A model generated the notes under the pieces. It searched no databases, was not told the DNA's origin, and saw only the letters and a list, made by a program, of their open reading frames with translations. A stretch of 64,000 nucleotides of DNA from Caldilinea sp. CFX5 (GTDB lineage Bacteria; Chloroflexota; Anaerolineae; Caldilineales; Caldilineaceae): assembly GCA_021405325.1 (NCBI GenBank), contig QWII01000051.1, forward strand, positions 3,201 through 67,200. The letters are read 5' to 3'. Of this stretch, positions 1 through 64,000 are shown piece by piece; within the stretch, counting starts at the first letter, position 1, and every line of letters starts with the position of its first letter. A program made the translations under genes and the position numbers.

Positions 1-1
1 C

Positions 2-91
2 TGGAATCAGCGAATGGCTTTTGGGCTGGAGCAATTTCGATTGAGCAAAGTTAGAAATCCGGGGCATCTGCGCTTGCGCCGCAACCAGTGA
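2..91 (+). CDS. C-terminal end of an unidentified + strand gene (partial)
   Basis: An open frame entering from the left edge ends in TGA at 89-91. Its 29 visible residues (WNQRMAFGLEQ... to ...RLRRNQ) are rich in Arg, Leu and Gln and end in a basic tail. The look is reminiscent of transposase C-termini, but this is only an impression. It is convergent with the minus-strand glycan cluster, with about 210 bases between them in which I see nothing recognisable. It could also be a chance open stretch. Confidence 0.3.
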   Translation, partial: WNQRMAFGLEQFRLSKVRNPGHLRLRRNQ

Positions 92-304
92 CCCCCTTTC
101 TCGACCCGTGGCATTTACAGTGACATTTGTGGTCATGCTTGACTCCTCAATCTTCAGCTATCCTGTCGATTGCATTGAACTGGTGTACACGGTTAAGCGT
201 ATCAGTAGTCCGCAGTCGTGTGGTCGCGTAGTCCAGCGTCAATCCATAGCCACTTTGGCTGCATTGCGGTCTACTGAGTATGGATTTATTTCTGTGTCAA
301 GCCA

Positions 305-1624
305 TCATGGAATAATTTCTTCCAGCAGATGGTGTTCGACTAATACCGCAGCTACTTCGCGAAGGATGGTAAATTTGCAGCCCGACTTTGCGGCAATATC
401 GAGCAGTGAGTGGCTACCGTCGGCGTAATTCAACACCCATAACATGGCTAATTCGCTGGCTTTGGCATCTTTCCGCCCGCCGAACAAATCATAAAGCCCG
501 CGTCGGCCCAACTGCGGTTCACACTTAGGATTTGTTCGTCGATAATAACGGTTGCCTTCGAGGACATCGCATACCTTAAGATAAGTCACTAACGCATCGG
601 CGAGCGCCCAAGGTTGTATAAAGCTAAGATTATCGGCCGAGGTATGATATTCGGCAAAGCGCCCGTGGGGCGTTCTCGTCAAGCTGCCTACTGCTAAATT
701 AAAGCCGGGCGAACAATACTGGCGTTCGTCATAGCCATAGGGCGAGAAGTCCTGGATCGCAAATGCCTTCCCTGATTCTTTTAGCACCTGGAGGACAGCC
801 TGATCGATTTCAGCATCACCCCGTCGGCTGCGCTTGTATGTAAGGTTGCCGCTATCGCCGACACAGGCGACAACCAGACCATGCCGGATCTGTGCCGCCT
901 GCTCCTCGTGATCATTAAGCCAGGTGATAGCGCCAATCGTACCTGGCAAAAAGAGGAAACGGTATGAATAGCGACGGGCAAGTGGCGTTATATAGTTTGC
1001 CAGATAAGTTGCCAGCGCCATGCCCGACAGATTGTCATTGCACAAGGCAGGGTGGCAACTGTGACATGAAATCAATATCTCCTCTTTGCTGGCCCCCGGC
1101 AGGAAATATTCACCATAGGTCAGATGGCCCTGTTCGAGCGATGAATCAATGTAGACTTCATAGTCTCCTTCCGCCATCTGTTCCAACGTCCGTTGGCTAA
1201 GACAGAAGCCCCAGGTTTCCTGATAGTAGGCGGTGCGGTAGGGAAACCAGTCGGGATGTTCCGGCAGCGTATGCAGATGTTCCCTTAACTCGGCCAGAGA
1301 GATAGTCCGCTGAATCGGAATACTGTAATTGACGACATGTAAACTGGAATCGGCAAAGTCGACAATCTTTTCACCCTTGTCATTCCGAATGTATGCTTCC
1401 CGGATATTCCACTCCTTGGGTACAATCCAATCAAAGACCTGTGTGCCGGTTGGGATCTCGTGAAGTTGCAGCGGAATGTGTTGTTGCAGGATACGGAGCG
1501 ATTGCCGCACGCCATTGCCAGTAATGCTGCGGCAAATCGGATAGAGTTGGGCGATCAGATCATACATTGCACACCCAATGCTATCAAGCTCCATGCTTTC
1601 CTGGCGTTCTGCAAACGTCATCAT
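305..1624 (-). CDS. DUF4910 / DUF2172 aminopeptidase-like protein
   Basis: 439 aa. Resembles the DUF4910 family of M28-like zinc peptidases that recur in O-antigen and capsule clusters. The central part has the metal-site signature SCHSCHP (about 186-192), followed by CNDNLSG (195-201), PGTIG (227-231) and EYHTSADN (325-332), which fit M28-like ligands. About 60 C-terminal residues look like the winged-helix domain usually fused to this family. The start is preceded by AGGAG at 5 nt, and its ATGA overlaps the stop of the upstream epimerase, so the two are translationally coupled. The substrate is not known; a role in processing an amide-linked sugar substituent is inference. It is the last gene of the cluster on this strand. 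Confidence 0.85.
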   Translation of the reverse strand: MMTFAERQESMELDSIGCAMYDLIAQLYPICRSITGNGVRQSLRILQQHIPLQLHEIPTGTQVFDWIVPKEWNIREAYIRNDKGEKIVDFADSSLHVVNYSIPIQRTISLAELREHLHTLPEHPDWFPYRTAYYQETWGFCLSQRTLEQMAEGDYEVYIDSSLEQGHLTYGEYFLPGASKEEILISCHSCHPALCNDNLSGMALATYLANYITPLARRYSYRFLFLPGTIGAITWLNDHEEQAAQIRHGLVVACVGDSGNLTYKRSRRGDAEIDQAVLQVLKESGKAFAIQDFSPYGYDERQYCSPGFNLAVGSLTRTPHGRFAEYHTSADNLSFIQPWALADALVTYLKVCDVLEGNRYYRRTNPKCEPQLGRRGLYDLFGGRKDAKASELAMLWVLNYADGSHSLLDIAAKSGCKFTILREVAAVLVEHHLLEEIIP

Positions 1625-2166
1625 ATGCTCTCCTGCGTCAGGTTGAAGTTTGGATAAGTCGCATCGCGCCCTGAAATTACTGTAATCGCCCGCGGCCAGG
1701 TAATGGCAAAAGCCGGATCATCCCAACGAAAGCCACGTGCCGCCGTTGGCATATAGAATTCTGACATCTGATAAAAAATTTCCGTATGGTCTTCCAGCGT
1801 CAAAAAACCGTGGGCGCAGCCTTCCGGTACATAAAGCATGGTATGTTCATCTGCTGTCAGCGTAACGCCGATATGTTGCATAAAGGTTGGTGATGTCGGG
1901 CGCAGATCGATGATCACATCGTAAATGGCGCCGTTTGTGCAACGCACCAATTTGGCTTCCGCTTGGGGTTCAACCTGATAGTGCATACCACGCAAAGTTC
2001 CCGCCTTTTCGTTGTAGGAAACATTGCATTGAACCAGGCGTGGGTTTAGACCATGCGCTTCGAACTCCCGTTGACACCAAGCGCGTGCAAAGAAGCCGCG
2101 GTTGTCAGATAACCGTTCCATTCGAATCAGATAAGCACTGCTCAGTTTGGTGGCTTCAAAGATCAT
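1621..2166 (-). CDS. rfbC: dTDP-4-dehydrorhamnose 3,5-epimerase family protein
   Basis: 181 aa, the usual RmlC length. It would epimerise C3 and C5 of a dTDP-4-keto-6-deoxyhexose in the cytoplasm. The cupin signature is clear: DNRGFF (21-26), TLRGMHYQ with the likely catalytic His62, KLVRC with Lys72, GCAHGFLTL with His119, and Tyr132/Tyr138 near the active site. No RmlB or RmlD is present here; the nucleotidyltransferase at 9494-10243 and the C-methyltransferase just upstream suggest a modified deoxysugar rather than plain rhamnose. It overlaps the DUF4910 gene by 4 nt. The assignment to the family is firm, the exact sugar is not. Confidence 0.93.
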   Translation of the reverse strand: MIFEATKLSSAYLIRMERLSDNRGFFARAWCQREFEAHGLNPRLVQCNVSYNEKAGTLRGMHYQVEPQAEAKLVRCTNGAIYDVIIDLRPTSPTFMQHIGVTLTADEHTMLYVPEGCAHGFLTLEDHTEIFYQMSEFYMPTAARGFRWDDPAFAITWPRAITVISGRDATYPNFNLTQESI

Positions 2167-2196
2167 TGGCTGGCTTCAGTTCTTCTCTATAATTCC

Positions 2197-3492
2197 TCAT
2201 GGATAAACTATTACATATGGAATCGGCGCCACGAATTGGCCGCCCCATGCCCGAATATAACCAACCTGCGCCATAATCTCATCCTTAAAGTTCCATGGCA
2301 GAATCAAAACGTAGTCGGGTTGTGTTTCTTTGAGTTTGTCGGGGTGAAAGATGGGAATATGGGTGCCGGGCAAGAATTTCCCCTGTTTATATGGATTGCG
2401 ATCAACCGTATAGGCAAGAAAGTCAGTGCGAATACCGCAGTAGTTGAGTAGGGTGTTGCCTTTGCCTGGCGCGCCATAGCCAACCACAGATTTCCCCGCA
2501 TTTCTGCAATGGATCAGAAATGCCAGCAGGTTGCGCTTTGTCGCCTTGACTTGTTCACCAAAGGCGGCATAATAGGCTAGATCGGTAACGCCGGCAGCAA
2601 CTTCACGCGTGTTGAGTTCCGTTGCACGTTGACAAATTGGTTTTGTTGTGTCTTCTGTGTGTCGGGCATAGATGCGCAGTGAGCCGCCATGCGTTGGCAA
2701 TTCTTCAACGTCGAAAAGTGTAAGCCCATGCGCGGCGAATATCTTGTTGACTGTGGCAAAACTGAAATATGAAAAGTGTTCGTGATAAATTGTATCGAAT
2801 TGATTCTCGGCAACCAGGCACATTAGATGGGGAAATTCCATTGTGATCACGCCTGACGGTTTCAAAACAAGCTTCAGCCCTGCCACAAAATCATTGAGAT
2901 CAGGGACCTGCGCAAGCACGTTGTTTCCTACTAATAGATCCGCTTGTATGTCATTGGCGACCAAGGCGCGGGCGCTTTCTGTGCCAAAGAATTCAATTCG
3001 CGTTGGCACGCCTTTGTCAATAGCGACTTTGGCTACATTGGCAGCCGGTTCAATCCCCAAGACAGGAATCCCTTTTTTGACAAAGTATTGCAACAGATAG
3101 CCGTCATTACTCGCCACTTCGAGTACCTGGCTAGTACTGTTGAGATGAAAACGTTCCATCATCAGATTCGTGTAGTGTTGTGCATGTTGTAGCCAGGTGT
3201 CAGCGTAGGATGAAAAATAGGCGTATTCCGTAAAGATATGCGTTGGGCTTACATACTCTTCCAACTGAACCAGGAAGCAATGCTCACACACGTAAACGTG
3301 AAGCGGGTAGAAAGGCTCCATTTGATTCAATTGATCGGCGCTGAGGTAACTTTCACAGAGTGGCGACATGCCCAAATCGACAAAGGTATGGCGTAATGGT
3401 GTGTTGCAGAAACGGCAGATTGGCCCGTAAGCAGGGCCAATCGGCGGCCCAACCCGAGGCGTACTCACACCCGCATCTATCGCTAGCGTCAT
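2197..3492 (-). CDS. NDP-sugar C-methyltransferase (zinc finger, SAM and C-terminal domains)
   Basis: 431 aa with the three-part layout of TylCIII-type sugar C-methyltransferases. An N-terminal zinc module has CRFC (26-29) and CEHC (69-72). A Rossmann SAM domain begins at VLEVASNDGYLL (123-134) with the acidic residue of GIEP (146-149). A C-terminal domain has GYGAPGKGNTLLNYC. These enzymes add a branch methyl to a keto-deoxysugar nucleotide. The neighbours (3,5-epimerase downstream, NAD-dependent epimerase/reductase upstream) fit a branched deoxysugar pathway. AAAGGG lies just upstream of the ATG. Confidence 0.9.
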   Translation of the reverse strand: MTLAIDAGVSTPRVGPPIGPAYGPICRFCNTPLRHTFVDLGMSPLCESYLSADQLNQMEPFYPLHVYVCEHCFLVQLEEYVSPTHIFTEYAYFSSYADTWLQHAQHYTNLMMERFHLNSTSQVLEVASNDGYLLQYFVKKGIPVLGIEPAANVAKVAIDKGVPTRIEFFGTESARALVANDIQADLLVGNNVLAQVPDLNDFVAGLKLVLKPSGVITMEFPHLMCLVAENQFDTIYHEHFSYFSFATVNKIFAAHGLTLFDVEELPTHGGSLRIYARHTEDTTKPICQRATELNTREVAAGVTDLAYYAAFGEQVKATKRNLLAFLIHCRNAGKSVVGYGAPGKGNTLLNYCGIRTDFLAYTVDRNPYKQGKFLPGTHIPIFHPDKLKETQPDYVLILPWNFKDEIMAQVGYIRAWGGQFVAPIPYVIVYP

Positions 3493-3562
3493 GGACTTAC
3501 CCTTTCTTCTTCACCCGTCAACCGTAAGCGGACAAAGTTACCTAGTGGCGGCGTACAGCCAA

Positions 3563-4597
3563 TCAAGTTAGCAGCGTTGTCCAGCGCAAGGTCGAATCCA
3601 GTTGTCCGCTCCTGAGGAGTTGTTTAACATGCTCAATTCGTTTGTATTGCGGACCTTCGAATTCTTCCTGCTTCACACCATATTTTTGATATACTTCGTA
3701 TAATTCTTGTGCGCCCCGACGTGCGTGCCACTGGGGTTTGAAGTCTGGCAAGATGCGCCTAATTTTGGAAAAATCCACACGATAGGTGCGCTTGTCTGGT
3801 TCAGCATCAGGCGCATATTCAACACGAGAGCCAGGGACTGTTTCGCTAACAATGGTTGCCAGATCGCGAATTTGATAATTTTCCTCATTGATGCCTACAT
3901 TGAATGCCTGGTTGTGGACGGCAGCACGAGAGGCGTTAAGCACAGCAATAAAGGCACGCGCAATATCTTCAATATGGACAATCGGCCGCCAGGGACTTCC
4001 GTCGCTTTTTAGATAGACAAGGCCAGTGGTATAGGCCCAAGCCACCAAATTATTGAGTACAAGATCAAAGCGATGACGCGCGGAGACGCCATAGGCTGTA
4101 GCATTGCGCAGATAGGTTGGGCTAAAGCTGGCATCAGCTAATTCGGCGACATCGCGCTCGACCAGCACCTTTGAATGACCATACACAGTCACCGGCTTGA
4201 ATTCCGCTTCCTCAGTCAATATGGTATCGCCGGCAGCACCGTAAGTACTACAGGATGAGGAAAAAAGAAAGCGTGGTACGCCCACCTGCTTGGCCAATGT
4301 TGCTAAACGCAGGGAGGCCCGATAGTTGATATCATAGGTTAAGTTGGGATTCAAGTTGCCGAGCGGATCATTGGAGAGCGCTGCCAGGTGAATGATAGCC
4401 TCAAAGCCCGCCAAATCCGATGCCGCGACATCCCGAATATCCTTTTTGATTTCAGGAATTGCAGGTATAGTTTTGCCGAATGTACACTGTTTGTAAAGGT
4501 CAGTATCTAGCCCAAATACGTCATGGCCTGCCGCCTTCAGCATCGGCGTTAGGACGACGCCAATGTAGCCGTTGTGACCAGTAACTAAGACGCGCAT
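3563..4597 (-). CDS. NAD-dependent epimerase/dehydratase (extended SDR)
   Basis: 344 aa. The N-terminus has the nucleotide-binding GHNGYIG (7-13). The catalytic region has SSS (about 113-115), with the YxxxK pair Tyr139/Lys143 in VYGHSK. It converts a nucleotide sugar by 4-keto chemistry (epimerase, dehydratase or reductase), and the specificity cannot be read from sequence alone. AAGGAG lies 7 nt before the ATG. It lies between the pyruvyltransferase and the C-methyltransferase and probably works on the same nucleotide sugar as the latter. Confidence 0.9.
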
Positions 4598-4632
4598 TGT
4601 TTCTCCTTGTTTATGTTACAGAAGCTTGTAAG

Positions 4633-5829
4633 TTACAGGAGCATTTCATATTGGTCGTCGAGCAACTTGCGGTAGTAATCTGCTTGATCGTGAATTTGAC
4701 ACACAATTTGATCAACTTCATGAATACAAGCAGTGAATTGTTCAACAAGGCGCTCAGTGGTAAAATGCTCAATGTGCTGGCAATAGCGCCCAAGGCCCAT
4801 TTCCTTCATTAGCAGATCATTCTTCTCATGATAGCCAAGCGAAATTACGGGCCGCCCCAGCATTAGCGAACATAGCACGTTATGGAAGCGACTTGCTACA
4901 ATAATATCTGTCTGGGCAATTTGATAAAAAAGGTCATTGACATTCGTGATTTCTTGGACGATAAGCTTTTCCTGCCAATGGGGTTCACCCTCTTCTTTTA
5001 CAAATTCAGTGATTTCCCGGACCGGTCGCATATCTGCTATATCCCCCGAAATGACCCGGACGGTGAATCCTGCGCGGAGCAACCAGGTGACAAAATGTTT
5101 TATTTTTGAAAAATATTTCTGATAGACACTCTCACCAGTAACAGCCAGCCAGCCATAGTAATTGATCAACCCTAATCCCACCACGGTTGGCGTAGCGGAG
5201 AGTTTTTTAGGGACTGGCAATGATGCCTTCGGTAGACTAAAAACAAGATCTGGGTATAAGGTGTCACGAGATGTATCGTAACCAAGACTCTGCAGATAAT
5301 TGAAGGCGGCCATTTCGCGATACGAACGGTAATCTGCCATTCGCAAGGCTTTGAGCATCAAGAATTTGCTAATGCGGTTCAAAATCGGGCCAACGCCAAC
5401 ACTCAGAAAAATAACTTGCGCTCCGCCCAGCTTGGCAGCCTTGCACCATTTGTAGAGCGTATAGGGCGCATGCCAAGGCCGGCGGACGCCCATATCATCA
5501 ACGGCGCCTGTCCCCACCACGATAAATTTATCCCCTGGCTGAAACCATTTTGGACTCTGCAACCAGAAGAGAATCTCATCCGTCAGACGTAAACAGAGTC
5601 GTATAATGCGCGATGGCTGACTACCGAAACCAGGTTTATCTGTATATGCCCCGCTTGTGGGCAGTGTCTGGATGCCAAAACGCTTTGAAACTTCGCCGGA
5701 GCCGGTGCAAACACAGATTATATTTGCATTCGGTTGATATTTTTTAATGTGATAAAGCGCTGCTTCGAGCGAAGCATCATTCCCAGTATTGCCCGATCCA
5801 AAATTTCCATAAAGAATAATTTTATCCAT
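4633..5829 (-). CDS. Polysaccharide pyruvyl transferase family protein
   Basis: 398 aa. The N-terminal glycine-rich GNFGSGNTGND (8-18) is typical of the family (CsaB, WcaK, AmsJ types). The C-terminal half has the DIIVASRFHNVLCSLMLGRPVISLGYHEKN pattern, whose RFH is the usual catalytic region. These enzymes add a pyruvate ketal from PEP to a sugar of a surface polymer, giving it negative charge. The start follows AGGTGAT. A palindromic element (5884-5962) sits between it and the upstream glycosyltransferase. Confidence 0.85.
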   Translation of the reverse strand: MDKIILYGNFGSGNTGNDASLEAALYHIKKYQPNANIICVCTGSGEVSKRFGIQTLPTSGAYTDKPGFGSQPSRIIRLCLRLTDEILFWLQSPKWFQPGDKFIVVGTGAVDDMGVRRPWHAPYTLYKWCKAAKLGGAQVIFLSVGVGPILNRISKFLMLKALRMADYRSYREMAAFNYLQSLGYDTSRDTLYPDLVFSLPKASLPVPKKLSATPTVVGLGLINYYGWLAVTGESVYQKYFSKIKHFVTWLLRAGFTVRVISGDIADMRPVREITEFVKEEGEPHWQEKLIVQEITNVNDLFYQIAQTDIIVASRFHNVLCSLMLGRPVISLGYHEKNDLLMKEMGLGRYCQHIEHFTTERLVEQFTACIHEVDQIVCQIHDQADYYRKLLDDQYEMLL

Positions 5830-5883
5830 ATCATCACCTATCTATAGTACTTGTACAATTCTTGCACCAGTTGTACAAGTAAC

Positions 5884-5962
5884 GTAACTATTCAGGCCGC
5901 TCCTCGCCAGTCACGGACTGGCGAGGAGCGGCCTGAATGGAGCAGGCGGGCTGAATAGTTAC
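5884..5962. repeat. GTAAC-end palindromic element, copy A, with 8-bp target duplication
   Basis: Terminal 12-nt inverted repeats GTAACTATTCAG (5884-5895) and CTGAATAGTTAC (5951-5962) enclose a perfect 23-bp hairpin (5890-5912 with 5916-5938, loop ACG). The element is flanked by the exact 8-bp direct repeat CAAGTAAC (5876-5883 and 5963-5970), the mark of an insertion. Related copies lie at 32674, 39161 and 42644, with a decayed one near 56367. Confidence 0.85.
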
Positions 5963-6050
5963 CAAGTAACAAAAATAGCGGGTATAGCAATTTCCCATAA
6001 CCGGAAACGTAAGCTATTTGCCTACAAGTTTGCGGGCCAAGCTGACTTTG

Positions 6051-7001
6051 TTATTTAGGGTGGCTTGACGGTTGATATTTTGTAAAATGTTCTTTCTGCT
6101 TCTTTTTTTCAACAGCGTGCCACCAAGTGCGAAAAAATACTCCGCGCCAAAAAACGGGTAACACCGAGTATAAACCAGCTAGGCGCAACAACGAGATGAC
6201 GCGGGCGCTTGCGACAACGATATGACCATCAAGAAAGTTCAAAACAGCCGAAAATAGATAAGCTCTACATGTGTGCCCGCGTAAAAACACATCACCCTGA
6301 ACAGAATGCTGAATTCTGGCTAAGGCGCCTTGCGAATTGAAAACTTTATCCCGTATTCTGCGATAGTCTTGAGCCAAATTAGAATAATCAAAGGAACTCT
6401 TAGACCCTCCCGAAAGTCGCACTATTGCTACGCTTTGACTAATTCCATCAAAATTACCTAACAACGCCATCTGACAACATAGATCAAGATCGCCCCATAC
6501 TAAAATCCGAGGATCCATCCCTCCTGCTTTGAGATAAGCATCTCTTCTGATCAACGAAGCTGCAAAGTGAAGATTCTCTCCCCCCACAAATAAGGCCAAG
6601 AGATTTCCTCTGGCTTCTGATGGAACAACGGATATAAAATTACCATCGTCGTCTACTAAATTGTAGGCCCCATAGATCCAATTACACCCCGTGAGCATAG
6701 CTTTGTCCAAGAGTGCTTTTAATGCATTGGGCAACAAATAATCATCATCATCGAGGAAATTAATATAAGTTCCCGATGCCAAATTGGCCCCTTTGTTCAT
6801 TGCATCGATCAAATTAGAGTAGGAATTTATAACCGTCACTTTAGACGACTTCAGCCAATCCACATCCGGCAGCGGTTGGCGGCTATTGTTATAAATAAGA
6901 ATTTCATGAAGATGATCATCAAGGTTTTGTTCCAAAGCGCTCTTGACTGCACGTTCCAGACTTGGCCGATTAATTGTCGGGATAATCGTCGTACAAAGCA
7001 T
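6051..7001 (-). CDS. Glycosyltransferase family 2
   Basis: 316 aa from the ATG at 7001, which has GGAAAGGAG 8 nt upstream; the reading frame is open further 5' but that extension is not GT-like. GT-A fold features are an N-terminal IIPTINRPSLERAVKSAL nucleotide-binding strand and helix, then the metal-binding run NFLDDDDYLLP (four Asp). The acceptor region contains WGDLDLCCQM. It transfers a sugar from an NDP-sugar during repeat-unit assembly at the cytoplasmic face. The C-terminus is rich in Lys, Trp and Phe. Confidence 0.85.
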   Translation of the reverse strand: MLCTTIIPTINRPSLERAVKSALEQNLDDHLHEILIYNNSRQPLPDVDWLKSSKVTVINSYSNLIDAMNKGANLASGTYINFLDDDDYLLPNALKALLDKAMLTGCNWIYGAYNLVDDDGNFISVVPSEARGNLLALFVGGENLHFAASLIRRDAYLKAGGMDPRILVWGDLDLCCQMALLGNFDGISQSVAIVRLSGGSKSSFDYSNLAQDYRRIRDKVFNSQGALARIQHSVQGDVFLRGHTCRAYLFSAVLNFLDGHIVVASARVISLLRLAGLYSVLPVFWRGVFFRTWWHAVEKKKQKEHFTKYQPSSHPK

Positions 7002-7080
7002 AATGTTGCTCCTTTCCACACTGCGGTTGCTTAGAAAAAACAAGCGGTTCTGGCTTACCCACGTTCGGAAAGTAAGTCTT

Positions 7081-8319
7081 TCATTTCTCAATAGGCGCAG
7101 CCGCCTTGTCAATAGCTTGTGCGTCGTAGCTAATTAATTTGGGGTCAATATAGCTTTTTTCGTGATGTCGTAGCGCATACCGATAGGCAACGAGTGTTTG
7201 TTGAGCACAGCTCTGCCATGAGAATTGGGCGGCGCGTTGCAGCCCTTTATAAGTCAGGGCCGCCGCCAGTTCAGCATCAATTAGCACCTTTTCCATACAG
7301 ATCGCCAATCGCGCTGCATCTTCCGCCGGGAATAAAAGGGCCGCGTCTCCAACTACCTCAGGAATTGATGAATTATCAGCCGCAATGATCGGGGCGCCAC
7401 AGGCCATCGCCTCTACCAACGGCAAACCAAAGCCTTCGCAAAGGGACGGAAACGCAAATAGCGAGGCGGCATTGTAAAGCGACACTAAATCCGCATTAGC
7501 GACATTTTCCAAAAAGCGCACAGCATTGCCTAACCCTAATTGTTGCATCTTTTCAGTCAGTTCTGCCATCAAAGAATGATGTGTCCACACAATGACTAGT
7601 TGATAGTGGCGTCGGAGGGTTGTGGGGAGGAGTGCATAGGCATAAAGCAGGGTTATAAGGTTTTTGCGTGGATCAGCCGACCCCAACGCCAGGATAAACT
7701 TGTGATCAAGCTTATACTTGCGCCGAAGACAATTCAATTGTTCTTCGTCATGGAGCGGGGCATAGATCGGGCTGGCAGCCTCATGCGTCACTATGACCTG
7801 CTCGGACGCTACATGAAGATGCTCAACAATGCTTTTTCTGGCGGCATGGGAGACGGTGATAATCACCGCCGCCCGCTGGGCCGCCAGGCGTGGCACGACA
7901 CGATAGTACCATTGCATCAATCGGCGTTTGGGTGACTTCGGCGCTCGTCTTGAAAATTGGTCAGGGAAAAACCAGATCATATCATGAATGGTCAACGCCA
8001 AAGGGCAAGATAAATACAAAGGCGCCGTCAAACTGGGAGCGTGTAACAGATCCAGACGGTCGCGTGCCGCTTGTCGCGCCAAACCAATCTGTTCCCGCCA
8101 GAAGGCTCCCGCCATCGGCAATGCACCGGAGATTATACGGTGTGTGAAATTAGGGCGAAGCGGGAGCATTGTTGTCTGGCTCGGTGAGCGGTCGAGGTAT
8201 AAAATGTACTCATTTTCTGCGTCAATTTCAGCTAGTGCGTTGAGCAAATTTTCACTATACGTTTTGAAGCCACCTTTTTGGGTGTGGGTCAGGAAACGAG
8301 CATCAATGCCAATTTTCAT
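7081..8319 (-). CDS. Glycosyltransferase family 4 (GT-B)
   Basis: 412 aa starting MKIGIDARFL at 8319; the open frame continues upstream but without GT sequence. The GT-B C-terminal motif LCEGFGLPLVEAMACGAPII, with the EX7E pair, marks the donor site, and LALGSADPRKNL is the usual phosphate-loop region. KGGFKTYSENLL near the N-terminus is the glycine-rich acceptor-side loop. The 3' end overlaps the open frame in front of the downstream GT2 but not its chosen start. It probably adds a mannose-, glucose- or rhamnose-type residue. Confidence 0.88.
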   Translation of the reverse strand: MKIGIDARFLTHTQKGGFKTYSENLLNALAEIDAENEYILYLDRSPSQTTMLPLRPNFTHRIISGALPMAGAFWREQIGLARQAARDRLDLLHAPSLTAPLYLSCPLALTIHDMIWFFPDQFSRRAPKSPKRRLMQWYYRVVPRLAAQRAAVIITVSHAARKSIVEHLHVASEQVIVTHEAASPIYAPLHDEEQLNCLRRKYKLDHKFILALGSADPRKNLITLLYAYALLPTTLRRHYQLVIVWTHHSLMAELTEKMQQLGLGNAVRFLENVANADLVSLYNAASLFAFPSLCEGFGLPLVEAMACGAPIIAADNSSIPEVVGDAALLFPAEDAARLAICMEKVLIDAELAAALTYKGLQRAAQFSWQSCAQQTLVAYRYALRHHEKSYIDPKLISYDAQAIDKAAAPIEK

Positions 8320-8344
8320 TGTGTGTTCATCCTTAATCCACACC

Positions 8345-8488
8345 TCAAGTTGGCTGCAAGCGGGGGCCAACGAGAAAAACGTACGCGTTGTTGATTTGCG
8401 CCACCTGCTGGTCGAGTCGCCAAAAGGCGACAGCCGCACTGGTGTGATCAATTGTGGGAATGATGATGGAACAAAAGATTTCCTGCAT
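8345..8488 (-). pseudogene. 47-codon fragment resembling the N-terminus of a GT2
   Basis: The gap between the GT4 at 7081 and the GT2 at 8510 contains ATG (8488) to TGA (8345-8347), coding MQEIFCSIIIPTID... and stopping at ...LVGPRLQPT. The start resembles the first beta strand of GT2 proteins, for example CTTIIPTIN in the gene at 6051. It then runs into sequence with no GT2 pattern. This could be the stub of a lost glycosyltransferase or a short real protein; the former is my guess. Confidence 0.3.
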
Positions 8489-8509
8489 GGTAGGGGTTTC
8501 CACTTCTGA

Positions 8510-9490
8510 CTATTCAAGGTGATAACACAACTTAACGACATCAATATTGGACTGAATTTCCTTCCGTACCTCTTCCCGGTGGTGCGGCACAATGCTGTGC
8601 AAGACCCAGAAGAGCAATTTGGCCAGGCTCAGACCGCCGAGCAAGGAACGTAGGACGCCGGTGCGGATTGGGCCATAGTGTTTTTGATAGAAGAGAATCT
8701 TACCCCGATAGACCATCTTGCGCCTGCTCCAGCGGTTCATGCTGCGACCACCGAAGTGAATGATCGTATCGAGCGGCAGATAATAGGTTTGCCATCCGGC
8801 CTTTTTTAAGCGATATTGCAAATCAACTTCATCGCCATAGATAAAGTATGCTTCGTCCAGCAGCCCAATATCAGCCAAGGCGCGGCGTCGCAGCAGGAGG
8901 CAGGCGGAGGTGATCCAATCCACCTGCTGGGTTGTATCAGCCTTGAGCACCGCCGGGTATGTTTCCGCAATGAAGCGACTCAGGCGGGTGGCGATCAAGA
9001 ACTCTTCCCATAAGGTTGAGAAATGGTTATAACAGGATTGCACCGTGCCGTCGGCGTTGAGAACCCGTCCCCCGACCGCGCCGGCTTGGGGCGTGTTATC
9101 CAGGAAGGCGACCAGGGCATCAAGCGCCGGCCCATTGACCAGGGTATCGTTGTTGAGTAGGAGAACATAGCGTCCGCTTGTTGCAACAATGCCCTGGTTG
9201 CTGGCCTTGCCCAAACCAACATTCTCGGTATTCTGCTGCAAACGCACTGCCGGAAATTCAGTGGCTATCATCTGTTGGCTGCCGTCGGTCGAGCCGTTGT
9301 CAACCACAATGACATCAAAGCGGCAGTGCATTGGCTTAGCATACAAGGATTCCAGACATGCCTTCAGGTAACTTTTGTTGTTCCAGCAGACGAGAACGAT
9401 CGCCAGATCGGGGGCAAGGCCGTCGTCGGGCGCCGGTGGGATGGCGGCTTGCGCCGGCCAATCCCCGGCCAGTAGCGCTGCTTTTTCCAT
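8510..9490 (-). CDS. Glycosyltransferase family 2 (rhamnosyltransferase-like)
   Basis: 326 aa. Typical GT2 layout: IVLVCWNNKSYLKACLESL near residues 30-50, VVDNGSTDGS, NVGLGKASNQG, the metal motif LLLNNDTLV and the acceptor segment ACLLLRRRALADIGLLDEAYFIYGDEVDLQYRL. This pattern is common in rhamnosyltransferases. It is a paralogue of the gene at 13195-14109. It begins 3 nt after the stop of the nucleotidyltransferase with AGGAG before the ATG, so the two are co-translated. Confidence 0.9.
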   Translation of the reverse strand: MEKAALLAGDWPAQAAIPPAPDDGLAPDLAIVLVCWNNKSYLKACLESLYAKPMHCRFDVIVVDNGSTDGSQQMIATEFPAVRLQQNTENVGLGKASNQGIVATSGRYVLLLNNDTLVNGPALDALVAFLDNTPQAGAVGGRVLNADGTVQSCYNHFSTLWEEFLIATRLSRFIAETYPAVLKADTTQQVDWITSACLLLRRRALADIGLLDEAYFIYGDEVDLQYRLKKAGWQTYYLPLDTIIHFGGRSMNRWSRRKMVYRGKILFYQKHYGPIRTGVLRSLLGGLSLAKLLFWVLHSIVPHHREEVRKEIQSNIDVVKLCYHLE

Positions 9491-9493
9491 GTT

Positions 9494-10243
9494 TTACTCC
9501 TGTCGAAAACTACGATCCATGGCCATAATCTCATCATAAGTGCCCAGATCAATATAGGTGCCGCAGACCATGTGCAGGCTGCGGAAATTCATGCCATTGG
9601 CGATGGCGCCATTCATAATCTGCGCAAAGTCAGCAACGCCGTCACCAACGCACGTATGGAGGTACTCAGTAAAGCTGGGCCGCCAAATCATACACCCCCA
9701 CATCTGTGTCAGGTTGGTGATACGCGGCTTGTCCACAATCTCGATTACACGACCATTGATGTCGGAGCGCACCATCCCAAATTTTTCTGGTCGTTCGGTG
9801 GTAAAGAGCGCTAACACCGCATCGACTTCAGGGTCGGCAATCTCGTGCATGTGGCGGAAAACCTCTTCGGGCTGCATGATCGTGTCGGCCATGCCAAAAA
9901 AGACCGTCTTGCCACGCGTCAGGTGATAGGCGGCATCGAGGGCATGGGCCAGACCGGGGGATGTGGAGCGTTCGTTTTGGTTGACGGCTTCCTGGACAAC
10001 ATAGCTGATATGACAACCAAAGCGTTGCCCGTTGCCAAAATAGCCCACCAACTGGTGCTTTGTTTCGTTGATGACAAAGATGACATGTTGCAACCCCGCA
10101 ACCGTTAAGTTTTGCAAAACAAACTGCGCAATCGGCTTGTAGCGATTCTCCCGGATCACCGGGTATAGTTCCTTGGGGTATGGCAATCCTAAGCGGACGC
10201 CCTTGCCTGCTGCCGGAATAAGACCAATTAATTCTTCCTTCAT
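9494..10243 (-). CDS. Sugar-phosphate nucleotidyltransferase
   Basis: 249 aa. The N-terminus IPAAGKGVRLGLPYPKELYPV carries the nucleotidyltransferase signature (GxGxR and PKxLxPV). GMADTIMQPEE is the Asp-containing metal site, and IEIVDKP and MWGCMIWRP follow as in RmlA/GalU-type enzymes. It would join NTP and a sugar-1-phosphate to give an NDP-sugar, perhaps the dTDP-sugar used by the 3,5-epimerase. It lacks the long C-terminal left-handed helix domain of bifunctional forms. AAAAGGA precedes the ATG. Confidence 0.85.
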   Translation of the reverse strand: MKEELIGLIPAAGKGVRLGLPYPKELYPVIRENRYKPIAQFVLQNLTVAGLQHVIFVINETKHQLVGYFGNGQRFGCHISYVVQEAVNQNERSTSPGLAHALDAAYHLTRGKTVFFGMADTIMQPEEVFRHMHEIADPEVDAVLALFTTERPEKFGMVRSDINGRVIEIVDKPRITNLTQMWGCMIWRPSFTEYLHTCVGDGVADFAQIMNGAIANGMNFRSLHMVCGTYIDLGTYDEIMAMDRSFRQE

Positions 10244-10260
10244 AACCTGTTCCTTTTGCC

Positions 10261-11679
10261 CTAGGATGAGTGCTGCGATGCATCTGACTGACGACGAACG
10301 ATCTGTTCAATGCTGACCAAACCACCCAGAAAGAGCCAGGCAAAAATGCTCGAACGAAAACCGTTAAACCCTATGTTGTAAACAAAGGGGAAAAACCAAT
10401 CGACCAACATCCCCGACGCCGCCGTGCCGGCCAAACCGCCTAGGGTGGCGTAGACATAGGCGCGGGCAAAGCCCTTGGGCGCCTCGCTGCACAGCCGCCA
10501 ACCCAGCCAGGCCGCTTCGGCAAAGAACCAGAGAACGCAACCCAGGCCCAGAAAGCCGATCTGGGCCAGAATGTCCAAATATTGATTGTGCGAGTTAAAT
10601 TGCACTGCATAGCCACGAATGCGAAAGAGGGGGGTGTACCAGTAATAGTTGGCCGGACCAAAGCCCAGAATCGGATTGACGCCCAGCATCTTCACAATAA
10701 TGACCCAGGCATCCATGCGTGTCGAATAGCTATACTCATCGGTTGCAATGGCGCGTGAACTGATGATCTGCGCCGGGAGATAGCCGGCGACGGCAAGAAA
10801 GAGTCCCAGCCGCCAGGAACGCGCCGCCACGATCACCCCAATGGCAACCAATGGCGGTAACCAGGCTGATTTCCAGTCGTATTGCAAGACACAGGTAACA
10901 TAGAGCGACAAGAGACAGATGCCGCCCGCCAGCGCCCGCCAGCGCCAAGCCAGCGTTTCGTGAAACAGGGCCAGGCTGAAACTCAGAGCAATCAACCACG
11001 TCCAGAAAAGGGCATTGGCTGTGGCGCCACGCTGAAAAGCTGTCGCCGTGATGGCTGAAACCGGTGAGACCCACCCCAACGCAAAGAGACCGCCCAAGAT
11101 GAGCAAGAGCCAGGTCATCCATTCCAGCCAACGTAGCTCCTGCACTTCATGCGCCACCAGCAAAAAAGCGCCGACGGCCAGGACAAAAATTAGTGTGGCG
11201 CCGATCTGAGCATCCATAGGCGCCCGCTGCGGAACAGGAAACCAGGGCAATTGCCCAACGGCAAAAGCGACCAAGGTTACGCCGACTAAGTAGAGCAGTG
11301 GACGCACCGGGCGTGAGGGGACTAGGAGTCGTTCGCGCCGTGTGACCAACAGCTTCAATAGCCATAAAGCAACCAATAAACTTAATTGCAATACAGCAAA
11401 GTTTAGCCCGCCTGGTAAGGCAGGAGAAGGAGCAAGCAAGCCGGTAATGAAGAGGGTGATAATGCCCCATTGCGGATAATAGAGAAAAAAGAGCGCGCCA
11501 CCCATGGCGAGCAACAGCGCGATCACGAGGACGAGCCGACTTGGCGCAAAATTCATGGGTAGCCCAGTGCTAATGCATAATACCGCCGCAATGATCAGCA
11601 GCGTTTGCCAATGCCGGAAACCGGTCATGAGCCATTGTAATGATTTGATCGATGGGTGACTTTGCGTAACCATATTCAT
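10261..11679 (-). CDS. O-antigen ligase/polymerase-like membrane protein
   Basis: 472 aa, strongly hydrophobic, with about 12 predicted membrane helices. The large periplasmic loop contains the usual features of the Wzy/WaaL family: the RMDAWVIIVKMLGVNPILGFGPANYYWYTPLFRIRGY region, then NSHNQYLDILAQIGFLGLG with the conserved His. It either polymerises repeat units or joins the glycan to its anchor. A second protein of this kind lies at 37423-39081. The cluster exports by ABC transporter, so one of the two is more likely a ligase. Confidence 0.85.
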   Translation of the reverse strand: MNMVTQSHPSIKSLQWLMTGFRHWQTLLIIAAVLCISTGLPMNFAPSRLVLVIALLLAMGGALFFLYYPQWGIITLFITGLLAPSPALPGGLNFAVLQLSLLVALWLLKLLVTRRERLLVPSRPVRPLLYLVGVTLVAFAVGQLPWFPVPQRAPMDAQIGATLIFVLAVGAFLLVAHEVQELRWLEWMTWLLLILGGLFALGWVSPVSAITATAFQRGATANALFWTWLIALSFSLALFHETLAWRWRALAGGICLLSLYVTCVLQYDWKSAWLPPLVAIGVIVAARSWRLGLFLAVAGYLPAQIISSRAIATDEYSYSTRMDAWVIIVKMLGVNPILGFGPANYYWYTPLFRIRGYAVQFNSHNQYLDILAQIGFLGLGCVLWFFAEAAWLGWRLCSEAPKGFARAYVYATLGGLAGTAASGMLVDWFFPFVYNIGFNGFRSSIFAWLFLGGLVSIEQIVRRQSDASQHSS

Positions 11680-11710
11680 TGCTGGTGGTCTGCCTATATA
11701 AATTTTAGAA

Positions 11711-11801
11711 GGCTCATGTACGGAAAGCGTGAATACCTGTCAGGTTTCGCAAACCTGACAGGTGTGGCTGGTTGAGACCTCACACTTTCTGTACATGAGC
11801 C
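11711..11801. repeat. GGCTCAT-end palindromic element, copy E1, with 9-bp target duplication
   Basis: A 91-bp element with ends GGCTCATGTAC and GTACATGAGCC and an inner hairpin ACCTGTCAGGTTT / AAACCTGACAGGT. It is flanked by the 9-bp direct repeat ATTTTAGAA (11702-11710 and 11802-11810). A near-identical copy in reverse orientation is at 26807-26897 and a third, shorter one at 42723-42809. Confidence 0.88.
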
Positions 11802-11871
11802 ATTTTAGAAAACCGTAGAGGCGTCCCCTTGCGGGCGCCCGCAAGGGGACGCCTCTACGGTTTTCTAAAAT
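11802..11871. repeat. Perfect 70-bp palindrome
   Basis: Two exact 35-nt arms meet without a loop at 11836/11837. The arm includes ACCGTAGAGGCGTCCCC. The outermost 9 nt of the left arm are one copy of the direct repeat made by element E1, so E1 inserted at the edge of this older palindrome. Its core GTAGAGGC is shared with the palindrome at 48852-48905. It lies between the O-antigen ligase-like gene and the upstream GT4 gene and might act as a terminator hairpin in either direction. Confidence 0.85.
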
Positions 11872-11913
11872 CTAAAGGGTCGGTCTACTAGGCGCCATTA
11901 CCATAGTAAGCAA

Positions 11914-13128
11914 TTAATTCACAAAAGGTGATCGCCGCCGCTCAGTTGGGGATGACTTGATCGTGCGCTCAATCATGTGCAGAAACCGGGGCAGGGTGGC
12001 AGCCCAGTCATACTTTGTCCGCACCAATTGGTATGCCTGCGTCGTCAAACGCTCGCGTAGGCCAGCTTCGCGGAAAAGCCGCAGAATGGCCTCGGTAAAG
12101 GCTTGTGGGGTATCGGCAATCAGCAAATGCACCCCATCCTGGGCGTCAATGCCTTCGGCCCCCTTGCTTGTCGTAACAACCGGCGTACCCAAGGCCATTG
12201 CTTCTAAGATCTTTACCCGTGTCCCGCCGCCCCTATGAATGGGGGCAATGCTACACCATGCCTCAGCAATGAGCGGGCGTATATCGGGTACAAAACCAGT
12301 CAATTGCACATTTTGCGCCGACGGTAAGGGCTGATTAGCATGATCACCAGTGATGGTGAGCGTAACGTCAGGGTTCTGCGCTTGCACTTGGGGGAAAACT
12401 TCACGCAGAAACCAGACCATTGCTTCATAATTGGCGAAATAGCGAAAGGAACCGGTAAAAATCAAGGCATTGGGCGTTGGTTGCCTTTGAACAGCCGCAT
12501 AGTCAGCGAGGTTGACACAATTGGGAAACACTTCAATCGGCTTGTAACCGGGAACAGTCGCGCTAACCAGTTGCCGCTCGCAAGTCGAGACGACTGTACA
12601 ACCGCGAAAGCGCCGAAGTACTTGATCCACATAGCGGCGATGCTTGAACCAGGTCAGCCCATGCCGAAAGCGGCTACGGAGGGTCGTTGCCTGACGATAG
12701 GGTTCAACCAACACGCCCAGTTCGACTTCTTCAAAAAGCGCTGGCGTCTGCCCAAAGTGGCGCACATAGCCGGCCGTCGCCAACTGAGAAGCGATGATTA
12801 GATCATAAGGTTGCTGGGCCACCGTCTGCGCAATTGCGCGCGCCATCTGTGGTGAATAGGTATTCACGATGGAACGCGGGGTAACCATAAAAAAACTAAG
12901 GCGAGCGCGCCAGCTATCGGGTACAAAAGGTTGCCATGGCACGACTTGCGCACTTGTACAGAGCGCACCCAGTTCCGGTGGAGCCACATCGTTCCCGGCT
13001 TCGTCGGCAAAGCTCAACAGGGTGACATCGTGGTGCGCCGCCAGACCGGCTAATAGATGATAGACCCGCAGCTTAGAACCATTATTGATGGGATAAGGAA
13101 ACCAACGCGATAGAAAGAGAATGCGCAT
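11914..13128 (-). CDS. Glycosyltransferase family 4 (GT-B)
   Basis: 404 aa. N-terminal FLSRWFPYPINNGSKLRVYHLLAGL is typical of GT4 enzymes with the NGSK/RVYHLL acceptor loop. The donor domain has IFTGSFRYFANYEAMVWFL and GGGTRVKILEAMALGTPVVTTSKGAEGI, the latter carrying the EX7E-like motif. It is similar to the TIGR03087 (stp1) class of glycosyltransferases sometimes found with exosortase-type glycan loci; that comparison is from memory. There is no clear Shine-Dalgarno. Instead three 17-bp direct repeats end a few bases before the ATG. Confidence 0.87.
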   Translation of the reverse strand: MRILFLSRWFPYPINNGSKLRVYHLLAGLAAHHDVTLLSFADEAGNDVAPPELGALCTSAQVVPWQPFVPDSWRARLSFFMVTPRSIVNTYSPQMARAIAQTVAQQPYDLIIASQLATAGYVRHFGQTPALFEEVELGVLVEPYRQATTLRSRFRHGLTWFKHRRYVDQVLRRFRGCTVVSTCERQLVSATVPGYKPIEVFPNCVNLADYAAVQRQPTPNALIFTGSFRYFANYEAMVWFLREVFPQVQAQNPDVTLTITGDHANQPLPSAQNVQLTGFVPDIRPLIAEAWCSIAPIHRGGGTRVKILEAMALGTPVVTTSKGAEGIDAQDGVHLLIADTPQAFTEAILRLFREAGLRERLTTQAYQLVRTKYDWAATLPRFLHMIERTIKSSPTERRRSPFVN

Positions 13129-13131
13129 TGT

Positions 13132-13182
13132 TAGTTCACAACTTAGCGTAGTTCACAACTCGGCGTAGTTCACAAAGTGGCG
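13132..13182. repeat. Three tandem 17-bp repeats upstream of a GT4 start
   Basis: Three units of TAGTTCACAA followed by a 7-nt variable-conserved tail (CTTAGCG, CTCGGCG, AGTGGCG) at 13132-13148, 13149-13165 and 13166-13182. They fill the gap between the GT2 (13195) and the GT4 start (13128). On the coding strand they read ...TTGTGAACTA. This may be a protein-binding array or a slipped duplication. Confidence 0.8.
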
Positions 13183-13194
13183 TATAGTACTATT

Positions 13195-14109
13195 TCATTC
13201 CAAGTTCACCTTGAGAGACAGCGGACCCCAACGTCGACATAAAAAGTCAATGATGCCCTGCCACATTGCATTGCGATGCGCCCGCATGTGTCGCCATTTC
13301 GGTTTGATGGTCCAACTGGTCAAGGTTCGTAGCAACTGTATCCAAATTTGCAGCCAAATCCGTAAGGGAGCGTGATGTTTTGCTAATAACAGTAGATGGT
13401 TACGTGTTAAATAGTAAATCATCATCGGCTTGGGTTGCGCATCAAGGGGTGTACCTTTATGCCAAATTTTGGCCTGTGGAACATGAATGAGATGCCATCC
13501 TGCTTTCGTTGCACGCATACACCATTCAGTTTCTTCCCAATAGCAAAAAAAATCTTCATCAAGCAAGCCGATTTGTTCAATAACCGCACGACGAACTAAA
13601 AGCGCACAACCTGAAATCCAGTCGACTCGATGCGGTTGATCTAATTGACCGCGATCTGGTTCATCTTTGGCAACATGCAGGCTTTCCCAATATCGGCTTA
13701 GTAATCCGCCGCCTGATTGGATGACATAGGGTTGTTTGTAATGATAGACCATCGGGCCGAGCATCCCCACATGCGGATCGCTTTCACCAACCTGAATTAA
13801 CTGATGCAGACAATCAGCATCGACAATCGTGTCGTCATTAAGTATGAAGATCCAGTCAGCTTTTCGGGTGAGTGCGATGTTAATGCCAATATTGTTATTG
13901 CCGGCATATCCTAGATTCTCCGTTAATTCAACAACCTCGGTGGCTGGAAAAGTTGTCCGGATCGTTGCGACTGAGCCATCAGTAGAGCCGTTATCCAAAA
14001 TAACTAACGTTTGATTTGTATAAGTACTCTGTGCTAAGGACAGCAAACATTCTACTGTGTCTTGGCAACGATTGTTATTTAAAATAATGGTAACTACTTT
14101 AGGTTGCAT
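13195..14109 (-). CDS. Glycosyltransferase family 2 (rhamnosyltransferase-like)
   Basis: 304 aa with IILNNNRCQDTVECLLSL, VILDNGSTDGSVATI, NLGYAGNNNIGIN, the metal site FILNDDTIVD and the acceptor motif GLLDEDFFCYWEETEWCMRATKAGW. These follow the same order as in the GT2 at 8510, its paralogue. It transfers a deoxyhexose-type sugar on the cytoplasmic side. GGAAGAGG lies just before the ATG. Confidence 0.9.
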   Translation of the reverse strand: MQPKVVTIILNNNRCQDTVECLLSLAQSTYTNQTLVILDNGSTDGSVATIRTTFPATEVVELTENLGYAGNNNIGINIALTRKADWIFILNDDTIVDADCLHQLIQVGESDPHVGMLGPMVYHYKQPYVIQSGGGLLSRYWESLHVAKDEPDRGQLDQPHRVDWISGCALLVRRAVIEQIGLLDEDFFCYWEETEWCMRATKAGWHLIHVPQAKIWHKGTPLDAQPKPMMIYYLTRNHLLLLAKHHAPLRIWLQIWIQLLRTLTSWTIKPKWRHMRAHRNAMWQGIIDFLCRRWGPLSLKVNLE

Positions 14110-14186
14110 TCGCCTCTTCCATTACAGATACGCTTATAACTTGTGAGCAGAGCAATCACTTTTTTATGGATTTTACACCTAATTCA

Positions 14187-15392
14187 TTAGGCCATTCTCG
14201 CACAGAGGGCCAAATGACTTTCCAGTATCCTTAGGGATTTGTCCCATGTCCAGTTATCTAGTATATGCTTTCGTGCATTGCGACTATATTCAAAGATCAA
14301 AGCTTGATTTGCCAGTAAGTATTGGATAGCTGATGCAAATTGAGTCAGATCACGTTCAACTAATAAACCGGTCTGTTGATGGCAGATGCTTTCCTGTATG
14401 CCACCCTCACACACACCAACGACCGGAGTGCCGCATGCCATTGCTTCCAGCGGTACTAAACCAAAAGGTTCTAATACCGGTGCATAGAGGCAGAGACAAG
14501 CTTTGTTGTATTCAATGGCTAGTTGCTGTGAATCCAAATTGGTTACAATTTCGAGGTTAACCTGGTAATGGCTTGCTAATGCTACAATATAAGCCTTTTC
14601 AGGCTCCTGAATGATATTACAGACTATTTTTAATTTTGGCCGTTTGTCAATAGGGATTTGCCCTAAACTTTTAATGATGAAATCAAATCCTTTGCGCGGT
14701 GATAATTCGCCCACAGATATGACAAAATTTTCTTTGTTGATATGAGGCATCGGGCGGAATGTTTCATCATCTACACCGTAATGACACACCTCTGTTTCAA
14801 CACGAAAGCCAATTTTCATTTGCTCTTGGGTAAAACGGGAATTAGCTAATAGCCGCTTGGTATGGCGTATGCTTTCCTGTTGTATAGTTTCCAAACGCCG
14901 GGTATAGAGCCAAATGAAGGGATCGAAATGATTTAGAAAGGATCGCCATTGATTTTCTCTCAAATACGGTCGGGTAAATCGACGGATAAATGATGAACCG
15001 AACGGTTCATGCAAATAATAAATGGCAGGTATTTTTATCCACGGTAGAAATGTAGGTATAAATGTGTAAAGACAGGTATTTGCAAACACTATATCATATT
15101 CTCCCGCATTGATTTCATAGGCAATCCTTTGACCAATATAGATCAGATCGCCCAAGTCTCGCCATCGATTTAATTGATTCAGACGCCCAAAAGGACTATC
15201 GAGTAATCGTCTAGCTGAAAAATCAAAAACATGATACTGCTGTACAAAAGGGCGGATGTCACAATACTGATGGTTTGCTGTGCTGAGTGTATAAGCATCA
15301 ATGGTGTGTTGGTTTGCCAGACCATGTGTCCATTCAAAGATGGCGCGTTTTGCGCCACCGCTAGGTGTATTAAAAAACAAAGCTATTCGCAT
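14187..15392 (-). CDS. Glycosyltransferase family 4 (GT-B)
   Basis: 401 aa. N-terminal IALFFNTPSGGAKRAIFEWTHGL has the glycine-rich acceptor loop. Further on are VGELSPRKGFDFIIKSL and the donor motif APVLEPFGLVPLEAMACGTPVVGVCEGG with the EX7E pair. GGAAAGGG lies 7 nt before the ATG. The base composition is lower in GC than the genes near the exporter, as it is for the whole 13-27 kb part of the cluster, which may reflect a separate origin for this block. Confidence 0.88.
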   Translation of the reverse strand: MRIALFFNTPSGGAKRAIFEWTHGLANQHTIDAYTLSTANHQYCDIRPFVQQYHVFDFSARRLLDSPFGRLNQLNRWRDLGDLIYIGQRIAYEINAGEYDIVFANTCLYTFIPTFLPWIKIPAIYYLHEPFGSSFIRRFTRPYLRENQWRSFLNHFDPFIWLYTRRLETIQQESIRHTKRLLANSRFTQEQMKIGFRVETEVCHYGVDDETFRPMPHINKENFVISVGELSPRKGFDFIIKSLGQIPIDKRPKLKIVCNIIQEPEKAYIVALASHYQVNLEIVTNLDSQQLAIEYNKACLCLYAPVLEPFGLVPLEAMACGTPVVGVCEGGIQESICHQQTGLLVERDLTQFASAIQYLLANQALIFEYSRNARKHILDNWTWDKSLRILESHLALCARMA

Positions 15393-15419
15393 GACGCAAC
15401 CCTTTCCGCCTTTTGCACA

Positions 15420-17051
15420 TTATCTCAAGCTATTACCCATTTTTGTCTGTGGGATACTACAATACAATGCTCCCTTAAGCTCTCTGATCGAAAAATTTCT
15501 TTCTTCTAATCGAACAACCAGTGGCGTGGGTAGCGTAGAATGATGGTGAAGCGTTTTCTCCCATGAGTCAGATGTATTCTCATCTGTCCAGATCCACCAA
15601 AAGCACTTTTCAACCGGCAGGAGCTGTTCTACATCTTGAGGATTAACAATGCCATACCAGCGCATTTGCCGGAGGACTGGAACAGCTACCTGTGGTAACC
15701 ACCAAACAGAGGTAGCGACCGCGTTAGGTTTCAATGTAATGAGTTCTCCATTTAATTGTGTCCACTGTTTTTGCATGCCAGCCAAGTGTCTCAAGCCGAG
15801 TAATTGGATTAACAGACTGGATAATAACAAGGCTAAACATCCCCACTTTAGCAGGCTGCTCTTACTGGTTTCAAAACCTATCCACCCAAGGGTTGCAAGT
15901 AATGGATAAGCCCCAAGTAACATGCGCGGTCCCCATCCGCCGCCGCCCCACGTTGGCGTCGTAAGCGTGATGCCAAATAGGTAACCAAGCATTAGAATCC
16001 ATAGTAGGCGAACTCGTATATCTTTGTTCAGCCAAGCAAGAGAAATCAACGACGCAAAGGCAAAAGGAAAAACATCAGTAACACTGGGCGCGACCCCATT
16101 GCTATAGAGAGCAAAATGTGCGAAATTGATGATAACAACACCATATAATAGCAATGAAAGTGCAAATATAGTTGACCGGTGAAGGCGCTGAAGAACAATA
16201 AATAGTATGAGAACTGTGATAAGTAATACTGCCCACTTTCGGTACCCAAGCGGTAACAAATGTATAGCGACTATACCTATACGGCTTTCAATCGTGATAG
16301 GGTTTGCTTGAACCTGTGGCCCTACAAATGTGCCAAAATTTGCAACATTATATACCCACCAAGGAGCAATTCCAAGCAGTAGCCCACTTGCAAATTGTCC
16401 ACCAAAACGAATTCCTGCAACGATGCCGTATGTCATTAAAACTGCGAGAACAAGTGCAGGACCAAAAAGCATTGCTTCGGGCCGAAACCATATCGCCATC
16501 GCCGCAATTATCCCGGCAGCTAAGGGACGTGACTTCAAGACTAAATAAGTTGCAATAACAATCAATCCAATACTAAGAGCATGTTCCCAAAGAATAAATG
16601 CATAAAAGATAAGTGGTGAAGCCAAACCAACAACCAGAACAAGCACCCCAGGATATGCTATGCCCAGAATCTTTCCAAGAAGCCCACTCCCATAAGCGGC
16701 CAACAGTGTGCCGAGAATTGATGGAATAACCAATCCCCGCATACCGAATAGCAAATAAAAGGGCAGAACTATCCTTGCATATGCAGGTGAGAAGATCGCC
16801 TGGTAGCTCTTGCCAACACTAAGATAAAAGCTGTCAAAGGCGGGTCGAAAAACGCTTAATAGTTCGGCTGATGTCCCAACAGAAAGTGTATGAGTGCAAG
16901 CAAGCGCGTCTATTTGTGAGTATTTTACCCCTTGATCGCCACTAAAATAGCCGCCTGGCGGTAATGTAGTTGCAATAAAAATGTAAATGACAACTAGTAT
17001 TAGTGTTGCACCAGGCAAGGTTGTGAGCAGTGCAATTATCGTGGCTTTCAT
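15420..17051 (-). CDS. Polytopic membrane protein, GT39/ArnT-like
   Basis: 543 aa from ATG 17051 (an in-frame TTG at 17135 would add 28 residues with no obvious function). One N-terminal helix is followed by an outside loop containing GDQGVKYSQ, then about ten further helices and a C-terminal soluble stretch. The layout of first helix, acidic loop (SGDQG) and many helices matches lipid-phosphate-sugar dependent GT-C enzymes, which act at the outer face. The family call is by layout only. Confidence 0.6.
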   Translation of the reverse strand: MKATIIALLTTLPGATLILVVIYIFIATTLPPGGYFSGDQGVKYSQIDALACTHTLSVGTSAELLSVFRPAFDSFYLSVGKSYQAIFSPAYARIVLPFYLLFGMRGLVIPSILGTLLAAYGSGLLGKILGIAYPGVLVLVVGLASPLIFYAFILWEHALSIGLIVIATYLVLKSRPLAAGIIAAMAIWFRPEAMLFGPALVLAVLMTYGIVAGIRFGGQFASGLLLGIAPWWVYNVANFGTFVGPQVQANPITIESRIGIVAIHLLPLGYRKWAVLLITVLILFIVLQRLHRSTIFALSLLLYGVVIINFAHFALYSNGVAPSVTDVFPFAFASLISLAWLNKDIRVRLLWILMLGYLFGITLTTPTWGGGGWGPRMLLGAYPLLATLGWIGFETSKSSLLKWGCLALLLSSLLIQLLGLRHLAGMQKQWTQLNGELITLKPNAVATSVWWLPQVAVPVLRQMRWYGIVNPQDVEQLLPVEKCFWWIWTDENTSDSWEKTLHHHSTLPTPLVVRLEERNFSIRELKGALYCSIPQTKMGNSLR

Positions 17052-17215
17052 ATAGTGACGAGGCGCCTTACTCTCGTGATTTTTACCGAGTTTGACAAAA
17101 ATACCTCCAACATCTCCTGAACATAGTGTCGCCAAAGATGCACCTGTAGCTACTCGCCCCTTGGTACTGCGCCAGCGCTTTAGATACAGGTGCGACCTTC
17201 ATAAATTGCTTATGC

Positions 17216-18313
17216 TTACCTGTTTTCTGCGCTCTTTTCAAAGGGAGATTGGTGCATCTCTTGCTGACGCGGGTCAAAACGTCGCCACCATTTTACCGCC
17301 TGTTTGGCCGTAAGCGGATGTAGATGAGCCAGCAAAACTAGGGCAATGGTTTTGCTATGAAAAGGTGCTAAAGTCCAGGCTTTGCGCAGCCATGCCCTGG
17401 CAAAGTCATCATGCTTCCCCTGTAGGAGATAGTAATTTGCCACGAGACGCATTAGCTTGGCCTGCTCTGCTTTGGGTAATGTGTGAAATTGCGGTGTGTT
17501 GACGAGCCTGTTTTGCGCTTCGGATTGATCGCATAAATCTATGAGCAAAAAATAATAAAAAAAAGCACTCTTGTGCCCCGGTTGTATTGTGCGAAAATGG
17601 TCGGAGGCAAGCACTTTATATTTGGTCCGAATTAGTGCCAAGAGTCGCTGCCCGGCAGGTGTGGTTTTGGTCATGTTGGCATCATGGATACGATACCAAA
17701 TGGTAGCAGTATCGATAACACCAAAAGTCACCTTTTCGGCCATGCGAATATAAAGATCATAATCCTGGCACCAAACAATTGATTCATCATAGCGAAGCTG
17801 GTAGTTCTCAAAAACCGTCCAACGGACCATCACATTACCGCCGGTCCCAAAGAAAGGCGTTGCAATTAACAGAGGATAAACATCACCACTAATGTTTCCG
17901 ATGCGATATTGAGAAAATCGTCTGATCAGTTTGCCGGTTGCATCACAGTAGTAGCCATCGCCATAGACAACGCCAACATCCGCATGTGTGTTTAGAAAAT
18001 TGACCCGATCCAACAAACTGTTTGGTGTAAACCAATCATCGGTGTCCAGCGTCGTAATATATTCCCCTTGTGCTAACCCTAACCCCTGATTTAAGGCAGC
18101 GGCCTGACCTCTATTTTTCTGATAGGTGTAACGAATCCGTGAATCACGATATGTTGTCACAATGGCCGCTGTATTATCCGTCGAGCCGTCATCGACCACA
18201 ATAAGTTCCCACACAGGGTAAGTTTGCGCAAGCACACTATCAATTGCTTGCTGAAGGTAGGTGGCGCCGTTATAAGCGGGCATGACAATCGTGACTAAAC
18301 CCGGAACGATCAT
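17216..18313 (-). CDS. Glycosyltransferase family 2
   Basis: 365 aa. The N-terminal GT-A domain has TIVMPAYNGATYLQQAIDSVLAQTY, VVDDGSTDNTAAI, GQAAALNQGL and TLDTDDWFTPN, followed by WCQDYDLYIRMAEK as the acceptor/catalytic region. The last 130 residues are helical and contain no second catalytic motif. GAAGG precedes the start. It lies 12 nt downstream of the GT4 gene at 18326-19366. Confidence 0.9.
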   Translation of the reverse strand: MIVPGLVTIVMPAYNGATYLQQAIDSVLAQTYPVWELIVVDDGSTDNTAAIVTTYRDSRIRYTYQKNRGQAAALNQGLGLAQGEYITTLDTDDWFTPNSLLDRVNFLNTHADVGVVYGDGYYCDATGKLIRRFSQYRIGNISGDVYPLLIATPFFGTGGNVMVRWTVFENYQLRYDESIVWCQDYDLYIRMAEKVTFGVIDTATIWYRIHDANMTKTTPAGQRLLALIRTKYKVLASDHFRTIQPGHKSAFFYYFLLIDLCDQSEAQNRLVNTPQFHTLPKAEQAKLMRLVANYYLLQGKHDDFARAWLRKAWTLAPFHSKTIALVLLAHLHPLTAKQAVKWWRRFDPRQQEMHQSPFEKSAENR

Positions 18314-18325
18314 TTGCCTTCACCT

Positions 18326-19366
18326 TCACGCTACAGCCATATAGACTGCCTGCATTTGCCGAACAATATTGGGCCAGGAAAAATTAAGCGCCTGCTTTCG
18401 GGCCTGTTCCGATAAACGCTCGCATTCTGCCGGCGCCTCTAATAAACCTAATACGGCCTCCATCATACTGCGCGCATCAGCGCATGGCGTCAAAACTGCA
18501 CATTGGGGAGTAACATAATCACGGCTGCCACCGACATTCGACACAACCAATGGCAGACCACAAGCCATGCTTTCTAAAATGGCATTATTCGCCGTAGCCT
18601 CTGTCAAAGGCATAATCATCAAAGCTGCGGAACGATACAAGGCGAGCAATTCAGCTTCCGACACTTTGGATTTTAGAAGCAAGTTCGGGTGACAACCGAT
18701 AAGCTTGTGACAATGCGCTGGCGTTACGGCGATAAATCTGGTCTGTGGCCGCCGGTAGGCAACCAACTCAATTACACCGCGTAGCGTTGGGAAATCGCGA
18801 TAATTTTCTCCAACAAACAAACAGAGATCAGGGTCTCGCTTTGCAAAAGGCGGTGGCAAGTAATATTCTGTGTCAATCCCCAGCGGTACAAAAAAGATGC
18901 GATCTTGCTTAATCTTATCGGCAAAGAACGCTTGCTGGTTGCGACCTACACATACAACAGCCGACAGATGGCGAAGATGTTGGTCGATTTGGACGGCTTG
19001 CCGAAGCCCCGTTAGTGGTTGATGAAATGTTGCAACCACGCGGTTCCGTCTGAAATTGGTAAAAAAACCGGCATACCGATAGGTTGTTTCACCATAAAGA
19101 AAATGATAGATGAAACCCGGCTCTGTAAGCATACGCCACGCAACTGCTAATTCAGCAGCCATGGCTGCGCGATCATAGCCGGGGGTGCCTTTGGCTAGTC
19201 GCCAGAGCATTCGTTCACGAATCAGCTTGCGCGAGAGTGGTTTGGCAACGCGCATCACTTCCCCTTTATCTTCAGCCACGCCATATTCAGCCAACCGGGA
19301 ATAGCCAGAATGGGGTGAATGATGGCTGTAGCGAAAGACAACAAAGCGAACATGTGGTGTAATCAT
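18326..19366 (-). CDS. Glycosyltransferase family 4, paralogue of the gene at 24927
   Basis: 346 aa. Shares a distinctive start with the GT4 at 24927: SPHSGYSRLAEYG here against AKHSGYDQWERYL there. Both then have TPGYDR/TTGYDR, YGETTYRY/EGETCYKF, VVATFHQPL/VVVTFHKPP, IFFVPLGIDTEYYLPPP and TANNAILESMACGLPLVVSNVGGSRDYVT. The last segment holds the EX7E-type donor site. Two such copies about 6 kb apart, each near a SAM methyltransferase, suggest an old tandem duplication. Confidence 0.88.
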   Translation of the reverse strand: MITPHVRFVVFRYSHHSPHSGYSRLAEYGVAEDKGEVMRVAKPLSRKLIRERMLWRLAKGTPGYDRAAMAAELAVAWRMLTEPGFIYHFLYGETTYRYAGFFTNFRRNRVVATFHQPLTGLRQAVQIDQHLRHLSAVVCVGRNQQAFFADKIKQDRIFFVPLGIDTEYYLPPPFAKRDPDLCLFVGENYRDFPTLRGVIELVAYRRPQTRFIAVTPAHCHKLIGCHPNLLLKSKVSEAELLALYRSAALMIMPLTEATANNAILESMACGLPLVVSNVGGSRDYVTPQCAVLTPCADARSMMEAVLGLLEAPAECERLSEQARKQALNFSWPNIVRQMQAVYMAVA

Positions 19367-19480
19367 TGAAACGCTAAATTCCTACGTAGGATTTATTTCC
19401 CTAGGCGCTGATTGTGTTGTGAAGGTGTAACAATTCTCCGCACGAAGGCGATCGCCTCGCTCAGGTAACAGCCGTTGTGG

Positions 19481-20269
19481 TTATTTGGTGACAACAAAAA
19501 TGAGGCGACTGAATGCAGTCGCGGCATTCAATTCTTTGTGTTGCGCAAGCGTGCTATCTGCACATTCTACCAGCAACTCCACTTGTGATACATGCTGCTT
19601 TTGCAAATGTTGATAGATGGCTTCAGGATAAGTTGGCACCTGATGAATGATCACATGCCAAATCCAAGTTTTGTGACGTACAATCGAAATAAGAAATCCT
19701 TTGATCAACTGCCAGGCGGGCCTATATTCTCCATTGCGCAGATGTTTCCTGAAACCGATCATGATACGTAAGCTGATCCCCCAAAATGAATTGGCTGCCA
19801 ATGCTTGTTGGTACTCAGCGGCAACAGCAGAATGGTTACGATTTTGAATATCAAAGATCACGATCCCCCCAGCATGGGTCACGCGTAACATCTCATTGAT
19901 GGCTTGATTGAGGTTGGGGATATACCAGCTTGCATGGAGACAATAGACACAAGGAAAATAGTTATCAGTATAGCTGAGCGCCTCAGCATCGCCTACAACT
20001 GTTGCAATCTCTGCATTTACTGCGCGACATTTTTGGACAAGCTTGAAAGCAATATCGACCCCGTAAACGGCATGGCCACTCTTTTGTAAAAAATCCGCAA
20101 TGGGATAGCCTGTGCCTATAGCGACTTCAAGCAAAGCGGCGTCTTTTGCTACGCGCTCGCAGATCAGTGCACACAGGTTTCGGTCATACGGCAAAAAGCC
20201 ATAAATCTCATCGCGCGCGGTGAGCCAATAGGTTGAGTAAACGTCCTTCATATAGGTTTTCCTATCCAT
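19481..20269 (-). CDS. Class I SAM-dependent methyltransferase
   Basis: 262 aa from ATG 20269, which has AGGAG 6 nt upstream. SAM motif I is LLEVAIGTGYPIADFL, motif II is GVDIAFKLVQKC and motif III is ALSYTDNYFPCVYCLHA, followed by RVTHAGGIVIFDIQNRNH (Methyltransf_11/25 type). It probably methylates a sugar hydroxyl or a lipid-linked intermediate of the glycan. The target cannot be told from sequence. Confidence 0.85.
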   Translation of the reverse strand: MDRKTYMKDVYSTYWLTARDEIYGFLPYDRNLCALICERVAKDAALLEVAIGTGYPIADFLQKSGHAVYGVDIAFKLVQKCRAVNAEIATVVGDAEALSYTDNYFPCVYCLHASWYIPNLNQAINEMLRVTHAGGIVIFDIQNRNHSAVAAEYQQALAANSFWGISLRIMIGFRKHLRNGEYRPAWQLIKGFLISIVRHKTWIWHVIIHQVPTYPEAIYQHLQKQHVSQVELLVECADSTLAQHKELNAATAFSRLIFVVTK

Positions 20270-20328
20270 GAAGCGCTCCTGTAAACCACTGAAGGTCAAG
20301 CCACTAGTACAGAGCGGCCTAAGTAAGC

Positions 20329-20378
20329 CAGTCGGTCAGTAGGACAGTAAGTCAGTCACTGTCTCACTGTCTCACTGG
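20329..20378. repeat. Inverted-arm repeat of 8-bp words (locus J)
   Basis: Left arm: CAGTCGGT CAGTAGGA CAGTAAGT (20329-20352), each unit starting CAGT at an 8-bp step. Right arm: CACTGTCT CACTGTCT CACTGG (20357-20378), largely the complement of the left. It sits between a methyltransferase and the upstream GT4 gene. Same design, different word, as loci 45037, 52621, 55303 and 56457. Confidence 0.6.
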
Positions 20379-20408
20379 CCACTATGGGTTTATTTACGCC
20401 GTCGTGGA

Positions 20409-21611
20409 CTAGCCTACCTGGCTTAACTTGACTAACTCCCTGCCCAGACCCCAATACGATACTAATTTACTCATCGGTGTACCTGTCCGAATTTTCATAA
20501 GGTCGGTGTAAATCTGCTCAAGCGTGGTGAAGTTGGCTTCCCAATCAGCCTTCGCACGTGCAATTTTGAGATTCGTTTCCCCCATCTGCTTACGTAGGCA
20601 GGCATTTTCGAGCAAGGTCAGGATTGCTTGTTGGATTGCCGCCACGTCAGCGCGCTTTGCCCTCATCCCGTTTACACCAGGAGTGATCCATTCATCGTAT
20701 GCTGGTGCATCTGAAACTACCAGCGGAAGACCGCAAGCCATGGCTTCAAGCATCGAGACCGATGTGCCATCGGACAGCGCCGTTGTTACATAAACATCAG
20801 CGGCGCTTAAGTAGGCAACCATCTCCTGTTCATTGACCCGGCCGGTAAAATGTATATACGCAGTCAGCCCGGCCTCGCGGATCTGTTCCTTCAAGCTTGC
20901 CTCCAAGGGGCCTGTGCCAATGAGGATCACACGTGTGTTGGGTTGCTGGGCAATAATGGCCGGCAGCGCCTGTAGAAAGTATTCAATGCCATAAACGGGC
21001 TTGAAGTTGCGTGTCATGATCAATAAATCATTCTGTTCCCAGCCTAGCCGTTGCCGGATTGCCAGCCCCTCTGCACATGGGTGGAAGGTCTGGAGATCGA
21101 TACCCCAAGGAAAGACGACGATCTTCTCTGGGGCGCAATGGGTAAGTTCGATGATGCGCTGCTTAACCAGTTCACAATCACAGGTAATGCGCTGCGCACG
21201 ACGAAGGGTGAGCGTGGCGGCCCAAGCCGTGAATTGCGCCTGCTGCGGTTCGATCAACACATCCGACCCCCAGGGCATCGACAAGGTGCGCGGAAAATTG
21301 GCTAATGCCCCGATCAAGCCGTGCCAACGCAAATATCCCGTGTGCAAGATATCCGGCTGTAGTTTATGGAGTACCCTGGCAAGATGGCGCCCCATGCGCC
21401 AGAACTGCCAGTAACGCCGCCGGGGTACGCAATGCGCATAAAATCGAAAGTCAAACAGCTTGGTGAAATCAAGGTTCTGAACCCCCGGCACTTGTAACAG
21501 TTCGTGGGTATGATAAGCGATTAGATAGGGTTCATGACCGCGTTCCACTAATTTCTCCAGAAAACGACGGTCATGAACGTTATAGCCTTCGGCCAGGTAA
21601 GCAATTTTCAT
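20409..21611 (-). CDS. Glycosyltransferase family 4 (GT-B)
   Basis: 400 aa from MKIAYLAEGYNVHDRRFL. The ATG at 21611 overlaps the upstream epimerase stop as ATGA, so the two are coupled. Donor-site features are LIMTRNFKPVYGIEYFLQAL, LIGTGPLEASL, LSAADVYVTTALSDGTSVSMLEAMACGLPLVVSDAPAYDEWI. The conserved Ser-rich DGTSVSMLEA replaces the more usual EGFGLxxLEA, as in other members of this family. Confidence 0.88.
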   Translation of the reverse strand: MKIAYLAEGYNVHDRRFLEKLVERGHEPYLIAYHTHELLQVPGVQNLDFTKLFDFRFYAHCVPRRRYWQFWRMGRHLARVLHKLQPDILHTGYLRWHGLIGALANFPRTLSMPWGSDVLIEPQQAQFTAWAATLTLRRAQRITCDCELVKQRIIELTHCAPEKIVVFPWGIDLQTFHPCAEGLAIRQRLGWEQNDLLIMTRNFKPVYGIEYFLQALPAIIAQQPNTRVILIGTGPLEASLKEQIREAGLTAYIHFTGRVNEQEMVAYLSAADVYVTTALSDGTSVSMLEAMACGLPLVVSDAPAYDEWITPGVNGMRAKRADVAAIQQAILTLLENACLRKQMGETNLKIARAKADWEANFTTLEQIYTDLMKIRTGTPMSKLVSYWGLGRELVKLSQVG

Positions 21612-22522
21612 GCCGGCACCAATAGTTCTTCGCGATACCACGCCACCGTGCGCGCCATTCCTTCTTCAAAGCTGACTTCAGGCACCCAACTCAGTTCCGC
21701 TTTGGCCTTTGCGGCAGAGACTTCCTTGCCACGATAGTCCCCGGCGCGGGCCGGCACATATTCGATCTTTACCCCACCCATGAGGCGATCAATGGTGTTG
21801 GCGACATCTTTGACCGTAATCTTGTGCAAGCCCTCCAAATTGTAGGTTTGGTTGATCGCCCGCGCATCCATCGCCAACAGGTGCGCTCGCGCCAGGTCTT
21901 CGACATAGACAAAATTGCGGAACTGGCTGCCATCGCCGGCAATGGTGAGCGGCTCGCCGGCAAAGGCTTTGCGTAGGAAGATCGGAATCACCAGCGTTTC
22001 GCGCATCCGCGGGCCATAGGGGATGCCATAGCGCAAAATGGTGTAGGGTAATTTATAAAGCTCCCAGTAATCATGACAAAGCAACTCGCCGGCAATCTTG
22101 CTGGAGGTGTAGATGTGACCGGCGCCCGGCATATAGAAAGGGCTGTACTCATGCACCGCATGGTCGCGGGCGCCGGCATAGACCCAAACGGTGCTGGCGA
22201 AGACGACCCGCTTCACCTCATTGCGTCGCGCCGCCTCCAACACATTCGCCGTCCCCACCATATTCAAGTTGACACAACGCAGCGGGCTGCGATAGGCATC
22301 ATTGACATTCGAGACCGCGGCCAGATGAAAGATAAAATCATAATCTTCAGTAGCCTCTTCCAGTTCATCGAGGTCGGTAATATCGACATTGACATAGGCC
22401 ACATCCGATCGGTGGGGACGGACATGATAGTCCAAAACCGTGACATCGTGACCGCCGCTGATAAGCGTATCAACCACATGTGAGCCAATAAAACCGGCGC
22501 CGCCGGTGACTAAACAACGCAT
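21608..22522 (-). CDS. NAD-dependent sugar epimerase/dehydratase (extended SDR)
   Basis: 304 aa. MRCLVTGGAGFIGSHVVDTL carries the GxxGxxG dinucleotide site, and FHLAAVSNV follows. The catalytic YxxxK reads IYTSSK, with RYGIPYGPRM behind it. About 304 residues is the normal length for the UDP-glucose/GlcNAc 4-epimerase group, though the substrate is open. It lies 3 nt downstream of the DegT aminotransferase, consistent with the two supplying one amino-sugar nucleotide. Confidence 0.9.
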   Translation of the reverse strand: MRCLVTGGAGFIGSHVVDTLISGGHDVTVLDYHVRPHRSDVAYVNVDITDLDELEEATEDYDFIFHLAAVSNVNDAYRSPLRCVNLNMVGTANVLEAARRNEVKRVVFASTVWVYAGARDHAVHEYSPFYMPGAGHIYTSSKIAGELLCHDYWELYKLPYTILRYGIPYGPRMRETLVIPIFLRKAFAGEPLTIAGDGSQFRNFVYVEDLARAHLLAMDARAINQTYNLEGLHKITVKDVANTIDRLMGGVKIEYVPARAGDYRGKEVSAAKAKAELSWVPEVSFEEGMARTVAWYREELLVPA

Positions 22523-22525
22523 TGC

Positions 22526-23653
22526 TTAACCTCCCAACTGTGTTAACGCTTTTTGAAGCGAAGAGAGTACATAACAAGCTTCGGCTTCGGTCATGGTGGC
22601 ATAGAGCGGTAGGCAGATATGCCGGGCGCAGAGATCATCCGCCTTTGGATAGACGCGCCCTTCATTCAACTCCTCAAAGATTGGCTGGCGGTGACAGGGC
22701 AGTTCGTAGACTTCCCCGCTGAGGGAAACGCCATACTCCTGCTTGAGCGTCCGTTTGAGCGCCGCCCGGTCGATCCCCTGGTCCAATAGCGCCATGTACT
22801 TATAGTAGTTACTCCGGCTGACCGTCGGAATGCTCACGCGTGTCACCCCCTTGCTGCCACATAGTCCCTCATCATAAATGCGCGCCGTCCGCTGGCGCAC
22901 GGCAATAAATTCCTCCAACCGTTGGAATTGGGCCAATCCCAGAATGGCGTGCGGCTCACTCATGCGCCAGTTATACCCCAGCTTATCGTGCAAATTCTGC
23001 GTAAAGCTGATCTTCCCCTGGTCGCGGTAGAGCCTGGCTTCATTGGCGATCCGGTCATCATTGGTGACAATCATTCCTCCCTCGCCGCTGGTCATCACCT
23101 TGGTTGGATAGAAGGAAAATGAGGCGGCCAGCCCAAAAGTGCCGGCCATGCGTCCATCATAGGCGCTGCCGTGGGCATGGGCCGCATCTTCCAACAACCA
23201 GAGACCATGCCGCCGGCAAATCTCCTCAATTTCGCGCATCCGTGGGGTGACAATCCCACCGATATGGACAATAATGACGCCGCACGTCTCTGGTGTGATA
23301 TTTTCCAGGAGACTGTCAACATCCAGGGCAAAGGTTTCAGGGTCGGCATCGACAAAGCGCACGTTGCCGCCGGCATGAAGGACAGCGGCAGGGGTGGCAA
23401 AAAAGGTATTGGTCGGCGCCAGCACCGTCTTGCCGGTGACATTCAAGACGCGCAGGCAGATTTCCAATGAACTGGTGCCGCTGTTGACCGCCACCGCATG
23501 TTTCACACCAATAAACTGAGCAAAGCGCTCCTCCAACTGTTTGCCATATTTGCCCAAGGTTAGTTGGCCGGTGGTTAACGCCTCGTCAAGGCGTTGTAAG
23601 ATTTCAGCGCGGTCTTCAGGCGGAAAATAAATTTTGGCAGCAGGAATATTCAT
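22526..23653 (-). CDS. DegT/DnrJ/EryC1/StrS PLP-dependent sugar aminotransferase
   Basis: 375 aa, the usual length. NSGTSSLEICL (58-67), DAAHAHGS with Asp156, and the PLP lysine Lys185 in FYPTKVMTSGEGGMI are the family hallmarks. It transfers an amino group to a keto-sugar nucleotide, or in some members acts as a dehydratase. The strong AGGAGGT 8 nt before the ATG suggests high translation. The epimerase follows after 3 nt. Confidence 0.93.
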   Translation of the reverse strand: MNIPAAKIYFPPEDRAEILQRLDEALTTGQLTLGKYGKQLEERFAQFIGVKHAVAVNSGTSSLEICLRVLNVTGKTVLAPTNTFFATPAAVLHAGGNVRFVDADPETFALDVDSLLENITPETCGVIIVHIGGIVTPRMREIEEICRRHGLWLLEDAAHAHGSAYDGRMAGTFGLAASFSFYPTKVMTSGEGGMIVTNDDRIANEARLYRDQGKISFTQNLHDKLGYNWRMSEPHAILGLAQFQRLEEFIAVRQRTARIYDEGLCGSKGVTRVSIPTVSRSNYYKYMALLDQGIDRAALKRTLKQEYGVSLSGEVYELPCHRQPIFEELNEGRVYPKADDLCARHICLPLYATMTEAEACYVLSSLQKALTQLGG

Positions 23654-23724
23654 GTATGCTTACCTCCTCAATAGTAGCCGGAATCGATAAGGTCGGACCT
23701 CGTTTCGAGCCGATTTATATCCGA

Positions 23725-24906
23725 TTAGGATCTCGCCCCGGTAAATTGCAACAAACGCGCAAGTGCTTGACCGCAGTATCCTAAAGCTTGGTTGGCGGCA
23801 GGCTCATGCAGCCAGTAAATCTCTCTTTGGGCAAGCCGATTAACCAGGATATGCTTCATGATCGAGAGCGCATCCCACCATCTTGCCGGTTTTTGATAAC
23901 GCAGCCACTTATCGTTATCTGGTTCTCCGATATAAACCACGCAATCAATTTCACGATCAGACGGCGTGCGCCAAAAGCGTATCCCTCGTTTGACAAATTG
24001 CGCCAAAACCGAGCGATGGCGCAATAAAAGATCAACAGAAGGGTATACACTCGCCGTACGTTCAAATTTCTCTGTACACTCGTACCCATACCTGCATAGA
24101 CGATCGCCAAGTAGAGCCTCGGTGATTTGGTTTTGTTCCCTCGACAATTCCCTTTTCCATACCTGCAATCTTGATGGGTCAACCGGGCGATGAACAAGAC
24201 CCTTCCAAGTTTCTTGTTCTGTCACTACACTTACAGCAGATTTAGAAGTATCCAACATCTGATTTTCATAATCTTCACCTAAGAAAATACACAATTGCCG
24301 TAGTTCATATGCCGGTGCGGTTAAGAGGTTTTCATAAGAAAGGGTGTAACTGTTAGCATCTGTTTGGAAAAATTTCTGACTCTGTTCGTCATAGTTCCGC
24401 CAAAACAATACTGCCTCTAAATAATCCTGCGGCGCCCAAGGCGTCTTTATCAGCGATAGCGCAACATCCCGTGGATCACGGATGATGCGTACAACCGGTG
24501 ATTGGGGAAAGTAGTAACGGATGCTATCAAGGCAGAGGAGATGCTCGGGACTTTTTTCCACCCAACGGCCTTTATTCTCCTTGTGCATGAATTGTTCGGT
24601 CAGGGCTGCAAGAATTGCTGATATATGCGGTTCCCGTGCCTGCAAATAGGCGTGAATTTGTTTCCTGGACAAACCATAGTGTTCAGGTATTGCTTCTATC
24701 AATTCAATTGAGTATAGATAATCCACGGCATGACGCGGCCATTCTTCCAGAAGGGACGCTGGATTGCTCTTGACCAGGAAGTGAAAAAAGCGCGTTTCTG
24801 GGCCACAACTCAGACGACTGTGCGCCGCCAACATGGCGGCAAGCAAAGTTGTCCCGGAACGGGGCGCGCCAACAACAAAGATGGGTTGCTGATTGTCGGT
24901 CTTCAT
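23725..24906 (-). CDS. PAPS-dependent sulfotransferase family protein
   Basis: 393 aa. The 5'-phosphosulfate loop is VVGAPRSGTTLLAAML (11-26), and the 3'-phosphate site is RIIRDPRDVALSL (about 137-149). The second half has no further motif that I recognise. It would add sulfate to a sugar or lipid acceptor, adding charge to the glycan along with the pyruvyltransferase. No APS kinase or ATP sulfurylase is in the window. No good Shine-Dalgarno is visible before the ATG. Confidence 0.88.
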   Translation of the reverse strand: MKTDNQQPIFVVGAPRSGTTLLAAMLAAHSRLSCGPETRFFHFLVKSNPASLLEEWPRHAVDYLYSIELIEAIPEHYGLSRKQIHAYLQAREPHISAILAALTEQFMHKENKGRWVEKSPEHLLCLDSIRYYFPQSPVVRIIRDPRDVALSLIKTPWAPQDYLEAVLFWRNYDEQSQKFFQTDANSYTLSYENLLTAPAYELRQLCIFLGEDYENQMLDTSKSAVSVVTEQETWKGLVHRPVDPSRLQVWKRELSREQNQITEALLGDRLCRYGYECTEKFERTASVYPSVDLLLRHRSVLAQFVKRGIRFWRTPSDREIDCVVYIGEPDNDKWLRYQKPARWWDALSIMKHILVNRLAQREIYWLHEPAANQALGYCGQALARLLQFTGARS

Positions 24907-24926
24907 GTATGCGTTAGGGCAACAAC

Positions 24927-25973
24927 CTACGAAGGCGTGCTAAGAATTTGCCTGTATACGTTGTTCATCTGTTTGGCGACAACGTGCCAGTCCAACGTTA
25001 ATGCGCGCACACGCGCTGCAATGGACATGGACTGACGTTTTTTGGGCGTATTAATCAAATGCAGAATTGCCGTGATCATTGCAGCCGAGTTAAAGGCTGG
25101 AACAAAACAAGCACAATCTTCCGTCACGTAATCTCTGGCTGCTCCTATATCAGTAATGACCATTGGTAGTCCACAGGCCATCGCTTCCAAAATTGCATTA
25201 TTGGCGGTGGTATCTTGTAATGGTTGAATCAGCAGTGAAGCCTTCTGATACAATTTCAGCAATTCGGCTTCAGTAATGTCGCTATAGATGGTAAGATTAC
25301 CGACAACGCCTTTGAACTCACCGAAATCATCGGGATGAGCCACGACGACAAAGCGGAGATGTGGTGCAACAATGTAGGTATCCTCGATCACTGTGCGTAA
25401 CGTGGCGAAATCACGTAAGTGTGAGCCGACAAACAAACAGAGATGCTCTTCCCGTTGGGTAAAATCCGGCGGCGGGATGAAGAACGCTGTGTCAATCGGG
25501 TGGGGAACAAAGAAAATACGCTCGCGCGGTAAAAAATCGGTAAAGAGGGGAATTTGATTGCTTCCGACAACAATCACTGCTGCCAGTTGTTTCAGCGCCT
25601 TTGTGGTACGGATCATCTCGCCAAATGCGTGCGGGGGTTTGTGAAAGGTCACCACCACACGATGACCACGCCAGCCATTCAGCGCTCCTAAAAATTTATA
25701 ACAGGTCTCACCCTCTAAAATATGGTAGATGTTGTTACGGTGCGTCGCCATGTGACATGCTGCAAATAATTCCAAAGCGACCCCCGTTCGATCATAGCCA
25801 GTTGTGTTATAGGTCATTAGCCAAAAAATCCGGTTGGGCAGGAGCAAGGAAGGGATAGGCTTTCTGGCGAAAGATTGACCGAGGTAGCGCTCCCATTGAT
25901 CATAGCCGGAATGCTTCGCATGATGGGGCCAGCGCCGATTTAACATGAATACTCTATTTTTTAGTGAGTCCAT
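24927..25973 (-). CDS. Glycosyltransferase family 4, paralogue of the gene at 18326
   Basis: 348 aa. Shares the HSGYDQW start, HILEGETCYKF, VVVTFHKPP, IFFVPHPIDTAFFIPPP, LCLFVGSHLRDFATLR and TANNAILEAMACGLPMVITDIGAARDYVT with the 18326 gene, colinear from end to end. The last segment is the donor site. GAAAGG lies upstream of the ATG. It is followed 20 nt later by the sulfotransferase. The two paralogues may add the same sugar in different positions. Confidence 0.88.
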   Translation of the reverse strand: MDSLKNRVFMLNRRWPHHAKHSGYDQWERYLGQSFARKPIPSLLLPNRIFWLMTYNTTGYDRTGVALELFAACHMATHRNNIYHILEGETCYKFLGALNGWRGHRVVVTFHKPPHAFGEMIRTTKALKQLAAVIVVGSNQIPLFTDFLPRERIFFVPHPIDTAFFIPPPDFTQREEHLCLFVGSHLRDFATLRTVIEDTYIVAPHLRFVVVAHPDDFGEFKGVVGNLTIYSDITEAELLKLYQKASLLIQPLQDTTANNAILEAMACGLPMVITDIGAARDYVTEDCACFVPAFNSAAMITAILHLINTPKKRQSMSIAARVRALTLDWHVVAKQMNNVYRQILSTPS

Positions 25974-26040
25974 TGGCTATTGCCTTTCACCATCCTATCT
26001 ATCCCATCCCAGGTAATCACAGGGTGCAATCGAATGAATA

Positions 26041-26739
26041 TTATCGGGCAATTTTCCGCAGTGCATAGCTTAGATGGCGATGGCTTTCGTGAGTTAAATA
26101 AATCATTTCCCAGCCCTGATTCTTGCAAAATTCGTTTACGGCTTCGATTACCCCATAGCGCGTTCTGTAGCGCCAGGAGCCAGTCACATAGTTATTGCCG
26201 GTAATGAGGCCATCTTGCCTAATTTTGTTATGAACTATTGCAAGGGTCTGTACAGTCTGCGCGTAAGTGGGTTCCAGATCAAGATAGACCCAGTCAAAAT
26301 AATCGGCTGTGACCCTTTCCAAAGCGGCTGGCAAAGATTCTGGGAGAATCACCACCTGACCTAATTTTATATCGCTACGAAATTTGCTTTCGAGAAGGGT
26401 AAGTTGTCTCTCCTGGCATGGCTCACACAGCTTCGGATCCAGTAGATACAGTTGTTTTGGTCTTGTGATCGACAAGATCTTGCTGGGAAAATCATCATGT
26501 TGGGTGGCCCCAATCTGCGCCACAACTGCATCTTTAGGCATAGCATGAAGAAATGCATGTCTATCAATCAAAACCCGTAAATTTGCAATATAGATGCTGC
26601 TTAGCTCAGGGTGGGGCAGCGTTTCTTCGGCGCGTTGCGATTGGATTATTTCTTCTTCCTTCACCTGGCGGAGATAGAACTGGTATAATTTCTCCTGAAT
26701 GTACCCAGGCACCAGGGTGGTATATAACTTGCGTTTCAT
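26041..26739 (-). CDS. Class I SAM-dependent methyltransferase-like protein
   Basis: 232 aa. The Rossmann core is recognisable as VVAQIGATQHDDFPSKIL (motif I, less glycine-rich than usual), LYLLDPKLCEPCQ (acidic motif II), DWVYLDLEPTYAQTV and RQDGLITGNNYV. This is the layout of the Methyltransf_24 group found in glycan clusters. It sits just upstream of the paralogous GT4, as a methyltransferase does near the other paralogue. AAGGAC precedes the ATG. Confidence 0.75.
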   Translation of the reverse strand: MKRKLYTTLVPGYIQEKLYQFYLRQVKEEEIIQSQRAEETLPHPELSSIYIANLRVLIDRHAFLHAMPKDAVVAQIGATQHDDFPSKILSITRPKQLYLLDPKLCEPCQERQLTLLESKFRSDIKLGQVVILPESLPAALERVTADYFDWVYLDLEPTYAQTVQTLAIVHNKIRQDGLITGNNYVTGSWRYRTRYGVIEAVNEFCKNQGWEMIYLTHESHRHLSYALRKIAR

Positions 26740-26806
26740 TGCTTGTCCTTGGTAATCAATAATTGATAAACAGCCGTGTGCTGTCAGGAAGATGGCAATA
26801 AAGCTT

Positions 26807-26897
26807 GGCTCATGTACAGAAAGTGTGAGGTCTCAACCAGCCACACCTGTCAGGGTTCGCAAACCTGACAGGTATTCACGCTTTCCGTACATGAGCC
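26807..26897. repeat. GGCTCAT-end palindromic element, copy E2, with 8-bp target duplication
   Basis: 91 bp, ends GGCTCATGTAC and GTACATGAGCC. It is almost the exact reverse complement of copy E1 (11711-11801). Flanked by the direct repeat TAAAGCTT (26799-26806 and 26898-26905). It lies against the stop codon of the deacetylase. Confidence 0.88.
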
Positions 26898-26905
26898 TAA
26901 AGCTT

Positions 26906-27880
26906 TTAGGCTTGAAACCAACTTTCCAGGTGCTGTTGAAACGTTGCTATATCCCAGTCATTAACGTTATAGCGCCGAAGGAGAAAGCAATCATCATTAT
27001 TTTGTACAGCGCCGCGGCGGGTTGTACAGGCGGCGCAAAAACCGGCGTCGCGTACGATCTGCGCGGTCTCATCGGTAAAAGCGCCATTCGGATAAGCAAA
27101 GGCGTGTATCGGTCGCTGGAGTAGCGCAGCTAATTGATGGCTGCTCCGGCAGATTTCATCCCTTTGCTCCATCAATGACAGTGTGGGCAGAAGTGGGTGA
27201 GTGACCGTATGCGCCCCGATATCGATATATGGACTCTGCGCCAGCGTTTGCAATTCTGCTGCTGTCATGGTGCGATAGGCCGGCCGTACATCCCTTGGCA
27301 AACCAGACCAACGTGCTAGTTCGTTGAGCAGCGCTTCCTTTGTCTGCGCCGGCAATGGGGCAATCAGCGTATCAAGTTCCAAGCGTGTCTGTTGCCGTTG
27401 CTGCTCCGTGTCCGTGGCCCAGTGATAAATCCGCCCCTGCACCGTTAGGGTTAATGATGGCGGTTTGTTATGAGCCGACTGAATTAGACGGGCCAGGTCA
27501 TCCCACCAAAATTCGCGTTGATTATCAACAAAGCCGGTTGTAACAAAAACGCTGGCCGGCACTTGGTTGGCTTCCAGCAAGGGTAACGCCTGCGTCAGAT
27601 TGTCACGGTAGCCGTCATCAAAAGTCACGACCACGGAGCGGTCAGGAACTGACTGTTTTTGAATGGCCTCGACCAATTCCAATAGACGAAGCGGGCGGCA
27701 TCGCTGCCGAATGTAGGCTAGATGGCCGGCAAAGTTATCCGGTGAAACTGCTAACCAGTTCGGGCGCAGGCTCTCGTCGGCAATCCGGTGATATATCAAA
27801 ATAAGCGCCTTTGGCTCACAAAACCATCGTGAACGTTTGATGGCGCTTTTGAGTCGGCGCACAGCATGCAAACAACGCAT
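26906..27880 (-). CDS. Polysaccharide deacetylase (NodB homology, CE4)
   Basis: 324 aa. NodB motif 1 is VVTFDDGYRDNL with Asp88/Asp89, and motif 2 is the zinc site HTVTHPLL. FAYPNGAFTDET is motif 3 (the usual xxYPxG). There is no signal peptide, so it is probably cytoplasmic or membrane-associated through its basic N-terminus (RRLKSAIKRSRW). It removes an N- or O-acetyl group from the glycan. The Shine-Dalgarno GGAGG lies inside the 3' end of the preceding 44-codon gene, only 3 nt away. Confidence 0.92.
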   Translation of the reverse strand: MRCLHAVRRLKSAIKRSRWFCEPKALILIYHRIADESLRPNWLAVSPDNFAGHLAYIRQRCRPLRLLELVEAIQKQSVPDRSVVVTFDDGYRDNLTQALPLLEANQVPASVFVTTGFVDNQREFWWDDLARLIQSAHNKPPSLTLTVQGRIYHWATDTEQQRQQTRLELDTLIAPLPAQTKEALLNELARWSGLPRDVRPAYRTMTAAELQTLAQSPYIDIGAHTVTHPLLPTLSLMEQRDEICRSSHQLAALLQRPIHAFAYPNGAFTDETAQIVRDAGFCAACTTRRGAVQNNDDCFLLRRYNVNDWDIATFQQHLESWFQA

Positions 27881-27883
27881 GGG

Positions 27884-28018
27884 TTATGTTGCCTCCAAAA
27901 TCGGCATACCGTAGTGGTCTTCAAAGCGCACCAGCACATCAAGCAGTTGCGCCTGTAGTTCATCATGGTTAATCGCATAGATCCGATCAAAAGTCTCGAT
28001 CAAGGCGTCAGTCAGCAT
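27884..28018 (-). CDS. Small uncharacterised protein, 44 aa
   Basis: ATG (28018) to TAA (27884-27886), coding MLTDALIETFDRIYAINHDE and ending ...YGMPILEAT. The product is acidic, amphipathic and probably helical. It lies 18 nt downstream of the acetyltransferase stop and 3 nt upstream of the deacetylase ATG. Its last codons contain the GGAGG ribosome site of the deacetylase. A weak AGG-rich site precedes its own start. It fills an otherwise unexplained gap on the coding strand; I do not recognise a family. Confidence 0.55.
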   Translation of the reverse strand: MLTDALIETFDRIYAINHDELQAQLLDVLVRFEDHYGMPILEAT

Positions 28019-28036
28019 CTTATTCCCTACCTGCAC

Positions 28037-29266
28037 TTAACAGCCATCGGTATCGGCGAGCGCTATCTCCCAGTTCCGCACATCCAGTAAATGGCGCTCC
28101 GCCCAGCGCCACTCATCTGCGCTTTGCACCGGTTGTAACGCTTTCAGCAGAATGGTCGGGAGTTTGGCATCACGCCGTACGCTACCGCTCTTGTCAGTGA
28201 AACGAAAACCGCTCTGCTGTAATAATTGTTTTGTCTCCGCCGACAGCGTCGCTGACCAGAGATAAAGTTCGGCAAAGCCACACCGCAGCGCCACACGGAG
28301 CAACTCACTGCGCACCTGATTGTTCGTTGCGACCCAATCCACCATGTTGACACGCGCATAGCCGTTAGCCTGTAAAGGCGCTTGCAACACTAGATACCCT
28401 TCCAACTGCGGTTCGCCCCAGTATAAGAAGCGGTAGTGGGCCGTAGGGTTTTGATAGCGCCAGGCAAAGAACGCCGCATCACGCACATGGCGGATTCGCT
28501 GATCAGTTGCGGTGCGCTGCACCAGATCCGCCATTGCTGCCGGTTGCGGCGTCTCGCACCAAGTGATCGGCGACCGCCGCCCAACCATACGCTGGGGGTG
28601 GGCATCAACCTCAGCAAAGACAGCGCGTCCCGCCGGCGCTTTGGTCGCCCCGTCTACAGTGCTTTGCACCAGGTCACGCACCCGGCGATAGGCCGGGACG
28701 ACGCCGGGAATTTCGCGCACCAGCGCCCGCAGTCGATCAGGCATTGTGACGTGGCCGTTTTGCCGTTGTACCGCTGTGTCCGGCGGGTTTGCCTGCCAGA
28801 GGGCCGTCTGTAGAAAGTCAACATTGCGCCAACCACTCATCAACTGGATCAGCATTGTCTCCGGTGTTGAACTCAAGTCGAAGACATAAGGGTATCCCCG
28901 TGCCGTCAAATCCGCCAGTGTGAAGGCCATTAACTGACTGAGGATTCCTTGACTGCGATACGCCGGCAGAATCACCAAATCTCCAAGACATGGCACAGTT
29001 AGCTGGGAACCGGTGCTGCCCATAGCCCATTGAATGCCGTAAGCACCCATCACCCCCACCAATTGTGTCTGATCAAAGGCGAGATAGAGGAGCGGGTCAG
29101 CGAAGTAGGGGTTCCGGTCGTACTTCCACGCCCAATACGCCAGATTCAGGTCGATCTCCTGGCTCCACAAAAAGCGCTGTAATTCGACAATCTGGGTTTT
29201 GTGTTCAGGGCGATAGTTGACGAATTGGTATTGAACTTGTGTCATTGGTGTTTGGCTTATCTTCAC
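28037..29266 (-). CDS. GNAT-family N-acyltransferase
   Basis: 409 aa from a GTG with GGGGT upstream. The N-terminal half is a GNAT domain: LVGVMGAYGIQ (69-79), LGDLVILPAYRSQGILSQLM (95-114), the latter being the acetyl-CoA or acyl carrier loop. The second half appears to be a second, degenerate GNAT-like domain, with FFAWRYQNP and ELYLWSATLSAETKQLLQQSGFR. Its position directly after the PLP decarboxylase, ligase and carrier protein suggests that it takes an acyl group from the carrier protein and puts it on an amino sugar; this is inference. Confidence 0.75.
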   Translation of the reverse strand: MKISQTPMTQVQYQFVNYRPEHKTQIVELQRFLWSQEIDLNLAYWAWKYDRNPYFADPLLYLAFDQTQLVGVMGAYGIQWAMGSTGSQLTVPCLGDLVILPAYRSQGILSQLMAFTLADLTARGYPYVFDLSSTPETMLIQLMSGWRNVDFLQTALWQANPPDTAVQRQNGHVTMPDRLRALVREIPGVVPAYRRVRDLVQSTVDGATKAPAGRAVFAEVDAHPQRMVGRRSPITWCETPQPAAMADLVQRTATDQRIRHVRDAAFFAWRYQNPTAHYRFLYWGEPQLEGYLVLQAPLQANGYARVNMVDWVATNNQVRSELLRVALRCGFAELYLWSATLSAETKQLLQQSGFRFTDKSGSVRRDAKLPTILLKALQPVQSADEWRWAERHLLDVRNWEIALADTDGC

Positions 29267-29334
29267 AATTTACCCCGGCAACTAATCGATAAACCCAATA
29301 AACTTCGCATCAACGGCTGGCCTCGCAGACGCCG

Positions 29335-30648
29335 TCAGGCAACCTGGAGATCGTGTAAATAATCCTCATAGCGCCCCCGCCGCCGGATCAGCGTAGCGCA
29401 CCCATCCGCCACCAACACTTCCGGCGGGGTGAGATGACTCAGAAAGCCGAGCGGGCTGGCCGCCCGTGCATAGGCGCCGGATTGAAAAACACCAATGAGA
29501 TCGCCCACGGCAGTTTCCGGTAATGTCACCCCGCGGCCGATCACATCCAACGGCGTACAGAGCGGGCCGGCAATATCCACTGTCTCTACCGCTGGGACGG
29601 TCAGTCTGTTCAACACGGCCAACGGAAAGTTACGCTTGATCACCTGCCCCAAATTCCCCGAAGCGGCCAGGTGATGGCTCATCCCGCCATCGACAATCAG
29701 AAACTTTTTGCCACGGGAGATTTTGATGTCGGTGATGCGCACCACATAAATCCCGGCGTCACCCACCAGGTAGCGCCCCGGTTCGACCATGAAGCGGGTT
29801 TCCGCCAACCAGGGATCGGCAGTTACCTCATCCATTAGCATTTGTAGACCGCAACGAAAAGCCGCCATATCCAATTCCTGCTCACCGGAAAAGTAGGGGA
29901 TGCCCAAGCCGCCGCCAAAATCGACCAGTGGCGTCGGTTGTTGGCGGAAGAGCGCCACCCGCCGTGCAATTTCCAGCCCCTTGCGATACTGGTTGAGCAG
30001 AGTCGTATGGTCGAGGATCTGCGTGCCGACATAGAGGTGGAGACCACCGAAGTCGAGCGCCGGGTAGGTTGCTAAAGCGGCCAGCGCCTCATCAAGACAT
30101 TCTTCATCAAGGCCGAAAGGCGCTGCCTTGCCCCCCATCCGTTGGGCGCCGCCTTGCACCTCGCCGGTCGGGTTGATGCGCAGACCAACCCGGCCCCGCA
30201 CGCCGTACTGTTGGCAAAGCTGTTGGATCCGTTCTAACTCTAACAGTGATTCAACATGGATTTCACCGATGCCGCGGGTCAACGCAAGTTCTAACTCCGC
30301 CGTGGTTTTGCCGGGGCCGGCAAAGAGGATTTTATCCGGCGGGCAACCAGCGTGGAGGGCTTGAAATAGCTCACCCCCGGAAGCCACCTCCAGCCCACAA
30401 CCTTTGCCCAGAAAATAGCGCAAGAGCGCTGGATTTGGATTGGCTTTCATCGAGTAACTGACCGCAAATTGGGGTGGCAAGGCGCCCCGCAGAAGCGCCC
30501 ACTTGCGTGCCAGAATGTTCTGGTCGTACAGATAGAGTGGCGTCCCGTGTGCCGCCACAACGGCGCTGATGGGCAAGTCGCTAATATGCAATTCTGCGGT
30601 TGAGCAGGGAAAATCCCGTTCAACCAGCGTAGCGATGAGTTGATCCAT
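29335..30648 (-). CDS. PLP-dependent decarboxylase, alanine-racemase fold (exosortase-system type)
   Basis: 437 aa from ATG 30648; an in-frame TTG at 30666 overlapping the ligase stop is an alternative start. Belongs to the DapDC/ODC group: HGTPLYLYD, the PLP lysine Lys68 in SYSMKANPNPALL, KILFAGPGKT, VDFGGGLGIPYF, MVEPGRYLVGDAGIYV, GPLCTPLDVIG. The order ligase - this enzyme, with a carrier protein next to them, matches the decarboxylase seen beside exosortase A loci (TIGR03099 type). No exosortase is present here. It probably decarboxylates an amino acid, perhaps while bound to the carrier. Confidence 0.85.
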   Translation of the reverse strand: MDQLIATLVERDFPCSTAELHISDLPISAVVAAHGTPLYLYDQNILARKWALLRGALPPQFAVSYSMKANPNPALLRYFLGKGCGLEVASGGELFQALHAGCPPDKILFAGPGKTTAELELALTRGIGEIHVESLLELERIQQLCQQYGVRGRVGLRINPTGEVQGGAQRMGGKAAPFGLDEECLDEALAALATYPALDFGGLHLYVGTQILDHTTLLNQYRKGLEIARRVALFRQQPTPLVDFGGGLGIPYFSGEQELDMAAFRCGLQMLMDEVTADPWLAETRFMVEPGRYLVGDAGIYVVRITDIKISRGKKFLIVDGGMSHHLAASGNLGQVIKRNFPLAVLNRLTVPAVETVDIAGPLCTPLDVIGRGVTLPETAVGDLIGVFQSGAYARAASPLGFLSHLTPPEVLVADGCATLIRRRGRYEDYLHDLQVA

Positions 30649-30662
30649 AACCCTGTCGGTAC

Positions 30663-32234
30663 TCAAAAACCTGCTAACTTGCGCAGGGTCGGATAATCGA
30701 CCTTGCCATTACTCGTGATGGGCAATTTGTCCAAGACTTCGACTGTTTTCGGCAGCATGTAGGGGGGCATTCGTTCGGCGCAAAAGGCAAGTAAACCATC
30801 CGGATCAACTGATTCGCCATCGCGTGGCGCCACATACGCCTTGATCCGCTGCCCTAGCACCTCATCCGGCACGCCGATGACGGCAGCGTGGCGAAGTTGG
30901 CCGCTTTGAAAGAGGACTTCCTCAATCTCGGTGGGGCTGATGCGGTAGCCGGCCGATTTGATCATGGCATCACGGCGCCCGACAAAGTAGAAAAAGCCCT
31001 CCTCATCCCGTTTGACCAGATCACCGGAGTAGCAAACCCGTTCAGCGCGACCGCATGCCGGCGACAGAAAGGGATTGGGCCGAAAGACCCGCGCCGTCAA
31101 TTCGGGCTGCCCCCAATACCCCGGCGACAGGATCGGGCCGCGATGCACCAACTCGCCAACTTCGCCTGGTTGGCACAACTGCCCCTGCTCATCCAACACC
31201 CAAAGTTCGACATTGGGTAATGCTTTACCCATCGAGGTAGGGTGTGTAGCCACGGCGTCAGGCGGCAGAATGGTCGAGAGGAACGCCTCGGTCTGTCCAT
31301 AACGGATAAAGATCGCAGTCGTCGGCAGGAGGGTGCGTAGGCGCGCCAGCACCGGTTGCGGCAACGTCCCCCCGGCGCAGGAAATATAACGCAGGTGGGG
31401 CAAGTGCTGCTTGTGAAGCGTCGAAGTGGGTTGGGTGAGTAGACTCCAGAGCGTCGGCACACCCACCAGCCCAGTGATCGCTTCGTTCCGCAGCGCCTGG
31501 ACGACTTCACGGGCAAAGACAAAGTTCAACAACACCAGTGTACTGCCCTGGCGCAACGCCGTGGTTAGCTGATTGAACCCGGCATCATAGTTGAAAGCCA
31601 GCGCCGCCAAAATACGATCCTCCGCCGTGATCGCAAGCTGTGTCGCCACCAATGCCGCCGCATTGCACACATTGGCGTGGGTGAGCATGACCCCTTTGGG
31701 CTTGCCGGTCGAACCGGAGGTGTAGAGAATGAGCGCCAGATCCTGGTCGATAGTGCGGTCACACCACGGTTCGGGGGGTGAGCACGCGCCCAATTGCTGC
31801 AACGTGTAGGTTTTCAGCGGTAGTGTGGGTAACTCTTCACTGCCGGCCAACACCACAAAGGCCAAGGAAGGCACTGCTTCGATGCTTGTCGACACCCGGG
31901 CGAATTTACCTTCGTCAGTAATGAGCGCCCTGATGCCACAATCATGAGCAATATGGCTCACCTGCTGCGGGAAAAGCCCTTCGCCCATCGGTACACAAAT
32001 GGCGCCGGCTTGAAGCACGCCAAAGATCGCGACCACCTGCGCAATCGACTGGCCGAGAAAAATGGCGACTCGATCTCCCCGTTGCACCCCGGCGCGCGCA
32101 AGCCCATGCGCCAAGGCCGTGGCCTGACCAACTAATTCGGCGTAGGTGAGCCGTTGCGCCCCGTGGACGAGCGCAGCTTTCGCCGGAAAACGCTCGGCGC
32201 TGGTTTGGAGCAGATGATGTACCAGGAAATCCAT
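30663..32234 (-). CDS. Acyl-CoA/acyl-ACP ligase, AMP-forming (exosortase-system type)
   Basis: 523 aa from ATG 32234; upstream in-frame sequence overlaps the carrier protein and is not conserved in look. The ANL signatures are ILYTSGSTGKPKGVMLTHANV (P-loop), FIRYGQTEAF (A5), YSGDLVKRDEEGFFYFVGRRDAMIKSAGYRISPTEIE (A7-A8) and PITSNGKVDYPTL with the adenylating lysine (A10). It would activate a carboxylic or amino acid and load it on the carrier protein encoded 19 nt upstream. It is closest in type to TIGR03098 ligases by neighbourhood. Confidence 0.88.
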   Translation of the reverse strand: MDFLVHHLLQTSAERFPAKAALVHGAQRLTYAELVGQATALAHGLARAGVQRGDRVAIFLGQSIAQVVAIFGVLQAGAICVPMGEGLFPQQVSHIAHDCGIRALITDEGKFARVSTSIEAVPSLAFVVLAGSEELPTLPLKTYTLQQLGACSPPEPWCDRTIDQDLALILYTSGSTGKPKGVMLTHANVCNAAALVATQLAITAEDRILAALAFNYDAGFNQLTTALRQGSTLVLLNFVFAREVVQALRNEAITGLVGVPTLWSLLTQPTSTLHKQHLPHLRYISCAGGTLPQPVLARLRTLLPTTAIFIRYGQTEAFLSTILPPDAVATHPTSMGKALPNVELWVLDEQGQLCQPGEVGELVHRGPILSPGYWGQPELTARVFRPNPFLSPACGRAERVCYSGDLVKRDEEGFFYFVGRRDAMIKSAGYRISPTEIEEVLFQSGQLRHAAVIGVPDEVLGQRIKAYVAPRDGESVDPDGLLAFCAERMPPYMLPKTVEVLDKLPITSNGKVDYPTLRKLAGF

Positions 32235-32253
32235 ACAAGTCTTCCAGGGTCTT

Positions 32254-32640
32254 TCAAATGAGACCAGGATAGGAATAGTGGCCGTTGCGCTTGCCTTGGA
32301 CAAAGGCGGTTAAGCGGCCAATGGTTTCAAAGTTTTCGGGTAAGAAATCGTCATCAGCAATCAGGACTTGGAATTCCTCTTCCACAAAGCCCACCAGATC
32401 CATAATGCCGAGCGAATCGATGATCCCACTCTGGAAGAGCGACTGATCATCGGCCAGCGCCTTGTTGTGCGCCAAGGGAAAATTGGTTGCGATAAAGCGG
32501 CGTAGACGATCGTTAACACCGTCGTTAACACCGTCGTTAACACCGTCGTTAACACCGTCGTTAACACCGTCGTTGACACCGTCGTTGACACCGTCTGGAT
32601 CTGCCACGTGGGTCAGCGCTGTAGGATTGGCTGTGGTCAC
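32254..32640 (-). CDS. Acyl carrier protein with an N-terminal VNDG tandem repeat
   Basis: 128 aa from GTG 32640 with GAGGGGT 8 nt upstream. The C-terminal 80 residues are an acyl carrier domain: LFQSGIIDSLGIMDLVGFVEEEF, with the phosphopantetheine serine Ser76 in DSLG. In front lies (VNDG)6VND, encoded by seven 12-bp repeats at 32512-32595. A plain carrier protein is about 80 aa, so the repeat is an added flexible acidic linker. It works with the ligase downstream. Confidence 0.88.
   Translation of the reverse strand: MTTANPTALTHVADPDGVNDGVNDGVNDGVNDGVNDGVNDGVNDRLRRFIATNFPLAHNKALADDQSLFQSGIIDSLGIMDLVGFVEEEFQVLIADDDFLPENFETIGRLTAFVQGKRNGHYSYPGLI
32512..32595. repeat. 12-bp minisatellite (seven units) inside the carrier protein gene
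   Basis: Seven head-to-tail 12-mers: five GTTAACACCGTC and two GTTGACACCGTC. The period is a multiple of three, so copy-number change keeps the frame and only lengthens or shortens the VNDG linker. Confidence 0.95.
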
Positions 32641-32673
32641 CTGGATTACCCCTCATCGTTCCTATAAGAATTG

Positions 32674-32749
32674 GTAACGAATAAGCCCGCTCCTCGCCCC
32701 GTGACTGGCAGGTTGACGTCAGTCACGGGGCGAGGAGTTTAGTCGTTAC
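32674..32749. repeat. GTAAC-end palindromic element, copy B, with 8-bp target duplication
   Basis: Ends GTAACGA (32674-32680) and TCGTTAC (32743-32749). An inner 17-nt arm CTCCTCGCCCCGTGACT (32690-32706) pairs with 32721-32737. Flanked by the exact direct repeat AAGAATTG (32666-32673 and 32750-32757). A small independent hairpin, CTCATCGCCGGTC / GACCGGCGATGAG, follows at 32776-32804. Confidence 0.87.
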
Positions 32750-32818
32750 AAGAATTGTATATAATTGCTTGACCGCTCATCGCCGGTCCATGACCGGCGA
32801 TGAGTAACGGCGTTTGCC

Positions 32819-33628
32819 TTACACAACATCGGCAAATTCAAACTCGACCCGCTTGAAATACCAATAGCCGCCACCCAATAGCAGCAGCGCAACCACGCCG
32901 GCGAACAGGAGATAGGGGCTGGGCATTACGCCATAGAGTAAAATCGCCCGGTAAGCTTCCAAGATACTGGCCATCGGATTGAGCAGATAGAACGGACGTA
33001 AGTAAGGCGGCACCATCTCCACCGAATAGATGATGGGCGACGCATAGAACCAAAGCTGGAGGCCAAGGGTGAGCAGGGAGCGGACATCGCGATAAAACAC
33101 ATTTGCAGCGGCCAGCATAAAGCCGAGGCCGAGCATCAAGGCTAATTGAATGAGGATAATCAACGGCAGGAAGAGCCACAACACGGGCGATACTGTCACC
33201 TGAAAGACAAAGAGGAGGACAACCAACAGCACACTGGCCACAAGAAAATCTAAGAAGCGCGCCAGCAAACTGGCCAGCGGTAGAATTTCCCGTGGGAAGT
33301 AGATTTTGGTAATTAAGTGCATATTGTTCACTAGGGAATCCGCCATATCGCTAAGCCCATTTGCCAGGAGCAGCCAAGGCGCCAAGGCGGCATAGGAGAA
33401 AACCGGATAAGGCACGGCGCCAGTATCAACCGGTACAAACAGGGTAAAAATAGTCGAAAAGACCGCAACCGTGGCGAGTGGTTGGGCGATAATCCATAAG
33501 CCGCCTAAGAGTGATTGTTGATAGCGTGATTGGATCCCGCGCCTCGTCCAGGCCCATAGCAAATCCTTTGCCTGTACTAACTGGGCAACCCCGGCCACAA
33601 TCACGGTATCATTCGCTTGTTGCATCAT
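32819..33628 (-). CDS. ABC-2 type polysaccharide exporter permease (Wzm type)
   Basis: 269 aa with about six membrane helices and a cytoplasmic N-terminus (QAKDLLWAWTRRGIQSRYQQSLLGGLWIIAQPL), the signature start of Wzm/TagG/KpsM permeases. It pairs with the ATPase encoded 3 nt upstream to move the finished, lipid-linked polysaccharide across the membrane. No Wzx flippase is seen in the window, so export by this pair is the likely route. Confidence 0.92.
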   Translation of the reverse strand: MMQQANDTVIVAGVAQLVQAKDLLWAWTRRGIQSRYQQSLLGGLWIIAQPLATVAVFSTIFTLFVPVDTGAVPYPVFSYAALAPWLLLANGLSDMADSLVNNMHLITKIYFPREILPLASLLARFLDFLVASVLLVVLLFVFQVTVSPVLWLFLPLIILIQLALMLGLGFMLAAANVFYRDVRSLLTLGLQLWFYASPIIYSVEMVPPYLRPFYLLNPMASILEAYRAILLYGVMPSPYLLFAGVVALLLLGGGYWYFKRVEFEFADVV

Positions 33629-33631
33629 TGT

Positions 33632-34945
33632 TTACCCACTGGATGAAGATCGTTGTGAAACTTGCGACATTGCCAACGGTTGCTCACGATGTGCATGATA
33701 GCCATTCCCCGTTGGGCGATAGCCACGCTCAAGCCATTCTACCTGCGGCTCAAAAATACCAGTGTCTTCCTCATCACTGAGCGCCAACCCCGACACATAG
33801 AACCAGGACGAACGCGCCGCGGCCAATACGACATTATCGGTGGCATTGGTAATCCGGGCGTCAACAAAATAGGTGCCGCCGGTCAATTGAATCGGCGTGA
33901 TGACTGCCGAAAAAGCGCCTTCGCCTTGCTGAAGGTGGAGATGCACGTTGGCCAGCATGGTACGCATCATACAGCAGGTTAAGCCATCGGTGCGGATAAT
34001 CCGGACGACAGCGTTGGCAACGGCGCTGGCTTGCGCAGCCTGATAATGCACGCGAATTTTGATTGGTGCATCACTCGGCATTTCCTGGCACGGCCTGCCT
34101 GCTTTGTCGAGCAGCTCGATTTTGGTGATCTGTACATCCGATGCAAGTGCGGCGGCTGCCGGTGAACTTGCCATTTTTTTTGCCCGTTCCTCGTGAATAT
34201 CTCGCTCATAGGCATCAATCACCACAGATGTTGCACCGCGCTCTTTAATCTGCCCCTGCTCAATATAGAGTGCAGAAGCGCAAACTGACTGAACCATGTA
34301 CAAATTGTGGGAGACAAAAATAAGACTTGTCCCTTTGTCGAGCAAGGCTTGAATCCGTTGCAAACATTTTTGGGCAAAGGCGGCGTCACCGACGGCGAGG
34401 ACTTCATCAACCAACAGAATATCCGGTTCAATGCAAGAAGCAATGGCAAAGCCTAAGCGAACCAACATGCCTGACGAATAACGTTTCACCGGTGTGTCAA
34501 TAAAGCGTGCGATCTCGGAGAACTCTACGATTTCATCCAGACGGCGCTGGATTTCCCGATAACGCAAACCCAAGATCGTGCCGTTCATATAGATGTTTTC
34601 ACGACCGGTCAGATCAGGGTGAAAACCGGAGCCCAATTCAATCAGTGCGGAAAGACGGCCATTCACCATGATTTGACCACTAGTTGGACGCGTAATATTC
34701 GCTAATAATTTAAGTAAGGTCGATTTGCCGGCCCCGTTGCGACCAATCAGGGCTAATGATTCACCCTGCGCCAAGGTAAAGCAGATATTGCGCAAAGCCC
34801 ATAAAACTTGCTTATCAAGCGGCTCCTCTGCATATGTTCCCATCATCTTGCGTAGGGAACCCGACATGGTCTTCAGTATGCTGGTTCGGCTCACGCCTAA
34901 ACGGTACTGCTTCGACACCTGGTCAAACTGGACAACCGTAGCCAT
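33632..34945 (-). CDS. ABC polysaccharide exporter ATPase with C-terminal carbohydrate-binding domain (Wzt type)
   Basis: 437 aa from ATG 34945 (GGGAGGAG upstream). Walker [13 protein letters not shown] (about 68-79), signature YSSGMLVRLGFA and Walker B ILLVDEVLAVGD mark the ATPase, about 250 residues. The remaining 180 residues form a beta-rich domain of the type that in Wzt recognises the modified end of the polymer before export. In such systems chain ends are often methylated or otherwise capped, which fits the methyltransferases of this cluster. It overlaps the open frame of the next gene only in non-coding sequence. Confidence 0.93.
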   Translation of the reverse strand: MATVVQFDQVSKQYRLGVSRTSILKTMSGSLRKMMGTYAEEPLDKQVLWALRNICFTLAQGESLALIGRNGAGKSTLLKLLANITRPTSGQIMVNGRLSALIELGSGFHPDLTGRENIYMNGTILGLRYREIQRRLDEIVEFSEIARFIDTPVKRYSSGMLVRLGFAIASCIEPDILLVDEVLAVGDAAFAQKCLQRIQALLDKGTSLIFVSHNLYMVQSVCASALYIEQGQIKERGATSVVIDAYERDIHEERAKKMASSPAAAALASDVQITKIELLDKAGRPCQEMPSDAPIKIRVHYQAAQASAVANAVVRIIRTDGLTCCMMRTMLANVHLHLQQGEGAFSAVITPIQLTGGTYFVDARITNATDNVVLAAARSSWFYVSGLALSDEEDTGIFEPQVEWLERGYRPTGNGYHAHREQPLAMSQVSQRSSSSG

Positions 34946-34992
34946 CAATCTCCTCTCCCACCCCTTAAAAATTAGGCTAGATAACAACCCAC

Positions 34993-36507
34993 TCACAGAC
35001 GACGGTAGGCGGCAAACCGGTAGACAATCACGAGCGAAACCAACACGACAACCGGCGCAAGGCTGACGAGTAGTGTTGCTGCCGGGCCACTGATCACGTT
35101 GCGCGGCTCCTTGCTTACTGTGCTTAAAACGCTGCTTTGGGTCGGTGTTGGTGCAGCTACCGTTGGGATAAGGATTGACACGGGCGTCGCAACGGGCGGC
35201 GCTGGTTGCGTCGGTAGCGGCGCCAAGGAAAGTTCAGGTGTATCCAGGACTTTGTAGGAGTACCAGACCCCGTTGGGTTTGCAACAGAAATCTGTACGCC
35301 AGGTAACAAGCAGGACATTCCCCTGACTGTTTACGGCGCGCGCATTAATTGGATCAAAGGAGCTATCTCCTTTTGTATCTACGACCCGTGGCCCGGAAAC
35401 AACCGCTTCGGGGCCGGACCAATTACCACCGCGCCATACACTATGCCACATGCCATGAATGTCAGGGGCGTCAGTGATGCGCTGCCCGAAAAGCAAATGC
35501 AACTGATCCTGACTGTCCACAACAAAAGAGCCGGCGTCGTTCATGCCGACGTGAATAAAGGGTGTAAGGGGTTGTGACCAACTTTGACCGCCATCCTCTG
35601 AGCGTTGGATGACCAGATGCCCATCCATGGTAGCGTTATAATACACGGCAAACAGCGTGCCGCCCTGTTCGATAATCGTCGGGGTTTTTGTCCCAAGCCC
35701 GCCGTCCACACTGACCAGCATGACAGGTTCGCTCCACTGACTCTCGCCGACCTTTAGCCTGGCATAATAGACGCCACGTCCGTAACCAAAATTGTCGTCC
35801 ATATTCCAAACCATGTGCAGCCAACCGGATTGGCCTAGCTGCATCTGCAAGCTAGTGGGCAGCACATCCTCTTCGTAGACAAAAAAGAGGGCGACTGGCT
35901 CTGACCAGGTATCACCACCATTCGTCGAAAAGATTGAAAAAAGACCGGCGTTATTGCTGACGCCCCCATAAACAACGACTAGGCGTCCCTGATCATCGCC
36001 GGCGATAGCGCCCGTCTCCGGCACAAGCGCATCTTTACCAATCGCAACGGGAGGGAGCCAGACATTGGCGTTGTTCATGTTGGTCGCCGGCGCTTTCGTG
36101 TAATAGAGATTCGCTTCCGTCTCGTCACCGCCAAAGAAAATCAGATGCATCATGCCGGTTTGATCTAAGAAGGCCCCCAATAGCCGGGCTTCATGTTTTA
36201 TCGGTGATAATATGATATCGATAGGTGAAGTCCAGCCATTGGCCAAAGTCCATTGGTTATAAACGATGGCGATCTCTTTTCCTTCATCACTAACCTGTTG
36301 CGAGGTAAACGCGTGGACAGTCCGGTTTTGGTCAGCGACCAGATAGGGTGGACTTGCATCATCCGCATAGCCGGGAATGCGTGTTTGCGGACTCCAGGCC
36401 GTAGGCCCTTGGGCCAGCAGGCGCAAGCTGCTCAAACTATAGGTAATACTCAACATCATGAGGATGCTGCCGACATAGAGCAGCGTTTGTTTTACCATAA
36501 CGCGCAT
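34993..36507 (-). CDS. Sialidase-like (Asp-box/BNR) secreted protein with C-terminal membrane anchor
   Basis: 504 aa from ATG 36507. The N-terminus MRVMVKQTLLYVGSILMMLS is a signal sequence or signal anchor. Two Asp-box motifs are clear, STNGGDTWSEP and SEDGGQSWSQPL, the sign of a six-bladed sialidase-type propeller. A Pro/Thr-rich linker (PLPTQPAPPVATP...) precedes a final helix, LLVSLAPVVVLVSLVIVY, and the basic tail RFAAYRRL. It is therefore a surface protein held by its C-terminus. Whether it cleaves a glycan or only binds one is open. Confidence 0.75.
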   Translation of the reverse strand: MRVMVKQTLLYVGSILMMLSITYSLSSLRLLAQGPTAWSPQTRIPGYADDASPPYLVADQNRTVHAFTSQQVSDEGKEIAIVYNQWTLANGWTSPIDIILSPIKHEARLLGAFLDQTGMMHLIFFGGDETEANLYYTKAPATNMNNANVWLPPVAIGKDALVPETGAIAGDDQGRLVVVYGGVSNNAGLFSIFSTNGGDTWSEPVALFFVYEEDVLPTSLQMQLGQSGWLHMVWNMDDNFGYGRGVYYARLKVGESQWSEPVMLVSVDGGLGTKTPTIIEQGGTLFAVYYNATMDGHLVIQRSEDGGQSWSQPLTPFIHVGMNDAGSFVVDSQDQLHLLFGQRITDAPDIHGMWHSVWRGGNWSGPEAVVSGPRVVDTKGDSSFDPINARAVNSQGNVLLVTWRTDFCCKPNGVWYSYKVLDTPELSLAPLPTQPAPPVATPVSILIPTVAAPTPTQSSVLSTVSKEPRNVISGPAATLLVSLAPVVVLVSLVIVYRFAAYRRL

Positions 36508-36724
36508 AAAACCATATTTGATTCCTCGCCTATCTCCAATGGGCTTGCCGGCGGAAGTAAAGTCGTTCAAGTGGATTGGCGCCAAACGATTCCTCGCCAT
36601 GTCACGCTTGCAAGCGATGCTCGGTTGGCGATCTCCGGGCACGCTCCGCCCTTACTGCGCGTCTTTGGCTTGCGCAAAGGAGAGAAGCAAAATGATCGGT
36701 TGTACAATCTATCAACAGCTATTT

Positions 36725-36839
36725 CAGGACTTACGCAAGACGAATTACTGCCGGAGCGCCGCCATCCCTGGCGGCAAGCAGGGCCGCCAGGGATGGCGGC
36801 GCTAACCCTCTGGGTGCCCGGCGTCTTGCGTAAGTCCTG
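36725..36839. repeat. Two-stem palindromic element with CAGGACTTACGCAAGACG ends
   Basis: Exact 18-nt terminal inverted repeats (36725-36742 and 36822-36839) enclose a second perfect 20-bp stem (36756-36775 with 36783-36802). A 5-bp direct repeat TATTT flanks it (36720-36724 and 36840-36844), weak evidence for insertion. The rest of the 346-base gap between the antiterminator gene and the sialidase-like start shows nothing else. Confidence 0.8.
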
Positions 36840-36853
36840 TATTTTACGGAACG

Positions 36854-37354
36854 CTATACCGCTTGAATGTCGTAACTGCTGATCTCAGCGCGGGTCCAGG
36901 AACCCAGGATTTCCAGCAAGATTTGCACGCGTTCGGCGCCCTTTAACCCTTGTTGAAAGATCGCCTCCAGGCCGGTCAATGGCCCGTTGATGATCTTGAC
37001 CCGTTGGCCGGGTTTGAAAAGCCACTCCCCCCGGCGAAGAACCTTCTTTTCATAGGGCTGCAACTGTTGGCGCAGACCATCAATCACACTTTCCGGGACA
37101 ATGGCCTGCTTGCCGTCAAAATGAACAATGGTGCGTATGCCGACCATCCACTGCAAATTCCCGAGCCAAGGGTCCATCATATCCACCTGGGCAAACAGAT
37201 AGTGTGGGAAAAATGGCTCCAGGCGGATGCCCCGGCTGTAGCCCCGGTCAAATTGCAAGGTGGGGAAGTAGACTTCCACCCCCCGATCTGCCAACTGCCG
37301 GTTGACCAGCGGCTCTTTATGGGGCTTGGTGTAAATTAAGTACCAGCGCTTCAC
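36854..37354 (-). CDS. NusG/RfaH-type transcription elongation factor
   Basis: 166 aa from GTG 37354, chosen because AAAGGAG lies 6 nt upstream; the longer open frame runs through a palindrome. The NGN domain starts RWYLIYTKPHKEPLVNRQLADRGVEVYFPT and continues EPFFPHYLFAQVD; the C-terminal KOW part is FKPGQRVKIINGPLTGLEAIFQQ. Operon-specific members (RfaH, UpxY, LoaP) ride RNA polymerase and prevent early termination in long polysaccharide operons. Its place inside the cluster, with about 36 kb of same-strand genes after it, fits that job. Confidence 0.9.
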   Translation of the reverse strand: MKRWYLIYTKPHKEPLVNRQLADRGVEVYFPTLQFDRGYSRGIRLEPFFPHYLFAQVDMMDPWLGNLQWMVGIRTIVHFDGKQAIVPESVIDGLRQQLQPYEKKVLRRGEWLFKPGQRVKIINGPLTGLEAIFQQGLKGAERVQILLEILGSWTRAEISSYDIQAV

Positions 37355-37381
37355 GATGACTCCTTTCCCTGGTTTGTCACA

Positions 37382-37444
37382 CCCGCGCCAAGCCGGTCCG
37401 TGACCGGCGTTCCCGTCGCCGGTCACGGACCGGCTTGGTGCGGG
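37382..37444. repeat. 63-bp palindrome spanning the end of the O-antigen ligase gene
   Basis: Arms around GCCAAGCCGGTCCGTGACC and its complement, separated by about 7 nt. The TGA stop of the upstream ligase (37423-37425) lies inside one arm, so the element encodes that protein's last residues. It also forms the leader of the elongation-factor gene. Confidence 0.8.
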
Positions 37445-39081
37445 CGTTCCCGTTGGTCAAACGCCTGGCGGAGCCATTGCCCCGCTTGTTGGTCATTCAG
37501 GTATTCATACCACCACAAGCGGTCTTTGACCTGGGCGTACTGTAGATCCACCGACCGCCAGAGCGTTGCCGCCTGCTCGACATTGCCGGTGACAGCATAA
37601 GCTTCCCCCAGCAACCGTCGGATCGAATCACGCGCCGGCGCCGCTTCATACGCTTGGGTGAGTTGGGCCAGCGCACCGTGATAATTGCCGCGCGAGAGTT
37701 CAAGCTGCCCCAACCGTTCATGTACCGTGGCGCTAGCCGGATTGAGCGCCAGAACCGCCTGATAGTAAGCCGCTGCTGTGGTCAGATCAACGGCTCCTTG
37801 CCGCCGCAACTCATCCTGGATCGGCCAGGCGGGCCAATGGTATCGGCTCAATTCAGCCCTGGTTTGGGCCAGGACGCCCAGATTGGTATAGCCGCGCTCC
37901 TTCAGATCCGGTCTGCTACAAAGCAACAGGAGGGCCAGCACAGGGAGTAGACCGGCCACAGCGCTTCTGCCGACAACCAGCGGTGCGCCAGGGTGAGGCA
38001 CGACCGCCATTGGCTCCTGCTGCTGTTGATTGAGCCGCGCCCAGTAGAGCGTCAGCACAAAGCCCAGTGGTAGAAAGAGTACGGCAACGGTGGCGGTGGC
38101 ATATAATTCGGCATCGAGCAGACCATAGCTCAGAACGGCAAGTTGCGCCGCCAGCGCTGCCAACCAAAACCAGCGCTCATGGCTCCGGCTCTTTGGGTAG
38201 CTCGTAATGCTAAGCGCCAACAACAGCCCATGCATGAGCAAAAAAGCGAGCAGACCAGGTCGCCCCTGTTCGAGCGCAATCTGCAAGTACAAGTTATGGG
38301 CGTGATACCAATAGGGATCGTGCACCGACAACACATAGGTTGAATAGATCATCGGCGTCATCCCTAGCCCGCTTCCTGTAAAGTAATAGTCATGACTAAG
38401 GGCAAGACTCTCACGCCAGAGCGCCAGCCGTTCGAGCAACTCCCTGCCCACGGCTGTACGATTGAACAGCACATCCCAATCCGGTCGCAACAACAGCAAC
38501 AGATAAACGCTGATGGCGCTGATCACGCCGAGCGCAAGGAGGCTGTCACTCAGCCGATAAAGGGCGGCATAGGCGCCGGTGGACGGCTGGTTGCGCCCAT
38601 AAAGATAGCCGGCGCCCACCAACCCTACCGTTAATCCAAACAAGGCCGTGCGTTCAAAGGTCGCCAGCAAAAGCAGGAGCGCCATGAGCAACGCAACGAC
38701 GCCCGCCCAAACCAACAACGGTTGTCGGCATTGCCACTGCCACCAGACGCCGACCGCAGCCAACGGCAGCAAAACCATCAAGCCGCTGGCAACGGCGCCG
38801 CTGTTCTCATTGAAGCGCAGTCCGTAGGCCACACTGAGCGCCGCCACCCAACACGCACAGCCCAATCCGGCCAAACCGAGGATCGTCTTCGCATGGTAAC
38901 GGCCAAGCCAAGCAAGCCCCATCATCAACCCTAAACCGATCTGAAGGGGCGCAAAGCGCAGTAACGCCGCCTCCCGATTATAGGCTGCCCACAGACCAAT
39001 CAGCAGCGTCAGGTTAAACAAGAGCGCCGATGTCGTCACCAGGACCGTCATGGGCGTGAGCAGTTGTAAAGAACGTTTCAT
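37423..39081 (-). CDS. O-antigen ligase/polymerase-like protein with C-terminal TPR domain
   Basis: 552 aa from ATG 39081. About eleven membrane helices come first. A large outer loop has RELLERLALWRESLALSHDYYFTGSGLGMTPMIYSTY and YWYHAHNLYLQIALEQGRPGLLAF, with the conserved His of the family. After the last helix come about 150 soluble residues with two or three TPR-like repeats (AAAYYQAVLALNPASATVHERLGQLELSRGNYHGALAQLTQAYEAAP). This TPR tail is common in PglL/ligase forms of Chloroflexota-like genomes and may bind the acceptor or partner proteins. Confidence 0.85.
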   Translation of the reverse strand: MKRSLQLLTPMTVLVTTSALLFNLTLLIGLWAAYNREAALLRFAPLQIGLGLMMGLAWLGRYHAKTILGLAGLGCACWVAALSVAYGLRFNENSGAVASGLMVLLPLAAVGVWWQWQCRQPLLVWAGVVALLMALLLLLATFERTALFGLTVGLVGAGYLYGRNQPSTGAYAALYRLSDSLLALGVISAISVYLLLLLRPDWDVLFNRTAVGRELLERLALWRESLALSHDYYFTGSGLGMTPMIYSTYVLSVHDPYWYHAHNLYLQIALEQGRPGLLAFLLMHGLLLALSITSYPKSRSHERWFWLAALAAQLAVLSYGLLDAELYATATVAVLFLPLGFVLTLYWARLNQQQQEPMAVVPHPGAPLVVGRSAVAGLLPVLALLLLCSRPDLKERGYTNLGVLAQTRAELSRYHWPAWPIQDELRRQGAVDLTTAAAYYQAVLALNPASATVHERLGQLELSRGNYHGALAQLTQAYEAAPARDSIRRLLGEAYAVTGNVEQAATLWRSVDLQYAQVKDRLWWYEYLNDQQAGQWLRQAFDQRERPHQAGP

Positions 39082-39160
39082 GTTTGTTCGACCCGCCGCT
39101 GACAACCGAAGACACGCACCACGCCATCATCGCGTCTGATGAAGGTTAGAAAAATAAATC

Positions 39161-39268
39161 GTAACTACTCACCCCTCCCTAACCCTCCCCTGAGAAGGGA
39201 GGGAACTGTGGTACGCTCGACTGTTCCTCCCCTTCTCAGGGGAGGGTTAGGAGGGGGTGAGTAGTTAC
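39161..39268. repeat. GTAAC-end palindromic element, copy D, with 8-bp target duplication
   Basis: 108 bp with 38-nt arms (39161-39198 and 39231-39268) starting GTAACTACTCACCCC and ending GGTGAGTAGTTAC; the match is near-perfect. The exact direct repeat AATAAATC flanks it (39153-39160 and 39269-39276). The interior is CCT/AGG-rich and is echoed, in reverse orientation, by the decayed copy at 56367-56447. Confidence 0.88.
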
Positions 39269-39295
39269 AATAAATCGATATTGCAATAGGGACCC

Positions 39296-41023
39296 TTAGC
39301 TGCGCGCAAATTGTAACATCTGCCAGCCCACATTGAAGGCGCTCTTCGCCCCTTCCCAGCTATTCAGCCCCTTGAGAAAAGTCCAGATCGGCCCTGGGCG
39401 CAACGACCACTCTCTGGTGGCCCTTTTTTGCCAATATTCCAATTGTTCCGCCGTTAGATTCGCATAGTCCAAAACGGTCGATTGATCCATATCCACCTCT
39501 TCCCACTTGGTGCCGGGGCGGAACCAGTTGTTCTCCACCACCTCATAGAAGAAGGGCGTGCCGGGGTAGGGGGCAGCAATGTGGAACAGGGCAATATCCA
39601 GCGGCAACTGCTTGGCATAGGCCATGGTCGCGCGGATCGACTCCTCTGTTTCGCCGGGTAACCCGATGATAAAATAGCCCCAATTTTTGATGCCGGCGGC
39701 CTTGGCCCAGCGCAACGCCTTAAAGGCTTGCTCCTTTTTGTACCCCTTGCGGGCGCGTTGGAGGATCTGTTCATTGGCGCTCTCAATGCCCCAGGAGATC
39801 AGCCAGCAACCGGCCTGGCCCATCAACGCCAACAGCGCTTCATCGACATAATCGACGCGGCTGTTACAGGTCCAGCGAATGCGGATATCGCGCCGCAAGA
39901 GTTCCTCACAAAGGCTGACCACATGCTCCCGATTGACTGTAAAGAGGTCGGCGTACATATGGATGTTGTCAATGCCCAACTTGTTGAGATAGGCAATCTC
40001 GTCGCACATGTTCTCGGCGGAGCGCACCCGCACGCTGTTCTGGTAACTGACATGTTTGATGCAATACTTGCAGCCGGCCGGACAACCGCGACTGGTGACG
40101 ATAAAGGTGAAGGCGCCCTTCATCATCGGCATCCGTTGTTTATCCAGGGGCAGCAACTCATGTTTGGGTAGCGGCAGATCATTCAGATCAGGAATGAAAG
40201 GCCGGTCAGGGTTGATAACAATCTCGCCGTTGGGATGACGCCACGCCAGCCCGAGAATGGTCGCATAGGGGGACGCTGTCGCTGTCACCGGGAATTTATC
40301 TTGCACTGTTGCCGTGCCGACCCGTCTTGTCTGCGGTTGACTCGTCTCGGCCAACATCTTGCGCACTTGCGGGTTGCTGGGCGTCTTGTTTTCCAGGCGG
40401 TCGAGTAATTCGCGTAGCGTCATCTCCGGCTCGCCACGCAGGATAAAATCGAGGGCCGGGAAGGGGCGCATGGTCTCCAGCGTCATCGGGGTGACATGGG
40501 TGCCAAAGGCCATTGTCCTAGCGCCCAGCGCTTTGGCCAGGAAAACACCATACATATCATTCTTCAACGTCGGCGCCGTCACCTGGGTCAGGTAATATTG
40601 GGGGCGCTTTTCTTCCAACAACTTTTCAAACGCCGGCCAGCCCATGCGTAAGGCGTTGGCGTCAATGATTTCAACCGAATATTCCGGCAGCAAAATCGCC
40701 GCCAGTTGGGCCAGACTGACCTGCGGCCAGATCATATTTTCCCGACTGCGCCGCCCGACGCGGTGTTGACTGCGAATCCAGATCGCGCCATCGGGCGTCG
40801 GCGGGTTGACCAGCAAGACATCGACCGTGCCGGCGGGGCGGCTGGACGAGGTCAGCGTCTGGACGCTGGCGCCGGCATCGGGGAAATGGGATGGCCGCAC
40901 GGGTGGGATGCGTCGCGTCCCTAGGTTGTCACGAAAATCGGCGGTCAACTCGATGTTGATCGACTTGGTGGGCTGTTGGCTTTCCGTCCCCGTCGTCATG
41001 GTTTTGTCCTCAATACGCGTCAT
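39296..41023 (-). CDS. B12-binding domain radical SAM protein
   Basis: 575 aa. An N-terminal cobalamin-binding-type region begins VDVLLVNPPTPDGAIWIRSQ and includes LAAILLPEYSVEIIDANAL. The radical SAM cluster motif is CPAGCKYCIKH (CxxxCxxC), followed by INKLGIDNIHMYADLF-like and WGIESANEQILQRARKGY segments of the Elp3/MiaB-like barrel. Such enzymes methylate or rearrange unreactive carbons; here a glycan or lipid intermediate is the likely substrate, by context only. It lies between the membrane GT2 and the ligase. Confidence 0.88.
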   Translation of the reverse strand: MTRIEDKTMTTGTESQQPTKSINIELTADFRDNLGTRRIPPVRPSHFPDAGASVQTLTSSSRPAGTVDVLLVNPPTPDGAIWIRSQHRVGRRSRENMIWPQVSLAQLAAILLPEYSVEIIDANALRMGWPAFEKLLEEKRPQYYLTQVTAPTLKNDMYGVFLAKALGARTMAFGTHVTPMTLETMRPFPALDFILRGEPEMTLRELLDRLENKTPSNPQVRKMLAETSQPQTRRVGTATVQDKFPVTATASPYATILGLAWRHPNGEIVINPDRPFIPDLNDLPLPKHELLPLDKQRMPMMKGAFTFIVTSRGCPAGCKYCIKHVSYQNSVRVRSAENMCDEIAYLNKLGIDNIHMYADLFTVNREHVVSLCEELLRRDIRIRWTCNSRVDYVDEALLALMGQAGCWLISWGIESANEQILQRARKGYKKEQAFKALRWAKAAGIKNWGYFIIGLPGETEESIRATMAYAKQLPLDIALFHIAAPYPGTPFFYEVVENNWFRPGTKWEEVDMDQSTVLDYANLTAEQLEYWQKRATREWSLRPGPIWTFLKGLNSWEGAKSAFNVGWQMLQFARS

Positions 41024-41059
41024 GCCACATCCGCGTCAACTGTACGCTCGCCTGGCGCC

Positions 41060-42325
41060 TTACACTTGCGGCTGGATGGCCGGAAGGGGCGCACGCTCTT
41101 CGGCTTTTTCCCGCTGGGGCAAGCGTTCCTTTCCGCGCAGGTCATCGGCAACGAGGGCCTCGCGAATGCGCAAAGAATCAAGCACTTCCATCTGCACCCA
41201 GGCGATCATCAACTGAATACCGACCAGCGCCAGACACGCGCTGGTCAGATAGTAGAGCCACAAACGCGCCACCTCCCACCCCTGTAAGCCCAGAAGCAGG
41301 CTGATCCCAGCGATCAACACGCCAAAGAGAAAGCAGACAAGACCTGCCCAGCCAAAATGGCGATCCAAGCGCCGGGTCAAGCGCCGGCGGCCCCATAACC
41401 CTTGCTGCACCGGCGTCTTGTGAAAAAGCGCCACAAAGTAATTGAAACTCATCCCCAAGGCCAGGACGCTGACGCCGGCCACCGCCAGCACGAGGGCCGT
41501 AAAGAGCGCAAAGGCGACGACGGGGTTGACTTGATTAATGCCGGCCAGCCGGATCATGATCAGGTAGAGGCCAATACCGATCGCAATGAAGAGCGCCAAA
41601 AGCCCGAGCAGGCCAAGCGGTCGCCCCGGATTGTAATTCAAGCCGGTCCAGACAATGGACTGGGCAAAACGCATCCCATCCTTGATGACACTGAGCTTGG
41701 AACGACCAATGCGTTCGCTGTAGGGAATCGGCGTTTCGATCATCGTGAGTTGCTCATGCAGCGCGCGGGTACTCATCACCGGTGTAAAATTTAACCCATC
41801 GGGCAGGGGATAGAGCCGCGGCAACAGGGAACGATGAAAGATCCGCATTCCACTGGCCGCATCGGTCACCTGTCTGGCGCTGATCAGGCTGACGAGACGG
41901 GCAAAGAGCAGGTTGCCCACCCGCCGCACGAACGGCATCCGGCTTTCGGCGCCCCCCATGCGTGAACCAATCACAATGTCGGCGTTGCTCCGACAGGCGG
42001 CGGTATAGAGTTGCGGATAATATTCCGGCGGATAGGTGCCGTCGGCATCGATAAAAGCAAGCCATTCACCGGTTGCGGCGGCAAAGCCGGTCTTGAGTGC
42101 CGCGCCGTACCCACTATTGCGGAGATGGCGGATTAAACGGACCTCCGCGTTTGCCATGACGTGATCGGCGGTGCCATCGACCGAACCATCATCAACGACA
42201 ATCAATTCAAGGTCACTGATCCCAACCGCCGCCAGGTCGGCACGCGTCGCTAACACGCGCTGGATTATCGCCTGAATGCCGTCGGCTTCATTGAAGGCCG
42301 GTATTACCACCGAAAGCGTTGCCAT
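41060..42325 (-). CDS. Glycosyltransferase family 2 with C-terminal membrane domain (DPM1/GtrB-like)
   Basis: 421 aa. The GT-A domain has [73 protein letters not shown] and [14 protein letters not shown], the polyprenyl-phosphate glycosyltransferase pattern. Four hydrophobic segments follow (about 220-380), which would hold it in the membrane. It transfers a sugar to a lipid carrier. AGGAGG 8 nt before the ATG. It is the first gene of the minus-strand cluster. Confidence 0.9.
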
Positions 42326-42426
42326 TGTCCGTTCCTCCTATCTGCGCCAGGCGCCGGTAGTCAATGCAACGAGAAGCGCGCTTGGTTCTTCCTAAAACTT
42401 TTCTGCATCTAGTTTTGTACTGCGAT

Positions 42427-42455
42427 TTGCGCTTTTTCCTGGAAACATGTATAAT
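42427..42455 (+). promoter_or_regulatory. Promoter for a short orphan transcript
   Basis: A perfect -10 TATAAT (42450-42455) lies 17 nt after TTGCGC (42427-42432). It points away from the glycan cluster, into gene-free DNA, and starts a transcript at about 42462, right where a closing stem begins. Confidence 0.5.
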
Positions 42456-42461
42456 AAAAAA

Positions 42462-42602
42462 GGGTGACGCGAAACAGCCGTTGTACATAAAGTACAAGGT
42501 TTAAGCGATTTTTGTACACTGTTGAACGTTACCAGCGGACGCAGTGACAGAGATAGGGCACCCATAAGGTCAGTTATGTGTCAACAGAACTGACCTTTTT
42601 TT
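42462..42602 (+). ncRNA. Candidate structured RNA of about 140 nt, family unknown
   Basis: Between a good promoter and a strong terminator there is no open frame. The 5' end GGGTG (42462-42466) can pair with CACCC (42559-42563), closing a domain that holds a hairpin TTGTAC-ATAAA-GTACAA (42481-42497). The terminator follows directly. I could not match it to 6S, SRP, tmRNA or a riboswitch class from memory. No gene lies downstream on this strand for about 1.9 kb, so it would be a free-standing small RNA. Confidence 0.4.
42566..42602 (+). terminator. Rho-independent terminator
   Basis: Stem AAGGTCAGTT (42566-42575) with AACTGACCTT (42588-42597) and a run of seven T ending at 42602. It is oriented for + strand transcripts. 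Confidence 0.8.
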
Positions 42603-42643
42603 ATGGCTATTTGCTTTAGAATTATGCTAGATCTGCATTAATG

Positions 42644-42700
42644 GTAACTACTAAGCTCCTAACCAGTCACGGACTAGCTAGGGGTAGGCTTAGTCGTTGC
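42644..42700. repeat. GTAAC-end palindromic element, copy C (older)
   Basis: 57 bp, ends GTAACTACTAAG and CTTAGTCGTTGC (two mismatches), core CCAGTCACGGACT as in copy A. Flanking 8-mers CATTAATG (42636-42643) and CATCAATT (42701-42708) match at six of eight positions, as expected for an older insertion. Confidence 0.7.
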
Positions 42701-42722
42701 CATCAATTTTGCATTTTATTTT

Positions 42723-42809
42723 GGCTCATCTACGGAATGAACACCTGTCAGGTTTCCAAAACCTGACAGGTGTGGCGGGTCGAAACCTCACACTTTCTGT
42801 AGATGAGCG
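42723..42809. repeat. GGCTCAT-end palindromic element, copy E3, with 8-bp flanking repeat
   Basis: 87 bp, ends GGCTCATCTAC and GTAGATGAGCG, inner hairpin ACCTGTCAGGTTT / AAACCTGACAGGT as in E1 and E2. Flanked by TTTATTTT on both sides (42715-42722 and 42810-42817); this flank is low in complexity, so less telling than in E1 and E2. Confidence 0.8.
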
Positions 42810-43599
42810 TTTATTTTTATGTATTTTTTCCCTGTGTAGTTACTTTTAGATGAAAATGAAACTGACGTCTTAAGGCGGTACAGCACGCAATGAAAGCGCC
42901 TTTTCAAAAGCCAAAACTCAGCCATTCGGCGTCCCGCCGAAGAATTGATCTGGCGCTACAGTCGATTCTTATAAAATAGCAGTTGAGAACAGTTGGCGTT
43001 TCTGTTATTGCCTTTTACAGCAAAAACATCATTATCAGTACCAGGTAATTATAAAATATTACATGGAGATCTAAACGGAGACGAATTTACAAGCTTCCGG
43101 AACCATTTTGCAACGCATGCTAGGACTAGTTGAATACTGCACGATCTAACACAACCGTACTGATTTACTACAATAGAAGACAACAAATCTTAATGAAACC
43201 GCTGTCAGAGTGTGCAACCAGGCAGGGTTTACATATTACATTTCTGAAAGTTAGGTCGGTTGGGTCGTGATTTCCCAGCAAACGAATATTTCAATTAACA
43301 ACGTTCTAAAAAAGATTATATCATAATGTTGCAAAGAATGCAAGAGTAAATTTTTCGGAAATTCTTACAATATTTACTGAATTCATCGTGACAACCTACG
43401 GTATTTGTAAATTGAACAGTTCCATGATTAAGAACAAGAAGCGTATTTGAATAACAGAATTCCATCTTTGTAAAGTTCGGAGTCTGTAAGAAATTAAGTG
43501 ACGAATCAATCTGGCTTGCAATCGCTTGGAATAACCTTGCGAGCTAAAAAAGCTGAAAATTATCATTTTTTTTGAGCAAAGTTGCCGCAAACGCTCTGC
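42810..43599. other. AT-rich gene-free stretch
   Basis: About 790 bases visibly richer in A and T than the surrounding DNA, with no open frame I would call real on either strand. One short hairpin CGGCGTCCCGCCG lies near 42918. I see no tRNA, no repeats and no decayed gene that I can name. Confidence 0.6.
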
Positions 43600-44232
43600 T
43601 TAGACCGACAAGGCGATCAACCACTGCGCCAGATAATAACTCCCCAACACAATCAACTGGGCGCTCCCAAAGCGTTGGCGAAAATGGTTGAGCGCCAGGG
43701 CGGCGTCGGAGAGTACAAAGAGGATCGCCCCCACTGCCGCTGATAGCGCCCACCCTTCACCGCGTTGCATAAACAAAGTGATTGCCAGCCACGCCATGAG
43801 TGAAATGGTCGCCATGTAGAACAGCACCGGTAGCCGCATGGCGCCCAGATGAGGGCGCAACAGCAGGTAGATCCCGCCGGCAAACAGGATCACCGGCACT
43901 CCCCACCACGATAACCCCCATAGCATCAACGCAGAAACAAAAGCGGCAATATACCACAAATGCGCCACCAGAAAACTGACCAACCCCGCCAGGAAGCGAT
44001 CCGACGGCAGCATGAGAAAGATGTCACCCGCTAGCGAAAAGAGCAAACCCGCCACAATGGCCGTCTGGTAGAAAGTGGAGACAGGCGCCGCCGCCACGAT
44101 GGCAAGAGTCAATAGTAAGGTCGTTGTCGTGGGTTTGGCGCAGTAGACCAACCAGCGCGGCCCCCGGTACTCAGCAAAAATATGGAATACAGCCGTACTT
44201 AAGGCTAGTAGGGAAAGTACATACATTGTCAT
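43600..44232 (-). CDS. Lysoplasmalogenase (YhhN family)
   Basis: 210 aa with about eight membrane helices. The family features are FAEYRGPRWLVYCAKPTTTTLLLTLAI near the N-terminus, AGLLFSLAGDIFLMLPSDRFLAGLVSFLVAHLWYIAAF in the middle, and VGAILFVLSDAALALNHF near the end; the Asp residues in SLAGD and LSDA are the conserved ones. It would hydrolyse the vinyl ether of lysoplasmalogens or act in lipid turnover. The ATG lies about 6 nt after a -10 box, so the mRNA may be leaderless. Confidence 0.88.
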   Translation of the reverse strand: MTMYVLSLLALSTAVFHIFAEYRGPRWLVYCAKPTTTTLLLTLAIVAAAPVSTFYQTAIVAGLLFSLAGDIFLMLPSDRFLAGLVSFLVAHLWYIAAFVSALMLWGLSWWGVPVILFAGGIYLLLRPHLGAMRLPVLFYMATISLMAWLAITLFMQRGEGWALSAAVGAILFVLSDAALALNHFRQRFGSAQLIVLGSYYLAQWLIALSV

Positions 44233-44237
44233 AAGGA

Positions 44238-44266
44238 TTCATAAAAATAACGTAATTTTCTGTCAA
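44238..44266 (-). promoter_or_regulatory. Promoter of the lysoplasmalogenase gene
   Basis: On the minus strand: TTGACA (44261-44266), a 17-nt spacer, then TATGAA (44238-44243). The ATG follows after 5 nt, which leaves almost no leader. Confidence 0.6.
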
Positions 44267-44272
44267 ACAAAT

Positions 44273-44300
44273 TTGCATTATTGGGAATTTTGTCTATAAT
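44273..44300 (+). promoter_or_regulatory. Promoter of the 44501 gene
   Basis: TTGCAT (44273-44278), 16-nt spacer, perfect TATAAT (44295-44300). It faces the opposite way from the lysoplasmalogenase promoter; the -35 boxes lie back to back, 6 nt apart. A leader of about 190 nt follows. Confidence 0.6.
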
Positions 44301-44500
44301 CCGTTTCAGCAATCCTTGTACATCCTATAGACAAGCGATCATCAACAACGCACAACGGGCAATTATACCTGATTCATCTTGATACCACCTTCACGCGACT
44401 TTCCGCCAGCATCTCACAACATTGTTACTTTCATTGCCGCTACCCTGTGCGCTTGCCCTGGCGCTTTCCTACCCTATCTCTATTGAAAGGCGGATCTGTC

Positions 44501-45034
44501 ATGGTAATCATTGTACGAGTGTTAACAGTTGTTTACGGTTTTTTGCTCTTCTTTCCCATCCCTCCCATCCAACCCTTCCTGCCCAGGCCGCCACGGGCCG
44601 TCCCAACCCAACCGGCCGTCACTCAGCGTCAACCGGCCCACGTAACGGTGATCAGTACACAGCCCCATTCGCAGACCACAAGCCACAACGGCGAAACGGA
44701 GTTGCAATGGCTCTACACCAGAGTGGCTGCCCGCAGTTTGGGGGAGGGCGCCTTTGCCCTGGCCGAGATCGCCTGTACGATCAAAAATCGGCTTCACATC
44801 TCGCGCAATTCGTTAGCGAATGTGCTGCGCGCCTATCGCGCCCGTGATGTGACGCCCAAGCCGGCTCATGTTGAGATTGTCCGCCAAGTCTTTGAAGGCG
44901 AATTGCCCTGTCCATCAACCTGGTGGTATGCCTTGAGCCTGCAAGACACCTACTCCTGGCGACCGCACCAACGTCCACCAGTGAAAACGATCAAACAGAA
45001 TGAACGCAAGCAGATTTTGATCTTTGACCGGTGA
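44501..45034 (+). CDS. Hypothetical membrane-anchored protein, possibly cell-wall-hydrolase related
   Basis: 177 aa from ATG 44501 (GAAAGGCGGA upstream). One N-terminal helix (VIIVRVLTVVYGFLLFF) is followed by a Pro/Gln/Thr-rich linker and then a helical domain: ELQWLYTRVAARSLGEGAFALAEIACTIKNRLH. The ALAEIACTIKNRL stretch recalls the AxxIxNR core of SleB-type cell-wall hydrolases, but the usual catalytic EARGE is not conserved. It ends YSWRPHQRP... with a basic tail. No firm function. Confidence 0.6.
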   Translation: MVIIVRVLTVVYGFLLFFPIPPIQPFLPRPPRAVPTQPAVTQRQPAHVTVISTQPHSQTTSHNGETELQWLYTRVAARSLGEGAFALAEIACTIKNRLHISRNSLANVLRAYRARDVTPKPAHVEIVRQVFEGELPCPSTWWYALSLQDTYSWRPHQRPPVKTIKQNERKQILIFDR

Positions 45035-45036
45035 GG

Positions 45037-45135
45037 ACAGAGGACAAGGAGACAGGAGACAAGGAGACAGGAGACAAGGAGACACGAGATAATCTTGATG
45101 ATGTCTTCCTGTCTCGTGTCTCGTGTCTCCTATCT
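45037..45135. repeat. Inverted-arm repeat of 7-8 bp words (locus K)
   Basis: The left arm alternates GAGACAG and GAGACAAG; the right arm is built of TGTCTCG/TGTCTCC units, its complement. It lies between two convergent genes and could form a long imperfect hairpin ending transcripts from both sides. Confidence 0.65.
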
Positions 45136-45139
45136 CACG

Positions 45140-46558
45140 CTACCCTGCCACGGACGGTCGCTGCCGCCAGAAACCGGTCGCCTCCTGGAAGGCGTAGGCT
45201 AACTGTAAGACGCCAAAGTCATCCTGGTGGCGCCCCACAATCTGTACGCCGACCGGCAGCCCTTCCGCGGTAAACCCGCAAGGCACCGAAATCGCCGGTA
45301 GCCCGGTAACGGTGATGAAGTAGCACGATTTCATCCAATCAATGTACGTTGCCATCGCGACGCCGTTAATCTCTGTAATATATTCCTGTGTAACCGGGAA
45401 GGGCGGCACCTGGCTGACTGGTAGAATCAAATATTCGTAGGTTTCCATAAATTCGCGCACGCGGTGGTAGAGCAGGGTGCGTTTCATTTCGGCGCGGCTG
45501 ATTTGCGGGCCGGTCAACTGACGTCCAGCTTCGGCATTCCAAATCACCGTCTCCTTGAATTGATCGCGATGCTGCTCAATCAAATCGGCATACGAAAGCT
45601 CGAAGGCCCAGGCGCGCCAGACTTTAAAGACTTCATCCGCGTCGCGAAAGTCGGGGTGGGCATCGTCCACCAAACAGCCCAGCGCTTCAAAGACCGGGCG
45701 TTGCTGGTCAATCGTCGTTGTTATGCGTGGATCTACCGGAAAATCGCCTAGATCATGACTCCAGGCAATCCGCACGCCCTTGAAATCACGATCCAGCGGT
45801 TGGGCAAACAAGCTCCCTGGCTCCCGAATGGCAATGGGGGCGCGCGGATCCGGCCCCGCTAGCGCCGTCAACATCAAGGCTACATCCTGCACCGTGCGCG
45901 CCATCGGACCTTGCACGGAAATGGGGAACCAGCCCACTGCCTTGGGCCAGGTCGGCACCCGCCCCGGTGAGGGGCGCAAGCCGACCACATTACAGAAGTT
46001 GGCCGGGTTGCGCAACGATCCCCCCATATCACTGCCGTCGGCAAGCGGAATCATGCCGCAAGCCAGCGCCACCGCTGCGCCGCCGCTGCTGCCGCCACAG
46101 GTTTTGCTGGTGTCATAAGGGTTGAGTGTGGCGCCAAAGACCGGGTTAAAGGTCTGCGAACCGGCGCCAAACTCCGGCGTATTGGTCTTGCCGATGGTGA
46201 TGGCGCCGCCGCCACGCAGCCGTTCAATGATCAATTCATCAAAATCCGGCACATGATCCTTAAAGAGCGGCGACCCTTGTGTTGTGCGGATGCCTTTGGT
46301 CGCCACCAGGTCTTTATGGGCCATCGGCAGGCCATGTAATGGCCCAACCGCTGCCCCGCGCGCCATCTGTTCATCCGCCGCTTGGGCGCCGGCCAGCGCC
46401 AGTTCCGGCAGCAAGGTGACAATGGCATTCACTTTGGGGTTAACCTGTTCAATCTGGGCCAGGTGGGCGCTCATAACTTCATGGGCGGAAAGCCGGCGCC
46501 GGCGGATCAGGTGCGCCAGTTCAGTTGCAGTCATAAAACAGAGTTCATTGGCAGCCAT
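45140..46558 (-). CDS. Amidase signature family enzyme
   Basis: 472 aa, normal length. The Ser-cisSer-Lys triad is complete: Lys82 in PMAHKDL, cis-Ser157 in CGGSSGGAAVALACG and the nucleophile Ser181 in GSDMGGSLRNPA (24 residues apart, as usual). It hydrolyses an amide, with unknown substrate; it lacks neighbours of the GatCAB type, so a tRNA amidotransferase role is unlikely. Transcribed from an extended -10 promoter; divergent from the HD-domain gene. Confidence 0.93.
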   Translation of the reverse strand: MAANELCFMTATELAHLIRRRRLSAHEVMSAHLAQIEQVNPKVNAIVTLLPELALAGAQAADEQMARGAAVGPLHGLPMAHKDLVATKGIRTTQGSPLFKDHVPDFDELIIERLRGGGAITIGKTNTPEFGAGSQTFNPVFGATLNPYDTSKTCGGSSGGAAVALACGMIPLADGSDMGGSLRNPANFCNVVGLRPSPGRVPTWPKAVGWFPISVQGPMARTVQDVALMLTALAGPDPRAPIAIREPGSLFAQPLDRDFKGVRIAWSHDLGDFPVDPRITTTIDQQRPVFEALGCLVDDAHPDFRDADEVFKVWRAWAFELSYADLIEQHRDQFKETVIWNAEAGRQLTGPQISRAEMKRTLLYHRVREFMETYEYLILPVSQVPPFPVTQEYITEINGVAMATYIDWMKSCYFITVTGLPAISVPCGFTAEGLPVGVQIVGRHQDDFGVLQLAYAFQEATGFWRQRPSVAG

Positions 46559-46605
46559 CTGTGTTCCTCTTTTTCGCGATCAGGTTTGCTAATTATTGAT
46601 TCAAC

Positions 46606-46614
46606 CATTATAGC
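46606..46614 (-). promoter_or_regulatory. Extended -10 promoter of the amidase gene
   Basis: TGCTATAAT on the minus strand: TGn directly before a perfect -10. No good -35 at 17 nt. A leader of about 40 nt precedes the ATG. Confidence 0.6.
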
Positions 46615-46665
46615 ACGCGGAAGCGCACAAGGTGTAAGTGGATTAGGCCGATCAGCGTAGCTTTC

Positions 46666-46674
46666 TGTTATAAT
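46666..46674 (+). promoter_or_regulatory. Extended -10 promoter placed 6 nt before the HD gene start
   Basis: TGTTATAAT with the -10 at 46669-46674, then GGCGCC and the ATG at 46681. Transcription should start at or within a base or two of the ATG, giving a leaderless mRNA; there is no Shine-Dalgarno. Confidence 0.65.
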
Positions 46675-46680
46675 GGCGCC

Positions 46681-47691
46681 ATGTTAATTCAAGACCGTCT
46701 TTATGGCCCCGTTACAATTACCGAACCCGTGTTGCTTGATCTGCTCAATACCTGGGCGCTCCAGCGGCTGGACGGCGTCTTGCAACATGGCGTGTCGGCG
46801 CAAGTCGGCGTCACCAGCCGCACCAGCCGCCGGGAGCATTCGATCGGCGCCATGCTGCTGGTGCGTCGCTTGGGCGCCGATCTGCCGGAGCAGATTGCCG
46901 CCCTCTTGCATGATGTCAGCCACACCGCTATGAGCCATGTGATCGACTATCTCTTTGCCCGCCATAATTCACAAAGTTATCACGACGAGCGCAAGGAATG
47001 GTTTGTCGCCCAATCGGATATTCCAACGGTGCTGATCCGTTACGGCTACGACTGGCGAGCGCTGTTACATGAAGAAGATTTCTCATTGCTGGAACAACCG
47101 TCGCCGGCCCTTTGTGCGGATCGACTCGATTACTTTCTGCGCGATGGGTACGATTTGGGGATTGTCGATCAAGCTGCTATCGCCTATGTTCTACACCATC
47201 TTACGGTGCTTGACGGGCGGATGGTGTTGGATGATGTGGAAGCAGCCCGGCAGTTAGCCTATGGCTTTCTGGCTGCCGATGACGCCAGTTGGTCAAATTT
47301 CCGCGAAGTCGGTTTGTATGAGCTGACCGCCCAGGCTTTGCGACTGGCCCTCGCGAAAGGGTTGATTACTGAGACCGATCTATGGGGCACCGATGATGCC
47401 TTGTGGCGCGCCTTGTACCAGAGTCCCAACCCGGAGTTGCACTACTACCTCCGCTTTGTGGACAAGCGCACCGCATTTGTCAGGGATGCCACGGCGCCCA
47501 CCTTCACCGTGACGACCAAGATTCGCACGCTCGATCCGGATGTGTACTACCAGGGGAATGTGATGCGCTTCTCTGCCATTGAGCCGGCCTTTGCTGCCTA
47601 CCGTGAAGCCTATCTGGCGCAAAAGCAAGGTGCGTGGCCCATTCGTGTCGTCGGCTTTCAACCATCCGTTGTGACAGGGACAGCAGCATGA
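46681..47691 (+). CDS. HD-domain phosphohydrolase-type protein
   Basis: 336 aa. Metal ligands of the HD superfamily are visible: His53 in RREHSIGAMLLV, His77-Asp78 in AALLHDVSHTAMSHV, and Asp144-type later in CADRLDYFLRD. This is the dGTPase/deoxyguanosinetriphosphatase-like layout, HSIG...LLHDVSHTA...DRLDYFLRD. Substrate unknown; nucleotides are most common. It begins on a leaderless promoter and overlaps the P1 peptidase by ATGA. Confidence 0.85.
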   Translation: MLIQDRLYGPVTITEPVLLDLLNTWALQRLDGVLQHGVSAQVGVTSRTSRREHSIGAMLLVRRLGADLPEQIAALLHDVSHTAMSHVIDYLFARHNSQSYHDERKEWFVAQSDIPTVLIRYGYDWRALLHEEDFSLLEQPSPALCADRLDYFLRDGYDLGIVDQAAIAYVLHHLTVLDGRMVLDDVEAARQLAYGFLAADDASWSNFREVGLYELTAQALRLALAKGLITETDLWGTDDALWRALYQSPNPELHYYLRFVDKRTAFVRDATAPTFTVTTKIRTLDPDVYYQGNVMRFSAIEPAFAAYREAYLAQKQGAWPIRVVGFQPSVVTGTAA

Positions 47692-48773
47692 GCGGGCAGA
47701 GGGAAGATCGCACACGCTGTCGTTTTCGCGACGTGGGGCTGTCCTGCGGCGTTTTACCAACCGGTCCCTTGAATGCCATCACCGATGTGGCCGGTGTTTT
47801 GGTGGGTCATTTTACGCTGGTCGAAGGGGACGAAATTCGCACCGGCGCCACCGCCATTTTGCCCCATGCCGGCAATCTCTATCAAGAGAAAGTACCTGCC
47901 GGCGTTGTCGTGGGCAATGGCTATGGCAAATTGATGGGCAGCACCCAAATTGCTGAACTGGGCGAGATCGAAACGCCGATTGTCTTGACCAATACCCTGG
48001 CTGTACCCCGCGCCGCTGATGCGATCTTGGACTGGACGCTGGCGCAACCGGGCAACGAAGCGGTCGGTTCGGTCAACATGGTGGTGGGCGAGACGAACGA
48101 CGGTTATTTGAACAATATTCGCCGCCGCGTTTTAACGCCCGCCCTGATTGGACAGGCCATCACAACCGCCCAACCGGGGCCGGTGGCCGAGGGGTGTGTC
48201 GGCGCCGGCACGGGTACAGTGGCCTTTGGCTGGAAAGGCGGGATCGGCACGAGTTCGCGCCATTTGCCTATGCCGTTGGGTGACTACACCGTAGGGGTGT
48301 TGGTGCAATCCAATTACGGCGGCGTCTTACAAATTGCCGGTCAACCGATCGGTCAGCAGCTTGGCCAATATTACCTGCGCGAACAACTGGCCCCAACTCC
48401 ACCAGCCGAACGGGCGGACGGTTCCATTATGATCATCGTTGCCACCGATGCCCCACTCTCGGATCGGAACTTGACCCGCCTGGCGCAGCGCGCCCTCGCC
48501 GGGTTGGCCCGCACCGGCGCCGCCATGAGCAACGGTTCAGGTGACTATGTAATAGCCTTTTCCACCGCAATGGCGGTGCGCCGGAAACCGTTGCCAACCG
48601 GATCGTTACGGGCGACGCTGGAAGCGCCCAACGATCAACTCTCACCCCTCTTCCAGGCCGTCATCGAAGCCACCGAAGAAGCCATCTATAATTCGCTCTG
48701 CATGGCGACGACGATGAGTGGTCATCGCGGACACACAGTACAAGCCCTCCCGCTACACGCCATTCGTCGATAA
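47688..48773 (+). CDS. P1 family peptidase (DmpA/BapA-type Ntn hydrolase)
   Basis: 361 aa from ATG 47688. The self-cleavage site is Gly245-Ser246 in ADGSIMIIVATDAPLS, after which Ser246 becomes the N-terminal nucleophile. ITDVAGVLVGHFTL and VVGETNDGYLNNI are the other family blocks. Members cleave N-terminal amino acids or beta-peptides. It is cotranslated with the HD gene through the ATGA overlap and followed by a strong terminator. Confidence 0.93.
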   Translation: MSGQREDRTRCRFRDVGLSCGVLPTGPLNAITDVAGVLVGHFTLVEGDEIRTGATAILPHAGNLYQEKVPAGVVVGNGYGKLMGSTQIAELGEIETPIVLTNTLAVPRAADAILDWTLAQPGNEAVGSVNMVVGETNDGYLNNIRRRVLTPALIGQAITTAQPGPVAEGCVGAGTGTVAFGWKGGIGTSSRHLPMPLGDYTVGVLVQSNYGGVLQIAGQPIGQQLGQYYLREQLAPTPPAERADGSIMIIVATDAPLSDRNLTRLAQRALAGLARTGAAMSNGSGDYVIAFSTAMAVRRKPLPTGSLRATLEAPNDQLSPLFQAVIEATEEAIYNSLCMATTMSGHRGHTVQALPLHAIRR

Positions 48774-48797
48774 CACAACTTCATAGAAAACAGAAGA

Positions 48798-48843
48798 CCC
48801 GCCATTGCTCCTGACAAACGAGGAGCAGTGGCGGGCCTTTTTT
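48798..48843 (+). terminator. Rho-independent terminator after the P1 peptidase gene
   Basis: 15-bp stem CCCGCCATTGCTCCT (48798-48812) with AGGAGCAGTGGCGGG (48821-48835), 8-nt loop, then a run of six T (48838-48843). The stem has one G-T type mismatch. Confidence 0.85.
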
Positions 48844-48851
48844 GATCCTCC

Positions 48852-48905
48852 CCCCAACCACCGCGTAGAGGCACGATATATCGTGCCTCTACGCGGTGGT
48901 TGGGG
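48852..48905. repeat. Perfect 54-bp palindrome
   Basis: Two exact 27-nt arms meet at 48878/48879; the arm includes CCACCGCGTAGAGGCACG. It lies between the terminator of the P1 peptidase and the stop of katG and could end katG transcripts. The GTAGAGGC core is shared with the 70-bp palindrome at 11802. Confidence 0.9.
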
Positions 48906-48913
48906 AACCTTAA

Positions 48914-51214
<2,301 letters not shown>

Positions 51215-51460
51215 TTAACGCCACGCTAACTGACAACTCCGTAATTGACTATATGGTATGCGGGGCCGCACTGGCATTGCAGCGACAGTCATACGCTCCC
51301 GCAGAACCTGCACGTTGTAGGTTGAACGAACTATTGGAAAAAAGAGAAACTACAGGATGATTTTACCTAGAATTGCCAAATCTGTCTAGAACGGTGATCT
51401 GTCTAAACGGTGAAGAAGCGGATAGAATTCACCAATTCCTGATAGGGTGGTGCGGCTCAT

Positions 51461-51489
51461 TTGGCAACGGCGCTGTTTTCGGCTATCAT
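51461..51489 (+). promoter_or_regulatory. Promoter of the BMP-family ABC importer operon
   Basis: TTGGCA (51461-51466), exactly 17-nt spacer, TATCAT (51484-51489); each hexamer is one change from consensus. The leader is about 90 nt. Apart from this and the katG inverted repeat, the 482-base gap shows nothing else. Confidence 0.65.
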
Positions 51490-51585
51490 CGCGGGTTGAC
51501 AAGACAAGTGCAACAGCACAGATGTCGTCCCCGTTAATAGGCGGGCGCCCTCTGGCTCTGTATATCATCAAACAAGGAGCGCTAC

Positions 51586-52620
51586 ATGCAAAAACGATTT
51601 ATGCCCACGCTGATTGTGCTATTGCTGCTGCTGGTAGCCGGCTGTGTGGCGCAACCCACCGGCGGTTCAACCAATGCGGCCCCCAATCTAAAGCGTGTTG
51701 TCTATGTCATCAATGGCGCCTTGGGGGACAACGCCTTCTATGATTCTGGTCAGGCCGGCATTGATCAGATCAAAAACGAATATGGCGTCGAGACGCGCAC
51801 GATTGAGACCAACTTTGACGCCGGCCAGTATGAACCGGCGCTGCAAGCGGCTGTCACCTATGCCGATGTGATCTTTGTCATCTCCTATGGCTTTGAGGAT
51901 CAGTTGAAAGAATATGCCGACAATAACCCCGGCAAGATTTTTGTCAACATCGACACCGTGGTCGAGAACAGCAAAGACACGATTACTTCGGTCGATTTTA
52001 TTGAAGAAGAGAGCGCTTATCTGACCGGTGTCGTCGCCGGCTTGACGACGTTAGAGACTTCCCTGCCGGGGATCAATGCCGACAAGATCATCGGCGCGGT
52101 GGGGGGCGATGTTGATCCGGTGATCAACGCCTTTATCTTTGCCTACACCAATGGCGCCCATGCGGTGGATCCGGAAATCCAGGTGGAAAGCAAATTCCTC
52201 GGCAGTTGGGATGACACCGCCAAGGGCAAACAAGCCGCGCTCCAACTCTATGACCAGAATGCCGATATCGTCTTCCAGATCGCCGCCGCTGCCGGCCTAG
52301 GCGTCTTACAGGCGGCCGAAGAGCGGGGTCTCTATGCCATTGGCGCCGATACCAACCAGAATGATCTCGCCCCCGGCCATGTCGTCGCCAGCGACCTGAA
52401 AAATGTCGGCCAGGCGATTGTCGATGTTTACAAGACAATCAACGACGGCAGCTACCAACCCGGCCAGATTTTAGAATATGGCCTCGCCAGCGGTGGCGTC
52501 GATGTCACCTTTGAAGCGCAACAGCAACCGCTGCCTCAAGCGCTGATCGACAAGGTGATGGCCGTGCGCCAGGAAATCATTGACGGCAAATTGAAGATCG
52601 AGCGGTACACGGGTCAATAA
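51586..52620 (+). CDS. BMP-family ABC transporter substrate-binding lipoprotein
   Basis: 344 aa. Signal peptide with lipobox LVAGC, giving a lipid-anchored Cys20. The mature part has KRVVYVINGALGDNAFYDSGQAGIDQI, the opening of the PnrA/Med/BMP family, and later VFQIAAAAGLGVLQAAEERGLYAIGADTNQND. Such proteins bind purine nucleosides and some bind riboflavin or sugars. AAGGAG lies 8 nt before the ATG. First gene of the importer operon. Confidence 0.92.
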   Translation: MQKRFMPTLIVLLLLLVAGCVAQPTGGSTNAAPNLKRVVYVINGALGDNAFYDSGQAGIDQIKNEYGVETRTIETNFDAGQYEPALQAAVTYADVIFVISYGFEDQLKEYADNNPGKIFVNIDTVVENSKDTITSVDFIEEESAYLTGVVAGLTTLETSLPGINADKIIGAVGGDVDPVINAFIFAYTNGAHAVDPEIQVESKFLGSWDDTAKGKQAALQLYDQNADIVFQIAAAAGLGVLQAAEERGLYAIGADTNQNDLAPGHVVASDLKNVGQAIVDVYKTINDGSYQPGQILEYGLASGGVDVTFEAQQQPLPQALIDKVMAVRQEIIDGKLKIERYTGQ

Positions 52621-52696
52621 GCGATTGAGAGATTGAGAGATTAAGCGATTCAAACTTAATCTCTCAATCTCCCAATCGCTTAATCTCTCAATCGCT
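52621..52696. repeat. Inverted-arm repeat of 8-bp words (locus L)
   Basis: Left arm GATTGAGA GATTGAGA GATTAAGC, then a short centre, then TCTCAATC TCCCAATC GCTTAATC TCTCAATC on the right. All units are 8 bp. It fills the whole gap between the lipoprotein stop and the ATPase start, so an RNA hairpin could lower expression of the genes that follow. Confidence 0.75.
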
Positions 52697-54214
52697 ATGC
52701 ACCCAATCATCACCCTCCAAAACATCGTCAAAATCTATCCCCCTAACCTCGTCGCGCTCGACAAAGTCTCGGTTGATTTTCGCCAGGGGGAGATTCACGC
52801 CATTGTCGGTGAGAATGGCGCGGGCAAAAGCACCTTGATGAAGGTCTTGTATGGGCAAGAGGCGGCCAGCGCCGGCGTCATCACTTATCAGGGGCGACCG
52901 GTCCACTTTCGCCATCCGGGGGAGGCGATTGCCAACGGTATCGGCATGGTGCATCAGGAAATTTTGCTGATCCCGGAGTATACCGTTTGGCAGAACATTG
53001 TGCTGGGCGCCGAGCCGGTGGATCGCTGGGGGCGACTGGCTGTGGCGCAGGCGCGTCGTCAGGTGCAAGCGAAGATTGCCGAGTTCGGCTTTCAACTCGA
53101 CCCCGACGCGCTGGCGGCGGATCTCTCGGTGGCAGCGCAGCAGAAGGTCGAAATTCTCAAGCTGCTCTATCGCAATGTGACGGTGCTGATTCTCGATGAG
53201 CCGACCGCGGTCTTAACCCCGCAAGAGATTCCCCAACTCTTTGCCGAATTGCGCCGGCTGCGGGCGACCGGTCGCACTATTCTTTTTATTTCGCATCATC
53301 TCGATGAGGTATTGGCGTTGAGCGATCACATCACCGTCCTGCGCAAAGGGCAGTTTGTGGCGACGGTGGCCGCCGCCGAGACGGATGAGACCAAACTGGC
53401 GCGCCTGATGGTCGGTCGTGACCTACATCAAGCGCGCCGGCAGGCAACACAGCGCCTGGGAAACGCGGTCTTTACTGTCCGGAATCTCTCCTATGTGGAT
53501 AAAGGGGGTCGCCACCTGCTGATAGCGATCAACCTCACCGTGCGCGCCGGCGAGATTGTCGGCGTGGCCGGTGTGGAGGGGAATGGGCAATTTGAATTGG
53601 TGCAGTGCATTATTGGCCTGTTGCCGCCAACAAGCGGTGAGATTCAGGTGAATGGCGAACCCATCACCCAATTACCCATTCTTGCCCGCCGTGATCGTGT
53701 TTCCTTTGTGCCGCAGAATCGCCGCACCATGGGCGCAGCGGTGACGGCTTCCATCACCGAAAATATGTTGATGACCCACCACCGCTTGAATCCCCGCTTT
53801 ACGCGTTGGGGTGGTCGCTTGCTGGATATGCGCGAAGCCAATCGTTTTACCGATGAGGTGGAGGCGGCCTTCGGCGTGGTGATGCGGGACAATGAGCAGC
53901 CCTTTGGCTCACTCTCCGGTGGGAATCAACAGAAGATTGTTTTGGGGCGGGAACTGGCGCTGGATAACCCTTTTGTCCTGCTCGACCAGCCGACGCGCGG
54001 GCTGGATGTCGGGTCGATGGCCTATGTGCATGGGGTGATTACTCGCCTGAGCGAAGAGGGGCGCGCTGTGCTGCTGATCTCGGCGGACTTGGAGGAGTTA
54101 TTTGCCCTGGCCGATCGCATTGTGGTGCTGCACCGGGGGCGGCTGGTGGCGGACTTGCCGACAGGAAAGACGACAATGGCCGAAGTGGGGCAGTTTATGT
54201 TGGAAGGCCATTAA
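52697..54214 (+). CDS. ABC importer ATPase with two nucleotide-binding domains
   Basis: 505 aa. Domain 1 has Walker [13 protein letters not shown] and Walker [16 protein letters not shown]. Domain 2 has the degenerate Walker [13 protein letters not shown] usual in this family, then [16 protein letters not shown] and [13 protein letters not shown]. This is the double ATPase of nucleoside/simple-sugar importers (YufO/NupA type). No obvious Shine-Dalgarno: the repeat arm ends at the ATG. Confidence 0.93.
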
Positions 54215-54275
54215 TCGAGGAGATCGCACGTGGGCGTGCGAACTCCTCAGATGCACAATAGAGAAAGACGGGGCG

Positions 54276-55313
54276 ATGGGGCGGAATCTGTTGAGCGGGG
54301 TGTTGGGGATTGGCGTCGGGTTGGTGTTGGGGGCGGTGATCATGCTGTTGCAGGGGTATGATCCGCTGGCAACCTATGGTGCGCTTTTTAGTTTTTCGCT
54401 CTTCGGGCTGTATCCGTTGGCGACGACGTTGAATAAGGCCGTGCCGTTGATCTTGACGGGGTTGTCGGCGTCGGTGGCCTTTGCATCAGGGCCGGTGAAC
54501 CTGGGCCAGCCGGGGCAGTTGGTGATGGGCGCCCTCTTTGCCACGATGGTGGGGCTGGCGGTCGATCTGCCGGCGGTGGTGATGATCCCGCTCTTGTTAC
54601 TGGCGGCGTTGGTGGGCGGGGCGCTCTGGGCAGGGCTGGCGGCGCTGTTGCGGCTCTGGTTCAACATGAGCGAGTTTATTACCACGCTCATGCTCAATAT
54701 GATTGCCGATTTCTTGACGCTCTGGGCCATCACCCAGCCGCTGGCCGACTCCGCCGCCTTTTCGCCGATGACGCCGGCCATTAGCGCCAGTGGTTGGCTG
54801 CCGGAAGTTGGCCCCTTTAGCAGCAGTGTCATCATCATGCTGCTGGCCTTTGGCGCCATCTGGTTTGTCTACAACCACTGGACCGCCGGCTACGAGTGGC
54901 GCATGACCGGCCAGAATGCGCTCTTTGCCCGTCTGGGCGGCTGCGCCATCAATCGCAACTATCTGACGGTCATGTTGGTGACGGGGGCTTTGGCTGGTCT
55001 GGCCGGTGGCCTGGTCATGATGGCCGGGCCGCATCGCTTTTTGCGCGGCCTGGGCGCCAACTATGCCTGGGATGGCGTTATGATCGCCGTCGTCGCCAAC
55101 AATGGGCTGACCGGCACGCTGCTCTACGGCTTCTTTTTCGCCGCCCTGCAAAGCGGCGCCCTGGGCATGGAACTGATCACCGCCGTCCCCAGCGAATTTA
55201 TCCAAGTTTTACAAGCCGTCATCGTCCTCGTCGGCGTCGCCGCCCGCGTCTATCTGGAAGTCGTCCGCGACCGCTGGCAGACCCGACGGCAGGCGGAATA
55301 CATGACAAGGTGA
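54276..55313 (+). CDS. ABC importer permease 1 (YufP/NupP type)
   Basis: 345 aa from ATG 54276; the open frame before it is a shadow of the ATPase gene. Eight to ten helices, with [28 protein letters not shown] and [19 protein letters not shown] typical of the BPD_transp_2 family, and the coupling-helix region [27 protein letters not shown]. The last residues MTR and the stop TGA (55311-55313) are encoded by the first repeat units that follow. Confidence 0.9.
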
Positions 55314-55456
55314 CAGGGTGACAAGGTGACAAGGTGACAGGGTGACAGGGGTATATTGTCGGCGCTGTTAACTAACCAGGCGCAAACAGTAAAGTCTGAA
55401 CGCTACAAGTACGTGACCCTGTCACCCTGTCACCCTGTCACCCTGTCACCTTGTCA
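55303..55456. repeat. Inverted-arm repeat of 8-bp words (locus M)
   Basis: Left arm: six TGACARGG units (55303-55350). Right arm: four CCCTGTCA and one CCTTGTCA (55417-55456). The arms are exact complements of each other over most of their length, with a 66-base centre. The left arm runs through the stop codon of permease 1 and the right arm ends just before the ribosome site of permease 2. Confidence 0.85.
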
Positions 55457-55476
55457 AAGTAAAGGGGAAACTACCA

Positions 55477-56379
55477 TTGAACATCTTCACCGGTCTGGTC
55501 AACGGGATGATTGCGGGGGCGACGCCGATTTTGTTGGCGGCGTTGGGGGGATCGTTTACCTATTATGCCGGCGTCTTTAACATTGCGATGGAAGGGATGA
55601 TGTTGAGCGGCGCCTTTTTTGCCGTGCTTGGCTCCTATTATTTGCAATCGTGGCCGTTGGCGATCCTGGCGGCGATTCTGGGGGCGCTGCTGCTGGCGTT
55701 GCTCTTTATCTTCTTTGCCGTGGTGTTGCGGACGGATGCCTTCGTCACCGGCATTGCGCTCAATCTCTTTGCGCTAGGCGCGACAACCTACTTGCTGCGT
55801 CAGATCTTTGGCGTCAAGGGCGCCTTTGCCGACCCGGCCATTTTGCCCATCCCACGGCTCCACATGCCCTGGCTGGCCGATCTGCCGGTGGTGGGGCCGA
55901 TCCTCTCCGGGCAGAACTTGTTGATCTATGTGGCGGTGGCGGCGACGATGGGCGGGGCGTGGCTGCTCTTTCGCACCCGCTTTGGCTTGCGGGTGCGGGC
56001 GGCGGGGTACAATGCGGCGGCGCTGGCCGCCAGCGGGGTGTCGGTGGCCTGGGTGCAGAGTCTATCGTTGCTGCTCTGCGGCGTCCTCTGTGGCCTGGCC
56101 GGCGCCTTTCTCTCGTTGGGCTATGTGCGGCTCTTTGCCGAAAATATGTCGGCGGGGCGAGGGTGGATTGCCCTGGCGGCGATCATTCTGGTCAAAGGCA
56201 ACCCGTGGGGGATTGCGCTCATTGCGCTGCTCTTTGGCTTCTTTGACGGCTTGGGGCTGCTCTTGCAAAGTTATCAAGTGCCGGCGCAATTCACCGGCAT
56301 GGCGCCCTATCTGGCAACTCTAGTCGCGCTTTATTTCTATGCCCGTCGAGAACGCAAGGTCATTGCCACCCCCTCCTAA
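55477..56379 (+). CDS. ABC importer permease 2 (YufQ/NupQ type)
   Basis: 300 aa from a TTG start with AAGGGGAA upstream. About eight helices; [25 protein letters not shown] and [26 protein letters not shown] match the second permease of BMP-type importers. It pairs with permease 1. Its last codons and stop (56377-56379) lie inside a decayed palindromic element, so the natural C-terminus may have been a little different. Confidence 0.9.
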
Positions 56380-56447
56380 CCTCCCCCAGTTTGGGGGAGG
56401 AACAGTCGTAGGCGCCATCGTTCCCTCCCTTCGCAGGGGGTAGTTAC
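56367..56447. repeat. Decayed GTAAC-family element (reverse of copy D)
   Basis: CACCCCCTCCTAACC, a hairpin CTCCCCCAGTTTGGGGGAG, AACAGTCG and TTCCCTCCCTTCGCAGGGG match, in order, the reverse complement of copy D at 39161. The right end TAGTTAC is present; the left GTAACTA is lost. It supplies the stop codon of permease 2. Confidence 0.6.
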
Positions 56448-56456
56448 CACAAAGGT

Positions 56457-56500
56457 GCGAAGTTCACGAAGAAAGGCTTCGTGTCTTCGTGTCTTCGTGT
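56457..56500. repeat. Inverted-arm repeat of 8-bp words (locus N)
   Basis: Three CTTCGTGT units (56477-56500) preceded by GCGAAG and CACGAAG, which pair with them. It lies between the convergent ends of permease 2 and the histidine kinase. Confidence 0.55.
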
Positions 56501-57916
56501 TTAAATTGCCTTGTTATCGCTGAACCCATTCAAATGACCTGTTATAGGAGTGGCCGCTACCGGCGGCAGGAGCGGCAACGTAATGGTCATGCACGTGCCT
56601 TGCTGAAGAATGCTGGTGGCTGCAATGGCGCCGCCGTGTGCTTCGACTACGCTCTTGGCAATCGCCAGCCCCAGACCGGTTCCGCCTTGTTTGCGCGAAC
56701 GCGCTTTGTCGACGCGATAAAAACGCTCGAAAATCAGGGGGAGATGTTCAGCCGGAATGCCGCTCCCCTGGTCGATGACTTCAATGATCGCGCTTTTGCC
56801 TGTGGTCGCTGAACGCAGGAGAATGGGTTTGCCTTCCGCGCTGTACTTGGCAGCATTGTCGATGAGAATCAGCACCGCTTGTTCGATCAAGTGGGGATCA
56901 ATATGGAGCCGGCCGGCGGCCTGTAGCTCTTGCTGCAAAAGGGCGCCCTGTTTACAAGCCAGCTTTTGCGCCCGTGCCGCCAATTCCGCCAGAAATGGTT
57001 CGATGTCGATGATGGCGCGCTCAAGCGGCAACGACCCGGCGTCGGAGCGGGCCAGCAGCAGCAGATCCTCGACGGTGCGGGTCATCCGTTCTGCTTCGCG
57101 CACAATCTCTTCCAAAAATTCGGTGTGGGCGCAGGTGCGTTCCAGGGTCAAAGCGACTTCGGCATTGGCGCGCAAGACGGTTAACGGAGTGCGCAATTCA
57201 TGGGAAGCATCGGCAATAAAATCGGTTTTGAGTTGGAGGGCGGTGGTTAACTTCGTCGCCGCCCGCTGGCGTTCCTGCGCGCTATGCACCACGAGGTAGG
57301 CCAACCCAACCCCCACCAAAATAACACCGCCCAGCACGGCCAGTAAGACCCATTGCGCGTGCTTGAGTTCTTCTTCAACACTCTGAATACTGTCAGCTTC
57401 TCGCTCTTCCCCCAGTTGATCGAGCGCCAGCGCGACATCTTCCAATTCCGCTAACACCTGCAAACCTTCGCTGCTGGCCGCTTCAAAGGCCGGCGGGTCG
57501 GTTGTATAAAGGGTTAATGCCGGTTGAAAGCGTTGATAGTAACGGTCGGCGTGGGCGCGCAACGCCTCGACCCGCAGCAAGGCGGAATAGTCCCCCATGG
57601 GCAACGCGGCCAGGTTGTCAATGGCCGCCTGTAACCGCCGGTGCGCGCCCTCAAATTCAGCGACGGTGCGTGAGGTCGGGCCGGCAAAGGCGAGATTGCG
57701 GTGATAGTGGCGCATCTCCAAGACAACCACCAGAAAGTCATCGCTGCGGTCGGATAGCTCAATCTCATATTGCACCATACGTTCAGTCAGCGTTTTGATG
57801 CGGGCGTTGATGCCCAGCCCTACCAACCCGAAAATCGCAATCGCCAGCAGCAAGCCGCTCATGGCGGCGCTTTCCACCCACCACGGTTGTTGTCGCCAGC
57901 GCTTTACCCAATCCAC
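56501..57916 (-). CDS. Sensor histidine kinase
   Basis: 471 aa from GTG 57916 (AGGGGG upstream). Two membrane helices (about 17-38 and 189-211) enclose a helical outside sensor domain. The phosphorylated His239 is in ASHELRTPL, followed by the N box LILIDNAAKYS, G1 VIDQGSGIP, F and G2 GGTGLGLAIAKSVVEAHGG. Full-length HisKA/HATPase_c kinase. It is encoded divergently from its likely partner regulator, with only 66 nt between the start codons. Confidence 0.95.
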   Translation of the reverse strand: MDWVKRWRQQPWWVESAAMSGLLLAIAIFGLVGLGINARIKTLTERMVQYEIELSDRSDDFLVVVLEMRHYHRNLAFAGPTSRTVAEFEGAHRRLQAAIDNLAALPMGDYSALLRVEALRAHADRYYQRFQPALTLYTTDPPAFEAASSEGLQVLAELEDVALALDQLGEEREADSIQSVEEELKHAQWVLLAVLGGVILVGVGLAYLVVHSAQERQRAATKLTTALQLKTDFIADASHELRTPLTVLRANAEVALTLERTCAHTEFLEEIVREAERMTRTVEDLLLLARSDAGSLPLERAIIDIEPFLAELAARAQKLACKQGALLQQELQAAGRLHIDPHLIEQAVLILIDNAAKYSAEGKPILLRSATTGKSAIIEVIDQGSGIPAEHLPLIFERFYRVDKARSRKQGGTGLGLAIAKSVVEAHGGAIAATSILQQGTCMTITLPLLPPVAATPITGHLNGFSDNKAI

Positions 57917-57946
57917 GGTATCCCCCTTCGTCGGCTGAATGCTGTT

Positions 57947-57975
57947 TTGTTGTAAGTCCAATCTTACTATATACT
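57947..57975 (+). promoter_or_regulatory. Promoter of the response regulator gene
   Basis: TTGTTG (57947-57952), 17 nt, TATACT (57970-57975). The ATG at 57983 is 7 nt beyond the -10, so the transcript should begin at the start codon; there is no Shine-Dalgarno. Confidence 0.55.
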
Positions 57976-57982
57976 TTGGTTT

Positions 57983-58663
57983 ATGCGAATTTTACTGATT
58001 GAAGATGATGAAGCGATTACGCGTGTGCTCCAACGCGGGTTACGCGCCCACGGTCACCAGGTAGTGGTGGCCGAGAGCGGGGAGGATGGCGTCCTGCTGG
58101 CGGAAGATGACACGGTGGAACTGGTGCTGCTCGACATTGCCCTGCCCGGTCTGAATGGGCATCAGGTGTTGGCGCGCGTGCGGCGCCGTCGTCCGCGCCT
58201 GCCGATTCTCATGCTCACCGCGCGTGATGATCTGCAAAACAAGGTGAACGCCCTGCGGAATGGCGCCGATGATTATATTACCAAACCCTTTGCCTTTGAA
58301 GAATTGCTGGCGCGCATTCAAGCCGTCATGCGCCGTTTTGACCAGCCGGAAGGATCACAGATCCTGGCCGGCCCTTTGCGGTTGGATCTCCTGGCCCAAC
58401 GGCTCTGGCGCGACGGTCAGCTTGTCGAACTCTCGACGCGTGAATTTGCCTTGCTGCAATACTTTATGCGCCATCCACGCCAGGTGCTCTCCCGGCGGCA
58501 AATTTTGGAAGCGGTCTGGGAATATGAGTTTGAACCGGAATCGAATGTCGTTGATGTCTATGTACGTTCGTTGCGCAACAAGATCGACAAAGCGGAAAGC
58601 CCTTCTCTCATCACCACGATCCGTGGCGCCGGTTATCGTTTTGATCCACCGCCGGCCGCCTAA
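57983..58663 (+). CDS. OmpR/PhoB-family response regulator
   Basis: 226 aa. Receiver domain: acidic EDDE (7-10), phosphoacceptor Asp51 in LLLDIALPG, Thr in LTARDD and Lys in YITKPFAFEELLARI. A winged-helix DNA-binding domain follows (LSTREFALLQYFMRHPRQVLSRRQILEAVWEYEFEPESNVVDVYVRSLRNKID). It is probably phosphorylated by the divergent kinase. The ABC importer next to the kinase is a plausible target but that is only proximity. Confidence 0.95.
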   Translation: MRILLIEDDEAITRVLQRGLRAHGHQVVVAESGEDGVLLAEDDTVELVLLDIALPGLNGHQVLARVRRRRPRLPILMLTARDDLQNKVNALRNGADDYITKPFAFEELLARIQAVMRRFDQPEGSQILAGPLRLDLLAQRLWRDGQLVELSTREFALLQYFMRHPRQVLSRRQILEAVWEYEFEPESNVVDVYVRSLRNKIDKAESPSLITTIRGAGYRFDPPPAA

Positions 58664-58680
58664 ACCAGCTCGCGAAAACC

Positions 58681-59478
58681 ATGCACGACTTTACACCTAT
58701 TACCGAAACCCCCGGCAGCGGCCTGAATCCTGAACAACTGGCGCGCATCCGGCAACGTTATCGCTTCGGCGCCGCCTTGGCCCAAGGGAAGGATGTGTTG
58801 GAGGTGGCCTGCGGCGCCGGCAGCGGGCTGGGCATCTTGCGACAACAAGCCCGTTGCCTGGTCGGCTGTGACTACACCGGGTCGGTGCTGCGCATGGCTC
58901 AGTCCCACTATGGTCAGCAGGCGCCGCTGGTCTGTGCCGACGCCCAGCAGTTGCCCTTTGCCGATCGCTGCTTTGACCTGCTGCTCTCCTTTGAAGCGAT
59001 CTACTATCTGCCCCAGATCGACTGGTTTCTCAGCGAGGCCCACCGGCTGCTGCGACCGGACGGGGTATTGCTCCTCGGCACCAGCAACCCTGATTGGCCC
59101 CCCTTTGTCCCCGGTCAGATGAGCGTCCACTATCCCACCCTGCCCGAACTGGCCGCCGGCCTCGCCGCCGCCGGTTTTGTCCAGCCGCAATTTTATGGCG
59201 CCTTCCCGCTGCCGACGACAACCCGCCCCCACAAAGCGCTGCTGGCGACCTTGCGCAAAGTTGCCCTGCACTTCCAACCCTTCACCGCCGATTCCGCCTT
59301 GACCCGGCGCCTAAAGCAACTTGTCTATGGCTCTCTGCACCCCTTGCCGGCCGAGCTAACCCTGACCGCCTTGCCCAATGACGATGTCCGCACCGATCTG
59401 ACCCCCCTGCCGGCCACCGCCGCCGACCGGCGCCATCGTGTCTTGTTTGCCGTGGCCCACAAAGCCACGGTTGGGTAG
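58681..59478 (+). CDS. Class I SAM-dependent methyltransferase
   Basis: 265 aa. Motif I VLEVACGAGSGLGIL, motif II LVGCDYTGSVLRMAQ, motif III LPFADRCFDLLLSFEAIYYL, then HRLLRPDGVLLLGTSNPDW: Methyltransf_11 type (UbiE/ArsM-like). The substrate is unknown. It follows the response regulator by 17 nt and may be cotranscribed. Its stop TAG (59476-59478) abuts the first hairpin repeat. Confidence 0.88.
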   Translation: MHDFTPITETPGSGLNPEQLARIRQRYRFGAALAQGKDVLEVACGAGSGLGILRQQARCLVGCDYTGSVLRMAQSHYGQQAPLVCADAQQLPFADRCFDLLLSFEAIYYLPQIDWFLSEAHRLLRPDGVLLLGTSNPDWPPFVPGQMSVHYPTLPELAAGLAAAGFVQPQFYGAFPLPTTTRPHKALLATLRKVALHFQPFTADSALTRRLKQLVYGSLHPLPAELTLTALPNDDVRTDLTPLPATAADRRHRVLFAVAHKATVG

Positions 59479-59844
59479 CGTGCGTGGCACTGACCAAGGC
59501 GGGCTTGTCGTTCCTACCAACTTGTGGTCAGTGCCGCGCACGCGGGGGCGGCGCGCGCGGGGGGTGAACTCTGCGTCGCGTGCGCGGCACTGACCAGCCG
59601 ATTGGTGTGCAGAGTGAGTGGTCTTGGTCAGTGCCACGCACGCGGTGTGCCGCGTGCGCGGGGGGTGAACGGTGCGCCGCGTGCGCGGCACTGACCAGTA
59701 GATTGGTGTGCAGAGTGAGTGGTCTTGGTCAGTGCCACGCACGCGGGGGCGGCGCGCGCGGGGGGTGAACTCTGTGTCGCGTGCGCGGCACTGACCAGTA
59801 GATTGGTGTGCAGAGTGAGTGGTCTTGGTCAGTGCCACGCACGC
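59478..59844. repeat. Array of four hairpins at 100-bp spacing
   Basis: Copies start at 59478, 59578, 59679 and 59779. Each has an 18-bp stem GCGTGCGCGGCACTGACC / GGTCAGTGCCACGCACGC (one wobble position) around a loop of about 30 nt. They are separated by GC-rich spacers ending in GGGGGGTGAAC. Copies 2-4 share the loop GATTGGTGTGCAGAGTGAGT; copy 1 has a different loop. The open frame seen through it on the minus strand is a by-product of the repeats. Confidence 0.9.
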
Positions 59845-59928
59845 TTTCGCTTTGGCAATCGCGTCGCCACTTTTTCTCTACTTTTCCGTCAGCAATGATA
59901 GTGTTATACTAAGGAAAGCGATCAACCC

Positions 59929-59952
59929 ATGCGACTTTCACCCCGGAGGTGA
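59929..59952 (+). CDS. Seven-codon leader ORF in front of the CHAT gene
   Basis: ATG at 59929, product MRLSPRR, TGA at 59950-59952. AAGGAAAG lies upstream as a possible ribosome site. Its last codons (CGG AGG TGA) are the Shine-Dalgarno GGAGGTGA of the CHAT gene, whose ATG is 4 nt after the stop. A -10-like TATACT is at 59905-59910. It may couple or limit translation of the large protein; it may also be chance. Confidence 0.35.
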   Translation: MRLSPRR

Positions 59953-59956
59953 CGCC

Positions 59957-62900
59957 ATGCCTGCCCTACTCCATTTACAGGTGACCGACTATCTCGACCC
60001 GACGCGCTGGCGCTGGGTCTTGAGTGACGAGCGCGGTCATTTCCTGGCCGACCACACGGTGCGCCTCGACCCCACCAGCCGTGACTATGGCGGCTTTCTC
60101 GACTTGAGTCAATACCTGGATTACCACACGCCCATCGTCCCGCCGGCCCAACAACTGACTGCGCTGGGCGTCTGGATCGGTGAGCAAGTTTTTGGCGGTC
60201 TGCGGATAGCTCTCTGGCAGCGCCGCGCCTTGCCGGCGCTGACCGTCCAGGTCAATGTGCCGGCGGCGGCCCATGAATTGCTGCTGCGCCCCTTTGAACT
60301 GGCCTGCTTTGCCGACAGCAAATCTTTTCGTGCGGCCGGCGTGCGCTTCGTCTATGCGTTGGAAGGCATGGCCGTGGCCGCGCCGGACAGAGAGCCGCCG
60401 GCCGCGGCGTTGCGCATCCTGGCCGCCTTTAGCCTGCCCGTGGCCGCCAACCCGCTCAACCTGCGCCGCGAGCGCTACGGCCTGCAACGGCTGGTGCGTG
60501 AGCTGAACCAGACCCGTGGGCTGGCCGTCGAACTGCGCGTCCTCCAATATGGCGCCACGCGCGACCATCTGCAAGCGGCCCTGGAGGAGGGGGCGGGCTG
60601 GGACATTATCCACCTCTCCGGCCACGGCGCTCAGGGTGAACTGCTGCTGGAAGATGACCGCGGCGGCAGCGCCACGATTGACGCCAATGAACTGGGCGAC
60701 CTGCTCGATCTGGCGCGAGCGCGCCTCAAACTGCTGATCCTCGACGCCTGTTACAGCGGCGCCGGCAACCATGCCGCCGCCCGCGCCCAGGTTGGGCTGG
60801 AAACGCCGCCGCTGCGCCAGGAGGGCGCGGAAGGCGCTGCCGTCGCCGAGACGGCGCCGACCGGCCTGCCCAGCCTGGCGCAGAGCCTGGCCGAGCGGTT
60901 GGGCTGTGGCGTGCTGGCCATGCGCTACCCGGTGGGCGACGCCTTTGCCACCGAACTGATGCTGGCGCTCTACGAAAAGCTGTTGGACCGGCGCCGCCCC
61001 CTGCCCGCCGCCCTCCACCTGGCGCTGGACGACGCCCTGGCCGCCGACATCCCCATCCCGCCGCTGGCGCCGGTGACGCCGATCCTGGTCGGGCCGCTGG
61101 CGACCACCTTGCAGTTGCCGCCGCCCCCCGCCGCCGCCACCGGCTTTGTCCTGCCCAAGGTTGGGCTGGGGTTGGCCTTTCCGCCGGAGCCGCCCCGTTT
61201 TGTCGGGCGCTTGCAGCCCATGGTGCGCGCCAGCCAGGCGTTGGCCCCGCGCAGCGCCAAACGGGGGGTCTTTTTCTATGGCATGCCCGGCGCCGGCAAG
61301 ACGGCCTGCGCCCTGGAGTTGAGCTATCGCCACGAGCATGGGCGCTTCACCGGCTATGTCTGGCACCAGGCGCCCGAAGCCGGCAGCGACATTGCCAGTG
61401 CGCTCTTCAATTTCTGCCAGGACATCCAAAGCCAGCTCGATGCGCCCAACCTAGGGCTGACCACGGCGCTCGACGACCCGGCCCGCTTCCGCGCTTATAC
61501 CCTGCCCCGGCTGCGCGCCCTCTTGCAGCAGAATGCGCTGTTGCTGGCGCTCGACAATCTGGAGTCGCTGCTGACCGAGAGCAACCAGTGGCGTGACCCG
61601 CTGTGGGGCGAGGTCGTGGCGACGCTGCTGGCCCATGACGGCCCCTCGCGCGTCATCCTCACCAGCCGCCGGCTGCCCGCCGGCCTGGTCGATCACCCCC
61701 GGCTGCAAGTCGAAGCGATCCACGCCCTCAGCCTGGCTGAAAGCGTGTTGCTGGCGCGCGAACTGCCCCACCTCAAGCGCCTCTTTGATGACGCCGCCGG
61801 CGTGGCCCTGCTGCGCCAGACGCTGCGTGTGGTGCAGGGCCACCCCAAGTTGCTGGAACTGGCCGACAGCCTGGCCGCCGACCGCGCCGCGCTGACCGCC
61901 CGTGTCGCCGCCGCCGAAGCCGAGTTGGCCGCCCGTGGCGAGCTGCTGGACGCCTTCTTTGCCGTCGGTCTGGCGCGCGAAGGCGAAACCCGCCAGGCCG
62001 ACGCCGACTTTGTCCAGGCCCTGCAAGGCTGGACCGCCGGCGTGACCGGCAACCTGTCCCCGGTCGCGGCCCTGCTCTTCACCTTCCTCTGCCGCCTGGA
62101 GCCGGAGGATCGCCGGTTGGATATTGTCGAAATCAACTGGAAAGACTTCCTCAACCGGCTGGGCGCAAATGATGCCGTAGCCACCGCCGCACTGGGGCAA
62201 CCGCAACAGGGGTTGCCACCGGCGCTAACGGCCTTGCAAGCCGCCGGCCTGCTGGCAGTGGACGCACCCGACCCGACGCAGATCGAGGAATGGCAGTCAC
62301 AGTTGCAGGTATTGGCCGCGGCCCAGCCCCAGACGTTCGAGCCAGCCGAGCTACAAGCATTGCTGGCGGAATTGACGGCCCAGGCCACTAGCTACACCAT
62401 CCACCCCGGCGTGGCCGAAAGTGTACGCAGCGCCGCCATCGCTACCGTACTCGACGCCGCCGACATTGAGTTGGGTGACTACCACATCGCCATGTTTCGG
62501 CGCGGACTGAAGGAAGAGATGACCGGCGGCGGCCGCCAGGTGGTGACAAGCGCCCGGCGCTCCGCTCCCTACCTGCTGCGCCAAGCGCGCTGGGAAGCGG
62601 CATCCACTCTATTGGAGGCAATGCTCCAGCGCGACAGCAGTCCGGCCACCCTGGCCTTTGCCCTGCCCTTGCTGCGCCGCATCGTCCATGCCACTGCCGG
62701 CACTGAAAGGGCGCTGACTGATGCGGGTGTCCTGGCTAGAACACTGGCACAGGTCGGCCGCACTGCCGAGGCCGAACAGGTTATGCGCAACATCATCACA
62801 CAGGCCGCCACCATGGGCCACTACCGCCTTGCCTCTGGCGTTGCCGGCGACCTGCTCAACCTGCTCAGGGCCACTGGCCGCCTGAACGAAGCCCTGACCG

Positions 62901-64000
62901 TGGCCGAAGCGAAGGCCGACTACACGCGTCAGGCTGGGTTGGGGCCGTGGACGCAACTGGCTGATGAAGGCCAGCGCTTACAGGTACTCAATGCCCAGGG
63001 CCGCTACGAGGAAGTGCTGGCCGCGGTCGAGACGCTGCGTCCACAGATGGCGGTCTTGCCACTGGAAAGTGAGGCCGAGGAAACGGCCAACCCCTGGAAC
63101 GTGCGCGAGACCTTGCTCGACAGTGGCCACACGGCTGCCCTGTACAGCGAACGTTGGGTGCTGGCGCTGGCGCTCAACGCCGAGATCGTGCAGGCACAAG
63201 AAGCGCGCAGTGCTGACGCGCTGGCGGTCGCCCGCACCCGCTTTAACGACTACGGCCCCCTGTTGCGCCTAGGTCGCACCGCTGAGGCGCGCAGCCTGCT
63301 CCTGGCCTGTCGGGATGCCTTTGAGCAGGAGCGTGCTATTCCCCAACTAGGCAGGGTTTACGGTGCCCTGGCTGATCTGGAAGATAAGACGGGCAGCCGC
63401 ACCGCCGCCGTGCGCTGGGAGGAGGTCGCCTTGGGCTATAGCTACCAGGCCGGCGACCCCGCCGACTGCGCCATCAGCCACCACAACCTGGCCAACTACC
63501 TGCAACGCCAAGGCGCCGCTCCGTCCGCCGTCCTCGCCCACCGGCTGGCAGATGCCATTATTTGCTATCAGACCCAATCTGGCGGTTTTGACATCACTCT
63601 GCGCAACTTGGCCAATGCCGACCTGCCGGCCACGTCGCCATCTTTCACCGCTGTCGTCGCTGAGGTGGAGCAGATTGCAGGTGTGCGCTTCGCCGCCCTC
63701 TTTGACCGCCTGCCACGCACCGCCCCCGATGGTGACGCCGCCATCGCCGCTGTGTGGCAGTTGGCCATGGCCGAGAAGGCGAAACGAGCAGAGCAGACAT
63801 TGGGCGAGTTTGTGTCACTCCTACAAGCCATCGCTGCCGCTACTGTTGACGAGACGCAGCGTGCCCAGATCGAGGCGCTGCTGCCCGGACTTGAGGAAAA
63901 AGGCTGGATGTTGACGGACCCGGTCCAGCGCATTTGGGCTGGTGAACGGGACGTGGCAACGTTGACGGCCAACATTGATGGGAATAGCGCTCGGTTAGTG
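59957..64000 (+). CDS. CHAT protease - NB-ARC-like NTPase - helical-repeat protein (5' part, runs off the window)
   Basis: At least 1348 residues, open to the window edge, ATG with GGAGGTGA 5 nt upstream. After an N-terminal region with beta strands comes a CHAT caspase-like domain: catalytic His223 in IIHLSGHG and Cys265 in LLILDACYSG. A STAND-type NTPase follows, with the P-loop GMPGAGKT (442-449), Walker B-like LLLALDN, the ILTSR sensor and VVQGHPKLLEL in place of GLPL. The rest is Ala/Leu-rich helical repeats of TPR look. Such proteins are signal-activated proteases, some in phage defence. No partner gene is visible inside the window. Confidence 0.9.
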   Translation, partial: MPALLHLQVTDYLDPTRWRWVLSDERGHFLADHTVRLDPTSRDYGGFLDLSQYLDYHTPIVPPAQQLTALGVWIGEQVFGGLRIALWQRRALPALTVQVNVPAAAHELLLRPFELACFADSKSFRAAGVRFVYALEGMAVAAPDREPPAAALRILAAFSLPVAANPLNLRRERYGLQRLVRELNQTRGLAVELRVLQYGATRDHLQAALEEGAGWDIIHLSGHGAQGELLLEDDRGGSATIDANELGDLLDLARARLKLLILDACYSGAGNHAAARAQVGLETPPLRQEGAEGAAVAETAPTGLPSLAQSLAERLGCGVLAMRYPVGDAFATELMLALYEKLLDRRRPLPAALHLALDDALAADIPIPPLAPVTPILVGPLATTLQLPPPPAAATGFVLPKVGLGLAFPPEPPRFVGRLQPMVRASQALAPRSAKRGVFFYGMPGAGKTACALELSYRHEHGRFTGYVWHQAPEAGSDIASALFNFCQDIQSQLDAPNLGLTTALDDPARFRAYTLPRLRALLQQNALLLALDNLESLLTESNQWRDPLWGEVVATLLAHDGPSRVILTSRRLPAGLVDHPRLQVEAIHALSLAESVLLARELPHLKRLFDDAAGVALLRQTLRVVQGHPKLLELADSLAADRAALTARVAAAEAELAARGELLDAFFAVGLAREGETRQADADFVQALQGWTAGVTGNLSPVAALLFTFLCRLEPEDRRLDIVEINWKDFLNRLGANDAVATAALGQPQQGLPPALTALQAAGLLAVDAPDPTQIEEWQSQLQVLAAAQPQTFEPAELQALLAELTAQATSYTIHPGVAESVRSAAIATVLDAADIELGDYHIAMFRRGLKEEMTGGGRQVVTSARRSAPYLLRQARWEAASTLLEAMLQRDSSPATLAFALPLLRRIVHATAGTERALTDAGVLARTLAQVGRTAEAEQVMRNIITQAATMGHYRLASGVAGDLLNLLRATGRLNEALTVAEAKADYTRQAGLGPWTQLADEGQRLQVLNAQGRYEEVLAAVETLRPQMAVLPLESEAEETANPWNVRETLLDSGHTAALYSERWVLALALNAEIVQAQEARSADALAVARTRFNDYGPLLRLGRTAEARSLLLACRDAFEQERAIPQLGRVYGALADLEDKTGSRTAAVRWEEVALGYSYQAGDPADCAISHHNLANYLQRQGAAPSAVLAHRLADAIICYQTQSGGFDITLRNLANADLPATSPSFTAVVAEVEQIAGVRFAALFDRLPRTAPDGDAAIAAVWQLAMAEKAKRAEQTLGEFVSLLQAIAAATVDETQRAQIEALLPGLEEKGWMLTDPVQRIWAGERDVATLTANIDGNSARLV

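Follow-up and report, generated by a model that had tools for sequence, protein, structure and literature searches.

The analyzed window is a stretch of DNA of 64,000 nt, which contains four short elements with inverted tips, all of them located between long open reading frames (Table 1). Genes in the neighborhood of the elements represent the glycosyltransferase, polysaccharide pyruvyl transferase, ABC-2, and O-antigen ligase families. With 57–108 bp and no gene, the elements are short and have no coding capacity. Elements 1–3 start with GTAAC and end with GTTAC, and each lies between exact 8-bp direct repeats. Their coordinates, lengths, and repeats are exactly as given in the original prediction, which had also correctly described the fourth copy with its imperfect flanks (six of the eight bases are equal). 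The right end of this decayed element 4 is mutated to GTTGC. In element 1, the inner arms (5890–5912 and 5916–5938) are complementary at 23 of 23 positions and extend into the left tip, of which they take in the final 8 nt.

Table 1 Positions of the four elements and their target duplications in the 64,000-nt window.
Feature	Positions	Strand	Description
Left target duplication CAAGTAAC, element 1	5876–5883	none	Exact copy at 5963–5970
Element 1, 79 bp	5884–5962	none	Tips GTAACTATTCAGGC / GTAACTATTCAGCC; palindromic core
Right target duplication CAAGTAAC, element 1	5963–5970	none	Exact copy of 5876–5883
Left target duplication AAGAATTG, element 2	32666–32673	none	Exact copy at 32750–32757
Element 2, 76 bp	32674–32749	none	Tips GTAACGAATAAGCC / GTAACGACTAAACT; core has CTCCTCGCC and AGTCACGG, common to element 1
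Right target duplication AAGAATTG, element 2	32750–32757	none	Exact copy of 32666–32673
Left target duplication AATAAATC, element 3	39153–39160	none	Exact copy at 39269–39276
Element 3, 108 bp	39161–39268	none	Tip GTAACTACTCACCC on both sides; unrelated core CCCTCCCTAACCCTCCCCTGAGAAGGGAGGG
Right target duplication AATAAATC, element 3	39269–39276	none	Exact copy of 39153–39160
Element 4, 57 bp, decayed	42644–42700	none	Tips GTAACTACTAAGCT / GCAACGACTAAGCC; flanks CATTAATG / CATCAATT

The cores had been predicted to differ from copy to copy. This was correct for element 3, whose core is the only one in the window unrelated to the other three, but not fully so for elements 1, 2, and 4, which all contain AGTCACGG (elements 1 and 2 also have CTCCTCGCC in common). 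As three of the four copies share core motifs, the window itself holds only one clear core replacement.

The motif GTAAC occurs 57 times in the window, and 15 GTAAC...GTTAC pairs are 30–400 bp apart. Exact 8-bp flanks were present for three of these 15 pairs, with five mismatches at the next best. When 8-mers of the window were paired at random, 5 of 200,000 draws gave two equal sequences, so that approximately 0.0004 exact cases would be expected compared to the three observed. A tolerant scan (at least 9 of 12 tip positions, at most two flank mismatches) retrieved the four elements and one unconvincing pair at 58396–58734, and nothing in the reversed sequence. Looser scans at two settings yielded 5 and 8 pairs versus 2 and 5 in the reversed sequence and thus added nothing reliable. 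An Rfam search of the window gave no match at the gathering score, and a plasmid search with positions 5600–6300 gave none either.

Several other repeats were noted in the window. By eye, another MITE-like family is represented at 11711–11801, 26807–26897, and 42723–42809, with the ends GGCTCATGTACGGAAAG and its inverse, the core ACCTGTCAGGTTT...AAACCTGACAGGT, and the flanks ATTTTAGAA (9 bp), TAAAGCTT (8 bp), and TTTATTTT (8 bp, with the last base of the element changed). Its third copy lies 22 bp from element 4, and its first copy adjoins a perfect 70-bp palindrome without a spacer (11802–11871). Strong palindromes without GTAAC tips are located at 32776–32805, 36755–36803, 37379–37447, and 48852–48905; the first of these lies 26 bp from the right duplication of the element 2 region and resembles the core of element 2 (CCGCTCATCGCC versus CCGCTCCTCGCC). 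The open reading frame 32254–32640, which adjoins element 2, contains a 12-bp tandem repeat (TCGTTAACACCG, 32498–32607), and positions 55303–55456 hold two tandem arrays in inverted orientation, which consist of GTGACAGG-like units and are separated by 66 bp.

The tip family in related genomes

The protein encoded at 39296–41023, next to element 3, has counterparts with 61–81% identity in 16 relatives, which are labeled as Chloroflexi, Caldilineaceae, Anaerolineae, or similar groups. In these 16 relatives, one place matched the two-tip pattern GTAACTAN{50,80}TAGTTAC, and a one-tip pattern was more useful. We searched 298 genomes, drawn from the class of genome G015, with the tip pattern GTAACTAYTCAGSC and used the reversed pattern as control. 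The tip was present in 98 of the 298 genomes, whereas the reversed pattern matched at most once per genome. By our own count, 30 genomes contained at least ten matches. The largest number, 629, was obtained for G227 (3.4 Mb; loci L116–L151 and L236–L255), in which almost all elements seen were of one 112-bp kind. In G015, many tips are located about 125 nt from contig ends, which we read as collapsed copies of a multi-copy insertion sequence.

The window and the fetched loci provided 123 tip pairs with a distance of at most 3 kb, of which 77 were left after removal of duplicates. An exact flanking repeat of exactly 8 bp was found at 38 of the 77 pairs, one pair had a 4-bp repeat, and none had a repeat longer than 8 bp. 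Over 8 bp, the numbers of pairs with zero, one, two, and at least four mismatches were 38, 7, 3, and 29, respectively. Flanks taken from different elements agreed exactly in 7 of 20,000 draws. Hence, the duplication is 8 bp long and the elements are insertions, which supports the predicted MITE-like family with many copies flanked by 8-bp repeats in other genomes.

Empty sites in related strains had been proposed as a check, and for two elements of relatives, unoccupied sites occur in the form of paralogous repeats. One element of G015 (L017, duplication AAATCCGT) resides inside a dispersed repeat, whose copies in L066 and L059 are continuous through the site without the element. Likewise, the G285 element at L154:8281 lies within another repeat, of which L301 and L152 contain unoccupied copies. 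The locus of a further G285 element (L293:16016) is unoccupied in G305, where both sides match, and in G307, where one side matches, with intergenic DNA that is not closely alignable. For element 3, no such element was present in the 230 bases following the orthologues of the 39296–41023 gene in any of the 12 relatives (of the 16) whose sequences were printed, and these relatives are too distant for a comparison of the empty site at the level of single bases.

A search for a full-length insertion sequence with the same ends had also been suggested. Full-length elements with ends of this kind exist in relatives, where they belong to the IS66 family. Complete elements with similar tips are 1.4–1.6 kb long, and three of them have exact 8-bp repeats: two copies in G215 (1539 bp, tips GTAACTACTAAGCC, duplications CCGGAAGG and AGAGCGTG) and a G130 copy of 1432 bp, which has the tips GTAACTGCTCAC and the duplication TAACTGCC. 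The G267 element (L095, 1582 bp) has the tip GTAACTATTCAGCC on both sides, which agrees with the right tip of window element 1 at all 14 nt, and its protein matches PF03050 (DDE_Tnp_IS66) at 3e-42. One base of 14 differs between the left tip of element 4 and the tips of the complete copies in G215. The transposases of L209 (G215), L214 (G130), and L095 scored above the cut-off of the NCBIfam IS66 model NF033517. Terminal inverted repeats of the GTAA type are shared with the complete IS66 copies in the relatives G215, G130, G267, and G052. The flanks of an IS66 copy in G072 have one mismatch, the copies in G052 and G267 have good tips and no duplication, and a copy in G141 adjoins masked bases. 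The search for IS66 ends covered 30 loci (L206–L235), and most of the other loci in this set had no such ends.

PF03050 was present in 14 of the 30 tip-bearing genomes searched. In the other 16, including G227 with its 629 tips, no IS66 transposase was found, and such a gene may be missed by draft assemblies. Among the genomes of the 16 relatives, PF03050 was detected in G006 and G014 only; it was not found in G010, G011, and G015. A tip pair of 1326 bp in G227 (L147:15242) was considered as a parent element and rejected, as its open reading frames did not look transposase-like by eye.

Cores under one tip, other tips, and no tips

The folding of cores was assessed for 66 elements from the window and 17 genomes that had both tips and at most one flank mismatch; 21 of them came from G227. 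Compared to 60 simple (mononucleotide) shuffles per core, 55 of the 66 cores folded with a z-score ≤ −4, while 11 did not (five of these at z ≥ −1). Palindromes are thus usual but not required. For clustering, one core that was too short was left out and three were added (G250 L260, G250 L194, and window element 4, the latter two without clean duplications). The resulting 68 cores behind 14-nt tips formed 21 clusters (BLAST, 1e-4), with elements 1, 2, and 4 counted apart despite their common motifs. A single core common to all copies was not observed overall, but only inside single-genome sets such as G227. The tips are constant at 12 of 12 positions while the cores have nothing in common. Two unrelated cores with exact duplications under one tip type were found in the window (elements 1 and 3), in G011 (L038 and L047), and in G250 (L187 and L260). 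The predicted replaceability of the core is therefore supported, as cores differ under constant tips, with the qualification that elements 1, 2, and 4 have core motifs in common.

Cores also occur outside this context. In stretches of G011 (100 kb) and G285 (166 kb) that were chosen for their tips, some core copies have no tips or only one. The core TCATTTCGA...GAGAAATC was detected in 49 of the 298 genomes, while the reversed control matched at most once. According to our own count, which misses tip variants, 15 genomes had at least ten matches to this core and no match to the exact tip, with 389 core matches in G216. By eye, tipless CATTGCGAG cores in G011 (L160:12728 and L163:3119) lie between direct repeats of 13–16 nt that are located a few bases out, which may point to another way of insertion.

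The core CATTGCGAGC...GAAGCAATC matched 22 plasmid records (E-value limit 1), mostly from Alphaproteobacteria, Cyanobacteria, and other Proteobacteria, and at least 40 places in one of these records. Within 50 kb of the latter, the two Novosphingobium copies had no such tips. The core of element 3 matched nine plasmid records from Cyanobacteria, Azospirillum, Pelobacter, and Photobacterium. In eight of the nine, the match began at query base 11 or 12, and the two printed copies had no GTAAC tip. For the cores TCATTTCGA, CATCCTGAGC, that of element 1, and that of G227, no plasmid match was obtained, as was also the case for an invented 30-mer. The statement that cores occur across phyla thus rests on two of the six cores tried.

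A second tip, AGGRVYTACGCRGT, was found in all seven genomes searched (G305, 45 matches versus 2 for the reversed pattern; G285, 21 versus 4). The family with this tip is present in G285, G305, G240, and G210 (loci L322–L371) with several kinds of core. Among 34 second-tip cores (two of which overlap), 21 matched cores of the IS66-type tips at 1e-3, compared to none of 34 for shuffled cores and none of 34 for random G285 stretches. Of the 21 matching cores, 19 were of the TCATTTCGA kind, one resembled a G136 core (CATCCTGAG), and one resembled the core of G250 L194 (GGTTTGCAACC). An exact 9-bp repeat flanked one of 35 second-tip pairs, and seven of 35 had at most two mismatches over 9 bp; the target duplication of this family is probably about 9 bp long.

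In 566 kb of G285, selected for tips or core matches so that proportions are not genome-wide, we found 25 paired TCATTTCGA cores and seven half cores. IS66-type tips on both sides were present at 18 of the paired cores, the second tip on both sides at two, one tip of each type at two, and one recognized tip at three. At most one flank mismatch was seen for 12 of the 18 IS66-tipped cores when each end was allowed a 1-base shift. The two mixed-tip chimeras had no matching flanks of at least 8 bp, and they consequently demonstrate that cores recombine, but not that an exchanged element is mobile.

Origin of the elements and comparison with known systems

The tips, the 8-bp duplications, and the complete IS66 elements with similar tips indicate that the elements are very probably non-autonomous members of the IS66 family (MITEs), whose tips would be recognized in trans. 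As conservation hardly extends beyond the tips, the interior appears to be free. At the sequence level, this reading is also supported by the unoccupied paralogous sites, by different cores under one tip, by the occurrence of one core under both types of tip, and by the mixed-tip chimeras. In related bacteria, the ends of the apparently mobile window elements surround many different hairpin sequences, which suggests that ends of this type are able to pick up and spread otherwise unrelated DNA palindromes. An IS66 transposase, which presumably moves the small elements in trans, would recognize the tips, which are about 14 nt long (GTAACTRYTCAGSC or variants), and would insert any DNA enclosed by a pair of them, with duplication of 8 bp of the target. 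The interior would usually be a palindrome, often one that belongs to a pool of dispersed repeats also found in tipless form. The palindrome may be the site at which cores and tips are exchanged, by recombination or by fold-back (template-switch) copying. One-sided chimeras, as seen twice, would arise if copies with the same core recombine or undergo strand switching, while fold-back copying of one arm would make both ends alike and turn one new arm into a symmetric element. Element 1 fits fold-back copying, since 8 nt of its left tip are mirrored ahead of a second, complete right tip. Against the assignment to IS66-derived MITEs count the 29 of 77 tip pairs with at least four flank mismatches, the 11 of 66 cores without strong folding, the 16 of 30 tip-bearing genomes in which no IS66 transposase was found, and the G267 and G052 copies without duplication.

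The main alternative is that the cores are mobile elements in their own right, which inserted into small IS66-tipped elements or beside tips and were then carried along. In its favor, cores are dispersed without tips, one of them in 49 of 298 genomes, and the direct repeats seen by eye around the two tipless G011 copies agree with it. We nevertheless regard such nesting as doubtful, because in the printed G285 and G011 elements only a few bases separate the core from the tip, and neither a remnant of an interior nor a second duplication was seen between the two. That the cores are diverged remnants of an IS66 interior, none of them acquired, is clearly unlikely. Internal deletion is the usual origin proposed for bacterial MITEs (in the accessible part of PMC10969869), and families confined to one genome, such as that of G227 with one core in 21 of the 66 elements, look like simple amplification. 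However, deletion does not account for constant tips around cores that have nothing in common, for cores matched by tipless repeats of other genomes and of plasmids from other phyla, or for the same core under another tip type.

The remaining explanations have far lower probabilities. HUH transposases are not expected to generate 8-bp target duplications, and these elements have exact ones instead of lacking them. In addition, the complete elements with similar tips carry IS66 transposases. We thus rejected, as highly improbable, the view that the elements are REP- or REPIN-type palindromes spread by a RAYT or another HUH transposase with GTAAC as the tag, although they are short intergenic palindromes with a conserved terminal tag and GTAG-tagged repeats have been reported from Chloroflexi among other phyla (PMC3733652, as excerpted). 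A coincidence, with palindromes happening to fall between short repeats, has a negligible probability: GTAAC is frequent in the window, but the exact cases far exceed the expectation given above, the architecture recurs in 17 other genomes, and the 38 tip pairs with an exact 8-bp repeat led us to discard this explanation.

The elements have each defining feature of an IS66-derived MITE that was tested except a common core. They share 8-bp target duplications, as described for the IS66 members ISPpa5a and ISPpa7 (PMC3281130, available part), and GTAA-type ends with IS66 insertion sequences, for which the ends GTAAGCGTCCGG... and GTAACCGTCCGGGCA have been published (PMC12888890), but differ from them in their small size and lack of a gene. 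The complete copies in relatives have one IS66 open reading frame, compared to three in classic IS66 according to the accessible text of PMC12888890. The same text describes tIS66, an IS66 type with passenger genes whose ends are able to carry foreign cargo. Foreign cargo between IS66 ends is a likeness to our elements; unlike here, the transposase is inside tIS66, and the cargo here is a palindrome. Bacterial MITEs, among them Nezha, RUP, and NEMIS listed in PMC3733652, are described in the available parts of PMC10969869 and PMC3733652 as short and non-coding, with terminal inverted repeats and target duplications, and as mobilized in trans. The window elements resemble them in all these respects, with mobilization in trans being the presumed one here. 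A MITE family normally has one core, although this is not strictly required, whereas only about 14 nt of tip are common to our elements across genomes. The accessible portion of the MITE review PMC10969869 does not mention IS66. In the literature on IS66, MITEs, Chloroflexi, and the core sequences, with few subscription journals covered, we recognized no description of such elements.

Implications for the spread of bacterial palindromes

Bacterial genomes commonly contain palindromic repeats between genes, many of which have no known means of spread. REPIN and Rickettsia palindromic elements are dispersed palindromes and mostly intergenic; to our knowledge, neither these nor REP sequences have 8-bp duplications or IS66 tips. 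The tipless cores found here may belong to this broad kind, and our elements are likewise dispersed, mostly intergenic palindromes, as stated for REP-type repeats in the excerpted text of PMC3733652. In the genomes studied here, the same palindrome can have IS66-type tips and duplications, have other tips, or be tipless in other genomes, which makes the question of how such palindromes spread testable. We tentatively consider it possible that dispersed bacterial palindromes form a common pool, on which the IS66 tips and one or more further tip families serve as exchangeable caps. Such caps would be gained by strand switching or fold-back copying and would spread palindromes of no known mobility within genomes, and perhaps between phyla. 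If the IS66 reading is true, complete IS66 elements with tips like GTAACTAYTCAGSC or GTAACTACTAAGC are expected in the genome of the window organism. The elements would then form a transposable family that is defined by hardly anything beyond its 14-nt tips, and such a family would be missed by repeat surveys that group elements by their interiors.
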